A DNA stretch of 64,000 bases from Candidatus Roseilinea sp. Its GTDB lineage: Bacteria > Chloroflexota > Anaerolineae > J036 > Brachytrichaceae. The DNA lies in the NCBI GenBank assembly GCA_025055235.1, contig JANWYN010000070.1, positions 1 through 64,000 of the forward strand, given 5' to 3'. The translations under genes were made by a program, and so were the position numbers. Below, in pieces: positions 1 through 64,000 of this stretch; position 1 is the first letter of the stretch, and each line of letters starts with the position of its first letter. The notes under the pieces are model-generated. The model had not been told where the DNA came from. It saw only the letters and a program-made list of their open reading frames with translations, and did not search any database.

Positions 1-1
1 A

Positions 2-790
2 GCATTCGTCATCCCAGAGGTGATGAGGCGGCTGATCGAGCAGAAGGCGCTCGGCAACAAGACCGGCGCCGGCTTCTACAAGAAAGTCACGGCGCCTGAC
101 GGCTCGACCGAGTATCACGTCCTCAACCTGCAGACCATGCAATACGAGCCGCCGGCCAAGCCACGCTTCGACGTGATCGGCGAGACGAAGGATCTGGAGC
201 TGCCCGAGCGTATCCGCGCCATCTTCGATCGCTTCGCCGATGACCGCGGGGGCATGTTCATCGTCGAGACCACGCTGCCCATCTTGGCCTACGCTGCGCG
301 GCGCATCCCAGAGATCGCCGACAGCATCGCCGAGGTTGATAACGCCATGCGCTGGGGCTTCAACGCCGAAGCCGGCCCGTTCGAGTTGTGGGACATGATC
401 GGCGTGCGGCGCGGGCGCGAGATGATGCGCGAGCGCGAGATTGCCGTGCCGCAATGGGTGGATGACATGCTGGCCGCCGGCATCGAGTCGTTCTACCAGC
501 GCGAGGATGGACGCGTGATAGGCGTGTATCAACCACCCTTGACGCAAGACGCAAGACGCAGGACTCGTCTTCCGTCCCGCGTCTTGCGTCAGCCTACGCG
601 CCGCTCCATCGCTCCAAATTCCACATCGTCCTGGCCGAGAACCGCGGCACGAAGCGCGAGTTACGGCGCAACGCCAGCGCCAGCATCCACGATCTGGGCG
701 ATGGCATCCTCAACCTGGAGTTTCACTCCAAGGGCAACACGCTCGACAACTACATCAACGACATGGCGCTGGAAGCGCTGGAGATGCTAG
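2..790 (+). CDS. FadN-type 3-hydroxyacyl-CoA dehydrogenase/enoyl-CoA hydratase, 5' fragment (broken gene, truncated by window start)
   Basis: This is the front part of a two-domain beta-oxidation enzyme of the FadN/YusL type (3-hydroxyacyl-CoA dehydrogenase followed by enoyl-CoA hydratase); the NAD-binding domain lies before the window. The visible part holds the end of that domain (LGNKTGAGFYKK) and the C-terminal dehydrogenase domain up to about base 540. Beyond that the frame runs on as nonsense to the stop at 790, because a 50-bp palindrome (541-590) shifts the frame by two bases. The continuation of the protein is in another frame from 592. A thiolase gene downstream supports a fatty-acid oxidation locus. 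Whether the front half is still functional alone is unknown. Confidence 0.8.
   Translation, partial: AFVIPEVMRRLIEQKALGNKTGAGFYKKVTAPDGSTEYHVLNLQTMQYEPPAKPRFDVIGETKDLELPERIRAIFDRFADDRGGMFIVETTLPILAYAARRIPEIADSIAEVDNAMRWGFNAEAGPFELWDMIGVRRGREMMREREIAVPQWVDDMLAAGIESFYQREDGRVIGVYQPPLTQDARRRTRLPSRVLRQPTRRSIAPNSTSSWPRTAARSASYGATPAPASTIWAMASSTWSFTPRATRSTTTSTTWRWKRWRC
541..590. repeat. 50-bp palindromic heptamer-array insertion inside a gene
   Basis: The ends are perfect 12-bp inverted repeats, GACGCAAGACGC and GCGTCTTGCGTC, and both arms are built of seven-base words (ACGCAAG, ACGCAAG, ACGCAGG on the left; the right arm read backwards gives ACGCAAG, ACGCGGG, ACGGAAG). The length, 50, is two more than a multiple of three. 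Deleting exactly these bases joins ...CAA CCA CCC TT to A GCC TAC GCG and restores one continuous reading frame. No target-site duplication is visible. Confidence 0.85.
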
Positions 791-1632
791 CGCGCGATGA
801 GTGGCGCGGCATGGTCGTGGCCAATCAGGGCAAAGACTTTTGTCTCGGCGCGAACATCGGGTTGTTCATCCTGCTGGCCGGCACCGGAGACCCGAACGCC
901 ATCGAAAATGCGGTCAAGGGGCTGCAGGATTACCTGATGGCCTTTCGTTTCTCGCCTAAGCCGGTAGTGACTGCGCCACGTCAGCGCGTGCTGGGCGGCG
1001 GGGCCGAGGTGGCGATGGCCGGCGCGCGCATCGTCGCCGCTGCCGAGACTTACATCGGCCTGGTCGAGTTCGGCGTAGGCGTGATTCCGGCCGGCGGCGG
1101 CTGTAAAGAGTTGTTGCGTCGCGTGGTCTCGCCACACATGACCAACGACAAAGTGGATGCGCTCGGCTATCTGCAACAAGTCTTCGAGACCATCGCCTAC
1201 GCCAAAGTCAGCGAGAGCGCATTCGTTGCCCGCGAGCGCGGCTTCCTTAGCCCATGCGACACAATCGTGATGAACGACGACGACCTGATCGGCGTAGCCA
1301 AGGCCACCGCGATTCACCTGGCCGAGACCGGCTACATGCCGCCTGACCGCAACGCCGCTTCGATCTACGCCATTGGCCGGCGCGGCAAAGCGGCGATGGA
1401 GATGGCGGTGAACACGCTGCGCTGGGGCAAATACATCAGCGAGCATGATGCGCTGATCGCGCGCAAGCTGGCACACGTCCTATGCGGCGGCGATCTGTCC
1501 TCGCCGCAGTGGGTGACCGAGCAATACATCCTCGACCTGGAGCGCGAGGCATTCTGCTCGTTGCTCGGCGAGCCGAAGACGCAGGAACGCATCAGCTACA
1601 TGTTGAAGTATGCCAAGCCGTTGAGGAATTAG
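763..1632 (+). CDS. FadN-type enoyl-CoA hydratase/isomerase domain, 3' fragment of the interrupted gene
   Basis: This is the enoyl-CoA hydratase half of the same interrupted enzyme. Sequence resembling the family already starts at base 592 in this frame (NASASIHDLGDGILNLEFHSKGN before the first ATG), so the ATG at 763 is only the first methionine available to a split gene and would miss the start of the crotonase fold. Crotonase features follow: ANQGKDFCLGAN and the oxyanion-hole region VLGGGAEVAMA. If the 541-590 insert is removed the two parts make one polypeptide. The TAG stop at 1630-1632 shares its last bases with the heptamer array that follows. Confidence 0.8.
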   Translation: MALEALEMLARDEWRGMVVANQGKDFCLGANIGLFILLAGTGDPNAIENAVKGLQDYLMAFRFSPKPVVTAPRQRVLGGGAEVAMAGARIVAAAETYIGLVEFGVGVIPAGGGCKELLRRVVSPHMTNDKVDALGYLQQVFETIAYAKVSESAFVARERGFLSPCDTIVMNDDDLIGVAKATAIHLAETGYMPPDRNAASIYAIGRRGKAAMEMAVNTLRWGKYISEHDALIARKLAHVLCGGDLSSPQWVTEQYILDLEREAFCSLLGEPKTQERISYMLKYAKPLRN

Positions 1633-1684
1633 TTGCAGGTTGTAGGTTGCAGGTTGCAGGCTGCAAGTTGGAGCTTGCAGATGG
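1632..1684 (+). repeat. Heptamer array, word GTTGCAG (left member of an inverted pair)
   Basis: Seven-base words run GTTGCAG, GTTGTAG, GTTGCAG, GTTGCAG, GCTGCAA, GTTGGAG, CTTGCAG. Variation is mostly transitions at fixed word positions. The array starts on the stop codon of the preceding gene and ends just before the Shine-Dalgarno of the four-helix-bundle gene. Its reverse complement is found at 2071-2115 on the other side of that gene. Confidence 0.9.
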
Positions 1685-1693
1685 AGGGCAGCA

Positions 1694-2062
1694 ATGGCGA
1701 CAATTCAGCGCTTCGAGGATATTGAATCATGGAAGACAGCGAGGCAACTCACGCGTGCCGTTTACGAGCTGTCAAGGCAGGGTGAGTTCGCGAAGGACTT
1801 CGGCTTACGTGATCAGATGCGACGCGCTGCGGTGTCCGTCATGTCCAACATCGCTGAGGGATTTGAAAGTCGGACGCGCAGTCTATTCGCCGAGTATCTC
1901 GGCAGAGCAAAGGCGTCGTGTGGTGAGCTGCGCGCACAAGCCTACGTTGCGCTAGATGCGAACTACATCCAACAGCAATTCGAGACGCTAGTAAACATGT
2001 GCATCTCGTGCAGCAAACAAATCCACGCTTTCATCACCTATCTCAAGACAAAACCGGAATGA
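1694..2062 (+). CDS. Four-helix-bundle protein (23S rRNA intervening-sequence / Avd-like family)
   Basis: A 122-residue protein of the 23S_rRNA_IVP family (TIGR02436 type). The diagnostic pattern is present: RFEDIESWKTARQL near the N-terminus, then FAKDFGLRDQMRRAAVSVMSNIAEGF, and a C-terminal helix pair with GELRAQAYVALDANYI. Known members form small basic helical bundles; relatives occur in rRNA intervening sequences, and Avd, the accessory protein of diversity-generating retroelements, is also in this family. A GGAGG ribosome site precedes the ATG. The gene sits exactly between two inverted heptamer arrays, which suggests it travels with, or acts on, these repeats. No reverse transcriptase gene is seen in the window, so a complete retroelement is not supported. 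Confidence 0.92.
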   Translation: MATIQRFEDIESWKTARQLTRAVYELSRQGEFAKDFGLRDQMRRAAVSVMSNIAEGFESRTRSLFAEYLGRAKASCGELRAQAYVALDANYIQQQFETLVNMCISCSKQIHAFITYLKTKPE

Positions 2063-2070
2063 TCCGGACC

Positions 2071-2115
2071 CGCAACCTGTACCCTGCAACCTTCAACCTG
2101 TAACCTGCAACCTGC
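2071..2115 (-). repeat. Heptamer array, word TGCAACC (right member of an inverted pair)
   Basis: Words run CGCAACC, TGTACCC, TGCAACC, TTCAACC, TGTAACC, TGCAACC. Read on the minus strand this is the same GGTTGCA word as the array at 1632-1684, so the two arrays face each other across the four-helix-bundle gene with about 390 bp between them. Confidence 0.9.
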
Positions 2116-2137
2116 CACACCTAATAACGGAGTAACT

Positions 2138-3316
2138 ATGCCAGAAGCAGTCATCGTCAGCGGCGCGCGAACCGCTGTGGGCAAGGCAACGAAAGGCGGC
2201 CTGCGGACAGTGCGGCCGGACGACATGGCCGCAGCGGCCATCCGCGCCGCTGTCGAGCGCGCGCCCGGACTCGACCCGAATGAGATTGACGACGTGATCC
2301 TCGGCTGTGCCATGCCGGAGGCCGAGCAAGGCCTGAACGTCGCCCGCCTGGCAGCCTTGCGCGCTGGCCTGCCGGCCGGTGTGCCGGCGCAGACGGTCAA
2401 CCGCTTTTGCTCGTCGGGCTTGCAAACCATCGCTTTGGCTGCGCATCAGATCATGGCCGGCCAGGGCGACGTCATCGTCGCCGGCGGCACGGAGAGCATG
2501 AGCATGGTCTCGATGTCCGGCAACTTCTTCTCGCCCAACCCCGACCTGGTGGACGTGAATCCGGAGGTATACATGCCGATGGGGCTGACTGCCGAAGAGG
2601 TCGCCCAGCGCTTCAACATCTCGCGGGAGGATCAGGACGAATTCGCGCTGCGCTCGCACCGGAACGCGGCGGCAGCGATTGACGCCGGCAAGTTCAAAGA
2701 CGAGATCACGCCGCTGGAGGTCCGCGTCACCCAGTTCGACGGCGCGCGCGCCGTGACCCAGTCCTACACCTTTCAGACCGACGAAGGCGTGCGGCGCGAC
2801 ACCTCGCTCGAAGCGCTGGCCAAGCTCAAGCCGGTCTTCCACGCGCGCGGCACCGTCACCGCCGGCAACGCCTCGCAGACCAGTGATGGCGCGGCAGCCG
2901 TCGTCGTCATGAACGCGGACAAGGCGAGGGCGCTCGGGCTGAAGCCGCTGGCCCGCTTCGTCAGCTTCGCCGTGGGCGGCGTGCCGCCAGAGGTGATGGG
3001 TATCGGCCCGACCGTCGCAGTGCCCAAGGCGCTCAAGCTGGCCGGGCTGACGCTCGACCAAATTGACCTGATCGAGTTGAACGAAGCGTTCGCCGCGCAA
3101 GCGCTGGCCGTCATCCGCGCCTTGGAGATGGACCTGGAGAAAGTGAACGTGAACGGTGGGGCGATCGCGCTTGGGCATCCGCTTGGTTGCACCGGCGCCA
3201 AGCTCACCGTTACATTGCTGCACGAGATGCGCCGGCGCAACGCGCGCTATGGCATGGTCACCATGTGCATCGGCGGCGGCATGGGCGCGGCAGGCATCTT
3301 CGAGAACCTCAATTAA
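2138..3316 (+). CDS. Acetyl-CoA acyltransferase (thiolase)
   Basis: A 392-residue thiolase that cleaves 3-ketoacyl-CoA in beta-oxidation (or condenses acetyl-CoA). The three catalytic blocks are visible: nucleophilic Cys at about residue 91 in NRFCSSGLQ, His at about 347 in GHPLGCTGA, and the second Cys at about 377 in CIGGGMG. Length is normal for the family. The start has a GGAG site 6-7 nt upstream. Together with the broken hydroxyacyl-CoA dehydrogenase/hydratase upstream it forms a fadNA-like locus, in which the four-helix gene and its arrays are an intrusion. Confidence 0.95.
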
Positions 3317-3319
3317 CCG

Positions 3320-3512
3320 TTCACCACGAGGACACGCAGCGCGCGAAGTTGATCGGATCAGAGCTGTGAGCGCGTCTTAGTCTCACACCAGAATCCCGAT
3401 CCAACCGGCGAAAGCCAAACGAGCCAGTGCATGCCGCGCAGATTTGAAGGCCAGAAACCGGGTTTCTACGCAACGCGAGCTGTCTATAGTTCTTCGCACC
3501 CTTCGTGGTGAA
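3320..3512. repeat. Intergenic element with inverted ends TTCACCACGA / CTTCGTGGTGAA
   Basis: The 193 bp between the thiolase and the convergent ABC ATPase start with TTCACCACGAG and end with CTTCGTGGTGAA, an inverted pair. Inside is a perfect palindrome AGAAACC-G-GGTTTCT (3453-3467); the same AGAAACCGG/CCGGTTTCT ends form the hairpin at 14157-14189. No gene is seen here. It looks like a small non-coding repeat element, possibly also acting as a bidirectional terminator. Confidence 0.5.
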
Positions 3513-3516
3513 AAGC

Positions 3517-4530
3517 TCACACCGGCAGCATTTCGCTCAGCCGTTCGCGTTCGACGACGGGCTGCTGGTCGTAGAGGTAGCACGCGGCCACTTGTTGCGG
3601 CGCGACCTGATAGAGCGGGGGAGGTGCCTGACGGCACTTGTCCATTGCGAACGGGCAGCGCGAGGCGAACTTGCAACCGGTTTCGATGCTGCCGTGCTCT
3701 TGCTCGCGCGCCACGATCTCGGTCTGTCCCCATTTGCGATTGATGTCCGGCCAGGGGATCGAGTCAATCAACAGGCGCGTGTAAGGATGCTGCGGGTCGC
3801 GGATCACGCGATCTATGCTGCCGGCTTCCATCACCGAGCCGCGATACAGCACGATGATCGAGTTGGCCACGTGATACGCCGTGGTCAGGTCGTGCGTGAT
3901 GTAGATGATCGAGATGCCGTATTCGCGATTGAGGTTGCGCAGGCTCTCCAAGATCGTCGCGCGCAAGCTGGCGTCCACCATGGAGACCGGCTCATCGGCG
4001 ACGAGCAGGCGCGGCTTGAGCAACAGCGCGCGCGCCACGTTGATGCGCTGGCGCTGGCCGCCGGAGAGCTGGTGCGGAAAGCGCCCGAGGACGTCTTCGG
4101 GACGCAGGCCGACGGCGCTGAGCGCCTCGTCTATTTTGTCGCGCGCTTCGCTCCTGCTCCGGGCCAGCTTGAATTTCTCGATCGGCACGGTCAACAGGTG
4201 GTCCACCGTGTAGAACGGGTTGAACACAGCGAACGGATCCTGGAAGACCGCTTGCACCTCTTTGCGAAAGGTGATCTTCTCCTCACCTCGCAGCTTCGTA
4301 ATGTCCTTGCCTTTGTAGAGGATGTGTCCACGGGTGGGCGTAATGAAACCGAGCAGCAGCATCGCCAGCGTGGTTTTGCCGCTGCCGCTCTCGCCGGCGA
4401 CCGTTAGGATCGTCGGTTGGTCATCCTCGATCTTGAGCGATACGTCGTCCAACGCCGTCGTCGCTGCGCGCGAAAGCAGCCCTTTGGTGTAGATCTTGGT
4501 GACGTTGCGAAATTCGAGTAGGGGTGTCAT
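3517..4530 (-). CDS. Oligopeptide/dipeptide ABC transporter ATPase (OppF/DppF type)
   Basis: A 337-residue ATPase of a peptide/nickel-type importer; it powers uptake from the cytoplasmic side together with the ATPase encoded just upstream. Walker A GESGSGKTT is at residues 46-54, followed by the signature LSGGQRQR and Walker B LLVADEPVS. The C-terminal region has the OppF-type cysteines (CKFASRCPFAMDKC). I place the start at the ATG giving MTPLLEFRNV because family homology starts there; an in-frame ATG 14 codons earlier (4572) is possible and would leave a 4-base gap to the preceding gene. It is the last gene of the five-gene transporter operon. Confidence 0.92.
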   Translation of the reverse strand: MTPLLEFRNVTKIYTKGLLSRAATTALDDVSLKIEDDQPTILTVAGESGSGKTTLAMLLLGFITPTRGHILYKGKDITKLRGEEKITFRKEVQAVFQDPFAVFNPFYTVDHLLTVPIEKFKLARSRSEARDKIDEALSAVGLRPEDVLGRFPHQLSGGQRQRINVARALLLKPRLLVADEPVSMVDASLRATILESLRNLNREYGISIIYITHDLTTAYHVANSIIVLYRGSVMEAGSIDRVIRDPQHPYTRLLIDSIPWPDINRKWGQTEIVAREQEHGSIETGCKFASRCPFAMDKCRQAPPPLYQVAPQQVAACYLYDQQPVVERERLSEMLPV

Positions 4531-4576
4531 GAGTTCGCTTGAGGACGCAGGAATCACGCCGTGGCGTCGCACATCT

Positions 4577-5580
<1,004 letters not shown>

Positions 5581-5584
<4 letters not shown>

Positions 5585-6504
5585 TCCGTCCTCCGCACGC
5601 GCGGGTTTGCCAGCTCATCCAGGCCGACGTTGATGAGCGTCAACGACACGAAGATCAACACCAGCGCCAGCGACGGCCACAGTGGCCACCACCACCAGCC
5701 GTTGAAGAACGCGGCTTGCTGCTGCGCAAACCAGATCGTGTTGCCGATCAGCGGCTCGCGCAGCGGGCCGAGGCCGAGCACCGACAGGCCGAACGAGCCG
5801 AAGATGCCCGCAAACACGCCGCTGACGAAGCTGGCCAGGATGAACGGCAGCATGTTCGGCAGGATTTCCTTGAAGATGATCTCCAGGTTGCTCATGCCGG
5901 AAAGGCGAGCGACGTTGACGAACAATCGCTCCTTCAGCGTAAGCACTTGCGCACGCATCACGCGCGTCGGGCCCATCCACGCCAACAGCGACACGATGAG
6001 CGCCATGGTGTAGATGGTGACCGACTTGCGGTCTATCGAGCCGGCGATGATTACCAATATGAGGAAGGCCGGAATGGGCAACAGCACCTCGGTGACGGCG
6101 CGGATGATCGTATCTACGACGCCACCGTAGTAGGCCGAGAGAAAGCCGAGGATCACGCCGACGCCGGTGCCGATCGCGCCGGCGATCAGGCCGATCACCG
6201 CCGTCTGCCAGATGCCGCGCACCATGACGGCCAGCAGGTCGCGCCCGAAGAAGTCGGTGCCGAGCGGGTACTCGGCGCTGGGCGGCTGCTTCGGCTTCAC
6301 CGCCAGCGGGTAGGCGCGCTTCTCGGTGTCAATGGTCAGCGAGCCGATCACCGTGAAAAGCGTCAGGGCGATCACGATGGCCAGCCCCAAGACGAGGCTC
6401 TTGTTACGCCGCAGGTAGCGCCGGGTGAGCGTCAGGCGCGAAGGGTGCTCGTAGCGAATCTCCTGGGCGTCCGGTTTGGGTCCAACAGCAGCGATCTGCG
6501 TCAT
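5581..6504 (-). CDS. Peptide-type ABC transporter permease (DppC type)
   Basis: A 307-residue inner-membrane permease. An N-terminal cytoplasmic stretch leads into a first membrane segment (SLVLGLAIVIALTLFTVIGSL), then the BPD_transp_1 region with several more segments and a DppC-like motif GTDFFGRDLLAVMVRG. It forms the channel with the DppB-type protein. The gene overlaps both neighbours by ATGA junctions. Confidence 0.94.
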
Positions 6505-7505
6505 CTTGATTCGTAGCGTATCCGTGGGTCGAGCAACGGGTAGATCAGGTCAACTATAAACATCAGGACGGCGATCGAAAGAATGACGAAGAGCGTGATG
6601 CCATAGATGACGAAGTAGTCGTTCTTCAGGATGGCGTCTCCGAGCAAGCCGCCGAGGCCGGGCAGGCCATACAACTGTTCGACCAGCACGCCCGAGACGA
6701 TGACGCTGCCGAACGCCAGCGCCAGGCCAGTGATCTGGGGCAGCAGCGCGTTGCGCACGTAATACTGAGTGAAGATCGTGCGCGGGTGCAACCCCTTGTG
6801 CTCGGCGAAGTTTACGTAATCCTCGCCTTGGATGGTGATGCCCATGCCGCGCATGCCCAGCGCCCAGAAGCCGAGCGACGCGAGGATGAGCGAGATGGCC
6901 GGCAGGATTTGGTGCCGCGCTGCGTCAAGGATGAACTCCAGTGTCAGCGACGGGGTGACGCCTTGCGAATATGCGCCGCCCATCGGCAGCAGCTTCAGGC
7001 GGAAGGCGATGAAGAAGATCAGCAGCAGGCCGAGCAGGTAGGCCGGCACCGCCTGCAACATCATTAGCGGGGCCATCAAGCCCTTCACGAACTTCGGACT
7101 GCGCGGCCACGAGGCGAGCGCCCCGAGTAAGTTGCCTAAGGCGAACGAAATCAGCGTCGTCAGCATGAGCAGCACGATCGTCCACGGCAGTGCGGAGAAG
7201 ATCAGCTCCAGCACGGTCTTGGGGTAGCGCGTCAGTGATGGGCCGAGGTCACCGCGCAAAACGCCGGCCATGTATTCGATGTACTGCTGAAGCAGCGGCT
7301 TGTCCAGGCCGAACTTTACCTCGTATGCAGCGATGATCTGCTCCAAGTCCTTTGGCGCGAAGCCCGTCGAACGCGCGATCTCGGCGAAGCGTTCACGAAT
7401 TGGATTGCGGGCGGATAGGCGCGGGATGAAGAAGACGATCGTCGCAGCGACCCACACCACCGCGATCAAAAAGAGAATGCGTCTAACCAGGTATCCCAGT
7501 CTCAT
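6501..7505 (-). CDS. Peptide-type ABC transporter permease (DppB type)
   Basis: A 334-residue permease with an N-terminal membrane anchor (RILFLIAVVWVAATIVFFIPRL) and a DppB-like membrane domain, including the EAA-type loop LRGMGITIQGEDYVNFAEHKGL. It forms a heterodimer with the DppC-type protein. It is separated from the binding-protein gene upstream by 297 bp that hold a hairpin and a dispersed repeat, so its expression probably depends on read-through from the binding-protein promoter. Confidence 0.94.
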   Translation of the reverse strand: MRLGYLVRRILFLIAVVWVAATIVFFIPRLSARNPIRERFAEIARSTGFAPKDLEQIIAAYEVKFGLDKPLLQQYIEYMAGVLRGDLGPSLTRYPKTVLELIFSALPWTIVLLMLTTLISFALGNLLGALASWPRSPKFVKGLMAPLMMLQAVPAYLLGLLLIFFIAFRLKLLPMGGAYSQGVTPSLTLEFILDAARHQILPAISLILASLGFWALGMRGMGITIQGEDYVNFAEHKGLHPRTIFTQYYVRNALLPQITGLALAFGSVIVSGVLVEQLYGLPGLGGLLGDAILKNDYFVIYGITLFVILSIAVLMFIVDLIYPLLDPRIRYESR

Positions 7506-7599
7506 CGGATTGCTCGAATCGCAGCACGAGGATCATAACCGAAAAGTAGCTTGCAGTGGAGAGGAGAATCGGGTGCAGTCACCAAGGGGCAAATGTGCA

Positions 7600-7716
7600 A
7601 GTTGGATAGGGCGCGCTCACCGCAGCGCGCCATCGCCGGTGCGTCGCAGGCGCGGAGCGGTGTCCACGCCCTGCCGCACGATGGTTTGCCTGCATTTGCC
7701 CCTGTATGCGGATGCA
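7600..7716 (-). repeat. Dispersed intergenic repeat, copy 1
   Basis: Read on the minus strand this segment shares, in the same order, the blocks TGCATYCGC, AGGGGCAAA, CCATCG.RCGGCAGGGC, GGAC.CCG.TCCG.GCC, GGCGCGCTGC.GT and GAGCGCGCCCTA with 18039-18183 on the plus strand. No coding potential is evident. Both copies lie in untranslated DNA next to gene ends. Confidence 0.65.
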
Positions 7717-7725
7717 TGCAGGAAA

Positions 7726-7753
7726 TCCTGGCCTCCCAAAAGGGAGGCCAGGA
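7726..7753 (-). terminator. Hairpin between binding-protein gene and permease gene
   Basis: A perfect 12-bp stem, TCCTGGCCTCCC and GGGAGGCCAGGA, with an AAAA loop lies about 50 bp after the binding-protein stop. On the minus strand it is followed only by TTTCC, so it is probably a leaky terminator or an mRNA-stabilising hairpin. Such a structure is commonly used to keep binding protein in excess over permease. Confidence 0.6.
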
Positions 7754-7802
7754 CGGTTGACGGGCTCAGTTTTAGGGTTGCCGAGCGCAGCACGCTTTTG
7801 GT

Positions 7803-9647
7803 TCAGCCGGCCGGCTTCAGCGCCGCGATGACGCGCGGGCCCGTCCAGTGCCAGAACGCGCCGTTGTAGCCTTCGCCCACGTTCGTCTCGGTCGGCCAGT
7901 TCACCCAGTAGGTTTGGTTGTAGGCGATGCGGTGCAGCCACTGGATGATCGGCACGTTGATGACGTCCTTGTAGTAGAACTCCATCGCCTGAACGGCCAA
8001 CTCGTCGAACTTCGGATCGCCGGCGGGATACTTTGCCATCTCCAGCACCAGCTTCTCGAACTCGGGGTTGTTGTAGCGCGAGAAGTTGTTGCTGCCGGCG
8101 ACGTTGCCCGTCGGCTTGGTGTTGAACAGCTCGAACACCGCGAACGGATCGCGCAGGCTGGCGCCGTGGCCGAACATGTACAGGCCGGGACGGCCTTGGG
8201 CCATGTTGTTGTAGGCCTCCGGCGAGAAGTCCGGGCCTTCGCCAGTGTCAAAGCCCGCCTGGCGCAGCATCTCGGCCAGGACCGGCACGATGTCCGCATG
8301 GATGCCTGCGAAGCCGCTAATTTGCGCCGGCACGGTCTTGCCGTCCTTCTCCCACAGGCCGTCGGCGTTCTTCTTGTAGCCGGCTTCCTCCATCAGCTTG
8401 GCCGACTCTTCAAGGTCGAACTTGCGCGGCTGGTATTTCTCGACGAGGGCCTGAACGCCGGGTGAATCGGCGAACTTCTGCAGCGGCGGATAGAGCGGGA
8501 AGGGGTAGATGGTGCTCACCTTCGCGCCGCCGTATACCACCTCGTCAATCTGGTCGCGGTTGACCGCGCGGTTGATGGCGCGGCGCACGCGCACATCGCT
8601 GAACGGCTCGATCTCGAGGTTCATCCACAGCGCATTGGGCCACCAGTCAAGATAACCGTGCGGCTCATTTTGACCGGTGTGGGTGGTGACCTTCGGGTTT
8701 TGCTTGAGGATGTTGGCGATGATGTCGTTGCGGAAGTCCAGCGCCGTGTCGAGTTCGTTGTTCACGACGCGCTGCGCCACCACGCCCATGTCGTCGCCGA
8801 TGCGCTGCATGATCACGCGCTTGGCCTCGGGCACGGGCTGGAAACCGGTCTTGATCGCCCACCAGTCTTCGCGCAGGTCGAAGATCTTTTGGTTGTTGGT
8901 CCAGGACACAATATTGTATGGCCCGGAATGCGGCATATCCAGGCCGCCGGGGAAGGCGGTCACGTCCGCTTGCTTCTCCAGCACATGCGCCGGCACGATC
9001 GGGCGACCGGTGTCGAAGTGCGCAGTGAGCACGTCGAACACGAAGCGCGGCGACGGCTGCTTGAAGATGATCTTGACCGTCTTGTCATCAACGGCGACGG
9101 CTTCCTTCACGTAGGGCGCGACGCGGCTGTGGTAGTCCAGCTTGTCGTTGTCGCGCCATGTGTTGACGGTAAAGACCACATCCTTTGAGGTGATCGGCGT
9201 GCCGTCGCTCCACTCGATGCCGTCGCGCAGCTTGATCGTTACCTCGGTGAAGTCGGCGTTGTATTCCGGGTCGCCGGCTGCCAGCCACGGATACACCGTG
9301 TCCGAGAAGGCTGCCCAGTAATACAGGGGGTCCCACAGCGACGAGTTGAAGTTCTGGTGGTTGTGGCCGGCTGCGAACGGGCTGGTCACGCCGATGTTGT
9401 CGAAGTCACTTGCGCCCCAGCCCATGATGACGGTGCGGTTGCGGGGCACTTCGGGGATCTGTGGCGCTTCGGCTGCCGGCGTCGGCGTAGCTTCGGCAGC
9501 GGGAGCGGCGGGCTGTGCCGGCTGTTCTGCCGCCGGCGCGGCCGGTGCGGCCGGCGTGGCAGGTGCACATGCGGCAATCACTGCGCCCGTCCCGGCGAGG
9601 GCCGACAAGCGCAGCAGTTGCCTTCGAGTGATTTTGTTCTTGGTCAT
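7803..9647 (-). CDS. Extracellular solute-binding protein, family 5 (peptide/nickel-type importer lipoprotein)
   Basis: A 614-residue secreted lipoprotein. The N-terminus has a twin-arginine-like signal (TRRQLLRLSALAG) and a lipobox ending at Cys27 (AACAP), followed by a long Ala/Pro/Glu linker to about residue 65 that tethers the domain to the membrane. The rest is an SBP_bac_5 fold (TVYPWLA, DGIEWSDGTPITSKDVVFT). It captures the ligand for the permeases and ATPases encoded downstream. The ligand cannot be told from sequence; peptides or oligosaccharides are both possible for this family. Confidence 0.95.
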   Translation of the reverse strand: MTKNKITRRQLLRLSALAGTGAVIAACAPATPAAPAAPAAEQPAQPAAPAAEATPTPAAEAPQIPEVPRNRTVIMGWGASDFDNIGVTSPFAAGHNHQNFNSSLWDPLYYWAAFSDTVYPWLAAGDPEYNADFTEVTIKLRDGIEWSDGTPITSKDVVFTVNTWRDNDKLDYHSRVAPYVKEAVAVDDKTVKIIFKQPSPRFVFDVLTAHFDTGRPIVPAHVLEKQADVTAFPGGLDMPHSGPYNIVSWTNNQKIFDLREDWWAIKTGFQPVPEAKRVIMQRIGDDMGVVAQRVVNNELDTALDFRNDIIANILKQNPKVTTHTGQNEPHGYLDWWPNALWMNLEIEPFSDVRVRRAINRAVNRDQIDEVVYGGAKVSTIYPFPLYPPLQKFADSPGVQALVEKYQPRKFDLEESAKLMEEAGYKKNADGLWEKDGKTVPAQISGFAGIHADIVPVLAEMLRQAGFDTGEGPDFSPEAYNNMAQGRPGLYMFGHGASLRDPFAVFELFNTKPTGNVAGSNNFSRYNNPEFEKLVLEMAKYPAGDPKFDELAVQAMEFYYKDVINVPIIQWLHRIAYNQTYWVNWPTETNVGEGYNGAFWHWTGPRVIAALKPAG

Positions 9648-9773
9648 ATTCGGTCTTATCCTCCTGGATCGAATGCTTTAGAACGGGAGATCTATCGGCG
9701 AATGGATCGCCGGGCAGTGAACGGATTCTTGCGTGCAACCGAATCTCGCTTCCCGCATTTGAGCTCGTCGTCG

Positions 9774-9802
9774 TTTTTAGCACAAGCTCGGAAGATTAGC
9801 AA
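9774..9802 (-). promoter_or_regulatory. Promoter of the peptide-transporter operon
   Basis: On the minus strand a -35 box TTGCTA (9797-9802) and a -10 box TAAAAA (9774-9779) are 17 bp apart. The -10 is embedded in TGTGCTAAAAACG, which also occurs at 63111-63122 before another binding-protein gene. The predicted leader is about 120 nt. Confidence 0.55.
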
Positions 9803-9805
9803 ATT

Positions 9806-9880
9806 CGCGACCGGCGGCTGGCAAAGCCGGCGCACGGCCGGCTTTGCTGCAAATTGCCCGCGACTTCAGTCGCCGGGCAT
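9806..9880. repeat. Two-hairpin REP-like element, copy 1
   Basis: The first hairpin has arms AAAGCCGGC / GCCGGCTTT, the second GCCCGCGACT / AGTCGCCGGGC, and an outer CGACCGGCGGCTG block resembles the second arm. The same order of blocks occurs at 35920-35993. The remaining bases up to 9958 show no gene. Confidence 0.65.
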
Positions 9881-9958
9881 TTTGCTCCAGCGGGAAATGC
9901 GCCCCAGAGTTGCCCGCGTTCGGCAGACAGCAATCCCTGCTGCGATTGGGAAGGCGCG

Positions 9959-11479
9959 CTAGCGTTCTGTGCTGCGCAGCACGTTCAGCATCTGGTTGAG
10001 CCAGACGCCACCGAAGCCGAGTATGTAGAGGAGCATTGGCACAACCGACGGCCAATAACCCAGCCGGAGTATCGGAAGCGTCATGCCGGCGATATACAGC
10101 GCCAAACCCAGCTCGATCCACATCGTCCAGTCCGGCCGCATTAGATAGGCCGTGGGCGTGGTGTGAAGGACATTCCAGTGCAACTTCGGCGTCCGTGCGA
10201 AATCGCCGGTTTGCCGTTCGCAAAGCGCCTTGAGCATAGCGACGGTGTTGGAGAAAGAGACGCCGATGCCGAGCATCAGCGTAGCCGGCAAGTCGCGCAG
10301 GAACTCAACCACCGGACGCCCGCGCGCAGCATGCGCGGCGAACATTGAGGCGATCGGCGCGAAGCTTAGTAGGCTGACCGCGTTCACCCACATCGGCAAG
10401 CCGATGTCCACGCCGCGCTGAGTGCCGAGCAAGGAGTGCAACACCAGCAGCGGCGCCGTCACGCTCATCAGCAAGATGAGCGGATGAATGAAGTAGCCGG
10501 TCAGGTGCATCCAAGCGGCGAGTTTGCAATGCAACGGCAGCGAAGCGGAAGCGATGTGCGGCAGCAGCTTGCGCACCGTCTGCAACGTGCCGCGCGCCCA
10601 GCGTGCCTGCTGGCGCTTGTAAGCCAGCACGTCGTTGGGCAGTTCGCTCGGTGCCGACTCATCGGCCAGATAGACGCCGCGCCAGCCGCGCAGCTCGGCG
10701 CGATAGCTCAGGTCGAGGTCCTCTGTCAACGTGTCGTGTTGCCAGCCACCGGCGTCCTCGATGCATGCGTGGCGCCAGATGCCGCCGGAGCCGTTGAAGT
10801 TCATGAGCAGGCCGTTGCTGCTGCGCACCGGTTGCTCGATCATGAAGTGCACGTCCAGCGTCATGGCTTGCGCTCGCGTGAGCAGGCTCGCATCGCGGTT
10901 GAGGTAGTCCCAGCGAGTTTGCACGAAGCCGACGCGCGGGTCGTCGAAGATGTGCCGTTCGCAGATCAGCCGGCGGAGGAAATCCGGCGCCGGCAAAAAG
11001 TCGGCGTCGAAGATGGCGATCAGCTCGCTTTTGGTGACGGCCAGGCCGGCTGCCAGCGCGCCGGCTTTGTAGCCGGTGCGGTGAGTGCGATGCAGCAGTT
11101 CGATGCAGATGCCGCGCTGCCGCGCGCGCGCGACAGCGCGACGGGCGATCTCCGTCGTGTCGTCGGTCGAATCGTCCAGCACTTGGATGTGTAGCTTGTC
11201 GCGGGGGTAGTCCTGCGATGCCGCAGCAGCGATGATCCGCTCGGCGACGTAGCGCTCGTTGAACAGCGGAATCTGGATGGTGACCGTTGGCGCATCGCGG
11301 CAAGTCCGGCGTCGCAGCGCCGGAGAGGGGTTGCGCGTTCGCGCGCGTAGATATAGCGCCAGCAACACGCCTTGATGGAACGCATACGCCGAGAGCAGGA
11401 TCAGGCACAGCGCATGCAGCGTGATGACGCATTCCATGCAGGTGGAGCGCAGCAAACAAAAAGCCACGCAGGCGTTCAT
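9959..11479 (-). CDS. Membrane glycosyltransferase, family GT2 (processive, cellulose/mannan-synthase-like)
   Basis: A 506-residue inner-membrane glycosyltransferase. An N-terminal membrane segment (about residues 17-42) is followed by the GT-A domain with VTIQIPLFNE, the DDS motif VLDDSTDD, the DAD motif FDADFLP, TEDLDLSYR, and QQARWARGTLQ, the Q-x-x-RW motif of processive synthases. Several membrane segments follow from about residue 325. It should build a beta-linked polysaccharide and move it across the membrane. ATG at 11437 (MECVITLH) is an alternative start. No accessory synthase gene is next to it. Confidence 0.88.
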   Translation of the reverse strand: MNACVAFCLLRSTCMECVITLHALCLILLSAYAFHQGVLLALYLRARTRNPSPALRRRTCRDAPTVTIQIPLFNERYVAERIIAAAASQDYPRDKLHIQVLDDSTDDTTEIARRAVARARQRGICIELLHRTHRTGYKAGALAAGLAVTKSELIAIFDADFLPAPDFLRRLICERHIFDDPRVGFVQTRWDYLNRDASLLTRAQAMTLDVHFMIEQPVRSSNGLLMNFNGSGGIWRHACIEDAGGWQHDTLTEDLDLSYRAELRGWRGVYLADESAPSELPNDVLAYKRQQARWARGTLQTVRKLLPHIASASLPLHCKLAAWMHLTGYFIHPLILLMSVTAPLLVLHSLLGTQRGVDIGLPMWVNAVSLLSFAPIASMFAAHAARGRPVVEFLRDLPATLMLGIGVSFSNTVAMLKALCERQTGDFARTPKLHWNVLHTTPTAYLMRPDWTMWIELGLALYIAGMTLPILRLGYWPSVVPMLLYILGFGGVWLNQMLNVLRSTER

Positions 11480-11525
11480 CCAACGCGAATGAACACGCGT
11501 GGCTCACCCCGACCGCGGTCGAGGA

Positions 11526-12017
11526 TCACTTCTTGTCCAGGTCGTCCAGGTCGAGCGTGCCGAGGAAGTCTTTGAAGGCGCCCAGGTCTTCGTCGGATTC
11601 TTGGCTGGCCTCCTCTTCCGGCTCCTGGCCGTGCTGCGCCATGATGTCGTCGGCTACGTAGATCGAACAACCGACGCGCACGGCGATGGCGATCGCATCG
11701 CTGGGGCGGGAGTCTATGCTCAGGTCTTTGCCGTCACGCGTCCTCAAGACCAGCCGGGCGTAGAACGTCTCTTCGCGCAGGTCGTTGACCACCACGTAGC
11801 GCACGGTGGCGCCTAGCTCACGAATGGCGTTCACGATCAGGTCGTGCGTCAGCGGACGGGCGACCCGTGTGTTCGTGAGATGAATGGTGATCGCCTCGGC
11901 TTCAGGCTGGCCGATCCAAATCGGCAAAAAGCGCTCAGATTCCAGGTCTTTCAGGATGACCACCCGATGTGAGCCCATCAGGTTGACCCGCACCGCATCC
12001 ACCTTCACTTCTACCAT
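11526..12017 (-). CDS. Bifunctional nuclease family protein (BFN/DUF151), copy B
   Basis: A 163-residue BFN-domain protein (conserved VVILKDLESERFLPIWIG and SRPSDAIAIAVR blocks) with an acidic C-terminal tail that ends in LGTLDLDDLDKK. Family members have reported DNase/RNase activity, but many bacterial ones are uncharacterised. A GAGGAGG ribosome site lies 11 nt before the ATG. It is a tandem paralogue of the gene just upstream; both keep the same C-terminal DLGAF..F..LDL.DLD motif, suggesting an interaction tail. Confidence 0.9.
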   Translation of the reverse strand: MVEVKVDAVRVNLMGSHRVVILKDLESERFLPIWIGQPEAEAITIHLTNTRVARPLTHDLIVNAIRELGATVRYVVVNDLREETFYARLVLRTRDGKDLSIDSRPSDAIAIAVRVGCSIYVADDIMAQHGQEPEEEASQESDEDLGAFKDFLGTLDLDDLDKK

Positions 12018-12110
12018 AGGGTATTTTGCCTCCTCGTATATCTTCCGTGAAGTTCGCCCGGCGCAACCGAGCGTCGCCGCGATTCTGCGCTTCGACGGCG
12101 GAAGAGACGG

Positions 12111-12611
12111 TCACTTATCCCTATCCAGATCACTCAGGTCGAGCGAACTAATGAAATCGCCAAAAGCGCCGAGGTCTTCCTTGCTGGTCGTCTCCGGTTC
12201 TTCCAGCGGCTCGACGCCGGCTTCGTCCAGGACATGTTCATCAACGAAGATTGGACAATCGAGGCGCACGGCGAGGGCAATCGCATCGCTCGGCCGGGCG
12301 TCTAGCACGATCTCCTGCTCATCGTCTCCGATGTGCATGACGATGGATGCATAGAAGTGTTGATTGCGCAGGTCGTTGATGAGCACATGGCTGAGGCGCG
12401 CGTCGAGCTTATTGAGGATGTTGGCGGCCAGATCGTGAGTGAGCGGGCGAGGGACAGTCACACCGTTCAGGTGAAACGAGATCGCGTCGCCTTCCGTCTT
12501 GCCGATGAAGATGGGCAGGCGCCGCTCTCCATCCAGCTCTTTCAGAATGACCACTTGCTGATTCGTGCTCATCAGGCTGATGCGAATGCTTTCGATCTTC
12601 ATCTCGATCAT
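12111..12611 (-). CDS. Bifunctional nuclease family protein (BFN/DUF151), copy A
   Basis: A 166-residue paralogue of the following gene (same blocks VVILKELDGERRLPIFIG and ARPSDAIALAVR, same acidic tail). I start it at the ATG giving MIEMKIESIRI because a GGAGG site lies 10 nt upstream; the reading frame extends further upstream to 13016 but that part overlaps the divergent ribonuclease gene and has no homology. The 93-bp gap to copy B suggests one operon. Confidence 0.9.
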   Translation of the reverse strand: MIEMKIESIRISLMSTNQQVVILKELDGERRLPIFIGKTEGDAISFHLNGVTVPRPLTHDLAANILNKLDARLSHVLINDLRNQHFYASIVMHIGDDEQEIVLDARPSDAIALAVRLDCPIFVDEHVLDEAGVEPLEEPETTSKEDLGAFGDFISSLDLSDLDRDK

Positions 12612-12762
12612 GCTCGAGCAGCCTCCGACTGTGCGTCGTGCGAAATTATACTCACGCGGGTATGCCAGACAACAGGGTGCACCTTTTCGTCGCAGCAGGC
12701 CGGCTTGCCTGCCCATGTCCGTCATGCGCCATGCAAGCAGTGCACCGGCAACATCTCGGGCC

Positions 12763-14154
12763 ATGCAAATCACTTTCTGGGGCGCTGCCCAAACCGTGAC
12801 CGGCTCGCAGCACCTCATCGAGGTTGCGAGCGACAAGATTTTGCTGGAGTGTGGGCTCTTCCAGGGCAAGCGTGCTGAGTCGTACGCCATCAACCGGCAA
12901 CTGCCGTACGACGCGCGCGCCGTGGATGCGATGCTCCTGTCACATGCGCACATTGACCACTCCGGCAACATTCCCAACCTGACGAAGAACGGTTTCCGCG
13001 GCGATATCATCTGCACACACGCGACGCGCGACTTGTGCGCGGTGATGCTGCGCGACTCCGGCGCGATTCAGGAGGAGGACATCTACTACCTCAATCAGCA
13101 TCGCAAATCGCCTCAACCACTGGAGCCGATCTACACCCTGGCCGACGCCGAGCGATCGTTGCGCCGGTTCGTCAGCTACGACTATGAGCGCTGGATCCCG
13201 GTGACGCAGCGTGTGCGGGCTATGTTCGGCGACGCCGGCCACATGCTCGGCTCGGCATGGGTGCTGCTGGAGCTGACCGAGGGGATGCGCACGGTGCGCT
13301 TGTGTTTCAGCGGCGACCTGGGTCGGCGTGGCCTGCCCATCCTGCGCGACCCCATGCCCATGCCCGAGGCGGACTACCTCATCCTGGAGAGCACCTACGG
13401 CGACCGCTTGCACCCGCCGGCCAACGAGGCGACGCCGGATTTGCAACGCGCGATCAGCGATGCCGTCGCCCGGCGCGGCAAAGTGGTGATTCCTGCGTTC
13501 GCCGTCGGCCGCACCCAGGAGATCGTGTATCGCCTGAACGACCTGGTCAACCGCGGTGAGTTGCCCAACGTGCCGGTCTTCGTGGATAGCCCGCTGGCAG
13601 TGAACGTGACGGAGGCCTTTCGCACCCACCCCGAATGCTACGACGACGAGACCAGGCGGATGCTGATGGAGGACGGCGACGGCAGCGTGTTCGGCTTCAA
13701 GCGGCTGACCTACATTCGGCGCGTCGAGGATTCCAAGGCACTGAACGACTTGGATGGGCCGGCCGTCATCATCAGCGCCTCCGGCATGGCCGAAAACGGG
13801 CGCGTGTTGCATCACCTGCGCCACACGATCGAGGACCCGAAGAACATGATCCTGTTCGTCGGCTTCCAGGCGCAGGACACCCTGGGCCGGCGCATCTTGG
13901 ATGGTCAGCGCTACGTGAAGATCCTGGGCGACGAGTTCGCCGTGCGCGCTGAGGTTCGGCGCATCGAGGCATTCAGCGGGCATGCCGATCGCGGCGAGCT
14001 GCTCGATTGGGTGCGGCCGCAGTCAGGCCGGCTGCGCGGTGTCTTCCTTGTGCACGGCGAAATCGAGCCGATGCGCGCGTTGGCGGCGGGGCTGGCCGAT
14101 TTGGGGATCAGCGATGTGCGCTTGCCCAAACGAGGCGAGTGGTTCGAGCTATGA
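12763..14154 (+). CDS. MBL-fold beta-CASP ribonuclease (RNA-specificity domain protein)
   Basis: A 463-residue metallo-beta-lactamase-fold hydrolase with beta-CASP and RMMBL regions. The metal-binding motif is S-H61-A-H63-I-D65-H66; further metal ligands appear in GDAGHMLGSA and SGDLGR; the RMMBL part is AFSGHADRGELLDW near the end. These enzymes act as endo/exoribonucleases in RNA maturation. The ATG that gives MQITFWGAAQTVTG is chosen because homology starts there; earlier codons in the frame overlap the divergent promoter region. Confidence 0.92.
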   Translation: MQITFWGAAQTVTGSQHLIEVASDKILLECGLFQGKRAESYAINRQLPYDARAVDAMLLSHAHIDHSGNIPNLTKNGFRGDIICTHATRDLCAVMLRDSGAIQEEDIYYLNQHRKSPQPLEPIYTLADAERSLRRFVSYDYERWIPVTQRVRAMFGDAGHMLGSAWVLLELTEGMRTVRLCFSGDLGRRGLPILRDPMPMPEADYLILESTYGDRLHPPANEATPDLQRAISDAVARRGKVVIPAFAVGRTQEIVYRLNDLVNRGELPNVPVFVDSPLAVNVTEAFRTHPECYDDETRRMLMEDGDGSVFGFKRLTYIRRVEDSKALNDLDGPAVIISASGMAENGRVLHHLRHTIEDPKNMILFVGFQAQDTLGRRILDGQRYVKILGDEFAVRAEVRRIEAFSGHADRGELLDWVRPQSGRLRGVFLVHGEIEPMRALAAGLADLGISDVRLPKRGEWFEL

Positions 14155-14156
14155 AA

Positions 14157-14189
14157 AGAAACCGGATTGCTCCGAGCAATCCGGTTTCT
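14157..14189. terminator. Strong bidirectional hairpin between ribonuclease gene and tRNA-Pro
   Basis: A 16-bp perfect inverted repeat with arms AGAAACCGGATTGCTC and GAGCAATCCGGTTTCT lies directly after the stop. On the minus strand it is followed by TTTCTTTT, which suits termination of the tRNA transcript. Its outer bases match the palindrome AGAAACCGGGTTTCT at 3453-3467, so it may belong to a repeat family. Confidence 0.75.
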
Positions 14190-14193
14190 ACAG

Positions 14194-14267
14194 TCGAGGT
14201 GCCGAGATTTGAACTCGGGACCCCTTGCACCCCATGCAAGTGCGCTACCAGGCTGCGCCACACCTCG
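14194..14267 (-). tRNA. tRNA-Pro (anticodon GGG)
   Basis: The minus strand folds into a cloverleaf: acceptor CGAGGTG pairing with CACCTCG, D-loop with AGCCTGGTAGCGC, anticodon stem CTTGC/GCAAG with loop ATGGGGT (anticodon GGG), and T-arm CCGAG-TTCAAAT-CTCGG. The CCA end is not encoded. Confidence 0.95.
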
Positions 14268-14273
14268 CCGGGC

Positions 14274-14301
14274 TTGATTTTAACACGCCATGCGCTATGA
14301 T
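14274..14301 (+). promoter_or_regulatory. Promoter of the metG leader
   Basis: A -35 box TTGATT (14274-14279) and a -10 box TATGAT (14296-14301) are 16 bp apart. Transcription would start around 14309-14311, on or next to the ATG of the leader peptide. Confidence 0.6.
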
Positions 14302-14310
14302 TGCAGCCGG

Positions 14311-14382
14311 ATGGTCTCAGGCGTCCTGAACTTCGCTCGCATCTCGATGCGCATGCCCGGCGTGCCATACCGCGCGGGCTAA
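14311..14382 (+). CDS. Candidate metG leader peptide (23 codons)
   Basis: A short frame reading MVSGVLNFARISMRMPGVPYRAG and then TAA lies between the promoter and an intrinsic terminator upstream of metG. It holds two Met codons in the run ATG-CGC-ATG. The bases right after them, GCCCGGCG (14355-14362), are perfectly complementary to CGCCGGGC (14433-14440) in the 3' arm of the terminator, giving a possible antiterminator. This fits ribosome-mediated attenuation by methionyl-tRNA shortage. There is no clear ribosome site, so translation would be leaderless. It is an inference from layout; no known family is recognised. Confidence 0.4.
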   Translation: MVSGVLNFARISMRMPGVPYRAG

Positions 14383-14418
14383 GCGATCACGCTCAATCGC
14401 CTATCACCCGAGGAATCA

Positions 14419-14453
14419 GCCGCCCGCGCACACGCCGGGCGGTTCTTTGTTTT
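14419..14453 (+). terminator. Intrinsic terminator in the metG leader
   Basis: Stem CCGCCCG / CGGGCGG with a loop of about 9 nt is followed by TTCTTTGTTTT. It lies between the leader promoter and metG with no other gene in between, so it is best explained as an attenuator. A perfect palindrome TGACAGC-GA-GCTGTCA follows at 14478-14493. Confidence 0.7.
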
Positions 14454-14502
14454 GAGGTCATACGGCAACTCATTGTTTGACAGCGAGCTGTCATATTCAC
14501 CT

Positions 14503-14540
14503 AGTTACCAGTTACCAATTACCAACTACGAGTTACCAGC
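14503..14540 (+). repeat. Heptamer array, word AGTTACC, abutting the metG start
   Basis: Words run AGTTACC, AGTTACC, AATTACC, AACTACG, AGTTACC and end directly at the ATG of metG. The array occupies the place where a ribosome site would be, and no Shine-Dalgarno is visible. Confidence 0.85.
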
Positions 14541-16325
14541 ATGGAGAACATTCTCGTTTGCGTCGCCTGGCCGTACGCCAACGGCGATTTACACGTAGGA
14601 CACGTGGCAGGCGCGTACTTGCCTGCCGATATCTTCGCACGCTACCATCGCTTGAAGGGCAACCGCGTGGTGATGGTCAGCGGCAGCGATGCGCATGGCA
14701 CGCCGATCGTCGTGCGCGCCGACAAAGAGGGCAAAACGCCGCGCGAGGTGTTCGAGTTCTATCACGGCCGCTTCCTGGAGACGCAGCGGCTGCTCGGCAT
14801 CTCATACGACCTGTTCACGCACACCGACACGGAGAACCATCACGCCATCGGCCAACAAATGTTCCGCCGGCTGCTGGAGAACGAGTATCTGTTCAAGGCT
14901 ACGCAGAAACAGCTCTATTCGGAGACGCAGGGGAAGTTCCTGCCCGACCGGTTAGTGGAGGGCACGTGCCCGATTTGCGGCTACGACAAAGCGCGCGGCG
15001 ACCAGTGCGACAACTGCGGCAACCTGCTCGACGGCACGCAGCTCATCAACCCGCGCAGCCGCACCCACCCGGACGACAAACTGACGATCCGCGAAAGCGA
15101 GCACTACTTCTTCGACCTGCCGGCGCTGCGCGAGCCGATTCTGGCCTACCTCTCCGACAAAGATGGCTATTGGCGATCCACGGTGCTGGAGTTCTCGCGC
15201 CGCTACGCCGAGGAGATGGAGCCGCGCGCGTTCACGCGCGACCTGACATGGGGCATCCCCATCCCCGTCGAGGGCGCGGAGGGCAAGTGCATCTACGTGT
15301 GGTATGAGGCGTTGCTCGGCTACTTGTCGGCTACGGTCGAGTGGGCCAAGATCTCCGGTCAGCCCGATGCCTGGAAGGAGTTCTGGTATCAGCCGGACAA
15401 CGTGCGCATCTACAACTTCATCGGCAAGGACAACATCTTGTTCCACACGGTGCTGTGGCCGGCAGTCTTGATCGGCATGGGGCGGCTCGGCGCGCCGTGG
15501 GACGGCCTCGGCGACGCTGCTTCGTCGCGCGGCGATGGCCCGAAGTTCAACCTGCCCTATGACGTGCCGGCGAACCAGTATCTCAACCTGGGCGGGCAGA
15601 AGTTCAGCAAGAGCCTGGGCGTCTCGCTCGACGCGATTGACCTGGCGCAGAAGTATGGCGCTGATCCGTTGCGCTTCTACCTGACGCTGATCATGCCCGA
15701 AACGAAGGACAGCGACTGGAGCTGGACCGACTTCGCCCAGCGCAACAACAGCGAACTGCTGGCCAAGTGGGGCAACTTGATCCAGCGCACGCTGTCGCAG
15801 ATCTGGCGGAACTTCGAAGGGTGCATCCCGCAGCCCGGCGAGCTGACCGAGGCCGACCGGGCGTTGATCGCGAAGGTCGAGGCGGGCTTCGACTCGGTCG
15901 GCGAGAAGCTAGGCGCGGTCAAGCTGCGCGATGCGCTGAACGAGGTGCTCGAGCTGGCGACGGCAACGAATCAGTATCTCGACTTCGAAGCGCCGTGGAA
16001 GACGATCAAGACCGACAGGGTGCGCGCCGGCACGCAGCTCTACGTCGCAGCGCGCGTGATTGACTCGCTGGCCGTGTTGTTTGCGCCGTTCACGCCGGGC
16101 CTATCGGAGCGGGCACGGGCGCAACTGGGCTACACCGACCCGCTGTTCGGCGAACAATACATCGAGACGCTGCACGAGCACGCGCGCAGCCACGATGTGC
16201 TGCGCTACGACGCCAGCCGGGCGAAGGGTGAATGGAAGCCGAGCCGACTGCCGCCGGGTCAGCCGCTGGGCGGCGAACCGAAAGGGCTGGTGAGCAAGAT
16301 CGAGCTGGTGGGGGAGGGGAGTTGA
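14541..16325 (+). CDS. metG: Methionyl-tRNA synthetase
   Basis: A 594-residue class I synthetase that charges tRNA-Met in the cytoplasm. The HIGH motif appears as HVGH near residue 18, the KMSKS motif as KFSKSLG, and the two-knuckle zinc insert as CPICG...CDNCG. The anticodon-binding helical domain ends the protein; the C-terminal tRNA-binding EMAP-like extension found in longer MetRS is absent. Expression is probably controlled by the attenuator upstream. A heptamer array abuts the start codon. Confidence 0.97.
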   Translation: MENILVCVAWPYANGDLHVGHVAGAYLPADIFARYHRLKGNRVVMVSGSDAHGTPIVVRADKEGKTPREVFEFYHGRFLETQRLLGISYDLFTHTDTENHHAIGQQMFRRLLENEYLFKATQKQLYSETQGKFLPDRLVEGTCPICGYDKARGDQCDNCGNLLDGTQLINPRSRTHPDDKLTIRESEHYFFDLPALREPILAYLSDKDGYWRSTVLEFSRRYAEEMEPRAFTRDLTWGIPIPVEGAEGKCIYVWYEALLGYLSATVEWAKISGQPDAWKEFWYQPDNVRIYNFIGKDNILFHTVLWPAVLIGMGRLGAPWDGLGDAASSRGDGPKFNLPYDVPANQYLNLGGQKFSKSLGVSLDAIDLAQKYGADPLRFYLTLIMPETKDSDWSWTDFAQRNNSELLAKWGNLIQRTLSQIWRNFEGCIPQPGELTEADRALIAKVEAGFDSVGEKLGAVKLRDALNEVLELATATNQYLDFEAPWKTIKTDRVRAGTQLYVAARVIDSLAVLFAPFTPGLSERARAQLGYTDPLFGEQYIETLHEHARSHDVLRYDASRAKGEWKPSRLPPGQPLGGEPKGLVSKIELVGEGS

Positions 16326-16452
16326 GGGGTGGGGGGAGTCGGAGGGCCACTGCGTGCCCACTCCCGACTCCCCACTTCCCACTTTCTAGCCCTCTGACTT
16401 CTGACCTCTGACTTCTGACCTTCTGACCCCTGGCCCCTGACCCCTGACCCCT
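16326..16452. repeat. Mosaic heptamer arrays, words ACTCCCC and CTGACCT
   Basis: The whole gap between metG and the convergent sugar transferase is repeat. A GGGGTGGGGGGAGTCGG block faces ACTCCCG/ACTCCCC/ACTTCCC words in inverted orientation, then the word changes to CTGACTT, CTGACCT, CTGACTT, CTGACCT, CCTGGCC, CCTGACC. The same two words meet in the array at 32158-32300. Confidence 0.85.
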
Positions 16453-17910
16453 TCAATACGCATTCTCATGCTCGCCGGTGATCGTCTGCCAGATCGTCAT
16501 CAGGATGATCTTGATGTCGAGCCAGACCGACCAGTTCTCGATGTACCACAGGTCGTATTTCGTGCGTTCCTCGATCGAGGTGTCGCCGCGCAAGCCGTTC
16601 ACCTGCGCCCAGCCGGTCATGCCGGCTTTCTCGCGATGGCGCTCCATGTAGCGCGGGATGCGCTTGCGGAATTCCTCGACGTAGACCGGACGTTCAGGCC
16701 GCGGGCCGACCAGGCTCATATCGCCCAGCAACACGTTGATGAGCTGTGGGAGTTCGTCGAGGTTCGTCCGTCGCAGGAATGCGCCTAGGCGCGTTTTGCG
16801 CGGGTCGTCGCGCCGCGTCCAGCCGGGGCCGCTTTGCTCGGCATCAACGCGCATGCTGCGGAACTTAAGCAGATGGAAGCGCTTGCCGTCCAGCCCCATC
16901 CGCTCTTGCGAGTAGAACGCCGGGCCGGGTGAATCCAGCTTGATGAGGATGGCGATCAGGAACATGAACGGCGAGAGCAACACCAGGCCGGCTGCGCTGC
17001 CGATGAGATCAATCGCGCGTTTGAGCGATAGCTTCCAGCCGCGCAGCGCGACGTCGCGCAGGTTCAGCAGCGGCAGGCCGCTCAGCTCGCCGATGCTCAA
17101 CTGGCCGGCCATGATCTGAAATTGGTCCGGCAGCACCTTGATGCTGATCGTGCTGCGGTCGCACTTGGAGATCACGTTCAGCAGGTCTTCGCTGCTGGCT
17201 TCCGGCAAGGCGATGATCACTTCGTCCACGGCCTCGCGCGAGACCAAGCGCGAGAGATCATCCAGCGAGCCGAGCAGCCGCACGTCATACCAGGGCTTCT
17301 GGCCGTCGTACGGCACCAGGCCGACGACGTCGTAGCCCAGCCGGGGATTCTGGGTGATGCGTTGTAGCACCGTGGCTGCCGGCTCGCCGGCGCCGACCAC
17401 CACCACGCGCGTCCGGCCGATGCCGCGCATCTGCAAGGCGCGCTGGATGCGCGCCTGCACGTTTCGCCCCAACATCACCGTGACGATCGTGAGCAGCCAG
17501 GCGTAGATCACCATCACGCGCGGGAAATCCGCGATTGCCGAATCGCCCCTGAACGTGAGCGAGACCAGTGCGATGCTGATCAGCGTGCCGATGGAGACGG
17601 CGGAGAAAATGGTGGTCAGGTCGTCGGTGCTATAGCGCGTGCGGCGCCGGTGATACATCTTGCCGAAGAAGAAGGCGCCGACGATGGCGACGATCTGCAG
17701 CGCCAGCAGCGGGAGGAACTGGGTGAAGCCCGGCACGCTGCGCGCCGGCTCGGGCAGGGGGATCAGCAGGCGCAGGCGATAGGCAATGAAAAAGCTGAGC
17801 GCGATGCTGAACACGTCCACGGCCAGAAGCGACAGCGTGATGATGGTCTGGTAGTGCTGCCGGAGAAAACTCGGGTGCGATTTGGCCGCGAAGAGCGTGG
17901 TTGTGTGCAT
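16453..17910 (-). CDS. Undecaprenyl-phosphate sugar phosphotransferase (WcaJ/WbaP-type)
   Basis: A 485-residue polyprenyl glycosylphosphotransferase that starts exopolysaccharide or glycan synthesis by moving a sugar-1-phosphate onto undecaprenyl phosphate. There are four N-terminal membrane segments, a CoA-binding-like Rossmann domain ([14 protein letters not shown]), another membrane segment, and the bacterial sugar transferase domain with [54 protein letters not shown]. It may supply the same cell-surface pathway as the GT2 enzyme encoded earlier on the same strand. Confidence 0.94.
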
Positions 17911-18038
17911 AACGCCTGGTAACGCTTATATCGTATGGTGCTAGGCTGCTGGACCTCCTTGCTACGCCGAGTCAACGCCTAGCCGCCTGAAGCGCGTGGC
18001 GATTATATGGCGTCGCTCGATGCTCCGGCTCGCGTTGA

Positions 18039-18183
18039 GTGCATTCGCGGATAGGGGCAAACCATCGCACGGCAGGGCACGGACTCCGTTCCGTGCCGTG
18101 CCCAGACGCCGTTCCGTGCCTGTGTGCGCTGCCAACGGCGCGCTGCAGTAGCTCGTGCGGGCCATTCAGAGCGCGCCCTACAG
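18039..18183 (+). repeat. Dispersed intergenic repeat, copy 2
   Basis: This segment matches 7600-7716 (minus strand) block by block and is longer because a GTTCCGTGCC unit is duplicated. It occupies the middle of the 396-bp gap between the sugar transferase and the GPP34 gene; the rest of the gap is the sugar transferase leader and the hairpin at 18242-18272. Confidence 0.65.
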
Positions 18184-18241
18184 CCCCTGCTGGCGAATGT
18201 ATCCCTCGCGTTGGCCGATGTGCGTGTTTCAGAAATGCATA

Positions 18242-18272
18242 GGCGCAGGCTTCGACACGCTCAGCCTGCGCC
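18242..18272. repeat. TTCGACAAGCTCAG-type palindromic element, copy 1
   Basis: Arms GGCGCAGGC and GCCTGCGCC surround TTCGACACGCTCA. The same core occurs at 22162-22184 and, duplicated, at 50101-50133. Thirty-four bases after the stop of the GPP34 gene, it may act as a terminator. Confidence 0.65.
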
Positions 18273-18306
18273 CACCTTGTAAAACAGCGGCAACGGCAGA
18301 GAGGGG

Positions 18307-19161
18307 CTAGAACTCTCCTCCAAAGTCGCCGAAGTCGAACCCGCCGCTGTCGCCGAAGTCGTTCATGTTGCCGGCCTCGAGCAGGCTGCCTTCGCCGAAC
18401 AACGGCTCTTGCGGCGCCGGCTCGCCCAGCATGCCCGGCATCATCCAGCCGCCGGTACCCCAGAACATGCTCTGCGCCAGCATGCTGAACATCAGCACCG
18501 GCATCAACCCGCCCATCATGTCGGTCGCTGGCTCCGGCTGCGGGGCATAGCCGGGCTGTGCACTGGCCGGCCAGCCGGCGGCCTGCGGGCTGGTAAGTTC
18601 GTCAATGCGCCGGCGCGCCTGTTCCCATTCCGTGTAGGGGAAGGCGACTTCGATCAAGTTGGTCATCTTGACCAGGCCGATCAGCGCCAGCGTGCGATCG
18701 TCGGGCGAGGCGCCGCCGATGACCACATCGCGCAGTCGCCGACGGATGCCCTCTTCAACCCCCAAGGCTCCTTGCAGGAAGCGCGATTCCTTGAAGAAGA
18801 GCATCCGGCGCGATTCCTCGACGCGCAACGCGCCACGTTGCACCAACCGCTGGATCACTTGATCTTCCAAGTCCCGCATCCCGCGCGTAAGCTCCTCGAT
18901 CCAAAGCGTAGCCGGCTGGGGCTGGGTAGACGACGTCCGGATGCTCTCCAGCGCGCGATCCAGCAACGGATCGCCGGTGGGCGTCGGGTTGGCGACGACC
19001 ACGTTGAATTGGCCGTCGGTGCGCAGCTTGCCGCGCAGCGTCAACTCGGTCAAGATCGCGCTGGCCAGTCCCATCTTGAGCGGCTCGCGCGCCTGCGGCA
19101 CGACGACGCCCTCTTTGTCGTCCAGAGCGAGGAGCATCAATTCCTCGTGCAAAGTCAGCAT
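18307..19161 (-). CDS. GPP34 (GOLPH3/VPS74-like) domain protein with Met/Gly/Asp-rich tail
   Basis: A 284-residue protein; residues 1 to about 190 match the GPP34 family (LTLHEELMLLALDDKEG at the very N-terminus). Eukaryotic relatives bind phosphoinositides and Golgi glycosyltransferases; the bacterial role is not known. The start is the ATG with AGGAGG upstream, giving MLTLHEELM; the frame extends further to 19224 without support. The C-terminal 90 residues are unusual: a hydrophobic Met-rich stretch (MMGGLMPVLMFSMLAQSMFWGTGG) and an acidic Gly/Phe end (GGFDFGDFGGEF), suggesting membrane contact. Confidence 0.85.
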   Translation of the reverse strand: MLTLHEELMLLALDDKEGVVVPQAREPLKMGLASAILTELTLRGKLRTDGQFNVVVANPTPTGDPLLDRALESIRTSSTQPQPATLWIEELTRGMRDLEDQVIQRLVQRGALRVEESRRMLFFKESRFLQGALGVEEGIRRRLRDVVIGGASPDDRTLALIGLVKMTNLIEVAFPYTEWEQARRRIDELTSPQAAGWPASAQPGYAPQPEPATDMMGGLMPVLMFSMLAQSMFWGTGGWMMPGMLGEPAPQEPLFGEGSLLEAGNMNDFGDSGGFDFGDFGGEF

Positions 19162-19246
19162 CTCACCCTCCTGTCGTTCTTCGGAATCTTTGAAGCGCCG
19201 CACATCCAGGCGGCGCAACTTCACGCAACAGGGACGCTACCGGTCG

Positions 19247-19267
19247 CGTGTATGAAATTCATATACG
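19247..19267. promoter_or_regulatory. Candidate operator between divergent genes
   Basis: An inverted repeat CGTGTATG-AAATT-CATATACG (7 of 8 pairs) lies in the 181-bp gap between the GPP34 gene and the divergent UPF0261 gene. It is a plausible binding site for a dimeric regulator of one or both genes. Confidence 0.35.
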
Positions 19268-19342
19268 CAGCCTGATAGTCCGCTGAGAAGGGATGTTTGC
19301 GTTGAGCGGCGGGCTGGCATATAAACGCAAGTGAGGTGCGCT

Positions 19343-20578
19343 ATGCCAACCGTCGTTCTGATCGGCACACTCGACACGAAAGGCGCGGAATTCGACTTCA
19401 TCCGCAAGCGGATCAAGCAACACGGCGTGGACGTGATCCTGGTAGATGCCGGCGTCCTGGGCGCGCCCCAAGCGAAGCCCACCATCGCGCGCGAAGAGGT
19501 AGCGCGCGCCGCCGGCGCAGACCTTGCTGCGTTGGCGGCAGCCGGCGACCGCGGCGCAGCAGTGATGACCATGGCGCGCGGCGCGGCGGAGATTGCCAAG
19601 CGCCTCTACGCCGAGAAGAAGCTAGACGGCATCATGGGCATGGGCGGCAGCGGCAACTCGTCCATCGCTGCGGCGGCCATGCGCGAGTTACCCGTAGGCG
19701 TGCCCAAGCTCATCGTCAGCACACTGGCCAGCGGCGATACGCGCCCCTACGTCGGCGCGAACGACGTGACCATGATGTATTCGGTGGTGGACATCGCCGG
19801 CATCAACCGCGTCAGCGAGCGCATCTTGAGCAACGCCGCAGCGGCCATCGCCGGCATGGCGACGGCATATGCGACGCGCAAGCGCGCGACCAAGTCCAAA
19901 CCGCTCATCGGCGCGACGATGTTCGGCGTGACCACGCCGTGCGTGAACGCCGCGCGCGCCTGGCTGGAGGAGCGCGGCTATGAGGTGCTCGTCTTTCACG
20001 CCACCGGCACCGGCGGGCAAAGCATGGAGGCGCTGGTGAAAGGCGGCTTTCTGGCCGGCGTGCTGGACATCACCACGACCGAACTGGCCGACGAGTTGGT
20101 GGGCGGCGTGCTGAGCGCCGGGCCGGAGCGACTGGAGGCCGCCGGCAAGCTGGGCGTGCCGCAGGTGGTGTCGCTCGGCGCGCTGGATATGGTGAACTTC
20201 GGGCCGATGGATACCGTGCCGGAGAAGTTCCGCGGGCGCAACCTCTATCGGCACAACGCCACCGTCACGCTGATGCGCACCACGCCGGAAGAGTGCGCCG
20301 AGTTGGGGCGCATCATCGCGCGCAAGCTGAACATGGCGACCGGGCCGACGGCGGTCTTCATCCCGCTGAAGGGCATCTCGATGATCGCGACGGAGGGCAA
20401 GCCGTTCTATGATCCCGAAGCCGACGCTGCTTTGGTTCGCGAGTTGAAGGCCAACCTGCGCGCCGGCATTCCCGTGAAGGAGATGGCAATGGATATCAAC
20501 GACCCCCGCTTCGCACAGGCCATGGCGCGCGAGTTGGACCGGATGATCGCCGGCGCGAAGGGTGCGAAGAAGAAATGA
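19343..20578 (+). CDS. UPF0261 / Tm-1-like ATP-binding domain protein
   Basis: A 411-residue protein of the UPF0261 family, the bacterial counterpart of the N-terminal domain of the plant Tm-1 antiviral protein. The N-terminus VVLIGTLDTKGAEFDFIRKRI is the family hallmark and forms the nucleotide-binding region. The start is the ATG with GAGG 6 nt upstream; a GTG four codons earlier is less likely. The next gene encodes the equivalent of the C-terminal half of Tm-1, so the two probably work as one complex. The biochemical reaction in bacteria is not established. Confidence 0.88.
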   Translation: MPTVVLIGTLDTKGAEFDFIRKRIKQHGVDVILVDAGVLGAPQAKPTIAREEVARAAGADLAALAAAGDRGAAVMTMARGAAEIAKRLYAEKKLDGIMGMGGSGNSSIAAAAMRELPVGVPKLIVSTLASGDTRPYVGANDVTMMYSVVDIAGINRVSERILSNAAAAIAGMATAYATRKRATKSKPLIGATMFGVTTPCVNAARAWLEERGYEVLVFHATGTGGQSMEALVKGGFLAGVLDITTTELADELVGGVLSAGPERLEAAGKLGVPQVVSLGALDMVNFGPMDTVPEKFRGRNLYRHNATVTLMRTTPEECAELGRIIARKLNMATGPTAVFIPLKGISMIATEGKPFYDPEADAALVRELKANLRAGIPVKEMAMDINDPRFAQAMARELDRMIAGAKGAKKK

Positions 20579-20618
20579 AGCCCAGGGACGTGCCTGGCGC
20601 GTCCCTGCTTAAACCTGT

Positions 20619-21443
20619 ATGGATAGAGCAACTGCACTGGAGAAACTACGAGCCACCGTCGCTGCCGGCGGCGTCATCATCGGCGCCGGCGCGGGCACCG
20701 GCCTGTCGGCCAAGTGCGCCGAGGCCGGCGGCGTGGATCTCATCATCATCTACAACAGCGGGCGCTATCGCATGGCCGGGCGTGGCTCGCTGGCCGGGCT
20801 GATGCCCTACGGCGACGCGAACGCCATCGTCATGGACATGGCGCGCGAGGTGCTGCCGGTCGTCAAGCATACGCCGGTGCTGGCCGGCGTGTGCGGCACC
20901 GACCCGTTCCGGCTGATGCCGGTCTTCCTGCGGCAGGTGAAGGAGGCCGGCTTCACCGGCGTGCAGAACTTCCCCACCGTCGGCCTGATTGACGGCACCT
21001 TCCGGCAGGGTCTGGAGGAGACCGGCATGGGCTTCGGGCTGGAAGTGGACATGATCCGGCTGGCGCATGAGATGGACTTGCTCACCTGCCCGTATGTGTT
21101 CGACGAAGATCAAGCCGTCGCGATGACGCAGGCCGGCGCAGACGTGCTGGTGCCGCACATGGGGTTGACGACTAAGGGCGCCATCGGCGCGAAGACGGCG
21201 CTTACGCTGGACGAGTGCGTCGAGCGCATCCAGCGCATGCACGATGCCGCCAAACGGGTGCGCGCCGATGTCGTGGTGCTGTGCCACGGCGGGCCGATCG
21301 CAGAGCCGGAGGACGCGCAGTATGTGCTCTCGCGCACGCACGGCGTCGTCGGCTTCTTCGGCGCCAGCAGTATGGAGCGCCTGCCGACCGAAGTAGCGAT
21401 CACCGAAAACGCCCGGCGCTTCAAGCAATTGCAGCGGCGCTGA
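20619..21443 (+). CDS. Phosphoenolpyruvate-hydrolase-like (TIM-barrel signal transduction) family protein
   Basis: A 274-residue TIM-barrel protein of the PEP_hydrolase family (PF09370), matching the C-terminal half of Tm-1. Visible conserved blocks are [31 protein letters not shown] and LAGVCGTDP, and [13 protein letters not shown] in the second half. It follows the UPF0261 gene by 40 bp and is followed after 17 bp by a Crp/Fnr regulator, so all three are probably cotranscribed. Substrate unknown. Confidence 0.88.
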
Positions 21444-21460
21444 TCGCTATCGCGAATCCG

Positions 21461-22141
21461 ATGCTGCGAGAAGAAGACTTGAAGCGCGTGACGCCGGCGC
21501 TGCCGTTTCTGGCGCACGCGCCGGCGGAGCTCGTCCGCGACTTTTTGCGCGAGGCGAGCATTCACACTATTCCCGCCGGCACCCAGGTGTTCGCCGAGGG
21601 CGACGAATGTAGCGCGATTGCCATCCTGCTCAGCGGCGTGGTGCGCGTGTTCAAGATCGGCGAGACCGGCCGCGAGATCACGCTCTACCGCTTCGATCAG
21701 GGGGAGAGCTGCATCCTCACCGCCAACTGCATTCTGGGCAATCAACACTTTCCTGCCATCGCCGTGGTGGAGCGCGACGCCGAGGCGGTCGTGATCACTG
21801 CAACGGCGTTTCGCGATTGGGTCAATCGCTATCAGCTTTGGCGCGACTACGTGTTCGACCTGCTCTCTCGGCGGCTGGCCAGCGTCATGGCTGTCGTGGA
21901 CGAAGTGGCCTTCCGGCGGATGGACGCGCGCATCGCCGACTTCCTGGCCCGCCGGCTCAGCCCCTCGTCCCCCAGCGTGCGCATTACCCATCAGGAGATC
22001 GCAGCGGAGCTGGGCACCTCGCGCGAGGTCGTCAGCCGAATCTTGGAGGACTTCAGTGCCGGCCGGCTGATCGCGACCGGTCGCGGGACGATCACGCTGC
22101 TGGATCATGCCGGCCTCCTCCGCCGCGCGCGGGTGACGTGA
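21461..22141 (+). CDS. Crp/Fnr-family transcriptional regulator
   Basis: A 226-residue regulator. The N-terminal cyclic-nucleotide-binding-like beta roll (IPAGTQVFAEGDECSAIAILLSGVVRVFKIG) leads through a long dimer helix to a winged helix with THQEIAAELGTSREVVSRILEDF as recognition helix. Cysteines occur in the sensor domain (CSA, SCILTANC), so redox or ligand sensing is possible, but the four-Cys FNR cluster pattern is not obvious. A palindromic GTGAC-N3-GTCAC site at 22205 next to it could be its target. Confidence 0.93.
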   Translation: MLREEDLKRVTPALPFLAHAPAELVRDFLREASIHTIPAGTQVFAEGDECSAIAILLSGVVRVFKIGETGREITLYRFDQGESCILTANCILGNQHFPAIAVVERDAEAVVITATAFRDWVNRYQLWRDYVFDLLSRRLASVMAVVDEVAFRRMDARIADFLARRLSPSSPSVRITHQEIAAELGTSREVVSRILEDFSAGRLIATGRGTITLLDHAGLLRRARVT

Positions 22142-22161
22142 CGCCGGCGGTGGATCGTTGT

Positions 22162-22184
22162 GCGGCTTCGACAAGCTCAGCCGC
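22162..22184. repeat. TTCGACAAGCTCAG-type palindromic element, copy 2
   Basis: Arms GCGGC and GCCGC surround TTCGACAAGCTCA. It follows the regulator gene by about 20 bp and can also act as a terminator stem. Confidence 0.65.
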
Positions 22185-22204
22185 CTCACAGCCGCCTCGG
22201 TTGT

Positions 22205-22245
22205 GTGACATTGTCACTGACGAATCGTCGCCGACATGCTATTGT
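22205..22245 (+). promoter_or_regulatory. Crp/Fnr-type operator and extended -10 promoter
   Basis: The palindrome GTGAC-ATT-GTCAC (22205-22217) is followed by an extended -10 TGCTATTGT (-10 hexamer TATTGT 22240-22245). The operator centre is about 41 bp before the predicted start, which is the class II position for activation by Crp/Fnr proteins. It would drive the DUF2892 gene at 22287. Confidence 0.5.
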
Positions 22246-22286
22246 ATCAATCAACAGCATCTGTTCACACTCGGGAGGTAAGTGAA

Positions 22287-22493
22287 ATGAAGAAGAATAT
22301 GGGCAATCTGGATCGCGGGATTCGCATCGTCGTTGCTATCATCTTCGCTGCGCTCATCGCCACCGGCACCGTCAGCGGGGTGCTGGCCATCGTGCTGGGT
22401 GTGCTGGCAGCCGTCTTCGTGCTCACCAGCTTGATCGGCTTCTGCCCGCTGTACGCGCCACTTGGCATCAACACCTGCCCGCGCGAACGCTGA
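22287..22493 (+). CDS. DUF2892 (YgaP-type) small membrane protein
   Basis: A 68-residue membrane protein: MKKNMGNLDRGIRIVVAI is the typical DUF2892 start, followed by two hydrophobic helices and a FCPLYAPLGINTC end with two cysteines. In other bacteria such domains are fused to or adjacent to rhodanese proteins. A GGGAGGT ribosome site precedes the ATG. The Crp/Fnr-type site upstream suggests regulated expression. Confidence 0.88.
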   Translation: MKKNMGNLDRGIRIVVAIIFAALIATGTVSGVLAIVLGVLAAVFVLTSLIGFCPLYAPLGINTCPRER

Positions 22494-22517
22494 TCCCCCT
22501 TCGACGTCGCTGCTTCG

Positions 22518-22549
22518 CCAGGCCGGAACGCAACTGTGTTCCGGCCTGG
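22518..22549 (+). terminator. Intrinsic terminator after the DUF2892 gene
   Basis: A 12-bp perfect stem, CCAGGCCGGAAC / GTTCCGGCCTGG, with an 8-nt loop, followed by TGCTTTATA, 24 bp after the stop. Confidence 0.75.
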
Positions 22550-22672
22550 TGCTTTATACGAACAAACTCCCTGAAAGCCCGGCTCGCAGGCTCAGCCTGC
22601 TGCAGGCTGCGCATTGCGCCCTGCGCTGCTGCGTGCTAATCTGTCCGGCATCTCACCAGTGAGGAGCGAAAC

Positions 22673-23092
22673 ATGCAGAAGATTGGAGCGGGATACGTCG
22701 TTTACGGCGAAGACGTCGAGGCGCTGCAGTTCGAGTGGGGCACGCTGAAGATGCACAATGAGCCGGCGGTAACCGGCTCGCAGCGCTTCAGCAGCGGCGT
22801 GGTCATCGTCAAACCGGGCATGGGCCATGCGCGGCACAATCACCCCGGCAGTGACGAGATCATCTACGTGATCAGCGGCGAGATCGAGCAGATGATTGAC
22901 GACCAGCCGCCGGTGCGGCTGCACGCCGGCGCGAGCATCTTCATCCCCGCCGATGTGTATCACGCAACGCTGAACGTGGGCTGGAAGCCGGCTGAATTGT
23001 TCATCATCTATGCGCCGCCGGGGCCGGAGCGCTTCTTCCGCACGCTGCCCGGTTGCACGGTGACGCCGCCGGAGAATGCGTCGAAGCCTTGA
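22673..23092 (+). CDS. Cupin-domain protein
   Basis: A 139-residue single-domain cupin. Metal-binding cupin motif 1 is HARHNHPGSDEIIYVISGEIE and motif 2 is IFIPADVYHATLNVGWKP. Small cupins serve as isomerases, dioxygenases or sugar-binding sensors; the substrate is not clear here. A GAGGAG site precedes the ATG. It appears to be a single-gene unit bounded by the terminator upstream and a repeat element downstream. Confidence 0.85.
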   Translation: MQKIGAGYVVYGEDVEALQFEWGTLKMHNEPAVTGSQRFSSGVVIVKPGMGHARHNHPGSDEIIYVISGEIEQMIDDQPPVRLHAGASIFIPADVYHATLNVGWKPAELFIIYAPPGPERFFRTLPGCTVTPPENASKP

Positions 23093-23110
23093 GGACGCAT
23101 CGGAGCTTTT

Positions 23111-23285
23111 AGAGAGCGTCTTAAGAATCGCAAGGTCCTCGGATTGAAGGCCGTCATGCCCGCGCAGGCGGGCATCCAGAGCCTGCGCATGGCTGGATTC
23201 CCGCTTTCGCGGGAATGACGATTGGGTAACTTTCATGGGTTATGCAAGCCAAGGATTGATCGCATTCAAGTCTAAGACGCTTTCT
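23111..23285. repeat. Nested inverted-repeat element (MITE-like)
   Basis: Outer arms AGAGCGTCTTAAGA (from 23113) and TCTAAGACGCTTTCT (to 23285) enclose an inner 69-bp inverted repeat (23152-23220) that starts CGTCATGCCCGC and ends GCGGGAATGACG. The inner arms contain ATTCCCGCTTTCGCGGGAAT, which fits the dRS3-type ATTCCC-N8-GGGAAT core known from Neisseria. No open frame of interest is inside. It lies between the cupin gene and the thiamine riboswitch promoter. Confidence 0.7.
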
Positions 23286-23299
23286 TAGGCTTTTCGACC

Positions 23300-23328
23300 T
23301 TGACGGAGCATTCACATCGTGTTACAAG
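23300..23328 (+). promoter_or_regulatory. Promoter of the TPP riboswitch-tenA transcript
   Basis: A -35 box TTGACG (23300-23305) and a -10 box TACAAG (23323-23328) are 17 bp apart, placing the start about 30 nt before the riboswitch. Confidence 0.5.
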
Positions 23329-23362
23329 AGCGTCTGCGGATAACTTGATCAGTTGAACAATC

Positions 23363-23456
23363 ACGCGGGGAGCTCGGTACGACCGGGCTGAGAGGAGAGC
23401 TGTGTAGCTCTCGACCCGTTGAACCTGATCCAGATAATGCTGGCGCAGGGATGTGG
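23363..23456 (+). promoter_or_regulatory. TPP riboswitch (THI element)
   Basis: The conserved THI-box parts are present in order: GCGGGGAGCTC, CGGGCTGAGAGG, a variable stem (AGAGCTGTGTAGCTCT), GACCCGTTGAACCTGATCC, and AGATAATGCTGGCGCAGGGA. It binds thiamine pyrophosphate. A terminator hairpin follows immediately, so it acts by transcription termination when TPP is abundant. Confidence 0.95.
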
Positions 23457-23474
23457 TGGATGGGCGCGTTTAGT

Positions 23475-23507
23475 ACACCCTCTGCACGGCAGAGGGTGTT
23501 TTTGTTT
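23475..23507 (+). terminator. Riboswitch-controlled terminator
   Basis: An 11-bp perfect stem, ACACCCTCTGC / GCAGAGGGTGT, with a 3-nt loop is followed by TTTTTGTTT. It lies between the TPP aptamer and tenA and is the expression platform. Confidence 0.9.
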
Positions 23508-23523
23508 GGAGGTTACGCTAGCT

Positions 23524-24276
23524 ATGACCGAACAACTCGTTATCCAAGACTCGGCCAAACTGCTCCAAGACTTGAATCGCGAGCTGCAGCCCCTTCTGCA
23601 AAGCATTGTGACGCACCGTTACATGCAAGCCCTGGAGGAGGGCCGTGTGCCTCGAGAGGCGTTGAAGACCTTGGCTACCCAGCAGTACCACATCGTGTCC
23701 CACGGTTTACAAAACATCGCGCTGTTGCTGGCTCGCTATGGCCATCTGCCAAGCCGCAGGAAGCTCAACGAGTTCCTACAAGCCGAGTTCGCCGTCTGCG
23801 AAGCGGTGCTGAGCTTCGCTGAGGCGCTCGGCTTGAGCGAAGTGGATCTGCGCGCCGGGCCGATGCTGCTCGAGGCCATGATGTTCAGCTACTATGAGAC
23901 GTTCATGTGCCTATACGGCAGCGATGCAGATCTGATCACCGCGTTTTACTTCGACGCAAAGGTATGGATCGCCAACGCGATGCGCGTCAGCCGCGCGCTG
24001 CAAATGCACTACGGCTTCAGCCGCGAGGCCGTGCGCTTCTTCGAGATGTATGCCAACTATCAGCCCAAAGACGAAGAGGTGCTGCCCTACATCCAGAGCG
24101 CGCTGGAGCGAGGGGCTGCATTGGGTGATTGCCCGGGATGCAAACCCGACGCGCTGAATCTGCAGCTGGCCCTCGACCGAGGCGTGACTGCTCAGCAGAT
24201 CCGCGAGTCCACGCGGCTGCTGCTTGAGAGCGAGTGGCATTTCTGGGAGGCGATGGCCAAGGTCGCCGGCGTTTGA
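23524..24276 (+). CDS. tenA: TenA-family protein (thiamine salvage, TPP-regulated)
   Basis: A 250-residue all-helical TenA/PqqC-fold protein. Classical TenA hydrolyses aminopyrimidines for thiamine salvage. The C-terminal LLLESEWHFWEAMA has the conserved Glu of the TenA family, and a Cys lies in the middle (ETFMCLYG), though the exact Cys spacing differs from Bacillus TenA, so it may be a divergent subtype. The start is the ATG after the terminator; the frame extends upstream through the riboswitch but that cannot be coding. It is the only gene under this riboswitch. Confidence 0.85.
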   Translation: MTEQLVIQDSAKLLQDLNRELQPLLQSIVTHRYMQALEEGRVPREALKTLATQQYHIVSHGLQNIALLLARYGHLPSRRKLNEFLQAEFAVCEAVLSFAEALGLSEVDLRAGPMLLEAMMFSYYETFMCLYGSDADLITAFYFDAKVWIANAMRVSRALQMHYGFSREAVRFFEMYANYQPKDEEVLPYIQSALERGAALGDCPGCKPDALNLQLALDRGVTAQQIRESTRLLLESEWHFWEAMAKVAGV

Positions 24277-24290
24277 GCTCGGGTTGAGAG

Positions 24291-24992
24291 TCAGCGGAGC
24301 GCGATGAGCCGATCGCGCTCATCAAATTCGGCCACCAGTTGCTGCGGCGCTTCGGCGCCTAACAGCGTGCGCGGCGTCGCTTTCGTCGCAGCAACGATGT
24401 GGCGTCCCTCATCGCGCACGTCCAGGCGGTAGAACTGCAGGTAGCTGAGCAAAGCCGCCCGCTGGTTGGCCACGTGGTAATCGGATAGAAACATCGGGAA
24501 GACGCGCAGGATGCGTGGGATCGGCCGGGTCACCGAGCGTTTGTAGCGCGGGTCTTTGATCAGCAGATAGAGCGCGCCGCGCGGGTAGGGCGCGCGGAAG
24601 AAGCAGCCAGCGCGTTGCACGCCGCAGCCGATCATCGCGATCCGCTGCGGGTTTACCTCCGGCGTGATCGGCAGCTCTGGCGTGATGAGTTCGGGCGCGC
24701 CGGCAGCAGCGCCGAACGCCTTCAGTTCATTCGCCGACTTCAACAATGCGTCCGGAATGCCGCTTGGGTTGGCCCAGCCCCAGAGCCAAGTTTGGCTATC
24801 GGCCGACTCGGTGCCCAGCACCTGTGCGTTCAACTGTAAGTTCTCTTCGTGCGGCCGGCGGAAGGCGAGCACGCCGCTGTTCAAATCGAATGCCCAGCCG
24901 CGCTTGCCCAGCATGGCGTCGAGGTAGATCTGCTTGTCAAACGACGCCGCGCCGTGCTTGGTGAAGAGGTCTTCGAACTGTTTGGAAGCCAT
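24291..24992 (-). CDS. DUF6882-like protein of unknown function
   Basis: A 233-residue protein with WLWGWANPSGIPDALL, a pattern I associate with DUF6882-type proteins. No catalytic motif, signal peptide or membrane segment is seen. It converges on tenA with a 14-bp gap. The heptamer array at 25043-25091 lies between it and the next gene. Function is unknown. Confidence 0.6.
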   Translation of the reverse strand: MASKQFEDLFTKHGAASFDKQIYLDAMLGKRGWAFDLNSGVLAFRRPHEENLQLNAQVLGTESADSQTWLWGWANPSGIPDALLKSANELKAFGAAAGAPELITPELPITPEVNPQRIAMIGCGVQRAGCFFRAPYPRGALYLLIKDPRYKRSVTRPIPRILRVFPMFLSDYHVANQRAALLSYLQFYRLDVRDEGRHIVAATKATPRTLLGAEAPQQLVAEFDERDRLIALR

Positions 24993-25042
24993 TGCTTGTG
25001 GCGTGTCACGCGTCGTGTGTCAAGTGATGTGCGCCAAATGAA

Positions 25043-25091
25043 ACGCAAGACGTAGGATGCAGGACGCAAGACGTAAGACGCAACACGTAAC
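25043..25091 (+). repeat. Heptamer array, word ACGCAAG
   Basis: Words run ACGCAAG, ACGTAGG, ATGCAGG, ACGCAAG, ACGTAAG, ACGCAAC, ACGTAAC. The same word occurs in the insertion at 541-590 and in the arrays at 45870-46013 and 47533-47693. The 50 bp before it (CGTGTCACGCGTCGTGTGTC) look like a decayed inverted arm. Confidence 0.9.
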
Positions 25092-25096
25092 CCGTC

Positions 25097-25102
25097 TAAA
25101 CT
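25097..25102 (+). promoter_or_regulatory. -10 box of a probably leaderless transcript
   Basis: TAAACT ends 7 nt before the ATG of the isomerase gene and there is no Shine-Dalgarno; the start of transcription would fall at the ATG. No convincing -35 is seen, since the upstream bases are the heptamer array. Confidence 0.35.
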
Positions 25103-25109
25103 CTACCGC

Positions 25110-26021
25110 ATGACAACCGAACACCTGCCCCGCATCGCCGCGTTCCCCAAGTGCTACATCGAGGAGATCGCCTTCAAGCGCACGATGTCGCTGTTCGAGT
25201 GGATCGAGATGGCGAAGGCGCTGCCGGCCGAGGGTCTGGAGTTGTATGAAGGCTTCCTGACGAGTCACGACAACGCCTATCTCGATAGCGTCGGCGAGGC
25301 CATCAGCAAGGCCGGCTTCGCGATGCCGATGATGTGCTGTTCACCCGACTTCACTCACCCCGATGCCGATATGCGCCGGCGCGCCTTCGATCACGAGGTC
25401 GAGATGATTCGCGTCACGCGCCGGCTCGGTGGGCCGGGCGCCACTTGCCGCGTGCTCAGCGGCCAACGCTACCCCGAAGTGGCGCTCGAGCAGGGCATCG
25501 AGTGGGTCGTGGACGCCATCACGCGTCTCATCCCGATTGCAAGAGAATACGACGTGGTGCTGGGGATGGAGAATCACTACAAAGACGGCGCGTGGCGCTA
25601 TCCGGAGTTCGCGCAGAAGAAGGACGTGTTCCTGCGCATCGTGAACGCCATCCCTGAGCGGACATACTTCGGCGTGCAATACGACCCGTCTAACGCCATC
25701 GTCGCCGGCGATGATCCCATCGCGCTCTTGCACGAGGTGAAAGATCGCATCGTCAGCATGCACGCCAGCGACCGTTACCTCGCTGAGGGGGTAACGCTCG
25801 ATGCGCTACGCCAGAGCGACGGCACGCTCGGCTATTCGCCCCACCTGCGCCATGGCGTCACTGGCAAAGGGCTGAACGACTATCACGCCATCTTCCGCAT
25901 CCTGCGCGAGGTGAACTACGCGCGCTGGATCAGCATCGAGGACGGCATGAATGGCATGGACGAAATGCGCGAGTCGCTCCTGTTTCTCCATCGCATGCGC
26001 GAGGAGTACTTCGGCTGCTAA
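25110..26021 (+). CDS. Sugar phosphate isomerase/epimerase (xylose-isomerase-like TIM barrel)
   Basis: A 303-residue AP_endonuc_2/xylose-isomerase-like TIM-barrel protein. Candidate metal ligands are the Glu in LGMENHY, the Asp in FGVQYDPSNA, the His in IVSMHASDR and the Glu in ISIEDGMNG. It probably interconverts or cleaves a sugar derivative; the substrate is unclear. It is not clearly in an operon: the next gene starts 33 bp downstream and encodes an unrelated oxidoreductase. Confidence 0.85.
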   Translation: MTTEHLPRIAAFPKCYIEEIAFKRTMSLFEWIEMAKALPAEGLELYEGFLTSHDNAYLDSVGEAISKAGFAMPMMCCSPDFTHPDADMRRRAFDHEVEMIRVTRRLGGPGATCRVLSGQRYPEVALEQGIEWVVDAITRLIPIAREYDVVLGMENHYKDGAWRYPEFAQKKDVFLRIVNAIPERTYFGVQYDPSNAIVAGDDPIALLHEVKDRIVSMHASDRYLAEGVTLDALRQSDGTLGYSPHLRHGVTGKGLNDYHAIFRILREVNYARWISIEDGMNGMDEMRESLLFLHRMREEYFGC

Positions 26022-26054
26022 GTTCCTCGCATCACGCGAGATGCTGTCCACACT

Positions 26055-27485
26055 ATGAGCAGTAAGGCGCGCTACGATGCTGTGGTGGTCGGCGCAGGGC
26101 CGAACGGCCTGGCTGCAGCGATTGCGCTGGCGCAGGCCGGTTGCGCCGTGTTGCTGATCGAAGCGGCCGACACCATCGGCGGCGGGTGTCGCTCGGCAGC
26201 CCTAACGCTGCCCGGCTTCATCCACGACATCTGCTCGGCCATTCATCCGCTGGGCGTCTCCTCACCGTTCTTTCGTATGTTGCCGCTGGCGCAATACGGC
26301 TTGCGCTGGATTCATCCGCCGGTGCCGTTCGCCCATCCTTTCGACGATGGCAGCGCGGCCATCGCCGAGCGCGCGCTCGACGCTACCGCGGAGCGCCTTG
26401 GGCCGGATGGGCCGGCCTATCGCCGCCTGATGGCGCCGCTGGTGGAGGCGTGGGATGCTCTGACCGAGGACGTGCTCGGCCCATTGCCTTTGCCGCCGCG
26501 TCACTTCATGTCGCTGGCGCGTTTTGGGTTGCGCGCCATTTGGCCGGCGCGCGCGCTGGCAAAGGTCTGCTTTCGCACCGAGGCCGCCCGCGCGCTGTTC
26601 GCCGGACTGGCCGCGCATTCGGTCTTGCCGCTGGATGCGCCGGTCACTGCAGCGTTCGGGCTGGTGCTGGGCGCCGGCGCACATGCTGTCGGCTGGCCGA
26701 TGGCGCAAGGCGGATCACAGCGAATCGCCGATGCGCTGGCCGAGCATCTCAAAACGCTGGGTGGGGAGATCATCACCGGCTGGCGGGTCGAGTCGCTGTG
26801 CGAGCTGCCGCCTGCGCGGGCGACGCTGTTCGACGTCACCCCGCGCCAGCTTGTGCGCATCGCCGGTGAGCGTTTGCCGGCCGGCTACCGTCGCCAACTC
26901 GAGCGCTATCGCTATGGCGCAGGCGCGTTCAAGGTGGACTACGCGCTCGATGGGCCGATTCCATGGAAGGCGCCGGAGTGCGCACTGGCTGCGACGGTGC
27001 ATGTAGGCGGCACGCTGGACGAGATCGCCGAAAGCGAGCGCCAGGTCATGCGCGGCCAACACCCCGAACGCCCGTTCGTGTTGCTGGCACAGCACACGCG
27101 CTTCGACCCGAGCCGCGCGCCTGAGGGCAAGCACACTTGCTGGGCCTACTGCCACGTGCCTCACGGCTCGACGGTGGACATGACCGCGCGCATCGAGGCG
27201 CAGATCGAGCGCTTCGCGCCGGGCTTTCGCGACCGCATCTTGGCACGCCATGTGATGAATCCCGCAGCGATGGAGCGCTACAACGCCAACTACATCGGCG
27301 GCGACATCAACGGGGGCATGCAAGACCTGCGCCAGCTCTACACGCGCCCGGCGCTGCACCAGCCGCCCTATGCCACGCCGGTGGATGGGTTGTATATCTG
27401 CTCGTCGTCCACGCCGCCGGGCGGGGGCGTGCATGGCATGTGCGGCTATCACGCTGCGCGCGTGGCGCTGAGGCGGATGGGGTGA
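26055..27485 (+). CDS. FAD-dependent oxidoreductase, phytoene-desaturase-like
   Basis: A 476-residue flavoprotein with an N-terminal dinucleotide-binding motif GAGPNGLAAAIALAQAGCAVLLIEA and the family pattern GGGCRSAALTLPGFIHDICSAIHPLG. The C-terminal FAD-contacting segment is GLYICSSSTPPGGGVHGMCGYHAA. The family includes carotenoid desaturases and all-trans-retinol saturase-like enzymes. No carotenoid gene is adjacent, so the substrate is open. Confidence 0.88.
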   Translation: MSSKARYDAVVVGAGPNGLAAAIALAQAGCAVLLIEAADTIGGGCRSAALTLPGFIHDICSAIHPLGVSSPFFRMLPLAQYGLRWIHPPVPFAHPFDDGSAAIAERALDATAERLGPDGPAYRRLMAPLVEAWDALTEDVLGPLPLPPRHFMSLARFGLRAIWPARALAKVCFRTEAARALFAGLAAHSVLPLDAPVTAAFGLVLGAGAHAVGWPMAQGGSQRIADALAEHLKTLGGEIITGWRVESLCELPPARATLFDVTPRQLVRIAGERLPAGYRRQLERYRYGAGAFKVDYALDGPIPWKAPECALAATVHVGGTLDEIAESERQVMRGQHPERPFVLLAQHTRFDPSRAPEGKHTCWAYCHVPHGSTVDMTARIEAQIERFAPGFRDRILARHVMNPAAMERYNANYIGGDINGGMQDLRQLYTRPALHQPPYATPVDGLYICSSSTPPGGGVHGMCGYHAARVALRRMG

Positions 27486-27488
27486 AGG

Positions 27489-27917
27489 TTACAAATCAGA
27501 TGGATGATCTGACGTGAGGATCTCATCCGGTCTAAGCACGTGCAGGGGCGACACGCGCCGGAAGTGCTCATAGTTCGCTGTCAGCAGAGCAACTCCATGG
27601 GACAAGCAGATCGCGGCGATTAATACGTCTTTGATGCCGATGTCGGCATTTTGGCGGATCAATCCATCATGCAGATGGGCTGCTAACCGGGCGGATTTCT
27701 CATCGAGGGGCAGAACGACGAACGGCGCCAACAACTTGTTCTCGTCTATTTGCCGCCTCGCTCGTGCAGCACCGAACAGTATTTCGTAAACCGTGATTGA
27801 TGCAACGTAGCAAGGATAGCGCCGAAGCGCGTGGACTGTTGCACTGGCCTCAGGTTCGCGATTCCTCAGGTAGCCGATAAGCAAGCTGGAATCTAGGCAA
27901 AGTCGGATGGATTCCAT
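27489..27917 (-). CDS. VapC-type PIN-domain toxin
   Basis: A 142-residue PIN ribonuclease, the toxin of a type II toxin-antitoxin pair. Acidic residues of the active site appear in LCLDSSLLIGYL, the Glu of VYEILFG, and NADIGIKDVLIAA / LLTANYEHF. The ATG giving MESIRLCLD is chosen; a GTG three codons earlier is possible. The gene overlaps the upstream antitoxin gene by about 25 bases, which is typical for coupled expression. Confidence 0.88.
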   Translation of the reverse strand: MESIRLCLDSSLLIGYLRNREPEASATVHALRRYPCYVASITVYEILFGAARARRQIDENKLLAPFVVLPLDEKSARLAAHLHDGLIRQNADIGIKDVLIAAICLSHGVALLTANYEHFRRVSPLHVLRPDEILTSDHPSDL

Positions 27918-28159
27918 GATTGCCACGCTCTTTCTAGATATCGAGTCGCATCGTCGAACCCGGCGTCTCCATCAAAGATGCCGCGCAAGGAGAGGAAGTC
28001 ATCCATGAATGCTGCTGGTCGCTGTGCCTGCGAGCTGGTGATCGGTTTATCCAGGATCGTTACGAGTAGGACCGTGTTGGGCTCCAACGGATAGGGCACA
28101 TCGAGCCGGATTTGCTCGCCGTCGAATCGTGCAGGGATAGTGACAAGCGTAGCACTCAT
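27893..28159 (-). CDS. Antitoxin of the PIN-toxin pair
   Basis: An 88-residue small protein starting MSATLVTIPARFDGEQIRLD, with a short beta-rich N-terminus as in DUF104-like antitoxins, and a C-terminal helical tail (SLRGIFDGDAGFDDATRYLERAWQSW) likely to wrap the toxin. GAGGAGG precedes the ATG. The frame is open far upstream to 28729 but that overlaps the divergent gene and is not coding. It overlaps the toxin gene. Confidence 0.8.
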   Translation of the reverse strand: MSATLVTIPARFDGEQIRLDVPYPLEPNTVLLVTILDKPITSSQAQRPAAFMDDFLSLRGIFDGDAGFDDATRYLERAWQSWNPSDFA

Positions 28160-28175
28160 AGCAGCCTCCTCGTAA

Positions 28176-28195
28176 TCAAGCGCTTGAGGATTGTA
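28176..28195 (-). promoter_or_regulatory. Promoter/operator of the toxin-antitoxin pair
   Basis: A perfect 12-bp palindrome TCAAGCGCTTGA (28176-28187) lies just downstream of a minus-strand -10 box TACAAT (28190-28195), i.e. over the expected transcription start. This is the usual position for antitoxin autorepression. Confidence 0.5.
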
Positions 28196-28248
28196 ACAGC
28201 ATGGCGGGCGGGTGGATTTCGACCTTTCCCATCCTTCGCCGCACAGCC

Positions 28249-28254
28249 TATAAT
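28249..28254 (+). promoter_or_regulatory. -10 box for the LarA-like gene
   Basis: A perfect TATAAT lies 41 nt before the start codon; a weak TTTCCC-type -35 is about 17 bp upstream. Predicted transcription start is near 28262. Confidence 0.45.
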
Positions 28255-28295
28255 CGCCCTCAATCCCAAGCCTAACCTCGATGGAGGCGTGTGCG

Positions 28296-29612
28296 ATGCG
28301 GCTACTCGAACAGATCCAACATCTTCGCTTCCCGGCTCCTTTGCCCTCGACGTTGCTCGAAGTGCGCCAGACGTTCGACGGGCCGCGCGTAGATGATCTG
28401 GTCGGCGCGACGCGCCGGGCACTCGAAGAGAGCGGCCTGCTCGCGCGGATCAACGCCGGCGACAGCGTCGCCGTGGGCGTGGGCAGCCGCGGCATCGCTA
28501 ACGTCGCTGTTATCGCGCGCGCGGCCGTGGACCGGCTAAAGGAGCACGGCGCACGGCCGTTCGTGGTCGCGGCAATGGGCAGCCACGGCGGGGCGACGGC
28601 AGAAGGCCAGCGCGAACTGCTGGCCGGCATGGGCGTCACCGAGGCGAGCATCGGCTGCGAGTTCCGCATCACCATGGAGGTGAAGGAGATCGGCCGCATC
28701 CCCGGCGGCCCGGCATTGCACCAGGACATCTACAGCGCGGCGGCCGATCACACCATCCTCATCAGCCGCATCAAGCCGCATACCGACTTTCACGGCAAAC
28801 TCGAAAGCGGGCCGGCGAAGATGGAGGTGATCGGGCTGGGCAAGCGCCATGGCGCCGAGATGATGCATGCCTGGGGCACGGCCGGCTTCCAGCGCTTCCT
28901 GGCGCCCGCGGCGCGCGTGTATGAAGCCAACACCAACGTGCGCGGCGCGATTGCCATCATCGAGAACGCCTGCGAAGAGACCGCCGAGATCGTCGGCCTG
29001 ACTGCGGACCAGATCGGCACAGAGGTCGAGGAGCGCCTGCTGCAGAAGGCCAAGTCGCTGATGATGAGCCTGCCGTTCAAGAGCATGGATATTCTGGTGA
29101 TTCGCGAGCTGGGCAAGAACATCAGCGGCACCGGCATGGACACCAACGTGCTCGGTAAGCTGGAGGTCAATCGCCAGCCGGAGCCGGAAGACCGCAACGA
29201 CATCGGCGCGTTGGTGCTGCTCGATCTGACCGAGGCGACGCATGGCAATGCCTCCGGCATCGGCCTGGCCAACGTGACGACGGCGCGCGTCGTGCGCAAG
29301 ATAGACTTCATCGCCACTTACACGAATGCCATCACCGCGACGACGTTCGGCCTGAAGCGCTCGGTCATCCCCATCACGATGGCCGACGACCGGCGAGCGC
29401 TGGAAGTGGCCGTGCGCTGTTGCGGCGTGCCGCCCGACCGCGAGCCGACGTTCGTCTTCGCGCGCAACACGCTCACCGTCGAGCACTTGTGGATGAGCCC
29501 CAACTTGCGCCCGCAGATCGAAGCGCATCCACGGCTGACGATCCTGGGCGAGACGCCGTTGGCCTTCGACGAAGACGGCTGCATGCTCTCGCCGTGGCGG
29601 ATGGAACCCTGA
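28296..29612 (+). CDS. LarA-like (lactate racemase N-terminal/DUF2088-type) protein
   Basis: A 438-residue protein with the LarA-type N-terminal region (VGVGSRGIANVAVI, VVAAMGSHGGATAEGQRELL) and ISRIKPHTDFHGKLESGPAKM in the middle, where LarA proteins carry His/Lys ligands of the nickel-pincer cofactor. The cofactor-making genes larB, larC and larE are not in the window, so activity as a racemase is uncertain. The start is the ATG with GGAGG 9 nt upstream (the GGAGG lies inside an earlier in-frame ATG at 28281). It is followed closely by a GNAT gene and an amidohydrolase gene. Confidence 0.75.
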   Translation: MRLLEQIQHLRFPAPLPSTLLEVRQTFDGPRVDDLVGATRRALEESGLLARINAGDSVAVGVGSRGIANVAVIARAAVDRLKEHGARPFVVAAMGSHGGATAEGQRELLAGMGVTEASIGCEFRITMEVKEIGRIPGGPALHQDIYSAAADHTILISRIKPHTDFHGKLESGPAKMEVIGLGKRHGAEMMHAWGTAGFQRFLAPAARVYEANTNVRGAIAIIENACEETAEIVGLTADQIGTEVEERLLQKAKSLMMSLPFKSMDILVIRELGKNISGTGMDTNVLGKLEVNRQPEPEDRNDIGALVLLDLTEATHGNASGIGLANVTTARVVRKIDFIATYTNAITATTFGLKRSVIPITMADDRRALEVAVRCCGVPPDREPTFVFARNTLTVEHLWMSPNLRPQIEAHPRLTILGETPLAFDEDGCMLSPWRMEP

Positions 29613-29615
29613 GGC

Positions 29616-30464
29616 ATGCATCTGATCACCCCTGCCGGCGCCGATGAATTTTTGGCGCATGTCCAGGGCGCCCTCGCAGCGCGCGAAGTGGCCAGCAACT
29701 TGATGCTGGGCGTGGCGTTGCGCCTGCGCGCCTATCCCGGCGTCGTCGAGCAACGGCCATACTTCGCCGTCGTGCATGACGAAGGTGGCCTGGTCGCTGC
29801 CGCGCTGATGACGCCGCCGCACAGCCTGATTGTGCACGCCGAGCGGGGCGACGCGCAGATCGGCTTCACACGCATCGCCCACGACCTGCGCGAGCATCGC
29901 TGTCAGATGCACGGCGTAATCGGCCCCAGCGACGCCGCGGACGAGTTCCTGAGCATCTGGCAGAAGCTCACCGGCGCGACCGTCAAGCGAACGGTGCGCG
30001 AGCGCGTCTTCCAACTTGAGCGCGTGATTGAGCCGCGTTGGCCGCCGGGCGAGTTTCGCGCCGCGCGAGAAGATGATGTGCCGCTGGTCGCCGAATGGAT
30101 CGCGGCCTTCCAATGCGAAGCCCTGCCGGATCACCATCACCCTGATCCAGTTGAGTGGGCCAAGCGTCGCATTGGTGAGGGCGACGTCTTCCTCTGGGAG
30201 GATGGCGGGCAACCCGTTTCGCTGGCGGCGCGCAGCCGCGAGACGCCCAACGCGCGGGCGATCGGTCCGGTTTACACGTCGCCCGAGCGACGCGGGCGCG
30301 GCTACGCTTCGGCCGTGACCGCGCGGCTCAGCCAGCTCATCCTCGACTCCGGCAAACGCTACGCCATGCTCTTCACCGATCTGTCGAATCCTACGTCGAA
30401 CAGTATCTATCGCAAGATCGGCTACAAGCCTGTGTGCGATTACAACGAATACATCTTCACCTGA
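29616..30464 (+). CDS. GNAT-family N-acetyltransferase
   Basis: A 282-residue protein; the C-terminal half is a GNAT domain with the acetyl-CoA loop YTSPERRGRGYASAVTA and NSIYRKIGYKPVCDYNEYIF. The N-terminal half is a divergent domain of the kind seen in two-domain GNAT proteins. It starts 3 bp after the LarA-like gene and ends 2 bp before the amidohydrolase gene, so the three form an operon. Confidence 0.88.
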   Translation: MHLITPAGADEFLAHVQGALAAREVASNLMLGVALRLRAYPGVVEQRPYFAVVHDEGGLVAAALMTPPHSLIVHAERGDAQIGFTRIAHDLREHRCQMHGVIGPSDAADEFLSIWQKLTGATVKRTVRERVFQLERVIEPRWPPGEFRAAREDDVPLVAEWIAAFQCEALPDHHHPDPVEWAKRRIGEGDVFLWEDGGQPVSLAARSRETPNARAIGPVYTSPERRGRGYASAVTARLSQLILDSGKRYAMLFTDLSNPTSNSIYRKIGYKPVCDYNEYIFT

Positions 30465-30466
30465 CC

Positions 30467-32140
30467 ATGCCACACGCTTCCATCGTCCTCCGCAACGCCC
30501 GCGTTTATACGCTCGTGCGCACCGACCCATGGGCCGAGGCGCTGGCCATCTCCGGCGACCGCATCGTCTGGGTCGGCCCCGACATGGATGCCTCTGATTG
30601 GGTTGGGCCGGATACGCAGGTGATTGACGCCGGCCGGCGGCTGGTGCTGCCGGGCTTGATTGACAGCCACTTCCACCTGCTCATAGGCGCGCGCGCATTG
30701 CGCGACCTCAGTCTGGACGATGCCCGCACCATGGATGAAGTGCAATCGCGCCTGCGTGCCTTCGCCGATGCACACCCGGAGCGCGAATGGCTCACCGGCC
30801 GCGGTTGGCAACACAGCCTCTTTGCGCATGGCGGCAGGCCGGAGCGCGCTGCGCTCGATGCGGTGGTGCCAGACCGGCCGGTCTGCCTAGTGGCGTCGGA
30901 CGGCCACAGCGCGTGGGTGAACACTGTGGCCCTGCAGCGCGCCGGCATCTTGCACGGCCCGGCGAATCAGCCGTCGTTCGGCGCAGTGGTGATGGGCGAC
31001 GACGGGTCGGCGACGGGCGAGCTGCGCGAGGCGGCGATGGACTTCGTGCGCGATTTGATCCCACCGCTGGCGCGCGAGGAAGAGGACGCGCTGCTCCGCC
31101 AAGCATTGCGTGCGTGTGCTGAATACGGCATCACCAGCGTCCACAACATGGACGGCGATGCGCAGTCGCTGGCGATCTACCGCGACTTCGAGGCGCGCGG
31201 CGAGTTGACGCTGCGCATCTACGTGCCGCTCACGATCGAGCCGGGCACGCCGGAAGCAGCCATCGAAGCCTGGGTGAACGAGACGCGCGACATCAGCCGG
31301 ATGGCGCTCGAAGCGCGTGCTGAGCCTGGTCCGATGCCACTCGTCCGGACCGGCTGTGTCAAGTTGTTCGCCGATGGGGTGATCGAATCGAAGACGGCCT
31401 GGATGCTGGAGCCATACGACGATGGCAGCGGCGAATGCGGCCGGCCTAACTTCGATCCCGATGAGTTCAAGCGGCTGATCACCAAAGCCGATGCGCTCAA
31501 GCTGCAGATCTTCGTGCATGCCATCGGCGATGCGGCGGTGCGCGCGGCACTGGATGCCTTCGGCATGGCGCGCAAGCTGAACCAACCGCGTGACTCACGC
31601 CATCGCCTCGAGCACATCGAGGTGCTTGATCCGGTGGACCTGACGCGCATGAAGCGCGGGCGCGTGTTGGCTTCGGTGCAACCGTTGCACGCGGAATTCG
31701 GCAGCGATCCGGATAACCCGTGGCGCCGTCTGGTCGGCCCGAAGCGCTGGGCATGGGGCTTCCCCTGGCGCGCCATTCTGAATGCCGGCGTGCCGATGGC
31801 GTTCGGCAGCGATTGGCCGGTGGTGACCATGAACCCGTTCGAAGGCATGCGCGCTGCGCTCACCCGGCCGAAGCTCGACTTCAGCGACGCGCGCAGCCAC
31901 TTCCCCGATCATCGCCTGACGCTGGAGGAACTCATCGCCGGCTACACGCTCGACGGCGCTTTCTTCGAGTTCCAGGAGCGCGACAAAGGTCGCATCAAGC
32001 CGGGCATGCTGGCCGACCTGGCCGTGCTCGACACCGACCTGTTCAACGTGCCGCGGGCCGATCTGGAAGCCAGCATCGCCGGCACGCGCTCGGCACTCAC
32101 CATCGTCGGCGGGCGCATCGTGCATCGCGCGCTGGCGTGA
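30467..32140 (+). CDS. Amidohydrolase, YtcJ-like family
   Basis: A 557-residue metal-dependent amidohydrolase (Amidohydro_3). The HxH of the metal site is in LIDSHFHLL, followed by VHNMDGDAQ, IFVHAIGDAAVRAAL, HRLEHIEVL and the late Asp in AFGSDWPVVTMNPF. Such proteins hydrolyse exocyclic amides or related bonds and are often cytoplasmic. The start ATG lies 2 bp after the GNAT stop. Confidence 0.92.
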   Translation: MPHASIVLRNARVYTLVRTDPWAEALAISGDRIVWVGPDMDASDWVGPDTQVIDAGRRLVLPGLIDSHFHLLIGARALRDLSLDDARTMDEVQSRLRAFADAHPEREWLTGRGWQHSLFAHGGRPERAALDAVVPDRPVCLVASDGHSAWVNTVALQRAGILHGPANQPSFGAVVMGDDGSATGELREAAMDFVRDLIPPLAREEEDALLRQALRACAEYGITSVHNMDGDAQSLAIYRDFEARGELTLRIYVPLTIEPGTPEAAIEAWVNETRDISRMALEARAEPGPMPLVRTGCVKLFADGVIESKTAWMLEPYDDGSGECGRPNFDPDEFKRLITKADALKLQIFVHAIGDAAVRAALDAFGMARKLNQPRDSRHRLEHIEVLDPVDLTRMKRGRVLASVQPLHAEFGSDPDNPWRRLVGPKRWAWGFPWRAILNAGVPMAFGSDWPVVTMNPFEGMRAALTRPKLDFSDARSHFPDHRLTLEELIAGYTLDGAFFEFQERDKGRIKPGMLADLAVLDTDLFNVPRADLEASIAGTRSALTIVGGRIVHRALA

Positions 32141-32157
32141 TGGTTGTGGGCGCGGAG

Positions 32158-32300
32158 CGTGAATCGTGGATCGTGAATCGTAGATCGTAACTCCCGCCTT
32201 CCGACCTTCCGACCTTCTGACCTCTGACTTCCGATTTCAGACCCCCGACTCCCCACTCCCCACTCCCGACTGCCGATTCGTGAGTCAGGAGTGGGGAAGG
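32158..32300. repeat. Mosaic heptamer arrays, words ATCGTGA, CTTCCGA/CTGACCT and ACTCCCC
   Basis: Three different seven-base words follow one another: ATCGTGG, ATCGTGA, ATCGTAG, ATCGTAA; then TTCCGAC-CTTCTGA-type words; then ACTCCCC, ACTCCCC, ACTCCCG, ACTGCCG. The end folds back: CCCCACTCCCGACT pairs with GAGTCAGGAGTGGGG. It fills the gap between two convergent genes. Confidence 0.85.
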
Positions 32301-32304
32301 GCCA

Positions 32305-33276
32305 TCACTCCACCACCAGCACGATCTTGCCGATGTTGCGGTTGGCTTCCATGCGGCGATGCGCTTCGGCGGCGTCGTGCAGGGGATAGACCGAGTCAAT
32401 GATCGGGCGAAGTTCGCCTCGCTCGAAGTGCGGCATGGCGAATTCGACGAACGCCTGCGTGAGCGCGATCTTCTCCGGCAGCGGCGTGCGGCGCAGGGTC
32501 GTGCCGGTCACCGTGATGCGCTTGGCCATGATGAGCCCCAGATCGAGTTCGCCCCTCGACCCGCCCAGCATGCCGATCAGCATCAGCCGGCCGTTCATCG
32601 CCATCGCGCGTAGGTTGGCGTTCCAATATGGCGCTCCGACGAAGTCGAGCACCACGTCGGCGCCGCGCCCTTCGCTGAACGCCAGAACGCGCTCGGCGAA
32701 GTCCTCTTGCCTGTAATTGATAGCGAGCGCTGCGCCCAGGTCGCGGCAAAATGCGACTTTCTCCGGCGTGCCTGCGGTGGCGATGACCTGAGCGCCGGCG
32801 GCGCGCGCCAGTTGAATCGCTGCCGTGCCCACGCCGCTCGCGCCGGCGTGGATCAGGGCTGTCTCGCCTGCTTTCAATTTGCCCAGCGTGAACAGGTTGA
32901 GGTATGCAGTAAGGAAGACCTCCGGGATCGCTGCAGCTTGCTCGAAGGAGAACCGGTCGGGGATGCGCATGGCCATGCCGGCGGGCACCGTGGCCAGTTC
33001 GGCATAGCCGCCGCCGGTGACGACGGCCATCACGCGGTCGCCGGCTCGCCATGGCCCGGCCGGCTGCACTACCTCGCCGGCCAGCTCCAGGCCGAGGATG
33101 GGCGAAGCGCCGGGCGGCGGCGCATAGTTGCCCTTGCGCTGCAGCGTGTCGGCGCGGTTCACGGCAGTAGCGCGCACGCGCACGAGCAGCTCGCCCTCTG
33201 CCGGCTGCGGGTCGGGCGCGTCGCCATAGCGGAGCACCTCGGGGCCGCCGGGTGCGTCGAAGAGAATCGCTTTCAT
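32305..33276 (-). CDS. NAD(P)H-quinone oxidoreductase (PIG3 family zinc-independent MDR)
   Basis: A 323-residue medium-chain reductase of the quinone oxidoreductase type. Family features: N-terminal KAILFDAPGGPEVLRYG, VNRADTLQRKGNYAPPPGASPILGLE, and the NADPH-binding HAGASGVGTAAIQLARAAGAQVIATAG. There are no catalytic zinc ligands, as expected. It is the second gene of an operon with the NUDIX gene (ATGA overlap at 33273-33276). Confidence 0.94.
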   Translation of the reverse strand: MKAILFDAPGGPEVLRYGDAPDPQPAEGELLVRVRATAVNRADTLQRKGNYAPPPGASPILGLELAGEVVQPAGPWRAGDRVMAVVTGGGYAELATVPAGMAMRIPDRFSFEQAAAIPEVFLTAYLNLFTLGKLKAGETALIHAGASGVGTAAIQLARAAGAQVIATAGTPEKVAFCRDLGAALAINYRQEDFAERVLAFSEGRGADVVLDFVGAPYWNANLRAMAMNGRLMLIGMLGGSRGELDLGLIMAKRITVTGTTLRRTPLPEKIALTQAFVEFAMPHFERGELRPIIDSVYPLHDAAEAHRRMEANRNIGKIVLVVE

Positions 33277-33821
33277 CGCCTTTGCCTCGCTGCCCAGAGC
33301 ACGGCAATCACGGTCATCGCGTCGCGAATCTCGCTGTCGAGCACCATCGCCAGCACGTCCTCGAACGGCAACACGCCCACTTCGATGAATTCGGTGTCGT
33401 CCGGCACGACCTCGCCATCGGCGACGCGCGTCAGGTCGCGCGCGATGAACAGGTGCGCGATCTCATGGCATACCGACTTGGAGGTGTAGTGCGTGTTGAT
33501 ATGCTGCAGCACGCCGGCGCGGCAGCCAATCTCCTCGATCAGTTCGCGCTGGGCGCTGGCTTCGGGCGATTCGCCGGGCTTGCATCCGCCGGTCGGCATC
33601 TCCCAGCGATGTCCTTCGCCGAAAACGTAGCGATACTGGCGCACCATCATCACATGCGCATCGTCCACGAAAGGCAGCACGCCGACGCAGGCGTTCATCT
33701 CGCACACGCCGTAGATCGTCGTCTTGCCGTTGGGCATTTCGGCGACATCTTCGCGCAGGCGAATCCACGGGTTACGGTATACCTCGCGCGTCGAAAGGGT
33801 CTTCCACGGTTGGGGAGTCAT
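33273..33821 (-). CDS. NUDIX hydrolase
   Basis: A 182-residue NUDIX pyrophosphohydrolase, ADP-ribose-pyrophosphatase-like. The Nudix box reads GGCKPGESPEASAQRELIEEIG. The start is the ATG giving MTPQPWKTLSTREVYRNPW; the frame continues upstream only through the octamer repeat array and that part cannot be genuine. There is no Shine-Dalgarno; the octamer array begins about 6 bp before the start. Confidence 0.92.
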   Translation of the reverse strand: MTPQPWKTLSTREVYRNPWIRLREDVAEMPNGKTTIYGVCEMNACVGVLPFVDDAHVMMVRQYRYVFGEGHRWEMPTGGCKPGESPEASAQRELIEEIGCRAGVLQHINTHYTSKSVCHEIAHLFIARDLTRVADGEVVPDDTEFIEVGVLPFEDVLAMVLDSEIRDAMTVIAVLWAARQRR

Positions 33822-33827
33822 TTTTAA

Positions 33828-33972
33828 GGTTGCTGGGTTGATAGGTTGCTGGGTTAATAGGTTGCTGAGTTGATTGGTTGTCGAGTCAATCGGTTGATAG
33901 GTTACCAGATGCGATCTCAATCGGTGCGTGAACCCAGCAACCCAGCAACTCAGCAGCCCAGCAACCTCGCAA
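33828..33972. repeat. Octamer array forming a large palindrome
   Basis: Left arm (33828-33907) is made of eight-base words GGTTGCTG, GGTTGATA, GGTTGCTG, GGTTAATA, GGTTGCTG, AGTTGATT, GGTTGTCG. Right arm (33929-33972) holds ACCCAGCA, ACCCAGCA, ACTCAGCA, GCCCAGCA, ACCTCGCA, the reverse complement of the left words. About 20 bp separate them. It lies between the divergent NUDIX and gamma-glutamyltransferase genes. Confidence 0.9.
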
Positions 33973-33973
33973 C

Positions 33974-33979
33974 TACAAT
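33974..33979 (+). promoter_or_regulatory. -10 box of a probably leaderless transcript
   Basis: TACAAT ends 6 nt before the gamma-glutamyltransferase ATG, and no ribosome site is present. It directly follows the octamer palindrome. Confidence 0.4.
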
Positions 33980-33985
33980 CCAACC

Positions 33986-35797
33986 ATGTCATTCACCACT
34001 CGTCCCGTTGTGCGCGGGCGCAACTACGCCGTGACGTCCGGGCACTACCTCGCTACTGCCGCCGGCGTGCGCATGCTGGAGATGGGCGGCAACGCGATTG
34101 ATGCCGCAGCCGCGACGTGTTTCGCCCTCAATTTGCTGGAGCCGCAGAGCAACGGCATCGGCGGCGAAGTCCCGACGCTGGTTTACATCGTTGCCGAGCA
34201 GCGCGTGTATGCGCTCAGCGGTCAGGGTTGGTCACCGCAGGCGTTCACCATCGCCTGGTGCCGCGAGCACGGCATTGATCTGATCCCCGGCGACGGCTAC
34301 CTGCCGGCATGCACGCCGGCCGTCGTGGGCACATGGGCGCTGGCCGTGGCGCGCTGGGGCAGGCTCAGCTTTTCGCAGATCCTCGCGCCGACCATCGAGC
34401 TGGCCGAACGCGGCTATCCGCTCTATGCCGGGCTGCAACAGAGCCTGATCGCGAACGCGCGTAAGTTCACCGAGCTGTATCCGACGACCGGCGCAGTGTA
34501 TCTGCCTAACGGCAAAATCCCGGAGGTCGGCGAACCGGTGCGCAACCCCGACCTCGCAGCGATGTTGCGCCAGCTTTGCCAAGCCGAGGAAGCTGCCAAG
34601 GCCAAAGGGCGCGTCGCCGGCATCGAGGCCGCACGCAACGCGTTCTACGAAGGTGAGATCGCGCATCGCATCGTCGAGTTCATCCGCACGCATCCGGTGG
34701 CCGACGCCAGCGGCCGGGCGCACGCCGGCTTGCTGAGCTACGCCGACCTGGCCGATTGGCATGCGCGGGTCGAAGCGCCGGTCACGATCAACTATCGCGG
34801 GCTGGATGTGTACAAGTGCGGCCCGTGGACGCAAGGGCCGGTGTTCCTGCAACAGCTCGCGCTCCTAGAAGGGTTTGACCTCGCGGCCATGGGTCACAAC
34901 TCGCCACAGTACCTGCACACGCTCATCGAGTGCGCCAAGCTCGCCTTTGCCGACCGCGAGGCTTACTACGGCGATCCCGACTTCGACCGCGTCCCGCTGG
35001 ATACGCTGCTGTCGAAGGCCTATGCAGCACGGCGGCGCGCGGAGATCGGCGAGGTTGCGTCCGACGCGATGCGGCCGGGCGACGTGGGCTTCGGCGTTCC
35101 CGATTACGCGACGACGTTCGACGTAGCCGCCGACAACCGCCGCGGCTTGCAGATGTTCAGCCCACTCGCACAGGCCGACGCCGTGCGTCCGTATCGCATC
35201 AAGCACGGCCACCTAGGGGACACCACGCATCTCGATGTCATTGATGGCGAGGGCAACATGGTCGCTGCCACGCCGAGCGGCGGGTGGTGGGGCACGTCGC
35301 CGGTGATCGCAGGGTTAGGGTTCCCACTGGGCACGCGTGGTCAGATGTTCTACCTGAACCCCAACCGGCCGAATGCCCTGGCGCCGCGCAAGCGCCCGCG
35401 CGCTACGCTCACGCCCACGCTGGTGCTAAAAGATGGCCGGCCCTACATGGCTTTCGGCACGCCGGGCGGCGACGCGCAGGACCAGTGGACGCTGCAGTTC
35501 TTCCTCAACGTGGTCGAGTTCGGCATGAGCCTGCAAGAGGCGCTGGATGCGCCCAGCGTGCATAGCACGCACTTCCCGTCGTCGTTCTACCCGCGCGACG
35601 CCTATCCACGCACGGTGGAAGCCGAAAGTCGCATCGCGCCGGAGACGCTGGAGGCGCTGCGCCAGCGCGGCCATATCGTGAACGCCGGTGACGCCTGGGC
35701 GCACGGCAAATGCATGGGCATTCGCCTCAACGCGCACGGCACGCTCGAAGCCGGCGTCTCGCCGCGCGGCGAGATCGGCTACGCTATAGCGTGGTAG
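33986..35797 (+). CDS. Gamma-glutamyltransferase family protein
   Basis: A 603-residue Ntn-hydrolase of the gamma-glutamyltransferase family. The large-subunit part starts NYAVTSGHYLATAAGVRMLEMGGNAIDAAAA; the autocleavage site with the nucleophilic Thr is in GHLGDTTHLDVIDGEGNMVAATPSGG at about residue 410. No signal peptide is visible, so a cytoplasmic enzyme acting on glutathione or gamma-glutamyl peptides is likely. The C-terminal half resembles the light subunit. Single gene, divergent from the NUDIX operon. Confidence 0.93.
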   Translation: MSFTTRPVVRGRNYAVTSGHYLATAAGVRMLEMGGNAIDAAAATCFALNLLEPQSNGIGGEVPTLVYIVAEQRVYALSGQGWSPQAFTIAWCREHGIDLIPGDGYLPACTPAVVGTWALAVARWGRLSFSQILAPTIELAERGYPLYAGLQQSLIANARKFTELYPTTGAVYLPNGKIPEVGEPVRNPDLAAMLRQLCQAEEAAKAKGRVAGIEAARNAFYEGEIAHRIVEFIRTHPVADASGRAHAGLLSYADLADWHARVEAPVTINYRGLDVYKCGPWTQGPVFLQQLALLEGFDLAAMGHNSPQYLHTLIECAKLAFADREAYYGDPDFDRVPLDTLLSKAYAARRRAEIGEVASDAMRPGDVGFGVPDYATTFDVAADNRRGLQMFSPLAQADAVRPYRIKHGHLGDTTHLDVIDGEGNMVAATPSGGWWGTSPVIAGLGFPLGTRGQMFYLNPNRPNALAPRKRPRATLTPTLVLKDGRPYMAFGTPGGDAQDQWTLQFFLNVVEFGMSLQEALDAPSVHSTHFPSSFYPRDAYPRTVEAESRIAPETLEALRQRGHIVNAGDAWAHGKCMGIRLNAHGTLEAGVSPRGEIGYAIAW

Positions 35798-35919
35798 TAG
35801 CGCGGCACTCAACACGCTCCAGGCGCGCTAGGCGCTAAACGCATCGGCAAAATACGCCGTAGTCGTTGTAACTCACGCTATGCAGCTGAGAAATCGCGCG
35901 CTATGCGGAGCACGGTCAC

Positions 35920-35993
35920 CCTTCGGCGACTGGAAGTCCGGTCCGCGGAAGCGGACTGTGCCTTCAGTTGCCCGCGACTTTAAGTCGCCGGGT
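35920..35993. repeat. Two-hairpin REP-like element, copy 2
   Basis: Blocks in order: CTTCGGCGACTGGAAGTCC, hairpin GTCCGC-ggaa-GCGGAC, and GCCCGCGACTTTAAGTCGCCGGG, matching 9806-9880. The remaining bases of the gap between 35798 and 36014 show no gene. Confidence 0.65.
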
Positions 35994-36014
35994 GGAATCG
36001 GAGCGTGATGTAGT

Positions 36015-36035
36015 AACTCAAATATAATCAGAGTT
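36015..36035 (+). promoter_or_regulatory. -10 box within an inverted repeat, toxin-antitoxin promoter
   Basis: AACTC (36015-36019) and GAGTT (36031-36035) flank a perfect TATAAT (36023-36028) that ends 10 nt before the antitoxin ATG. A protein bound to the inverted repeat would block the promoter, as in autoregulated toxin-antitoxin operons. Confidence 0.5.
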
Positions 36036-36038
36036 GCT

Positions 36039-36431
36039 ATGGATGAGGCTAAGCTCAAGCGGGAGTTCGAGATTGCGCGCAAGGCGCGCCGGCTGATCGA
36101 AGAGGTGCTGGCCGAACTCGGCCCGTTCGTCTCGCTCGCCCAGGCTTCGCGCGAGACCGGCGTGTCGCTGCAAACGCTGGCCGAGGCGGTGCGCACCGAA
36201 CGCGTCCCTGCGCTGAAGGTGCTCGGCAAGAGCTGGGTGCGCGTGTCCGCCGTGCGCGCATACTACGAAGCAGAGAGCGAAGATGACGATCTGCGCCTGC
36301 AACGCGCGCTCCACGCAGATGGCTTGCTCGATGAGATGCGCCCGCTTGGCGCAACGCGATTCACCCCGTTCCAGCCGGTGAAGATCGCCGGTAAACCCTT
36401 GTCCGAGACGATCATCGAGGAAAGACGATGA
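36039..36431 (+). CDS. Putative antitoxin with helix-turn-helix (MerR/excisionase-like)
   Basis: A 130-residue protein with an N-terminal helical region, then a DNA-binding part reading VSLAQASRETGVSLQTLAEAVRTERVPALKVLGKSWVRVSAVRAYYE, the style of excisionase/MerR-like domains, and a C-terminal extension (FTPFQPVKIAGKPLSETIIEERR) likely to contact the toxin. It overlaps the PIN-toxin gene by ATGA. Its own promoter holds an inverted repeat. Confidence 0.75.
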   Translation: MDEAKLKREFEIARKARRLIEEVLAELGPFVSLAQASRETGVSLQTLAEAVRTERVPALKVLGKSWVRVSAVRAYYEAESEDDDLRLQRALHADGLLDEMRPLGATRFTPFQPVKIAGKPLSETIIEERR

Positions 36432-36877
36432 TCGTGTTCATGGACGCCAGCGCGGTCGTCAAGCGTTACATTGCAGAAGTGGGCAGCGCATGGGTTGCTG
36501 CGCTGATGGACGATCCGGCTCACCGCATCTTCATTGCGACGATTACGGAGGTAGAAGTGACGTCGGCCATACAGCGCCGGATGCGAGGAGGATCGCTCAC
36601 GCACGAGGCTGCCCGCGCAGCGCTCACTCGCTTCGAATCCGACATCGCGATGGGCTATAGCCGCATTGCGCTTACCGCTGCTGTTATTCACGGCGCGAAG
36701 CTGCTGGTGCGCACGCGTGCGCTACGCGCCTACGACGCCGTCCAATTGGCGACAGCGCTGCAGATCGCCGCGAGAATCGAGAAGGGAGCGATAACCTTCG
36801 TCAGCGCAGACGACATGCTCAACGCCGTCGCCCAGGCAGAAGGCTTGTCCGTGGCGGACCCGAACGACCACCCATGA
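36428..36877 (+). CDS. VapC-type PIN-domain toxin
   Basis: A 149-residue PIN-domain ribonuclease. Active-site acidic residues are in IVFMDASAVVKRY, TITEVEVTSA, RALRAYDAVQLATAL and FVSADDMLN. It is translationally coupled to the antitoxin upstream and, by another ATGA overlap, to the YbaK gene downstream. The usual single-gene partner role is toxin cleaving RNA; the target is unknown. Confidence 0.9.
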   Translation: MIVFMDASAVVKRYIAEVGSAWVAALMDDPAHRIFIATITEVEVTSAIQRRMRGGSLTHEAARAALTRFESDIAMGYSRIALTAAVIHGAKLLVRTRALRAYDAVQLATALQIAARIEKGAITFVSADDMLNAVAQAEGLSVADPNDHP

Positions 36878-37341
36878 AACGCACGCGTGCGCTCGACATC
36901 CTCGCCAGGGCCGGCATTCCGCATGAGGTGCGCGAGTTCGCCGCGCATGAGTTCACCGTCGAAGAAGCCGCTGAGAAGCTCGGCTTGCCGCTGGGCATGG
37001 TGTTCAAGACGTTGCTGGTCAGAGGCGAACGCAAAGGGTTGGTCTTCGCACTCACGCCGGGCGACGCGCAGCTCAGCCTGAGCAAACTGGCGAAGGCGAT
37101 GGGCGACAAGCGCGCCGAATTGGCGGACGTCGAGGATTTGTTCCGGCTGACCGGCTACCTGAAGGGCGGGTGTGCGCCGCTGGGTGCAAAGCGCGACTTC
37201 CCGGTGTTCATGGATCAATCGGCGATGGCGCATGCGCGCATCTGTGTCAGCGCCGGCCTGCGTGGCGTGCAGGTGCTGATCGCGCCGGCCGACCTGCAGC
37301 GCGTGACGCGGGCGATCGTTGCCGATATTCGCGAGCGCTAG
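36874..37341 (+). CDS. ybaK: YbaK/EbsC-type aminoacyl-tRNA deacylase
   Basis: A 155-residue YbaK-domain protein, which hydrolyses mischarged Cys-tRNA(Pro). Typical features are the N-terminal KRTRALDILARAGIPHEVREF, the conserved Lys in GMVFKTLLVRG, and YLKGGCAPLGAKRDFPVFMDQSA. Length matches the family. It overlaps the toxin gene by four bases, an unusual housekeeping partner for a toxin-antitoxin pair. Confidence 0.93.
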   Translation: MKRTRALDILARAGIPHEVREFAAHEFTVEEAAEKLGLPLGMVFKTLLVRGERKGLVFALTPGDAQLSLSKLAKAMGDKRAELADVEDLFRLTGYLKGGCAPLGAKRDFPVFMDQSAMAHARICVSAGLRGVQVLIAPADLQRVTRAIVADIRER

Positions 37342-37413
37342 CTCTTGCGAGGCGACGGAACTTTCTGTAGCCGTGCGCCGTCCATTCGCCGAGATCAACG
37401 AGAGGAGATTCGA

Positions 37414-38220
37414 ATGCAAAAGACAAAGATCACCACGGTGCTCTCGTTTGGTGCGGCTGCGCTGTCGCTGGCAGCGTGTGCCCTACCGCCTGCGCCGCCG
37501 CCGCGCCAGCCGGCATCTCGCATCGGCGCGACTGGCCTGGCCGGTTCGAGTTGGGTGCTGGAGTCGCTGAACGGTCGGCCCCCTCTGGCAGAGGCAACCA
37601 TCACCCTCAACTTCGAGGTGAACCGGGTGAATGGCTCGGATGGCTGCAACCGCTTCATGGGCGGCTACACGCTGGATGGTTTCAACATCGCCTTCGGACA
37701 GCTTGCAGGCACGCTGATGGCCTGCCCTGAGCCGGTCATGAAGCAAGCCGCGGACTTTCAGCAGGCGCTCGCCAACGCGAGGTCATTCAGTGTGGCCGAG
37801 GGACGATTGACGCTGCTGGACGAAGCGGGCAATGCAATTGCGACATTCGTCGTGCAGGAGACCGATCTGGCCGGCACGATGTGGACGGTGCTCAGCTACA
37901 ACAACGGCAAGCAGGCCGTGGTCAGTGTGATCACTGGCACCGAGCTGACCGTGATGTTCGACGCAGAAGGCAGGATCGGTGGCAACGCCGGCTGCAATAA
38001 CTTCACCGGACCTTACAAGACGGAGGACGGTGGCAAGATCACCATCGGCCCATTGGCTTCTACGCGCAAATTGTGCAACATCCCCGAAGGTGTCATGGAG
38101 CAAGAAGCCCAATTCCTGGCTGCGCTGGAAACAGCCGCGACTTATCGGATCGAGGGCGATCGCTTGCAGTTGCGCACCGCGGATGGTGCCATGGCCGCCA
38201 ATTTCCAGCGCGCGAAGTGA
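37414..38220 (+). CDS. Lipoprotein with two META domains
   Basis: A 268-residue exported protein: signal peptide with lipobox LSLAAC (Cys near residue 22), then two META/HslJ-like domains, each with the pattern LAGSSWVLESLNG...SDGCNRFMGGY (first, about 40-135) and LAGTMWTVLSYNN...GNAGCNNFTGPY (second, about 148-268). Family members are linked to envelope stress and aromatic-compound resistance; no enzyme activity is known. GAGAGGAG precedes the chosen ATG; the frame is open for 23 more codons upstream without support. Confidence 0.9.
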   Translation: MQKTKITTVLSFGAAALSLAACALPPAPPPRQPASRIGATGLAGSSWVLESLNGRPPLAEATITLNFEVNRVNGSDGCNRFMGGYTLDGFNIAFGQLAGTLMACPEPVMKQAADFQQALANARSFSVAEGRLTLLDEAGNAIATFVVQETDLAGTMWTVLSYNNGKQAVVSVITGTELTVMFDAEGRIGGNAGCNNFTGPYKTEDGGKITIGPLASTRKLCNIPEGVMEQEAQFLAALETAATYRIEGDRLQLRTADGAMAANFQRAK

Positions 38221-38232
38221 GGAAAAACGCAA

Positions 38233-38273
38233 CACGGAATACGCAACATATATCGCGTGCTGCGTATTCCGTG
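38233..38273. terminator. Hairpin made from heptamer-like words
   Basis: A perfect 13-bp stem, CACGGAATACGCA / TGCGTATTCCGTG, with a 15-nt loop sits between two convergent genes. The words ACGCAAC, ACGGAAT, ACGCAAC resemble the ACGCAAG arrays. It lacks a clear U tract. Confidence 0.6.
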
Positions 38274-38286
38274 CTGAGGGGATGGC

Positions 38287-39285
38287 TTACGCCAAAGCGG
38301 CGCGGATTTCGTCCAGCGCCTGCTGCTCTTCTTTGCTGATGGTCTTGGCGCCGATGCCGAGGAAGCCGCCTTCCTTAGCTGCTTCGGCCACCTTCTGAGC
38401 CAGTGTGTTCAGCGCGCTGGCGAAGCTCTGTGCCTCGCCGGGCATCTTGGCCTTCACGGCTGCCCCTGCTGTCCGGATCATTCCGATCATGGACTCGCGC
38501 GGCGCGTTCTCGTCCAGCTCCGGCTTGCCTTCCACCTTCTGCATGGCGCTGCCGAAGGCGACGTTGACGAGTGACGTTGCGTCGGCATTTTTCAGCACGT
38601 CGCGCATGACATCGCCGGCGACAGTCATTTCTTTGACCGAACCGACCAGGCCGGAAGGCGAGGCGCTCATCACGTAAAACGTGGCGGCCAGCGGCGCGAG
38701 GCGAATCGCCGTCCACTCGTCAGCGGTGAACGTTTGCTGAACGGAGTTGGCCTTGTTGGTCACAGTCTCGACCTCTTTCAACACGCCGAGCACCTCAGGG
38801 CTGGCATTGCTCATGAAATTCCGCTGCTCGGTCTGGAGCAAGTTGGCGATGCCTTTCGAGTCGAGATTCTGCGACTTGGCAGCGCCGGCGATGGCTCCTA
38901 ACAAGGCAGGCACGGCCGCGGTGAGCAACGGCGTGACGTCGAAACCGAGCTTAGCACTTAGCGTCTTGCCGACGGCGCCGATAGCCGGGCCGAAGATGCC
39001 GCCCAGCATGCCGGCCGACGCTACACCGGCTGCCGGGCCGCCCTTGCCGAGCATGCTGAGAATGGACTCCACACCGCCGCTCCGCTCCAGCTCGCCGAGC
39101 ATGCTCATGATCTCGTCCAGGCCGGCGGTCGTTTGCGACTTCTTGGCCAGGCCATCCTGGACGACAGGGCCAACCACGTCCAGACCCTTCTGCACCGTTG
39201 CTTCGTCCACGCCGATGGCTTTGCCGATTGTGCCCAGCACCTGCGGCGTCATTTGCCGGCCGACGGATTCAAGTAACGTCGTCAT
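38287..39285 (-). CDS. DUF937 (YidB-like) family protein
   Basis: A 332-residue protein; the N-terminal 180 residues match DUF937: MTTLLESVGRQMTPQVLGTIGKAIGVDEATVQKGLD and glycine-rich helices such as GMLGGIFGPAIGAVG. The C-terminal part (about 180-332) is a further helical region ending in EEQQALDEIRAAL. AGGAG precedes the start. Function unknown; no signal peptide. Confidence 0.85.
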   Translation of the reverse strand: MTTLLESVGRQMTPQVLGTIGKAIGVDEATVQKGLDVVGPVVQDGLAKKSQTTAGLDEIMSMLGELERSGGVESILSMLGKGGPAAGVASAGMLGGIFGPAIGAVGKTLSAKLGFDVTPLLTAAVPALLGAIAGAAKSQNLDSKGIANLLQTEQRNFMSNASPEVLGVLKEVETVTNKANSVQQTFTADEWTAIRLAPLAATFYVMSASPSGLVGSVKEMTVAGDVMRDVLKNADATSLVNVAFGSAMQKVEGKPELDENAPRESMIGMIRTAGAAVKAKMPGEAQSFASALNTLAQKVAEAAKEGGFLGIGAKTISKEEQQALDEIRAALA

Positions 39286-39431
39286 GTGTCTTATCTCCTA
39301 AGCTAAAGAAGCAGTATGCAGGTCATCCCAAGCGACGCCATTCCCGAGCACGAGCGATGGAGCAGCTACGCTGCATCGCGCTTGAAGCTGCGAATCTCTC
39401 GGAGATGACCCTCACGAAAGAACGGATGCCG

Positions 39432-40010
39432 TTACCGCGCTGTGCTGCGCAAGCGGAACGCAGAGATGATCATCGCGATGCCGCCGAGGATGGCGAGGAC
39501 GGCGCCCACCAACACCAAAGAGACGGCGGATAACAACGGCGCGGATAGTAGCGCGATGCCAAGAACAATCGAGATGATGCCCCATAAAATGATCCAGCCT
39601 TCACCCTGGATCTCGTTTCGGACGCGAATGGCCCAAATGATATTGAAAATGCCGCTCACGATGGCGATTGCGCCGATCAGAATGGCGATCGCAACCGGCA
39701 ACCCTACGATGCTGGCGACCGGATTGCCGAGGAGAAACAGGCCAGCGATGATGCTGATGATGCCGCCGATCAGCGTCCACCACCACCCTTTATCTGTGTC
39801 CCGCCGCGTGAATGCACCGATGATATCGAAGATGCCACCGACGAGCCAGAACGCGCCCAGAAAGATAACGAGTGAGAACAGCGTTGGAACAGGGTTTGTG
39901 AGCAACAATACACCGATGATGACGGCAGCGATGCCTTGAATGAGAGGAATCCACCACGTCTTCCGAATAGCGCTGCGCATCGTATCTGCAGCCAGAGTAA
40001 GTTCGTTCAT
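39432..40010 (-). CDS. HdeD-family (DUF308) membrane protein
   Basis: A 192-residue integral membrane protein with six hydrophobic segments in the repeated DUF308 pattern (WWIPLIQGIAAVIIGVLLL, LFSLVIFLGAFWLVGGIFDIIGAF, WWTLIGGIISIIAGLFLLGNPV). E. coli HdeD is tied to acid resistance. An AGGAG site lies before the ATG. The 145 bp between this gene and the DUF937 gene hold no gene. Confidence 0.92.
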   Translation of the reverse strand: MNELTLAADTMRSAIRKTWWIPLIQGIAAVIIGVLLLTNPVPTLFSLVIFLGAFWLVGGIFDIIGAFTRRDTDKGWWWTLIGGIISIIAGLFLLGNPVASIVGLPVAIAILIGAIAIVSGIFNIIWAIRVRNEIQGEGWIILWGIISIVLGIALLSAPLLSAVSLVLVGAVLAILGGIAMIISAFRLRSTAR

Positions 40011-40040
40011 CTTTTCTCCTTGTAATTCCCTTTTGGCGAA

Positions 40041-40090
40041 TTCGTCGTTCGACGACGAAAGATTCTAGCTGCAACCCCGTGCAGTCACAA
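40041..40090 (-). promoter_or_regulatory. Promoter and operator-like palindrome of the HdeD gene
   Basis: Minus-strand -35 TTGTGA (40085-40090) and -10 TAGAAT (40062-40067) are 17 bp apart. The palindrome TTCGTCG-TTCGA-CGACGAA (40041-40059) covers the predicted start site and could be a repressor site or an mRNA 5' hairpin. Confidence 0.55.
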
Positions 40091-40150
40091 TAGTTTGAAA
40101 ACAAAATGGTCTGCAAGGTGGAAGGCGCAGACTCGTGCACAATAGAGGCC

Positions 40151-41215
40151 ATGATTCCGGTCAAGACCATCGAATGGATCGGCGGGTTGGACGGCGCCGC
40201 CCGGCTAATTGACCAAACGTTGCTGCCGAACGAGCTGCGCTATTTGGATGTGCGCGATGTGGAGACGATGTGGGAAGCGATCAAGATGCTGCGCGTGCGC
40301 GGCGCGCCGGCCATCGGCATCGCCGCGGCGATGGGCATGGTGCTGGCCGTGCGAGACTGCACGCCGGCTTGTCGTGATGAGTTCATCGCCGCCGTAGATC
40401 GCGCTGCGGCCTACCTCAACAGCGCGCGGCCGACTGCCGTCAACCTGTCATGGGCCACGCGTCGCATCCGGTCATTAATCATGAATCATCCCGATTTGGC
40501 CGTCGAAGATTTGAAACTGCGCATGCTCGATGAGGCGAAGGCGATGGTGGACGAAGACAACGCCGTGTGCCAGGCCATCGGCCGGCTGGGCGAGCCGTTG
40601 ATTCACGACGGCGACTCGTGGTTGACGCATTGCAACGCCGGCGGCTTGGCGACAGCGCAGTGGGGCACGGCGACCGCGCCGATCTACATGGCGCACGCCG
40701 CCGGCAAGCGCGTGCACGTCTTCGCCGACGAGACGCGCCCGTTGTTGCAGGGCGCGCGTCTGACTGCGTGGGAGTTGCAGCAGGTCGGCATCCCGGTCAC
40801 CGTCATCACCGATAATATGGCCGCGACGGTCATGGCGCAGGGCAAAGTGCAGGGCGTAATCGTCGGCACGGATCGCATGGCTGCCAACGGCGATTTCGCC
40901 AACAAGATCGGCACGCTCGGCGTCGCTGTCCTCGCCAGGGAGTTCGGCGTGCCGTTCTACGTCGCCGCGCCGACTTCCTCGATAGACATGCAGCTTGCCT
41001 CGGGCGACCTGATCCCCATCGAAGAGCGCCGGCCGGAGGAGGTGAGCGAAGGCTTCGGCAAACGCACCGTCCCGCCCGGCGTGCGCGTCTACAATCCTGC
41101 TTTCGACGTGACCCCGCACCGCTACGTCACCGCGATCATCACCGAGAAGGGCATCGTTCGCCCGCCGTTTCATGAAAGGCTGCGTGCGCTTTTCGCGCGT
41201 GGTCAATCGTCATGA
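40151..41215 (+). CDS. mtnA: S-methyl-5-thioribose-1-phosphate isomerase
   Basis: A 354-residue MtnA, converting methylthioribose-1-phosphate to methylthioribulose-1-phosphate in the methionine salvage pathway. Hallmarks: IKMLRVRGAPAIGIAAAMGM near the N-terminus, catalytic Cys in THCNAGGLATAQWGTA, and catalytic Asp in IVGTDRMAANGD. The start giving MIPVKTIEWIGG is preferred over an in-frame upstream start at 40106. No other salvage gene is in the window. Its stop overlaps an alternative start of the next gene. Confidence 0.95.
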   Translation: MIPVKTIEWIGGLDGAARLIDQTLLPNELRYLDVRDVETMWEAIKMLRVRGAPAIGIAAAMGMVLAVRDCTPACRDEFIAAVDRAAAYLNSARPTAVNLSWATRRIRSLIMNHPDLAVEDLKLRMLDEAKAMVDEDNAVCQAIGRLGEPLIHDGDSWLTHCNAGGLATAQWGTATAPIYMAHAAGKRVHVFADETRPLLQGARLTAWELQQVGIPVTVITDNMAATVMAQGKVQGVIVGTDRMAANGDFANKIGTLGVAVLAREFGVPFYVAAPTSSIDMQLASGDLIPIEERRPEEVSEGFGKRTVPPGVRVYNPAFDVTPHRYVTAIITEKGIVRPPFHERLRALFARGQSS

Positions 41216-41226
41216 GTGAATTAGCC

Positions 41227-41260
41227 ACTACTCCCGACTCCCCACTCCCGAATCACGACT
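41227..41260 (+). repeat. Short heptamer array, word ACTCCCG
   Basis: Words ACTCCCG, ACTCCCC, ACTCCCG, AATCACG lie between mtnA and the dehydrogenase gene. Their presence argues that the dehydrogenase starts downstream rather than at the ATG overlapping mtnA. Confidence 0.7.
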
Positions 41261-41274
41261 TTCACCGCATCTCC

Positions 41275-42306
41275 ATGGCCAATACGCATGTGATGAAATC
41301 CGTCCGCCTGCACGCTGCGCACGACCTGCGCGTGCACGAAGAACCGATCCCTGCGCCGGCCGCCGGCGAAGCGTTGCTGCATGTCACTGCTGTCGGCGTG
41401 TGCGGCTCCGATCTGCACTGGTACAACGAGGCCGGCATCGGCGACGCCCGGCTGCACCACCCGCTGGTCCTCGGCCACGAGTTCGCCGCCGTGATCGCCG
41501 ACGGCGCGCGCAAAGGCCAGCGCGTCGCTGTTGACCCGGCTTTGCCCTGCGGCCAGTGCGAGTGGTGTCGCGAGGGCCATCCCAACTTGTGCCCGCACAC
41601 GCGCTTCAGCGGCCATGGCAAAGACGACGGTGCGCTGCGCGAGTTCATGGCTTGGCCGGCGCATGCGCTGTTCCCACTGCCCGATTCGATTGACGACGCG
41701 AGCGGCGCGATGCTCGAACCGCTGGGCGTGGCGCTGCACACGGTGGACCTGGCGCACATGCGGCCGGCCATGCACGTCGGCGTGTTCGGCTGCGGCACGA
41801 TCGGCTTGCTGACGCTGCAGGTGGCGCGCTTGGCCGGCGCCGCACGACTGTTCGCGACCGATGTGTTGCCCCACCGGCTTGATGCCGCCCACGAACTCGG
41901 CGCGACCGACGTGCTGCAAGCCACAGGCGAGACGCACGAAGAGAGCAAGGCAATCCTCGCTGCGACCGGTGGGCGTGGCTTGGATGTCGTCTTCGAGTGC
42001 GCCGGCGATCAGGCCGCCGTGGACGCTGCGTTCGACGCCGTGCGCATCGGCGGCAAGGTCATCCTGTGCGGCATCCCGTCCGACGACCGCACCGCGTTCG
42101 TTGCCTCGGTTGCCCGCCGCAAAGGGCTGACGATCAAGATGGTGCGCCGGATGAAACATGTCTATCCGCGCGCCATCGAGCTGGTCTCGCGCGGGTTGGT
42201 GAACGTGCAAGCGTTGATTACCCACCGGTATAGCCTTGAGAAGGCTCCCGAGGCGTTCGCAATCGCCAACCGCCGGGAGGGCATCAAAGTGATGATCGAG
42301 CTGTGA
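41275..42306 (+). CDS. Zinc-dependent polyol/alcohol dehydrogenase (sorbitol-dehydrogenase-like MDR)
   Basis: A 343-residue zinc-containing MDR dehydrogenase. Catalytic zinc region is GVCGSDLHWYNEAG and GHEF; the structural zinc loop is CGQCEWCREGHPNLC; the NAD-binding loop is VFGCGTIGLLTLQ. The pattern fits sorbitol/L-iditol or related polyol dehydrogenases. I use the ATG giving MANTHVMKSVRLHAAHDL; the ATG at 41212 overlaps the mtnA stop but would add repeat-encoded residues with no homology. Confidence 0.9.
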   Translation: MANTHVMKSVRLHAAHDLRVHEEPIPAPAAGEALLHVTAVGVCGSDLHWYNEAGIGDARLHHPLVLGHEFAAVIADGARKGQRVAVDPALPCGQCEWCREGHPNLCPHTRFSGHGKDDGALREFMAWPAHALFPLPDSIDDASGAMLEPLGVALHTVDLAHMRPAMHVGVFGCGTIGLLTLQVARLAGAARLFATDVLPHRLDAAHELGATDVLQATGETHEESKAILAATGGRGLDVVFECAGDQAAVDAAFDAVRIGGKVILCGIPSDDRTAFVASVARRKGLTIKMVRRMKHVYPRAIELVSRGLVNVQALITHRYSLEKAPEAFAIANRREGIKVMIEL

Positions 42307-42421
42307 GCTATGAGCCATGAGCTGGGAGCCCAGAGTTCTGCGCTTAGCTCACGGCTTCCAACTCAAAGCTCAAAACTCGCAGCTCATAGCTCGCAGCTTA
42401 AAACTCATAGCTCACAGCTAA
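42303..42421. repeat. Heptamer array, word AGCTCAC, palindromic
   Basis: Left arm words in reverse orientation (GAGCTAT, GAGCCAT, GAGCTGG) face a right arm reading AGCTCAC, GGCTTCC, AACTCAA, AGCTCAA, AACTCGC, AGCTCAT, AGCTCGC, AGCTTAA, AACTCAT, AGCTCAC. It runs from the stop of the dehydrogenase gene to within 2 bp of the next ATG, leaving no ribosome site. Confidence 0.9.
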
Positions 42422-42422
42422 C

Positions 42423-44921
42423 ATGTCGCAAGGCAAAAGCAGTCGTCCGGCAGAGACGCCCCCGGTCGTCTATACGGCTGAGCAGGCGGCGTCGCTCATC
42501 ACGCGCTACCAATCGGTGCGCAAGCCGCACCCGTTCGATGGGCGCTGCCCCTATGTCGGCGCGGCGCCCTTCCGTGAGTCCGATGCGCGCCTGTACTTCG
42601 GCCACGAGAACCAGCTCGAAGCGCTGCTCGATCATATCGAGCACGACGCCAAGTTCATCTGCATCAGCGGGCCGGCGAAGAGCGGCAAGACCTCGTTGAT
42701 CCAAGCCGGCTTGACCTTCGCGCTGCGCAACGGCGCCATCATGGACAGCGACGCCTGGCCGATCCAGACCCTTACGCCGGGCGACGCGCCGCTACGCCGG
42801 CTGACCGAAGCGTGTGCCGGCCTGGGCGAACGCGCTGGCTTGCACAAGTCCATCGCCGACGCCATCCGCCAACACGGCTTGACCAGCCCGGGCGACATGC
42901 GCGACTTCGTAGATGCGCTGCTCGGGGCGGATGCCCGGCGTCGCCTTGTGCTCGTCATAGACCAGTTCGAGGACGTCTTCACCGCGGCGGATGACGCCGA
43001 GCGACGCGCATTTATCGGCCTCGTTGCGCAGCTTGCCAAAAATCCACCCGCGCGGTTGATCCTCATCCTGGCGATGCGCTCGGAGTTTTTGGATCAACTC
43101 GCGCGCTATCCCGAACTCCACAAGCAGTTCACTTCGCACATGATCGAGCTGCCGCTGATGGAGCCGAAGGAGCTGGCGCGCGCCATCGTGCTGCCGGCGC
43201 TGGAGACGGGTGCGACCATCGAGCCGGCGCTGGTCGCGCGCTTGGTGAACGACGTGTATGGCGAGCCGGACATGCTGCCCAAACTGCAGACGATCCTGCG
43301 CAACCTGTTCATGGCCATTCCGGTCAAGCGCGGCGCGGAGAAGACGCTGCTGCTGGCCGACTACATTGACTTCGGTCCACTGCGCGAACGCGAGGGCGAC
43401 CGGCTGCCGGCGCCGACCGATGAACAAGCACCGGCGATCCAGCGTCCGCTGCGCGAGGCGCTGGGCGAGCAGCGCGCCGTGTCGCACTTCGCGCGGCAAG
43501 AAGCGCGTCTGCGCTTGATGAAGACTGTGACTGCCATCGCAGCGGCGCTCGGTGCGCTTGCGATTGCGTTCGGCGCGTTCGGCCTCGCACAGCGCGCGCA
43601 ATTCAGCCAGCAGGCCGACGCCGCAGCCACAGCAGAAGCCATCGCTCAGGCCGACGCCACGCGCGCGATACAGACGGCCAGCGCTGCCGGCTTTGCGCAA
43701 AGCACAGCCGAGGCGCAAGCCACGCGCGCCGAGCAGGAACGGCAAATCGCCGTCGCCACGCGCACTGCTGCTGAGGCAGCCGCTACGCAATCGGCTACAG
43801 AGCGCCGGCTCGCCCTGGACGAACGCGCCACGGCAATCGCCATCGCCACCAGCGTCGTCAACCGCGAGCGGAACGCCGTGATGTTGGAAGCCACGATCAG
43901 CGCGGTGGCGACGCAGTCGAGTATTCAAGCGCGCGATGCCCTCGCCGCCAAAGCGACGGCAGAAGCGAACCTATCGGCTACGCGCTCGCGCGAGCTTGCC
44001 GCCGTTGCGCTCAACCAACTGGCCGACGACCCGCAGCTGGCGCTGTTGATCGCCATCGAGGCGGAGCAGGCCGCTCACACCGCCCAATCGGAGGATGCGC
44101 TGCGGCTGGCCATGGCCCGCGCCTTTCGCGACGACGGCGTCTTCCGGCATCCGGCGGCGGTGACCGACGCTCAGTTGTCTGCCGACGGCAAGTATCTGCT
44201 CACGGCCAGCCGTGACGGCGTGGCGCGCCTCTGGGACATCGCGTCGGGCGAGGTGATCACGGCGTTCCGCGGCCACCTGGGGCAGGTGACGAGCGCGGCG
44301 TTCTCGCCCGTTGGTAGGCAGATCGCCACATCCAGCACCGACCGCACGGCGCGCGTGTGGAACTTGGACACAGGCCGCACCATCACCGTGCTGGTAGGGC
44401 ACACGGGCGTCGTGAACGACGCGGCATTCTCGCCCGACGGCAAGCTGCTCGCGACCGGCGGCGCGGATCGCACCGTGCGCGTGTGGGACTTGGCGTCAGG
44501 CGCGCCGTTCACCAATCCGATTCAACTCGGCGCGGTCGTCAGCCAAGTTGTCTTCCTCGAGGATGGCGTGATCGGCGTCCTGACCGCGAACGGCGCGGAA
44601 CGCTTCGATCTGCGCACCGGCCTGAGCGCCGGCGCTTGGTCGCGCGATGGGCTGCCTCAGTTCACCCGCCTGCCGGATGGCGCGCTGGCCGTGCAACGCG
44701 GCAGCACGACGGTCACGCTGTATGGCCATACCGCGCCGGCGGCGGTGGCCGATGCGCGCGCGGATCGCATCGTCACGGTGAGCGCCGACGGCACGGCGCG
44801 CATGCACCTGCTGCGCATGGACGCACTGATCGAGCGGGCGCGCTCGTTACTCGGCCGCGAGCTGACCTGCGAAGAGCGCGTCCGCTTCCTAAATGAAGTG
44901 CGCCGGTGCCCGGCGTCGTGA
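42423..44921 (+). CDS. nSTAND1 ATPase with WD40 repeats (membrane-anchored)
   Basis: An 832-residue multi-domain protein. An nSTAND NTPase spans about residues 50-330 with Walker A GPAKSGKT at 83-90 and Walker B LVLVIDQFED at 175-184. One membrane segment lies at 367-388, followed by a long Ala/Gln/Glu-rich coiled coil (about 392-530), a short helical repeat, and a WD40 propeller from about 575 with clear units such as DGKYLLTASRDGVARLWDIASG, GRQIATSSTDRTARVWNLDTG and DGKLLATGGADRTVRVWDLASG. It resembles STAND signalling or defence proteins, but no effector domain or effector gene is seen next to it. Confidence 0.88.
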   Translation: MSQGKSSRPAETPPVVYTAEQAASLITRYQSVRKPHPFDGRCPYVGAAPFRESDARLYFGHENQLEALLDHIEHDAKFICISGPAKSGKTSLIQAGLTFALRNGAIMDSDAWPIQTLTPGDAPLRRLTEACAGLGERAGLHKSIADAIRQHGLTSPGDMRDFVDALLGADARRRLVLVIDQFEDVFTAADDAERRAFIGLVAQLAKNPPARLILILAMRSEFLDQLARYPELHKQFTSHMIELPLMEPKELARAIVLPALETGATIEPALVARLVNDVYGEPDMLPKLQTILRNLFMAIPVKRGAEKTLLLADYIDFGPLREREGDRLPAPTDEQAPAIQRPLREALGEQRAVSHFARQEARLRLMKTVTAIAAALGALAIAFGAFGLAQRAQFSQQADAAATAEAIAQADATRAIQTASAAGFAQSTAEAQATRAEQERQIAVATRTAAEAAATQSATERRLALDERATAIAIATSVVNRERNAVMLEATISAVATQSSIQARDALAAKATAEANLSATRSRELAAVALNQLADDPQLALLIAIEAEQAAHTAQSEDALRLAMARAFRDDGVFRHPAAVTDAQLSADGKYLLTASRDGVARLWDIASGEVITAFRGHLGQVTSAAFSPVGRQIATSSTDRTARVWNLDTGRTITVLVGHTGVVNDAAFSPDGKLLATGGADRTVRVWDLASGAPFTNPIQLGAVVSQVVFLEDGVIGVLTANGAERFDLRTGLSAGAWSRDGLPQFTRLPDGALAVQRGSTTVTLYGHTAPAAVADARADRIVTVSADGTARMHLLRMDALIERARSLLGRELTCEERVRFLNEVRRCPAS

Positions 44922-44927
44922 CGCCGG

Positions 44928-45830
44928 CTACTTCATGTACTTGCGCAGCGTCTTGATGGACTCGGCGACCAGCCAAGAATAGAACTCTTCGCTGAGGATG
45001 CCGCTGCCGTGATCTTCGATGAACTTGAGCTGCTCCGGCGTGAGCGTCTTGTCTGCAGCGGCCAGCGCGTTCTTGTAGGGGTTGGCCGGCGTCCGATCAA
45101 TCGGCGGCACGAACTCGACCGTGAGCGAGCCTTTGTAGCCGATCTTCTCGAGCGTCTGGAACAGCTTGCGCCAGTTCAGCATGCCCATGCCGCAGGCCAT
45201 GCGGTTGTTGTCGGCCACGTGCAAGTCGTAGAGCTTCTTGCCGGCGTTCTCGATGGCCTTGAACATATCGGCCTCTTCCTGGTTCATGTGGTACACATCC
45301 AGACACACGCCGACATCCGGGGCGACGGCTTTGGCCAACAGCAGCGCCTGATCGTGGCGGTTGAGGAAGTTGGTCTCGAAGCGGTTGAGCGGCTCGATGG
45401 CGATCTTCACACCGAGCGCTTTGGCGTGGGCGTGTACTTCCTTCAAGCCCTCGATGGCCCACTGCCACTCCTCTTCCGGCGAGGCCATCGGCTTCACCTT
45501 GCCGACTTCGCTGGGCACGATGGACATGACGCGCCCGCCCAGCTCGTCCACCATGGTGACGCACTTCTTCAAATAGTCCACCGAGCTGGCGCGCACGGCC
45601 GGGTCGGCGTGGATCAAGTCGCGGCCGGCGAACATCAGGCTGATCGAGCCGTAGCACTTGATCTTGTTCTCCTTCAGCATCTTGCGCACGGCGGCGGTGC
45701 CGGGCGCGCCGGGCGCAAGCTCAACGCTGTCGTAGCTGATCTCGATGGCGTCGTAGCCGTACTTGGCCAGCCGGCGAATGGTGGTCTCCACGGGCTCCGC
45801 CCGCATCCAGTTGTGCATTGAAACGAGCAT
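44928..45830 (-). CDS. Sugar phosphate isomerase/epimerase (ketose 3-epimerase-like)
   Basis: A 300-residue xylose-isomerase-like TIM barrel. Metal-site residues appear as the Glu in KIAIEPLNRFE, the Asp/His in GVCLDVYHMNQEE, the His in LHVADNNR and the Glu in LTVEFVPP, the layout of D-tagatose/D-psicose 3-epimerases. The start is the ATG with GGAGG 10 nt upstream (MLVSMHNWMRAEP). It converges on the nSTAND gene and begins the carbohydrate-related block. Confidence 0.88.
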   Translation of the reverse strand: MLVSMHNWMRAEPVETTIRRLAKYGYDAIEISYDSVELAPGAPGTAAVRKMLKENKIKCYGSISLMFAGRDLIHADPAVRASSVDYLKKCVTMVDELGGRVMSIVPSEVGKVKPMASPEEEWQWAIEGLKEVHAHAKALGVKIAIEPLNRFETNFLNRHDQALLLAKAVAPDVGVCLDVYHMNQEEADMFKAIENAGKKLYDLHVADNNRMACGMGMLNWRKLFQTLEKIGYKGSLTVEFVPPIDRTPANPYKNALAAADKTLTPEQLKFIEDHGSGILSEEFYSWLVAESIKTLRKYMK

Positions 45831-45869
45831 GGTTGTGTGTCCTCCGGTTCGATTGATTTGTCTTCTCCG

Positions 45870-46013
45870 CATCGCGTATCGCGTTAGCACGTTGGCACGT
45901 TAACACGTTGCACGTCTTGCGTCTTGCGTCTCGCGTCTTGTGTCGTGCGTTACGTGACACTCGATGCATGACACTTGGCACTCGAACACATGACATGCAA
46001 TACGCAACACGGT
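45870..46013 (-). repeat. Heptamer arrays, words CTTGCGT and ACACGTT (left member of an inverted pair)
   Basis: Eight-base GCACGTTG-type words lead into CTTGCGT, CTTGCGT, CTCGCGT, CTTGTGT (the reverse complement of ACGCAAG), then GACACTTGGCACT and ATGCAATACGCAAC. The same blocks occur in reverse complement at 47533-47693, on the far side of two genes. Confidence 0.85.
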
Positions 46014-46949
46014 TCATCCTGAATACAAGCTGCGCGGGTCGGGTGGCGCGCCCTGCAGCACGGCCAGCACGTTGCGCGCGCAGAACAGGCATACCTCACG
46101 ATAGGTGCGGTCGGTCAATCCGGCCACATGCGGCGTGAGCGTGACCCGTTCGCAGCGCAGCAACGGGTCGTCGGGCGCCGGCGGCTGTTGCGCCAGCACG
46201 TCGGCAGCGAACGCGCCGAGCCGGCCTTCGCACAGCGCCTGGGTGAGTACGCGCTGGTCAATCAGCGCGCCGCGCGCGGTGTTGACCAGGATCGCGCCGG
46301 GCTTCATCAGCGCCAGCTCGCGCGCGCCGATCAAGCCTTGGGTCTCGTCGTTCAACGCAACGTGCAGGCTGATCACGTCGGCCTCGCGAAGCAAATCGTC
46401 CAGGGCGCGGTAGGCGAAGCGCGCATCGCGCGTCCGGCGGCTCCAATAGATCACCCGCATGCCCAGCGCCTGCCCGATCTGCGCGACGCGCACGCCGATG
46501 CCGCCCAGACCGATCACGCCCAGCGTCTTGCCGTTCAGCTCAATGCCCTCGTAGCGATTGCGCACGGCCCAATTGCCGGCCTTGACCTGCGCATCCAGAA
46601 ACGCGGCCTTGCGCGCTGCCATCATCATGAGCATGACGGCATGCTCGGCGGTGGTCTGCGCGTTCAACCCTGGCGCGAAGATCACCGCGATCCCCATCTC
46701 CTTCGCCGCGCCGAGATCCACCGTGTCCAGGCCGGCACCGGCGCGCGAGACGGCCTTCAGGCTTGTGCCGCATGCCTGCATCAGCGCGCGGGTGATCCGG
46801 CCTTTGCCGCGCGTCAAGATAGCGGCGACCTCGTCCCGCTGCGCGATCTCCAGCGCATGCGCTTCGTCGGTCGCCAGCACCACGCGGTGGTGCTGCGCCA
46901 GCAGCGCCTCGGCGTCGGGATGCAGCGTTTCTAGGAGCAGGATGGACAT
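46014..46949 (-). CDS. D-isomer-specific 2-hydroxyacid dehydrogenase
   Basis: A 311-residue NAD-dependent dehydrogenase of the SerA/DdlDH family. The nucleotide-binding motif is GVIGLGGIGVRVAQIGQALG; the catalytic Arg is in NTARGALIDQ; the Glu and His of the dyad appear in the last third (VTLTPHVAGLTDR). Substrate is a 2-hydroxy acid, such as glycerate, lactate or phosphoglycerate. With the VOC gene it forms a two-gene block bracketed by inverted repeat arrays. No Shine-Dalgarno is evident. Confidence 0.93.
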   Translation of the reverse strand: MSILLLETLHPDAEALLAQHHRVVLATDEAHALEIAQRDEVAAILTRGKGRITRALMQACGTSLKAVSRAGAGLDTVDLGAAKEMGIAVIFAPGLNAQTTAEHAVMLMMMAARKAAFLDAQVKAGNWAVRNRYEGIELNGKTLGVIGLGGIGVRVAQIGQALGMRVIYWSRRTRDARFAYRALDDLLREADVISLHVALNDETQGLIGARELALMKPGAILVNTARGALIDQRVLTQALCEGRLGAFAADVLAQQPPAPDDPLLRCERVTLTPHVAGLTDRTYREVCLFCARNVLAVLQGAPPDPRSLYSG

Positions 46950-46964
46950 GCCTGCGCGCCACCG

Positions 46965-46989
46965 GTCAGACCGCTCGAAGCGGTCTGAC
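46965..46989 (-). terminator. Hairpin between VOC and dehydrogenase genes
   Basis: A perfect 11-bp stem, GTCAGACCGCT / AGCGGTCTGAC, with a 3-nt loop. No U tract follows on either strand, so it may be an mRNA-stabilising or partial termination structure rather than a full terminator. Confidence 0.4.
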
Positions 46990-47000
46990 TGCTGAGATCG

Positions 47001-47504
47001 CTAATTGGCATTGACCTCTTCCGCCTCGGCAAACGTCTTGGCCCGCCGGCGGCCACGCGGGTCGTTGCGCCCGCTCACGAACACGCCGCGCTCCGGCTCG
47101 ACCTGCGGATCGGCGAACACGTCGGCGTCCACCGGGGTGCCCGGCTTGCACGAGATCTCGATCAGGTTGCCGGCCGGGTCGCGCAGGAACATCTGCATCG
47201 CGCCGTCGGGCAGCATGCGCGTTTTGCCCCACGGGCCGGTGTCAATGATGCCCAGTGCCTTGGCCTTGCGGAAGATCGGCATGAATTCGTCCACTTGCAG
47301 GCAGACGTGGCCGCGGAACGAATGCACGTCGTCCCATTCGGTCACGTGCAACTGCTGGCGCTCGCCGATTTTGTAGAACTGTGCCGGGAAATCGAGCGGC
47401 ACCATGTTGACCGGCTCCAGCCCGAGCACCTCTTCGTAGAAGGCGCAGGCCTTCTCCAGGTCATCCACGATGACCGTCACATGATGGATTTGTTCGACTT
47501 TCAT
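47001..47504 (-). CDS. VOC-superfamily (glyoxalase/dioxygenase-fold) protein
   Basis: A 167-residue protein with one VOC domain: VEQIHHVTVIVDDLEKACAFYEEVLGLEPV at the start and metal-ligand candidates in HVCLQVDEF and MFLRDPAGNLIEI. It could be a dioxygenase, isomerase or glyoxalase-like enzyme. The start is the ATG with AGGAG 9 nt upstream; eight further in-frame codons upstream are unlikely. A C-terminal Arg-rich extension (GRNDPRGRRRAKTFAEAEEVNAN) follows the domain. Confidence 0.87.
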   Translation of the reverse strand: MKVEQIHHVTVIVDDLEKACAFYEEVLGLEPVNMVPLDFPAQFYKIGERQQLHVTEWDDVHSFRGHVCLQVDEFMPIFRKAKALGIIDTGPWGKTRMLPDGAMQMFLRDPAGNLIEISCKPGTPVDADVFADPQVEPERGVFVSGRNDPRGRRRAKTFAEAEEVNAN

Positions 47505-47532
47505 ATCGTCGCTCCTGTTGGCTAGCAACTGC

Positions 47533-47693
47533 GGGTGTCAATTGTTAAGTGCCAAGTGTGTCCCGTGTCATGCGCTTGCAGTTTATCGTTGCAATACGCA
47601 AAGCGTAAAACGCAAGACGCAAAACGTAAGACGCAAGACGAAATACGCAAGACGCGAGATGCAACCCAATCATCAATCATCAATCATCAACCA
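47533..47693 (+). repeat. Heptamer arrays, words ACGCAAG and ATCATCA (right member of an inverted pair)
   Basis: AGTGCCAAGTGTGTC, then GCAATACGC, then ACGCAAG, ACGCAAA, ACGTAAG, ACGCAAG, ACGAAAT, ACGCAAG, ACGCGAG, ATGCAAC, then ATCATCA, ATCATCA, ATCATCA, ACCATCA. The first part mirrors 45870-46013. The last word runs into the stop codon of the enolase-superfamily gene. Confidence 0.9.
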
Positions 47694-48863
47694 TCACCAC
47701 ACCCTCACCGCATACCGCTCCACAAACTCCCGCCGCGGTGTCACGCCTAGGCCAGGCCGGACCGGCGCGGCAATCATGCCGTCGCGAACTTCGACCTGTT
47801 CCTCAGGCAGCTCGCGCAAGAGCGGGTTCGCGCCGAGCGAATACTCCAGAATGATGGCACTGGGGCTGGCAAATGCCAAGTGCAACCCGGCGGCGAACGA
47901 CAGCGCCGATCCCCACAGGTGCGGCGCGAGCGCAAGCTGATGCGCCTCGGCCAGCGCAGCGATGCGACGGCCTTCGGTGATGCCGCCGCAAATCGCCAGG
48001 TCGGGCTGCAGCACGTCCACGGCACGGCGCTGGATCAGATCGCGGAAGTCGAAGCGGGTGAACTCGCTCTCACCGGCGGCGATCGGCATTTGCGCGTGCG
48101 CGCGCACTTCTGCGGCGCCGTCGCGGTCGTCGGCGTTCACCGGCTCCTCGAACCAGAACAAATCGCACTCGGCCACGCCGTCGCAGAAGCGCTTGGCCTC
48201 CGGCACACTGTAGGTGCCGTGTGCGTCGGCCATGAGCTTGATCTTGGGGCCGAGTGCCCGGCGTGCTGCCCGCACCCGCGCGACGCTCGTATCCACGTCC
48301 CCGTCCATCACGCCCACGCGCATCTTCACGGCCTGGAAGCCCTGGTTCACGTAGCCGAGCAACTGCCGGCCGATGCCGTCTACATCTGCCCAGCCGCCGC
48401 TCGCGTAGGCCGGCATCGCGTCGCGACACGCGCCGCCGAGCAACTGCACCACCGGGCAACCCAACAACTTCCCGTTCAAGTCCCACAGTGCCACGTCCAC
48501 GCCGCTCATTGCGGCGATGGTCAGCCCGCGCCGGCCGAGGATGGGGAAGGCCCGCCCGCGCGCCAGCGCGTAATGATCGCGCACGCCGTTGTACATGCGC
48601 TCCCACAGCCGGTTGATCTCGCGCGGGTCTTGGCCGATGAGCAACGGGCGCAGCTCCTCGCGGATGCACGTGACCAGCGAAGCGCATACCGCTGCGCTGC
48701 CCACGCCAGCCTTGGCCTCGCCGTAGCCGGTCAGGCCGTCGTCGGTCGTGATGGTGACGAGCGTCATGTCGAACGAGGCGATGCGACCGAAGTCGGAGAC
48801 GTGTTGCTGTTCGGGGGGAATCGGGCAGTGCAGCCAGGTCGCTGTGACGTCTGCGATGTGCAT
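47694..48863 (-). CDS. Enolase-superfamily sugar-acid dehydratase (mandelate racemase/muconate lactonizing type)
   Basis: A 389-residue MR/MLE-family enzyme. The base region is QAVKMRVG; metal-ligand Asp/Glu residues are in KLMADAHGTYSV, WFEEPVNADD and GESEFTRFDF. This layout fits acid-sugar dehydratases (galactonate-, gluconate-like) that turn sugar acids into 2-keto-3-deoxy acids. Substrate is not determined. The TATACT box 6 nt before the ATG suggests a leaderless message. It is divergent from the SorC regulator, which may control it. Confidence 0.92.
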   Translation of the reverse strand: MHIADVTATWLHCPIPPEQQHVSDFGRIASFDMTLVTITTDDGLTGYGEAKAGVGSAAVCASLVTCIREELRPLLIGQDPREINRLWERMYNGVRDHYALARGRAFPILGRRGLTIAAMSGVDVALWDLNGKLLGCPVVQLLGGACRDAMPAYASGGWADVDGIGRQLLGYVNQGFQAVKMRVGVMDGDVDTSVARVRAARRALGPKIKLMADAHGTYSVPEAKRFCDGVAECDLFWFEEPVNADDRDGAAEVRAHAQMPIAAGESEFTRFDFRDLIQRRAVDVLQPDLAICGGITEGRRIAALAEAHQLALAPHLWGSALSFAAGLHLAFASPSAIILEYSLGANPLLRELPEEQVEVRDGMIAAPVRPGLGVTPRREFVERYAVRVW

Positions 48864-48869
48864 ATGAGA

Positions 48870-48875
48870 AGTATA
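48870..48875 (-). promoter_or_regulatory. -10 box of a probably leaderless transcript
   Basis: On the minus strand TATACT ends 6 nt before the ATG of the dehydratase gene. No Shine-Dalgarno is present. Confidence 0.45.
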
Positions 48876-48977
48876 GGGGCGATGCAGCGGATGTGTGAAG
48901 TAGGCTTCAACGCGCTAAACCGGCGAGGTATTTCGCCGGGTCTCGCTCTAGAAATCCGGTTTACAACGCGGCGCGGA

Positions 48978-49038
48978 ATTCACATTTGTGAATCCTATTC
49001 ACATTTGCTTGACAAAGGGCTGGGGTCGTCGCTATCTT
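48978..49038 (+). promoter_or_regulatory. Promoter and operator of the SorC-type regulator
   Basis: A perfect palindrome ATTCACA-TT-TGTGAAT (48978-48993) is followed 19 bp on by a second copy of its left half, ATTCACATTTG (48997-49007). That half-site abuts a -35 TTGACA (49009-49014), with -10 TATCTT (49033-49038) after an 18-bp spacer. This is a likely autoregulatory site. Confidence 0.65.
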
Positions 49039-49063
49039 CCCTGCAGTTGCAGCAGCAAGCGCC

Positions 49064-50041
49064 ATGGCCACGGTGAATCACCTCTCCGACGAGCGGCTCG
49101 AAATGCTCGCGCAGATTGCCGAGCTGTATTTCATTCGCGGGCTGAACCAGGCGCAGATCGCCGAGCGGACGAGCTACTCGCGCTCGATGATTTCGCGGCT
49201 GCTGACCGAAGCGCGCGACCATGGCGTGGTCGAGATTCGCATCCATCGTCCGCTGCGCCGCTCCACAACGCTTGAACGCGCTTTGCAATCGCGATTCGAT
49301 CTGGTGCATGTGCGCGTAATGGAGGATCATCACCTCGGCGAGGCGGAAAGCTTGCGCAAGGTCGGCGCGTTGGCTGCGAGCCTGCTGGCTGACCTGGTGC
49401 AGGATGGCATGACCGTCGGCGTGTCGTGGGGCAGTGCGTTGCTGGCCGTGACCGATGCGCTCCGTCCGCAACCCAGAAGCCAGGTTCATGTCGTGCAGAT
49501 GATCGGCTCGCTGGGCACGCGCACGCCCGAACTGGACGGCGCCGATCTCACGCGTCGAATCGCGCGCGCCTTCAACGCGACCTACGCTACGCTGCCGGCG
49601 CCGCTGCTCACCAGCGACGAACAAACGCGCGACGGCTTGATGCGCGACGAACGCATTCGTGAGGTGTTCGCCCAAATCCGGCGCGCCCAGCTTGCGCTGG
49701 TTGGGATCGGTTCGGTAGATCCCGCACACTCGGCGCTGGTGCGCGCCGGCTTCCTTAAGCCGCGCCAATCGTTGGAGATGCAGCGGCAAGCCGGCGCTGT
49801 GGGCGACGTATGCGCCATCCCCTTCGACGCACAAGGGTGCGTCCTCAATCTACCGATCAGCAAGCGCGTGATGAGCGTGGACGCAGCAATGCTCATGCGC
49901 ATCCCGGTGCGGCTTGGCGTAGCGTGCGGCCAGGCGAAGACGCTGCCGGTGTTGGGCGCGCTGCGCAGCGGCTTAGTAAACGCACTGGTGACCGACGAAG
50001 CGACTGCAGCGGCTGTGCTGCGCTTGGCCGATCCGGCGTGA
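49064..50041 (+). CDS. SorC/DeoR-family sugar-binding transcriptional regulator
   Basis: A 325-residue regulator. An N-terminal winged helix (YFIRGLNQAQIAERTSYSRSMISRLLTEARDHGVVEI) precedes the SorC effector-binding domain, which has the typical GVSWGSALLAVTDAL and IGSLGT and ends GLVNALVTDEATAAAVL. Such proteins bind phosphorylated sugars or polyols. It sits between the dehydratase gene and the 2-oxoacid dehydrogenase genes, so it may control either. Only about 19 nt lie between the predicted mRNA start and the ATG, without a ribosome site. Confidence 0.93.
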   Translation: MATVNHLSDERLEMLAQIAELYFIRGLNQAQIAERTSYSRSMISRLLTEARDHGVVEIRIHRPLRRSTTLERALQSRFDLVHVRVMEDHHLGEAESLRKVGALAASLLADLVQDGMTVGVSWGSALLAVTDALRPQPRSQVHVVQMIGSLGTRTPELDGADLTRRIARAFNATYATLPAPLLTSDEQTRDGLMRDERIREVFAQIRRAQLALVGIGSVDPAHSALVRAGFLKPRQSLEMQRQAGAVGDVCAIPFDAQGCVLNLPISKRVMSVDAAMLMRIPVRLGVACGQAKTLPVLGALRSGLVNALVTDEATAAAVLRLADPA

Positions 50042-50071
50042 TCACGCTGCCTCATCTCGTAATTTGATTCC

Positions 50072-52252
50072 ATGAGCCCGATCAGCGACGCTGTGACGCA
50101 TTCGACAAGCTCAGCGACAAGCTCAGCGACAAGTGTGACAACGAATCCGACGACCAACTCGGTCGCCAACGCGATGCCTCTGTCGCGCGAAAAGCTGCTG
50201 AGTATGTTGCGACAGATGCATCTCATCCGCGCCTTCGAGGAAGCTGCCGAACAGCAATACTTCGCCGGCAAGGTGCACGGCACGATGCACCTGTATATCG
50301 GCGAAGAAGCCGTGGCGGTCGGCTGCATCGCTGCCCTGGAGCCGCGCGACCAGATCACCAGCACCCATCGCGGCCACGGCCACGCCATCGCCAAAGGCCA
50401 AGCCGTGCGCGAGATGATGGCCGAACTGTTGGCCAAGCGCACCGGCGTGTGTCGTGGGTTGGGCGGCAGCATGCATATGGCCGATGTCGAACTGGGCAAC
50501 CTGGGCGCCAACGGGATCGTCGCCGGCGGCATGGGCAGCGCGGTGGGCGCGGCGCTCAGCGCGCACTTGCTGAAGACCGGCCGAGTGGTGATGTGCTTCT
50601 TCGGCGACGGCGCGGCCAACAACGGCAACTTTCACGAAACGCTCAACCTGGCTTCGATTTGGAAGCTGCCGGTGGTGTTCGTTTGCGAGAACAACCAGTA
50701 CGCCATGAGCATGCCTGCGCGCGAGGCGATTCCCGTGCGCGTGGCTGACCGCGCGGCTGCCTACGCCATGCCCGGCGTGCGCGTAGATGGCATGGATGTG
50801 CTGGCCGTGTACGCCGAGGCAAAGCGTGCTGTAGATCGCGCCCGCGCCGGCCAGGGGCCATCGCTCATCGAGGTGCTGACCTATCGTTACAGGGGCCACT
50901 CGCGCAGCGACAAACAGGTGTATCGCACCAAGCAGGAGGTCAAAGAATGGCAGGAGCGCGACCCCATCGCGCGCTTCGAAGCATGGTTGATCGAGAATGG
51001 GTTGATCGGGCGCGAGCAGGCCGACGCCATCCGCCAGGAGGTGCTGCGCGCCATCGAGGAGGCGGTGGCCTTTGCCGATGCGTCGCCCGAGCCTGATCCT
51101 GCTACGTTGCTGGACGAGGTGTATTACGAAGAGCCGGCCAACCGCACCGACCGCGCCTTGCGCGGCATCACCTTGCAACCCCCGGCGCCGTTCAACGGCC
51201 GGCCACTGCCCACCTGGTTCACGCACACGTTCGCGCAGCACGCCGGCAGCGAGCCACCGCCCGGCACACGCGAGCTGACCGGCAGCGAAGCCCTGCGCGA
51301 AGCGATGGCGCAAGCAATGGAGGCTGCCCCCAACGTCATCCTCATCGGCGAGGACATCGGCAAATACGGCGGCGCGTTCGGCGTCACGCTCGGCCTCTAC
51401 GACCGCTTCGGCCCGGAACGCGTGCGCGACACGCCCATCAGCGAGAACGCCATCGCCGGCGTGTCGTTCGGCGCCAGCATGACCGGCCTGGTGCCCATCG
51501 CCGAGTTCCAGTTTCAAGATTTCGTCACGTTGGCCATGGAGCAGATCGTGCTGCAGGCGGCCAAGGTGCGTTACATGTTCGGTGGGCGCACGATCTGCCA
51601 GATGGTGATTCGGCTGCCGGCCGGCAGCGGCACCGGCGCAGCGGCACAGCACAGCGAGAGCCTGGAGTCGTGGTTCGTCAACGTGCCCGGCCTCAAGGTC
51701 GTTGCACCCAGCACGCCCTATGACATGAAGGGCTTGCTGCTGGCGGCTATCGCCGATCAGAACCCGATCATCTTCGTCGAGCACAAACTGCTCTACAAAG
51801 CCAAGGGGCCGGTGCCGGAGCTGCCCTACATCGTGCCGATCGGCAAAGCGGTGGTGCGCCGCGAAGGGCGGCATCTCACCATCGTCGGCGCAAGCATCGC
51901 CGTGCCGCGCGCGTTGGGGGCCGCCGAGAATTTGGCCGGTGAGGGAATTGAGTGTGAAGTGATTGATCTGCGCACGCTCAAGCCGTATGACCTGCACACG
52001 ATTGTGCAATCGGTGAAGAAGACCGGCCGCCTGCTGATCGCGCATGAAGCGCCGCTCATCGGCGGCTATGGCGGTGAGATCGCCGCAGCAGTAGCGCAGA
52101 GCGAAGCATTCGCCTATCTGGAAGCACCGATCGTCCGGCTGGGTGGCGCTGATGCGCCGATGCCTTACAACCGCACAATGGAACGCGCGGCCACGCCACA
52201 AGTCGAGGACATCGTCGAGGCAGCGCGCAGGTTGGTGCGGTTGCAGGTGTAG
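50072..52252 (+). CDS. 2-oxoacid dehydrogenase E1, fused alpha and beta subunits
   Basis: A 726-residue thiamine-dependent E1 with alpha (about 38-355) and beta (about 400-726) subunits in one chain. The TPP motif is [17 protein letters not shown] (GDG at 178-180); the alpha part has the phosphorylation-loop-like [10 protein letters not shown]; the beta part starts [29 protein letters not shown]. It decarboxylates pyruvate, acetoin or a branched 2-oxoacid. Residues 10-21 ([10 protein letters not shown]) come from a duplicated TTCGACAAGCTCAG element, and homology starts at [12 protein letters not shown], so 50174 is an alternative start. TAATTT 6 nt before the first ATG hints at a leaderless message. 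Confidence 0.93.
50101..50133. repeat. TTCGACAAGCTCAG element, copy 3, inside the E1 coding sequence
   Basis: TTCGACAAGCTCAG is followed by a second CGACAAGCTCAG and the start of a third CGACAAG. Here it is not palindromic but is a tandem 12-bp duplication that stays in frame and encodes Ser/Ala/Thr repeats. Confidence 0.6.
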
Positions 52253-52256
52253 TTAC

Positions 52257-52330
52257 GAGTTACAGGTTACGGGTTACAAGTTACAAGTTACAGGTTGCAG
52301 GTTGCAGGTTGGCTGCAGGTTCAGGTTGTG
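52257..52330 (+). repeat. Heptamer array, words AGTTACA and AGGTTGC
   Basis: Words run AGTTACA/GGTTACG/GGTTACA then change to AGGTTGC, AGGTTGC, AGGTTGG and GCAGGTTC. It fills the gap between the E1 and E2 genes; the E2 ATG follows 6 bp later. Confidence 0.88.
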
Positions 52331-52336
52331 GGTGAT

Positions 52337-53761
52337 ATGCCGACGCCGATCATCATGCCCAAGTTCGAGATGGCCCAGGAGAGCGGGACCATCGCGCGCT
52401 GGCTGAAGCGCGCCGGCGAAACGGTGACCAAGGGTGAGGCCGTGCTCGAAGTGGAGACCGACAAGATCACCATGGAGGTCGAGTCGCCGGCCGATGGCGT
52501 GCTGAGCGCGATCTTGGTCGAAGCCGGAGCAACCGTACCTATCGGCCAACCCATCGCTTACATTGCTGCGCACGGCGAAGTCGCACCTGCCGTGGAGACG
52601 CCGGCTGCACAAGATGCGTCGCCAAACGCCAAGCGCAAAGTGCAAGGTGAAAGCCGCGCGACGCCCATCGCGCAAAAGCTGGCCGAGGAACACGGCGTTG
52701 ACCTCGGCCAAGTGGTTGGCACAGGGCGCGATGGGCAAATCACGCGCCAGGACGTGGAGGCATTTCTGGCGCAGCGCGAGCGCAACGGCGCGGGTGAAGC
52801 GAAGCCGGCTGCCGTGCCTGCTGCCCGCCGGCTGGCGCGCGAGCTGAACGTTGACCTGCGCCGGGTGAGCGGCAGCGGGCCGGGCGGGCGCATCCAATCG
52901 TCCGACGTGGAACGCGCCGCGGCAGCGCAGCGCGAATCGGGCATGCAGCGCACCGACGCGAACGCGCAGCCCACGACTCACGGCTCACAACTCACAGCTC
53001 ATAGCTCACAGCCTACAGCTCATAGCTCACCGCTCACGGCTCACAGCTTGCAGCCCACCGCTCACAGCCCCGCCGTGCGTCGCGTGCTGCCGCTCACCGG
53101 CATGCGCCGCACCATCGCGCAGCGCATGAGCCAAAGCACCCGCGAGGCGCCGCAGTTCAGCCTGAGCGCGGACGTGAACATGGCGCGCGCGCTGGCCGTG
53201 GTGGAAGACTGGCGGGCAACGCAGACGGAGGGCCAACCCAAACTCACCTTGACCGCGCTGCTGGTGAAGGTATGCGCCTGGGCGTTGCAGCGCAACCCGG
53301 CTTTGAACGCCGGCTTCGAAAATGAAGCCATCGTCGAATGGGCCGACGTGAACATCGGCGTTGCGGTTGCGCTCGACGAGGGGTTGATCGTGCCGGTGAT
53401 CCATCACGCCGACCGGCTGAGCTTGATTGAGATCGCCGCGCGGCTGAACGACTTGACGGCACGCGGCCGCGCCGGCCAGTTGCAATTGTCCGACGTGCAA
53501 GGCGGCACGTTCACGCTATCCAACCTGGGCATGTTCGCTGTGGATCGCTTCACGGCCATCGTCAACCCGCCGCAGGCGGCCATCCTGGCCGTTGGGCGAG
53601 CTGCCAAACGCATGATCGTGGATGAGCAGGATCGCACGGTCGTCGCGCCGGTCGCCACGCTGACCGTCAGCGCGGATCATCGCATTGTGGACGGCGCGCA
53701 GGTGGGGCGCTTTCTGGGTGATTTGCAGCGCGGGCTGGAGCGGCCCGGCTTGCTGCTATGA
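52337..53761 (+). CDS. 2-oxoacid dehydrogenase E2 (dihydrolipoamide acyltransferase) with two E3-binding domains
   Basis: A 474-residue E2. Lipoyl domain: residues 1-78 with lipoyl Lys43 in ETDKITMEV. Two peripheral-subunit-binding domains follow, about 107-145 (ATPIAQKLAEEHGVDLGQVVGTGRDGQI) and 158-196 (AVPAARRLARELNVDLRRVSGSGPGGRI). Residues 211-246 are a low-complexity linker encoded by a heptamer array. The catalytic domain starts about 250 with LTGMRRTIAQRM and has the active-site His near 448 (SADHRIVDG). Two binding domains with one lipoyl domain is uncommon. E1 lies directly upstream; no E3 gene is in the window. Confidence 0.94.
   Translation: MPTPIIMPKFEMAQESGTIARWLKRAGETVTKGEAVLEVETDKITMEVESPADGVLSAILVEAGATVPIGQPIAYIAAHGEVAPAVETPAAQDASPNAKRKVQGESRATPIAQKLAEEHGVDLGQVVGTGRDGQITRQDVEAFLAQRERNGAGEAKPAAVPAARRLARELNVDLRRVSGSGPGGRIQSSDVERAAAAQRESGMQRTDANAQPTTHGSQLTAHSSQPTAHSSPLTAHSLQPTAHSPAVRRVLPLTGMRRTIAQRMSQSTREAPQFSLSADVNMARALAVVEDWRATQTEGQPKLTLTALLVKVCAWALQRNPALNAGFENEAIVEWADVNIGVAVALDEGLIVPVIHHADRLSLIEIAARLNDLTARGRAGQLQLSDVQGGTFTLSNLGMFAVDRFTAIVNPPQAAILAVGRAAKRMIVDEQDRTVVAPVATLTVSADHRIVDGAQVGRFLGDLQRGLERPGLLL
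52968..53076 (+). repeat. Heptamer array translated in frame as the E2 linker, words GGCTCAC/AGCTCAT
   Basis: Words CGACTCA, CGGCTCA, CAACTCA, CAGCTCA, TAGCTCA, CAGCCTA, CAGCTCA, TAGCTCA, CCGCTCA, CGGCTCA, CAGCTTG, CAGCCCA, CCGCTCA continue without a stop. Because three words make 21 bases, the protein repeats every seven residues (LTAHSSQ, PTAHSSP, LTAHSLQ, PTAHSPA). The same word occurs in the intergenic array at 42303-42421. Confidence 0.92.
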
Positions 53762-53791
53762 GTGACTGAAAAGCAAGAAGAGGAGGGCAGG

Positions 53792-54694
53792 ATGACTGAG
53801 GTTCATGCGCACAAGCGCAAAGTCCCGTTCTGGTCGAGCGATGGCCCCTGGATCTGGCTGCTGCCGGTCATCATCTTGTTGGTGATCTACAGCGTCTATC
53901 CGTTCATCTTCAACATCATCATCAGCTTCCATCGCTTCGACCCGATGGAGAAAGCGTTCCGCTGGAACTTCCCGGCCAACTGGGTAGACCTGTTCACCAA
54001 CAGTGACTTTCTCAAAGCGTTCCGCATCACCTTCACTCTCGGTGCCATTGCGCTGATCGTCGAGCTGGTGCTGGGGATTGCAATCGCACTGGCGTTCGAC
54101 CGCAGCCGGGTAAAGCTGCGCGGGCTGTGGCAATCGTTGTTCATCCTGCCGATGGTGGTGCCGCCGGTGATCGCCGGGTTGATGTTTCGCTTCCTGCAGA
54201 ACGCCGACTACGGCATCATCTCCAACATCCTCTATGCGCTGGGCGTCATCGAGCGATCCGAACCGCTGATCGGCGGCACCGGACGCAACGTGTTGCTGGC
54301 CATCTTGATCGCCGACGTTTGGCAGTGGACGCCGTTCGTCGCGTTGATCGTGCTGGCCGGTCTGAAGGCGCTGCCGCACGAGCCGCTGGAGGCCGCCATC
54401 GTGGACGGCGCAAACCGCTGGCAACTGTTCTGGGAGGTGAAGCTGCCGCTGCTGCGCGGCGTGCTCGCCGTCGTCATCTTGTTCCGCATCGTGGATCTGT
54501 TGCGCCTGTTCGACTACGTCGCGATCATGACCAGCGGCGGGCCGGGGGGCAACTCCGAGACGATCAGCCATTATGCCTATCGCATGCACAAAAGCATCGA
54601 GTGGGGCATGGTGTCGGTGGTCGGCATCGTGGTGCTCGTCCTGGCCATCGTCGTCACGAACGCCTATATGCGCGTGTTCAAAGTGAAGTTCTGA
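53792..54694 (+). CDS. Sugar ABC transporter permease (MalF-type)
   Basis: A 300-residue permease of the carbohydrate-uptake type 1 family with six membrane segments starting PWIWLLPVIILLVIYSVYPF, and the EAA loop EPLEAAIVDGANRWQLFWEVKLPLL. The start is the ATG with GAGGAGGG upstream; an in-frame GTG ten codons before is less likely. With the next gene it makes the membrane channel of a sugar or polyol importer. Confidence 0.94.
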   Translation: MTEVHAHKRKVPFWSSDGPWIWLLPVIILLVIYSVYPFIFNIIISFHRFDPMEKAFRWNFPANWVDLFTNSDFLKAFRITFTLGAIALIVELVLGIAIALAFDRSRVKLRGLWQSLFILPMVVPPVIAGLMFRFLQNADYGIISNILYALGVIERSEPLIGGTGRNVLLAILIADVWQWTPFVALIVLAGLKALPHEPLEAAIVDGANRWQLFWEVKLPLLRGVLAVVILFRIVDLLRLFDYVAIMTSGGPGGNSETISHYAYRMHKSIEWGMVSVVGIVVLVLAIVVTNAYMRVFKVKF

Positions 54695-54725
54695 TGCGGA
54701 AGACCGCCGAGGAGGATATGAGGCA

Positions 54726-55721
54726 ATGGCAGTCACACAACTTCCAGCCACCGGAGTTGCTAAGCCGCAAACGACGCAGGCGGCGCGAACGGCGCGCGCC
54801 CGCCACCGGCGCGAAAGCATTGTGCAGACGTCGGTCGCCGCGCTCATCGCGCTGATCTTCTTCTCGCCCATCATCTATTGGTTTCTGGTGTCGGTGAAGC
54901 CGTTGCCCTATACCATGACTTGGCCGCCGGTCATTCTCTCTGAGCCGATCTTCGATTGGTATGAGGTCGTGGTGTTGGGCATGGATCCGAACGTCGGCGC
55001 GAAGACCGGCATCGTGTTCAACGGCGCAGCCGGCGATTACTACGTCATCCCCTCCTTGGTCAACAGCATCCTGATCGGCGTGCTGAGCACGATCATCTCG
55101 GTAGGGATTGCCACGCCGGCTGCCTATGCGCTCAGCCGATTTCATTTCAAACGGCGCAGCAGCCTGATCGCGTGGATCCTGAGCACGCGCATGATGCCGC
55201 CGGTGGTGGCGATGTTCCCGCTCTTCTGGCTATACACGCAAGCGGATCAGCGCGTGTTCTCCGCGATCTTTGGGCGCGGGACGAGCGTGCTCTACGACTC
55301 GTTGTTGGGCGTGTTGCTCGTCCACGTCGTCATCAACTTGCCGCTGAGCACGCTACTGCTGAAGAGCTTCTTCGACGATATCCCCACCGACCTAGACGAA
55401 GCGGCGATGGTGGACGGGTGCACGCGCTGGCAAGCCTTCAGCAAGGTGATTTGGCACTACGCTCTGCCCGGCATGGCAGCAGCGGCCATCCTCGCCTTCA
55501 TCACGTCGTGGAACGAGTTCCTGCTCACGCTCACCGTCACGCGCACGCAGTTCCGCACTGTGCCGGTGTTCGGCTCCACGTTCGACGTGTCGGCGGCCGG
55601 CACGGAGTGGGGCGCACTGGCCGCCGTCAGCACGACGGCCATGGTGCCGGTGTTCATCTTCGTGCTCATCGTGCAGCGCAACCTGGTGCGCGGCCTCACA
55701 ATGGGTGCCATCAAAGGCTGA
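54726..55721 (+). CDS. Sugar ABC transporter permease (MalG-type)
   Basis: A 331-residue partner permease with a 30-residue cytoplasmic N-terminus, six membrane segments and the EAA loop DLDEAAMVDGCTRWQAFSKVIWHYALPG. A larger than usual periplasmic loop lies between segments 1 and 2 (about residues 60-105). No ATPase gene is in this operon, so a shared MsmX/UgpC-type ATPase from elsewhere probably powers it. Confidence 0.94.
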   Translation: MAVTQLPATGVAKPQTTQAARTARARHRRESIVQTSVAALIALIFFSPIIYWFLVSVKPLPYTMTWPPVILSEPIFDWYEVVVLGMDPNVGAKTGIVFNGAAGDYYVIPSLVNSILIGVLSTIISVGIATPAAYALSRFHFKRRSSLIAWILSTRMMPPVVAMFPLFWLYTQADQRVFSAIFGRGTSVLYDSLLGVLLVHVVINLPLSTLLLKSFFDDIPTDLDEAAMVDGCTRWQAFSKVIWHYALPGMAAAAILAFITSWNEFLLTLTVTRTQFRTVPVFGSTFDVSAAGTEWGALAAVSTTAMVPVFIFVLIVQRNLVRGLTMGAIKG

Positions 55722-55779
55722 CGTTGTGTCGCGGGGCGTGAACGCGCTCCGCGGCTGGCGAAACCACATTTAGGAGGTG

Positions 55780-55824
55780 ATGCCTGTCAGGAGTAAGCGC
55801 TTCTTTTTCTATCACCCCGAGTAA
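55780..55824 (+). CDS. Possible 14-codon leader ORF
   Basis: A very strong ribosome site (TAGGAGGTG) directly precedes an ATG that opens a 14-codon frame (MPVRSKRFFFYHPE, then TAA), ending 42 bp before the binding-protein start. A GC-rich hairpin (GCGGGGCG...CGCTCCGC) lies upstream. It could be a translated leader or a remnant of a gene end. No homology is recognised. Confidence 0.3.
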   Translation: MPVRSKRFFFYHPE

Positions 55825-55866
55825 CCCCAAGCAGTGTTTGCAAGTTCAGTTGAGGAGGAAATGGAA

Positions 55867-57426
55867 ATGAACGAACGAGATCGTCAGCAACGCGTGTACG
55901 TCGCCAAGATGGCCGAGAAGCTGCGCGCCGGCAAGATCAGCCGCCGCGAATTCATCCGCGCCGCCGCGCTGGCCGGCTTCGGGTTCAGCAGCGCGTGGTA
56001 CTTGGGCGGTTGCGCGCCGGCGCGTCCGGCAGCGCCGGCTGCTACTGCTGCGCCCGAAGCGCCCAAAGCAGATGCTGCCACCGGCAGCCTCACCCCCCAG
56101 CAACAGTTCCTCAAGGAGGTCGGCGGCAAGTTCAAGGGCACGCGCATCAAGATCGTCTCCGAAAACACCTCGCCCGGCCTGGTCATCAGCAAGTTGATGA
56201 AAGAAGAGTTCACGCCGTTGACCGGCATCGAGGTGGACTGGGAGATCGTGCCGCTCGATCAGGTGCTGGCCAAAACCATCCAGGACACTGTGGTGGGCGC
56301 GACCGGCGGCAAGGGGCAAAGCGACATCTACTATTGGGACCAGGCCTGGCTTGGCCGCTTCGTGAACGACTCCATCCCCGTTGACGAACTGCTAGCCAAG
56401 ACCGACCTGGCCTACCCAGACTATAACTTCGACGACTTCCTGCCGCAACTCGTCCGCGACATCGCCAGCTACAAGGGCACCAAGATCGGCGTGCCGTTCG
56501 ACATCCCGATCTTCATCATGATGTATCGCAAGGACATCCTCGACGAGCTGAAGCTGAAGGTGCCGACCACGATGCAGGAGTACATGGATGTCGTCAAGGC
56601 CATCCACGAGGCCAAGAGCGGCGAGGGCATCATGGGCACGGTCGGCCAGTGGAAGTCCGGCCACTACGCCCTGCAGTGTGACGCCACGGCCTGGATGTGG
56701 TCGCATGGCGGCGCGCACTTCGACGCCGACGGCAAGCCCATCTACACGATCGAGGAGAACGTCGAAGGCATGCGCTACATGATGGAGCTGGGCAAGTATA
56801 TGGACCCCGGCGTGACCGGATGGGACTGGGGCGGCCAGGGAGATGCCTTCACCCAAGGCAAGGCCGGCATCTTCATCTCGTGGGGCGAGTTCTTCCCCGG
56901 CTTCGACGATCCCTCGCGCAGCAAGGTCGTCGGCCTCGTGGAGCCGGCCGATTGCCCCAAGGAGATCAAGCTGCGCCCGCGCGAGCAGTGCGGCTACGAC
57001 GAGACGCCCGGCATCAGCCACCAAGGCGGCTCGTGCTTGGCCATCAGCAAATATGCGCCCAACCCCGACGCGGCCTGGATCTTCTTGCAGTGGGCCACCA
57101 GCGCCGACCTGACCGCGCGCGCCAACGCGCAAGGCGCCAACGTGCCCATCCGCGCCAGCAACTACACCGATCCGCGCGTACTGGCGAACAACAAGGTCGT
57201 GCCCGGCACTACGCGCCACTTCGAGGTGACCAAGCGCGCCATCGAGACGCGCATGGGCACCGAGCCACACCTGCCGCAGTGGGCTGCGCTGGCCAACGAC
57301 GTGAACGCCGTCGAGTACGGCAAGATGACCACTAAGCAGCAGAGCATCGAGGACACCCTGAAGGCCATTCAGGAGAAGACCGAGAAGGCGCTGCAGGCCA
57401 TGCGCGAGTACGGCGTCGTCGCCTAG
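55867..57426 (+). CDS. Sugar ABC transporter substrate-binding lipoprotein (family 1)
   Basis: A 519-residue extracytoplasmic binding protein. The N-terminus has a long basic leader with a twin-arginine motif (SRREFIRAAALAGFGF) and a lipobox at Cys49 (LGGC), then an Ala/Pro linker and an SBP_bac_1 fold (GIEVDWEIVPLDQVLAKTIQD, FDIPIFIMMYRKDIL, GKAGIFISWGEFFPGF). ATG at 55861 is an alternative start; 55867 has better spacing to GAGGAGG. It supplies ligand to the two permeases upstream. Confidence 0.94.
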   Translation: MNERDRQQRVYVAKMAEKLRAGKISRREFIRAAALAGFGFSSAWYLGGCAPARPAAPAATAAPEAPKADAATGSLTPQQQFLKEVGGKFKGTRIKIVSENTSPGLVISKLMKEEFTPLTGIEVDWEIVPLDQVLAKTIQDTVVGATGGKGQSDIYYWDQAWLGRFVNDSIPVDELLAKTDLAYPDYNFDDFLPQLVRDIASYKGTKIGVPFDIPIFIMMYRKDILDELKLKVPTTMQEYMDVVKAIHEAKSGEGIMGTVGQWKSGHYALQCDATAWMWSHGGAHFDADGKPIYTIEENVEGMRYMMELGKYMDPGVTGWDWGGQGDAFTQGKAGIFISWGEFFPGFDDPSRSKVVGLVEPADCPKEIKLRPREQCGYDETPGISHQGGSCLAISKYAPNPDAAWIFLQWATSADLTARANAQGANVPIRASNYTDPRVLANNKVVPGTTRHFEVTKRAIETRMGTEPHLPQWAALANDVNAVEYGKMTTKQQSIEDTLKAIQEKTEKALQAMREYGVVA

Positions 57427-57448
57427 AGGCTGTCATCCGCGTTCTGTT

Positions 57449-57487
57449 GCGCTCCCGGTTCCCGCGCTCGCGAGGAACTGGGAGCGC
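57449..57487 (+). terminator. Hairpin between binding-protein and kinase genes
   Basis: Arms GCGCTCCCGGTTCC and GGAACTGGGAGCGC (13 of 14 pairs) with an 11-nt loop lie 22 bp after the stop and end 10 bp before the kinase ATG. There is no U tract, so it probably limits read-through or protects the upstream mRNA. Confidence 0.5.
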
Positions 57488-57497
57488 TCCCCGTTCC

Positions 57498-59027
57498 ATG
57501 TCGAACTCCTTCGTCATCGGCGTAGATAGCAGCACCACTTCGTGCAAGGCGATCGCCTGGGACCGCCGGGGCCGCGCGCTGGCCGAGGGGCGCGCCTCGT
57601 TTCAACTCCTCTCGCCACAGCTCGGCTGGTATGAGCAGGACGCCGAGCGTTGGTGGGATGGGCTGGCGTGCGCGCTGCGCGACCTCGGCACACAACTCGA
57701 CCTGAGCCGCGCCGAGGCAATTTGCCTGACGCACCAGCGCGAGACGTTCGTGCCGGTGGATCGCAACGGCTGCCCGATCCGCAACGCCATCACCTGGATG
57801 GACGAACGTAGCCGGCCGCAACTGGCCGACGTGGAGCGGCGGATCGGCAAGGAGCACTTCCATCGCATCAGCGGCAAGCCGCTCTCGGTCACCGTCTCGA
57901 TGACCAAGATGCTGTGGCTTCAGCAGCACGAACCGGACATCCTGCGCCGTGCCCACAAGATCCTCGATGTCCATGCTTTTTTGGTGCATCGCATGACCGG
58001 CCACTACCGCACCAGCCCGGCCTGCGCCGATCCCACCGGTCTGCTGGACATGCGCAGCGGAACGTGGTCGCACGAGATCGTCGAGGCCAGCGGCCTGCGT
58101 GAAGATCAACTCAGCGAACTCGTGCCGGTGGGGCAGGAGATCGGCCGCGTAACTGCCGAGGCGGCTGCGGCAACCGGCCTGCCGCAAGGCTTACCTGTGA
58201 TCGCCGGCTTGGGCGACGGCCAATCGGCCGGGCTCGGCGCGAACATCACTACACCCGACCGCGCCTACCTGAACCTTGGCACGTGCATCATCGGCGGCTT
58301 CTTCAGCCCGACATATGTGTGCGACTTGGCCTTCCGCACCATGAACGCGCCGCTGCCCGGCGCCTATTTCCTGGAGCATGCGCTGAAGGGCGGGGTGTTC
58401 ACCATCAGTTGGTTCGTGGAGAAGTTCGCGCACGACCTGCGCCAGACGAACTTGCCACTCGTGCCGGAAGAGATTTTGGAAGCAGCAGCGGCCAAGCTGC
58501 CGCCCGGCAGCGCCGGCCTGGTGCTGGTGCCGTATTGGAACAACGTGATGAACCCGTACTGGGATCCGGCGGCGACCGGCATCGTCATCGGTTGGACCGG
58601 CGCGCACGGCCGCGAGCACTTCTACCGCGCCATCCTGGAGGGCATCGCCTTCGAACAACGGCTGGCCGGCGACGCCGTGATGAAGGCCACCGGCGTGCAA
58701 CTCCACGAATACATCACAATGGGCGGCGGCAGCAAGAGCGCCTTGTGGTGCCAGATCATGGCCGACGTGACGCATGTGCCGGTCGTCCGCGCCGAGACGG
58801 CCGAGGCGACCTGCCTGGGCGCCGGCATCCTCGCCGCGGCTGCTGCCGGTTGGTATCCCGACATCCAGACCGCTGCAGCAGCGATGACGCGCACCGGCCG
58901 GCGCTTCGACCCGCGCCCGGAGGTCGGCGCGCAATACGACAAGCTCTACAGCGACGTATATGTCCATCTCTTCCCAGCGATCCGGCCTTACGTGGATCGC
59001 TTGACCGAACTCACCCGCGACGAGTGA
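57498..59027 (+). CDS. FGGY-family carbohydrate kinase
   Basis: A 509-residue FGGY kinase. ATP/substrate-binding motifs are VIGVDSSTTSCKAIAWD at the N-terminus, the catalytic-Asp region DERSRPQ / GLGDGQSAGLGAN, and the C-terminal FGGY-type signature YITMGGGSKSALWCQIMADV. It phosphorylates a pentulose or polyol taken up by the transporter. The ATG giving MSNSFVIGVDSS is used; the frame extends 17 codons upstream through the hairpin. It differs from the second FGGY kinase at 61560, so the operon may handle two substrates or two steps. Confidence 0.92.
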   Translation: MSNSFVIGVDSSTTSCKAIAWDRRGRALAEGRASFQLLSPQLGWYEQDAERWWDGLACALRDLGTQLDLSRAEAICLTHQRETFVPVDRNGCPIRNAITWMDERSRPQLADVERRIGKEHFHRISGKPLSVTVSMTKMLWLQQHEPDILRRAHKILDVHAFLVHRMTGHYRTSPACADPTGLLDMRSGTWSHEIVEASGLREDQLSELVPVGQEIGRVTAEAAAATGLPQGLPVIAGLGDGQSAGLGANITTPDRAYLNLGTCIIGGFFSPTYVCDLAFRTMNAPLPGAYFLEHALKGGVFTISWFVEKFAHDLRQTNLPLVPEEILEAAAAKLPPGSAGLVLVPYWNNVMNPYWDPAATGIVIGWTGAHGREHFYRAILEGIAFEQRLAGDAVMKATGVQLHEYITMGGGSKSALWCQIMADVTHVPVVRAETAEATCLGAGILAAAAAGWYPDIQTAAAAMTRTGRRFDPRPEVGAQYDKLYSDVYVHLFPAIRPYVDRLTELTRDE

Positions 59028-59032
59028 CGAGC

Positions 59033-59419
59033 ATGGGCGTGATTCACCGGCAGCGCAACGCCACGGGCACCTGGGACTACGCCACCGTCAAGGCGCGCGT
59101 GTATGAGGGCGGTGCTGCGCCTGGCGCCGTGCGCCGCATCCTGATCGGGCGCGACGAGGGCGCGCACGACTTCATCATTCGCTACTTCACCATTCCCCCC
59201 GGCGGCCACTCGTCCTACGAAAGCCATGCCCACCCTCACGGCGTGATCATCGTGCAGGGCGGTGGCCAGGTGTTGCTCGGCGACACATGGCATCCCATCG
59301 GCGTCGGTGACGCCGTGTTCATCGCGCCGCACGAGATTCACCAGTTCAAAGCCTCGCCCGATCAACCGCTGGGCTTTATTTGTGTGATCCCGCCGAAGAA
59401 GGAGGATGGGCCGCCCTAG
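59033..59419 (+). CDS. Cupin-domain protein
   Basis: A 128-residue cupin with metal-ligand motif GGHSSYESHAHPHGVIIVQGGG and second motif DAVFIAPHEIHQFKASPDQPLGFICV. Its position, 5 bp after the kinase and 2 bp before the dehydrogenase, makes it part of the sugar operon, perhaps as an isomerase or epimerase-like accessory. The start codon is the ATG after GAGTGACGAGC. Confidence 0.87.
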   Translation: MGVIHRQRNATGTWDYATVKARVYEGGAAPGAVRRILIGRDEGAHDFIIRYFTIPPGGHSSYESHAHPHGVIIVQGGGQVLLGDTWHPIGVGDAVFIAPHEIHQFKASPDQPLGFICVIPPKKEDGPP

Positions 59420-59421
59420 TC

Positions 59422-60438
59422 ATGAAGTATCTGCTGTGCACGGCGGATAACACGGTAGCGTTTTTGGAGGGCGAGCCACCTCGGCCCGGCGCCGGCGAAA
59501 TCGTCGCTCGCTTGACGGCCTGCGGCGTGTGCGGCACGGATGCGCTGAAGATTTACAACCCCGGCTACGCCAAGCCCCAGAGGCTGGGGCACGAGTGCGT
59601 CGGCGTGGTGGCCGAGGTGGGCGAAGGCGTAACGGAGTTCCGCTCTGGCCAGCGCATTGCCTTCGCGCACCACGCGCCCGATCCCGATTCGTACTATGCG
59701 CGCCACGGCAGCGAGACGGTGGACCCGCAGTTCAAACGCACCAACATCGAGCCGGGCGGCTTCAGCGAGTTCGTGCGCCTCTCGGCGCTGCACGTGCAGC
59801 ACACGGTCGTGCCCATTCCCGACCACGTGCCGGATTTGCGCGCGGTGTTCATGGAGCCGCTCGCATGTTGCCTACGCGCGCTCGACCGCGCACCGCTGAT
59901 GGCCGGCGACACGTGCCTGATCGTCGGCGTCGGCGCGATCGGCATCCTCTTCTTGCCCTTGCTGCGCGACGCAGGCGCGCGTGCGCTCGTGTGCGATGTG
60001 CGGCCGGAGCGGCTCGAACTTGCCCGGCAGTGGGGCGCGTTGGCCGGCGCGCTCGCCTCTGACGATGTGCCGGCGCTTTGCCACGCGCATACCGAGGGCC
60101 GCGGCGCGGATCTGGTCATCCTGACCGCGCTGAACCAGGCCACGTTCGAGATGGCCTTACGCGCTGTGCGCGATGGCGGGTCGCTCATGCTCTTCGGCGG
60201 CAAGCCGGGGATGCAACTCGCGCTGGACTTTTGGCCGGCCTTCCTACGCGAGATCAACATCTTGACCAGCTACTCGGCTACGCCCAGCGGCCTGCGCCGC
60301 GCCATGCAGTTCATCGCGGAACACGACTACCCGTTCGAGCGGTTGATCAGCCATACCTTCTCGCTGGCCGAAGCACACCGGGCATTCGAATTGGTGCATC
60401 ATGGGCGCGCGTCGAAAGTCGTCATCACGCCGTCTTGA
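59422..60438 (+). CDS. Zinc-dependent dehydrogenase (MDR) lacking the structural zinc loop
   Basis: A 338-residue polyol-dehydrogenase-like MDR. Catalytic zinc ligands are in CGVCGTDALK, LGHECVG and MEPLACC; the cofactor loop is LIVGVGAIGILFL. Where relatives have the four-Cys structural zinc loop, this protein reads FAHHAPDPDSYYARHGSETVDPQF with no Cys, so it binds only the catalytic zinc. It should oxidise a polyol or sugar of the imported substrate. The ATG at 59422 is chosen over 59380, which overlaps the cupin gene. Confidence 0.9.
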   Translation: MKYLLCTADNTVAFLEGEPPRPGAGEIVARLTACGVCGTDALKIYNPGYAKPQRLGHECVGVVAEVGEGVTEFRSGQRIAFAHHAPDPDSYYARHGSETVDPQFKRTNIEPGGFSEFVRLSALHVQHTVVPIPDHVPDLRAVFMEPLACCLRALDRAPLMAGDTCLIVGVGAIGILFLPLLRDAGARALVCDVRPERLELARQWGALAGALASDDVPALCHAHTEGRGADLVILTALNQATFEMALRAVRDGGSLMLFGGKPGMQLALDFWPAFLREINILTSYSATPSGLRRAMQFIAEHDYPFERLISHTFSLAEAHRAFELVHHGRASKVVITPS

Positions 60439-60461
60439 GGTAGATTCATCTCGTTCATTCC

Positions 60462-60496
60462 GCCAATCCTGTCAATCCCATAATCCCGTCAAGATT
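60462..60496 (+). repeat. Short nonamer array, word AATCCTGTC
   Basis: The 62-bp gap before the GpsA-like gene contains CAATCCTGT, CAATCCCAT, AATCCCGTC, a degenerate nine-base array. No ribosome site is visible between it and the ATG. Confidence 0.55.
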
Positions 60497-60500
60497 ACCT

Positions 60501-61553
60501 ATGAAGATCGTCGTTCTAGGCGCCGGCGTCATGGGCACGGCGTTCACAATGCCTGTGGCCGACGCCGGCCACACCGTTCACCTCGTCGGCACACACCTCG
60601 ACGGAGACATCATCGAGGAGATTCACGAAACCCGCGTGCATCCAAGGCTCAGATCGCGCGTCCACGATGCGGTGACGCCGTTCCCGGTCGCCGGCCTGCG
60701 CGAAGCGATGCAGGGCGCAGACCTCGTCGTGCTGGGCGTGAACTCGCACGGCGTGGCCTGGGCGGCGAACGTGCTCGCGGATGTGCTGCCGCCCGATACG
60801 CCGGTGGTGATGCTCACCAAGGGGCTGCACGGCGATGGTGAGTCGTTGCACATCCTGCCAACGTTCTTCCGGTCGCAGTTGCCCCCGCGCCTGGGCGATG
60901 TCGCCGTGATGGCCATCGGCGGCCCGTGCATTGCCGGCGAGCTGGCAGCGCGCCGGCATAGCTGCGTGGTGCTGGGTGGATCCGATCCGGCGAAGTTGGG
61001 CGCGCTGGCTGCGGCGCTGCGCACACCGTATTACCACGTATGGACCAGCACCGACCTGATCGGCCTCGAAGTGTGCGTTGCGATGAAGAACTTGTATGCG
61101 CTGGCTGTCGGGTTGGTGATTGGTCTGCTGGAGCGCGACGGCATCGCCGACAATGGCGCGCACATGCATAACCTCGCGGCTGCCATCTTCGCCCAGGGCT
61201 TATACGAGACGGCGTATCTGGTGCGCCTGATGGGCGGAGACCTGCGTTCGGTCTACACGCTGCCCGGCGCCGGCGACCTATATGTGACGTGTCAGGGCGG
61301 GCGAAACAGCCGCATGGGGCGCTTGTTGGGGTTGGGCATGCCCTATGCACAGGCCAAGGCAAAGCACATGCCCAACGAGTCGGTCGAAGGCGCGATGCTG
61401 GCCGAAGCGGTGGGCGATACCGTGCGCGCCATGATCCGCGCCGGCAAGCTCGACGCGCGCAAGTTGCCGCTCATGCTGGCGGTGATTGATGTCGTTTGTC
61501 ATGGCGCGCCGGTTGAGATACCCTGGGATGCATTCTTCCATGACACGGAGTGA
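60501..61553 (+). CDS. GpsA-like NAD(P)-dependent glycerol-3-phosphate dehydrogenase family protein
   Basis: A 350-residue dehydrogenase of the GpsA family: N-terminal KIVVLGAGVMGTAFTMPVADAGHTVHLVG, the conserved TKGLHGDGE region, catalytic Lys in CVAMKNLYALAVGLV, and GAGDLYVTCQGGRNSRMG. GpsA reduces dihydroxyacetone phosphate for phospholipid synthesis, but the setting between a polyol dehydrogenase and a xylulokinase suggests it oxidises or reduces a related polyol phosphate here. Divergent N-terminal half (HLDGDIIEEIHETRVHPRL) supports a different substrate. Confidence 0.85.
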   Translation: MKIVVLGAGVMGTAFTMPVADAGHTVHLVGTHLDGDIIEEIHETRVHPRLRSRVHDAVTPFPVAGLREAMQGADLVVLGVNSHGVAWAANVLADVLPPDTPVVMLTKGLHGDGESLHILPTFFRSQLPPRLGDVAVMAIGGPCIAGELAARRHSCVVLGGSDPAKLGALAAALRTPYYHVWTSTDLIGLEVCVAMKNLYALAVGLVIGLLERDGIADNGAHMHNLAAAIFAQGLYETAYLVRLMGGDLRSVYTLPGAGDLYVTCQGGRNSRMGRLLGLGMPYAQAKAKHMPNESVEGAMLAEAVGDTVRAMIRAGKLDARKLPLMLAVIDVVCHGAPVEIPWDAFFHDTE

Positions 61554-61559
61554 CACACC

Positions 61560-63089
61560 ATGACGCTGCTTGGGATTGACCTCGGCACAACCGCCGTCAA
61601 GGCGTTGCTCATCAACGAAAGCGGCGACACGCTCGCCAGCGCGACGGTCGAATACCCGCTCAGCACCCCTCGGCCGCTGTGGAGCGAACAAGACCCTGCC
61701 GACTGGTGGCGCGGAACCACAGCGGCGATCCGTCAGGTGCTGGCGAAGGCCGGCGTATCGGGCCGGGATGTGCGCGGTATCGGCCTCAGCGGCCAGATGC
61801 ATGGGCTGACGCTGCTCGACCGCGCAGGCAACGTGCTGCGCCCGGCGATCTTGTGGAACGACCAGCGCACCGCAGCCCAGTGCGACGAAATCGTGCGGCG
61901 CGCCGGCGGGCCGATGCGCACTCGCGAGCTGATCGCCAACATCCCCAGCCCGAGCTACACTGCGCCGAAGATTTTGTGGGTGCGCGAGCACGAGCCGGAT
62001 GTGTATGCGCGCATCGCCCACATCTTGTTGCCCAAGGACTACATCCGCTACAAGCTCAGCGGCGCATTCGCCACCGAGGTGGGCGACGCCACCGGCATGG
62101 CGCTGCTCGACGTCCGGCATCGCCGCTGGTCGGACGAGATGCTGGCCCTGCTGGATATCCCGCGCAAGTGGTTGCCGCTGTGCGCGGAGTCGCATGAGCC
62201 GACGGCGCAGGTGAGCGACGCAGCGGCGCGGGAGACCGGCCTGGCTGCCGGCACGCCCATCGTTGGCGGCAGCGGTGACCAGCCGGCGGCGGCCGTCGGG
62301 CTGGGCTCGGTGCGCGAAGGCATCGTCAACGTCACGCTGGGCACCTCGGGCGTGGTGTTCGCCTCGGTGGAGCACTACCCGCCGATCCGCGACACGGCCA
62401 TCGAAGTGTTCTGCCACGCCGTGCCGGAGACGTGGTTCTTCATGGGCGTGATGCTCTCCGCCGGCGGCAGCTTGCGCTGGCATCGCGACGTGGTCGCCAA
62501 TGGCCATCCGGGCCTCGTCGCCCAGCGCGATGGAATCGAGCCATACGATGCGTTGCTGAGCAGCGCTGCCGAAGCGCCCATTGGTGCGGAGGGCTTGATC
62601 TTTCTGCCCTATCTCACCGGCGAACGCACACCGCATCGTGACTCGCTGGCGCGCGGCGCGTTCGTCGGCCTGACGCTGCGTCACACGCAAGCCCACCTCG
62701 CCCGCGCGGTCATCGAGGGCATCAGCTTCGGCCTGCGTGACTCGATCGAGTTGATGCGCGAGTTAGGCCTGCACGTGAACGAGGTGCGCGCGGCCGGCGG
62801 CGGCGCGCGCAGCGCGATCTGGCGGCAGATGCTGGCCGACATCTTCCAGGCCGACATCACGCTGGTCAATTCGACGGAGGGTGGGGCGTTCGGTGTGGCG
62901 CTGCTGGCCGGCGTGGGCATCGGCCTGTGGCGCGACACGCGCGAAGCCTGCGATGCCGTGATCCGCGTCACTTCGCGCACATCGCCCAGCGATGACCCGA
63001 CCGTGCTGCGCCGGTATGACGAGGCCTACGCGCGCTTTCGTGAACTCTATCCGGCGCTCAAGCCGATCTTCGCCCGGCTCGAACGGTAG
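61560..63089 (+). CDS. xylB: Xylulokinase
   Basis: A 509-residue FGGY kinase close to XylB. Motifs: LLGIDLGTTAVKALLI at the start, GIGLSGQMHGLTLLDRAG with the substrate-contacting Met-His, ILWNDQRTAAQCDE, GGSGDQPAAAVGLG, and the late signature GGGARSAIWRQMLADIFQ. It makes xylulose-5-phosphate for the pentose phosphate pathway. It starts 6 bp after the GpsA-like gene and ends the operon before the next promoter. Confidence 0.94.
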   Translation: MTLLGIDLGTTAVKALLINESGDTLASATVEYPLSTPRPLWSEQDPADWWRGTTAAIRQVLAKAGVSGRDVRGIGLSGQMHGLTLLDRAGNVLRPAILWNDQRTAAQCDEIVRRAGGPMRTRELIANIPSPSYTAPKILWVREHEPDVYARIAHILLPKDYIRYKLSGAFATEVGDATGMALLDVRHRRWSDEMLALLDIPRKWLPLCAESHEPTAQVSDAAARETGLAAGTPIVGGSGDQPAAAVGLGSVREGIVNVTLGTSGVVFASVEHYPPIRDTAIEVFCHAVPETWFFMGVMLSAGGSLRWHRDVVANGHPGLVAQRDGIEPYDALLSSAAEAPIGAEGLIFLPYLTGERTPHRDSLARGAFVGLTLRHTQAHLARAVIEGISFGLRDSIELMRELGLHVNEVRAAGGGARSAIWRQMLADIFQADITLVNSTEGGAFGVALLAGVGIGLWRDTREACDAVIRVTSRTSPSDDPTVLRRYDEAYARFRELYPALKPIFARLER

Positions 63090-63092
63090 CGT

Positions 63093-63126
63093 TTGCCAAT
63101 TTTGCCAGATGTGCTAAAAACGCTTT
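63093..63126 (+). promoter_or_regulatory. Promoter and LacI-type operator candidate before the second binding-protein gene
   Basis: -35 TTGCCA (63093-63098) and -10 TAAAAA (63115-63120) are 16 bp apart. The -10 lies in TGTGCTAAAAACG, shared with the promoter at 9774-9802. AAAACGCTTT (63117-63126) has the AANCGNTT core of LacI-family operators and would cover the start region. Confidence 0.45.
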
Positions 63127-63187
63127 AATTAAGGCTCGCGAGGGCCAATGACCACTCGATCCATGCTACCGAAAGGAGAAAGATCAT

Positions 63188-64000
63188 ATGACCAAGAAGT
63201 TAGGGTTACTCACACTCGGACTCACAGCGGCTTTGATCGCCGGCTGCGCAGTGCCGGCCACGCCGGCAGCGCCTGCCGCACCCGCGGCGCCTGCCGAACA
63301 GGCGACGGCGGCACCGGCAGCGCCGGCTGCACCTGCAGGCGGCGTCACCGAGCTCACCATCTGGTGGGCGGAATGGGATCCGGCCAACTATCTGCAAGAG
63401 CTGGCCAACGACTACGAGAAGGAGAAGGGCATCAAGGTCAACGTCGTCCAAGAGCCGTGGGGCACATACTACAACAAGGTCACGGCGGAGTGGGCGGCCA
63501 AGGGCACCGGCTACGATATGGTCGTCGGTGACAGCCAGTGGCTCGGCCAGGCGGCAACGCAGGGACACTACCTCGACCTGACCGACTTCATGAAGGAGAA
63601 GGGCCTGGACAAGACGGTCACGCCGGCCACGCTGCTCTACTACGGCACCTACGACGGCAAGTACTGGGCCTTCCCGACCGAAGGCGACGCGCTCGGTTGG
63701 GCCTATCGCAAGGACCTGTTCGAGGATCCGGCGGAGAAGGAAGCCTTCAAGGCGAAATATGGCTATGAACTTGGCGTGCCGAAGGACTTGCTGCAGTTGC
63801 GCGACATCGCCGAGTTCTTCACCCGCCCGGAGAAGAACCTCTACGGCATCGCGGTCTACACGCAGAAGGACTACGACGCCATCACGATGGGCGCGCAGAA
63901 CTTCATCTTCAACTTCGGCGCCGACTGGAAGAACGACAAGTTCGAGGTTGAGGGTGTGCTGAACACCGAGAACGCTGCCAAAGCGCTCGAGCTGTATCGC
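63188..64000 (+). CDS. Sugar ABC transporter substrate-binding lipoprotein (cut by window end)
   Basis: At least 271 residues of a second sugar binding protein; the gene runs past the window end. Signal peptide with lipobox LIAGC (Cys20), then an Ala/Pro linker to about residue 57, then SBP_bac_1 sequence (TELTIWWAEWDPANYLQELANDYEKEKGIKVNVVQ, GYDMVVGDSQWLGQAA). AAGGAG precedes the ATG. It has its own promoter and probably begins a new transporter operon related to the pentose/polyol genes upstream. Confidence 0.93.
   Translation, partial: MTKKLGLLTLGLTAALIAGCAVPATPAAPAAPAAPAEQATAAPAAPAAPAGGVTELTIWWAEWDPANYLQELANDYEKEKGIKVNVVQEPWGTYYNKVTAEWAAKGTGYDMVVGDSQWLGQAATQGHYLDLTDFMKEKGLDKTVTPATLLYYGTYDGKYWAFPTEGDALGWAYRKDLFEDPAEKEAFKAKYGYELGVPKDLLQLRDIAEFFTRPEKNLYGIAVYTQKDYDAITMGAQNFIFNFGADWKNDKFEVEGVLNTENAAKALELYR

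Follow-up and report, generated by a model that had tools for sequence, protein, structure and literature searches.

The window, a stretch of 64,000 nucleotides of Candidatus Roseilinea DNA, contains an IVP/S23p gene placed between two arrays of one seven-base word in opposite orientation, and comparison with related genomes shows that the gene and both arrays are gained or lost as one unit. The word is tied to the lineage of the protein, and its cargo-less arrays are numerous mainly where the cognate gene has been retained. We propose, with a probability of about 0.5, that the unit is one copy of a bacteria-wide, IVS-like family of ~0.5 kb, with a protein that works in trans on the word of its unit. 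The family has a simple architecture, an IVP/S23p gene between two inward-pointing word arrays with its own word on both arms, and the pair of gene and word looks like a widespread, little-noticed selfish element without a known transposase.

The unit in the window and its counterparts in the genome

The central gene (1694-2062, + strand) encodes a protein of 122 amino acids with a pI of 8.9. Its sole Pfam match is PF05635 (hmmscan E=8e-30, 103.6 bits against a curated cut-off of 33.8, covering profile positions 1-105 of 106), and it also matches TIGR02436 (E=5e-29, 100.7 bits against a cut-off of 24). The AlphaFold model, a monomer prediction, is an all-helical four-helix bundle with a pLDDT of 95, which Foldseek matches to 2gsc (TM ~0.9, E 4e-6), 2rld (0.86) and the Avd structure 4dwl (0.84). 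The Avd-like fold named in the original prediction is therefore supported by the 4dwl match; the likeness of IVP to Avd has already been published (PMC10053308). Family proteins are basic (median pI 8.5), and a Xanthomonas homologue is a homopentameric ring (PMC4990558).

The left, upstream array (1632-1684, + strand) consists of about seven head-to-tail copies of GTTGCAG and begins at the stop codon of the upstream gene; TRF reports 7.0 copies with 78% matches over 1632-1680. The right, downstream array (2068-2115, - strand) holds about seven copies of the same word inverted (ACCTGCA/CTGCAAC; 6.9 ACCTGCA copies, 78% matches). TRF thus identifies one word in opposite orientation on the two sides and, together with the profile matches, confirms that a 23S IVP/Avd-family gene lies between inverted arrays of a single heptamer. 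The left array aligns with the reverse complement of the right over 39 bp with a score of 48, compared with at most 27 at other loci. The limits of the whole unit, 1633-2128, are given by an empty site in the congener G008, which reads GAGGAATTAG joined directly to GAGTAATCATG. The upstream neighbour is a FadB-like enoyl-CoA hydratase gene (2-1632, TAG at 1630-1632) and the downstream neighbour a thiolase gene with its ATG at 2138, and the unit fills the gap from the stop codon of the first to the ribosome-binding site of the second. It contains one gene only, an IVP, and its host position is between two protein genes and not in 23S rRNA.

The layout is far beyond chance. There are 93 period-7 arrays in 415 kb of this genome and 1 in a Markov control, and the window unit is the sole wide-gap (150-1500 bp) matched inverted array pair in a background sample of ~1.7 Mb from ten genomes, in which no other genes were found between such arrays. 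Period-6 and period-9 arrays are also present in this genome (16 and 29), many of which are probably coding repeats.

The genome of the window (G000, in which the window contig is C48) has 11 PF05635 genes in its assembly, nine of which are flanked on both sides by period-7 or period-8 arrays. When the left arm is aligned with the inverted right arm, scores are 39-65 within a locus and average 19.5 between loci, and the observed sum was reached in none of 100,000 permutations of arm pairing. The nine loci use nine words: GTCGCTG, GACAAGGG (locus L002), GTTGCAG, CGTTGGCA (locus L004), ATCGTGA, AGTAACT, AAATTGA, ATCTTTC and TCGGGAG. The two array-free genes are L011, a weak partial match, and L010, which is like the Avd of a diversity-generating retroelement (DGR) and lies beside a reverse transcriptase (RT).

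Recurrence, orientation and inheritance

Among 60 genomes of relatives, meaning those given as the same genus, family or class by the search, 43 contain the family. Arrays flank family genes elsewhere as had been anticipated: matched inverted flanks were found at 68 of 103 testable relatives' genes and at 14 of 6574 control positions, the latter taken from this genome only. A cross-phylum set was scored against shuffles instead; here 41 of 78 loci score above 100 shuffles with some margin, and arrays lie on both sides of the gene in 48 of 78. Its named genomes belong to Planctomycetota, Bacteroidota, Cyanobacteria, Proteobacteria, Acidobacteriota, Bacillota and others, and the sample represents one subfamily because a tight alignment was used. 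We also observed that family genes often lie within ~300 bp of contig ends in drafts (G002:C27, G009:C239, G047:C531, G004:C177 and others), as if arrays break assemblies; draft genomes will undercount the family.

Units lie sense-oriented between co-directional genes. With gene strands assigned by a simple codon-usage caller, array-flanked family genes share their neighbours' strand in 139 cases and oppose it in 2 (105 and 9 in the cross-phylum set), whereas both neighbours lie on the same strand for 81 of 194 control genes from this genome. This bias indicates that the unit relies on host transcription. It belongs to gene-bearing units, since cargo-less arrays show no enrichment between co-directional genes (48 of 67, versus 129 of 202 of all gaps). 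Purines predominate in the upstream arm of 71 of 80 units; arms have a median of 6 repeats, conserved positions within them are contiguous (Wilcoxon p=2e-10), and AG or GG is present in most conserved array cores. A location in rRNA was rejected, as an Rfam scan found no rRNA in any of 40 related loci. In an Anaerolineaceae genome, a 6S RNA gene lies directly 3' of an array-flanked family gene (L288:1956-2132).

Junctions from eight genomes of the same genus or family record the history of the window site. The unit is complete in G004 and has the same word. In G006 the two arrays enclose a gene with an internal deletion, G001 retains fragments of the two arrays together with the gene's first codons, and G005 has about one heptamer; G002 is without the unit and G008 is clean. 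In another genus (G021, G025 and G009), the site holds a homologous gene with AAGTGCTA or AAAAGTGG on both sides. The L004 site is full in G002, truncated in G005 and empty in G003 and G006, and the L005 and L002 sites give similar series, G005 being empty at the former. Since a given site is fully occupied in some congeners, decayed in others and cleanly empty in yet others, the gene and its arrays are one unit; the search for empty sites that the original prediction put forward thus succeeded. Decay by deletion is common among units. The window's site is shared with outgroup genomes, which makes loss, and not a missing gain, the probable reason for many absences. One intergenic spot is used recurrently by different words: in G004 and G007 (L143 and L144), the L004 site contains a cargo-less GCGTATT hairpin where G000 and G002 hold the family gene.

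Comparison of the empty sites revealed no target-site duplication, and no near-identical family genes were found at different sites within a genome. The closest family members of different genomes sit at orthologous sites, i.e. they are inherited vertically. Recent transposition inside a genome is rejected on the lack of near-identical genes at separate sites, and this lack of recent copies indicates that movement of the gene is slow or rare. The suggestion that the layout is that of a RAYT or an IS was not upheld, there being no transposase and no visible target duplication; an insertion sequence is rejected on the same two grounds.

Array word and protein lineage are linked. Where units at orthologous sites differ in word, the two arms have switched together. 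The window unit and L069 illustrate this, with a within-unit score of 58 and a cross-species arm score of 14, and L006 compared with L042, L051 and L054 shows a joint change of word in both arms within the genus. More similar proteins tend to have more similar words, both at sites that are not orthologous (Mantel r=0.19, p=0.0005) and between phyla (r=0.19, p=0.0004). The 8-mer GACAAGG is common to L002, L062, L071, L077 and L082, and AGCTATC to Geothrix, Hydrocoleum, Methylobacillus and others.

Cargo-less arrays and their cognate genes

The original prediction made the window protein the partner of the heptamer arrays scattered over the window. These arrays are not one family; they comprise many words, and only some are of the GTTGCAG word. 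Since each gene pairs with its own word, the window protein could at most be partnered with arrays of GTTGCAG, and not with all arrays of the window. A cargo-less GTTACAG/GTTGCAG array found by TRF at 52249-52319 (+ strand; GGTTGCAGGTTGCAGG at C48:52293) is cognate to the window gene. At 45882-45950 (+ strand), a cargo-less CGTTAGCA/CGTTGGCA 8-mer array, cognate to the L004 family gene, is followed by a CGTCTTG 7-mer array, and an inverted pair of cargo-less 8-mer arrays, AGGTTGCT and CCAGCAAC, occupies 33827-33973 with a gap of ~69 bp and an inverted score of 38. A cargo-less GACGCAA hairpin lies within the FadB-like gene at 540-591. It is an insertion, of ~50 bp in G000, relative to the empty site, and 57 bp in G006, and four congeners (G001, G002, G005 and G008) lack it at the corresponding position of the gene. 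The insert in the window puts the halves of the FadB-like gene in different frames, whereas the 57-bp version of G006 is in frame.

Abundant arrays in genomes lacking the gene had been named as evidence against a link between gene and arrays. The opposite was found: the sampled family-less genomes, which are close relatives, have 8 period-7 or period-8 arrays in 781 kb (~1 per 100 kb pooled), against ~12-25 per 100 kb in most family-rich samples (24.6 in this genome, 15.2 in G006 and 12.3 in twenty other family-bearing genomes). Some family-bearing genomes are array-poor, namely G008, with 1.0 per 100 kb despite 5 genes, and G053, with 3.0.

Amplification of a word into cargo-less arrays is seen mainly in genomes retaining its cognate gene. 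For four words in nine congeners, counted without the gene's own unit, the mean number of loci is 7.3 with an intact cognate gene and 0.5 without any trace of one (Mann-Whitney p=0.0002; permutation within words p=0.0002, within genomes p=0.008); these p-values overstate the case and are indicative, because relatives are not independent. Words were defined, hits merged into loci, and presence, remnant or absence assigned by hand from tables. The word GACAAGGG has 17 and 12 extra loci in the sole two carrier congeners, 1 in a third and none in six. The weakest case is the window word itself. GTTGCAG has 17 loci in this genome and 8 where the gene is decayed, only 1 in G004, where the gene is full, and 4 in G002, which is without the gene. 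The cognate link is therefore imperfect. AGAATCC has no loci in G002 although the gene is present, GGAGATT arrays occur in G000 without a gene of that word, and G021 has more than 40 matches to GTTGCAG arrays, an orphan amplified word, as none of its 10 family genes was found with GTTGCAG. Separately, TTCTCAA/AATTGAG arrays with many perfect copies occur at L004:1038-1064 and at dozens of loci in G004 and G006; this is the word of the L007/L052/L056 subfamily, and both of these hosts carry the gene.

Possible mechanism and relation to known systems

A stronger reading, less likely than not, is that the units form a two-part selfish system without a recombinase or transposase of its own, in which a word-specific ring of the Avd fold drives array spread and homogenisation of the arms through host DNA metabolism, protein and word co-diversify across bacteria, and the 23S IVSs are one specialised branch. 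In the element family proposed at the outset, a basic, probably pentameric IVP ring would recognise the core conserved among the repeats of its own array, binding several of them together on a folded single strand. The IVP would then promote annealing, and host replication or repair enzymes would place copies of array DNA at new sites, intergenic or prone to hairpins, with the two arms being homogenised by strand annealing and template switching. The gene itself might persist by riding in host operons, expressed by read-through. Ring binding, array copying, arm homogenisation and the role of host enzymes are inferred. The net effect would be like that of RAYT with REPINs, an Avd-fold nucleic-acid chaperone replacing the transposase. 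If the cognate link holds, then one family would explain the function of IVP/S23p, the origin of 23S intervening sequences and the origin of bacterial heptamer arrays; each IVP should prefer its own array, and a REPIN-like population would be kept within a genome without a transposase.

The same layout might alternatively arise from an RNA-level element without active mobility, whose arrays are kept for pairing in the operon transcript. RNase III would cut the stem and free the IVP message, as in the 23S IVS, and the protein or the processing would regulate the operon or shield it from the insert. The sense orientation of the units in co-directional pairs, described above, is in keeping with this idea, as is the predicted RNA, in which the two arrays pair into a long, interrupted stem that includes ~22 uninterrupted pairs (-191.9 kcal/mol for the whole window unit, z -4.4); the Coxiella 23S IVS moreover combines a stem, an S23p ORF, heptamers and an RNase III cut (PMC4990558). 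However, only 143 arm differences would preserve G-U pairing in the sense RNA, whereas 216 would disrupt it (p=1e-4), so that the strand-specific test is significant in the wrong direction, and sense-RNA pairing as the force keeping the arms alike is rejected. Cargo-less amplification of the cognate word is also left unexplained, and we consider an RNA-level element rather doubtful. It is also unlikely that an IVP gene arrived by other means and used ordinary slippage-prone repeats, or hairpins already in place, as landing sites, with no functional link between gene and arrays. Heptamer arrays without a gene are indeed common in this genome, and at the L004 site two congeners have a cargo-less hairpin built from another word. 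Yet array-free empty sites exist (the window site in G008, the L004 site in G003 and G006, and the L005 site in G005), which indicates that arrays come or go with the gene, and the correlation between word and protein, the cognate amplification and the near absence of arrays in family-less genomes likewise argue against landing on unrelated repeats.

Dependence on reverse transcription, either as a DGR relative or by retro-mobility with the IVP as an Avd working with an RT in trans, is brought to mind by the Avd fold and by two RT matches in this genome. Both lie away from C48, on contigs C93 and C142, and one is beside an Avd-like gene: L010 (L348; G000 C142:17556-18778) is a weak, array-free PF05635 match ~300 bp from a same-strand reverse transcriptase, and the two are probably a DGR with its Avd. 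This explanation is very improbable on the distribution of RVT_1, which had no match in 6 of 8 congeners searched; all but one of these 6 carry PF05635 genes, so an RT is not needed. G006, a single-contig genome with seven family genes and abundant arrays, is among those without a match. The unit as a DGR component is rejected on G006 and on the array-free state of the DGR-like Avd L010. The window unit shares with DGR Avd (PDB 4dwl, 8ub7) the fold (TM 0.84 to 4dwl) and the basic charge, but is unlike it in having no RT, template repeat or variable repeat, and only the PF05635/TIGR02436 match.

The selfish system proposed here resembles several known ones in part. We found no report in the open-access literature of IVP genes outside rRNA between inverted heptamer arrays, or of cognate genome-wide words. 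The cyanobacterial STRR heptamers and the TAACTGA repeats of Beggiatoaceae (PMC4679880) are likewise intergenic head-to-tail heptamers; however, they are described as direct repeats without a partner gene, and PMC4679880 is silent on IVP/S23p. In the RAYT/REPIN system (PMC3116915), as here, a long-lived, vertically inherited single-copy gene lies between inverted copies of a short word that also occurs in many cargo-less hairpins, mainly where the cognate gene is kept. The units differ in encoding an all-helical IVP and no Y1/HuH transposase (TnpA_REP), in having arrays of 5-7 tandem 7/8-mers with no common tag in place of single palindromes tagged GTAG/CGTC, and in using many different words within one genome. 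The absence of the transposase means that the unit is not a RAYT-REPIN pair.

The closest relative of the unit is the 23S rRNA IVS, for example that of Coxiella burnetii, which has been called a selfish element. RNase III cuts the 28-bp inverted-repeat stem of that IVS, which also contains an S23p ORF and, just upstream of the ORF in the cut stem, 2-4 tandem GACAGAT heptamers (PMC4990558); IVP genes also occur in rRNA insertions of CPR bacteria (PMC11270868). Like the 23S IVS, the units have a PF05635-family ORF between inverted terminal repeats that form a predicted stem around it, measure ~0.43-0.5 kb, and lie in sense orientation within a host transcript. Unlike it, they are located in the mRNA region of operons and not in helix 45 of 23S rRNA, and both of their ends are long one-word arrays, the word being specific to the locus and amplified genome-wide.
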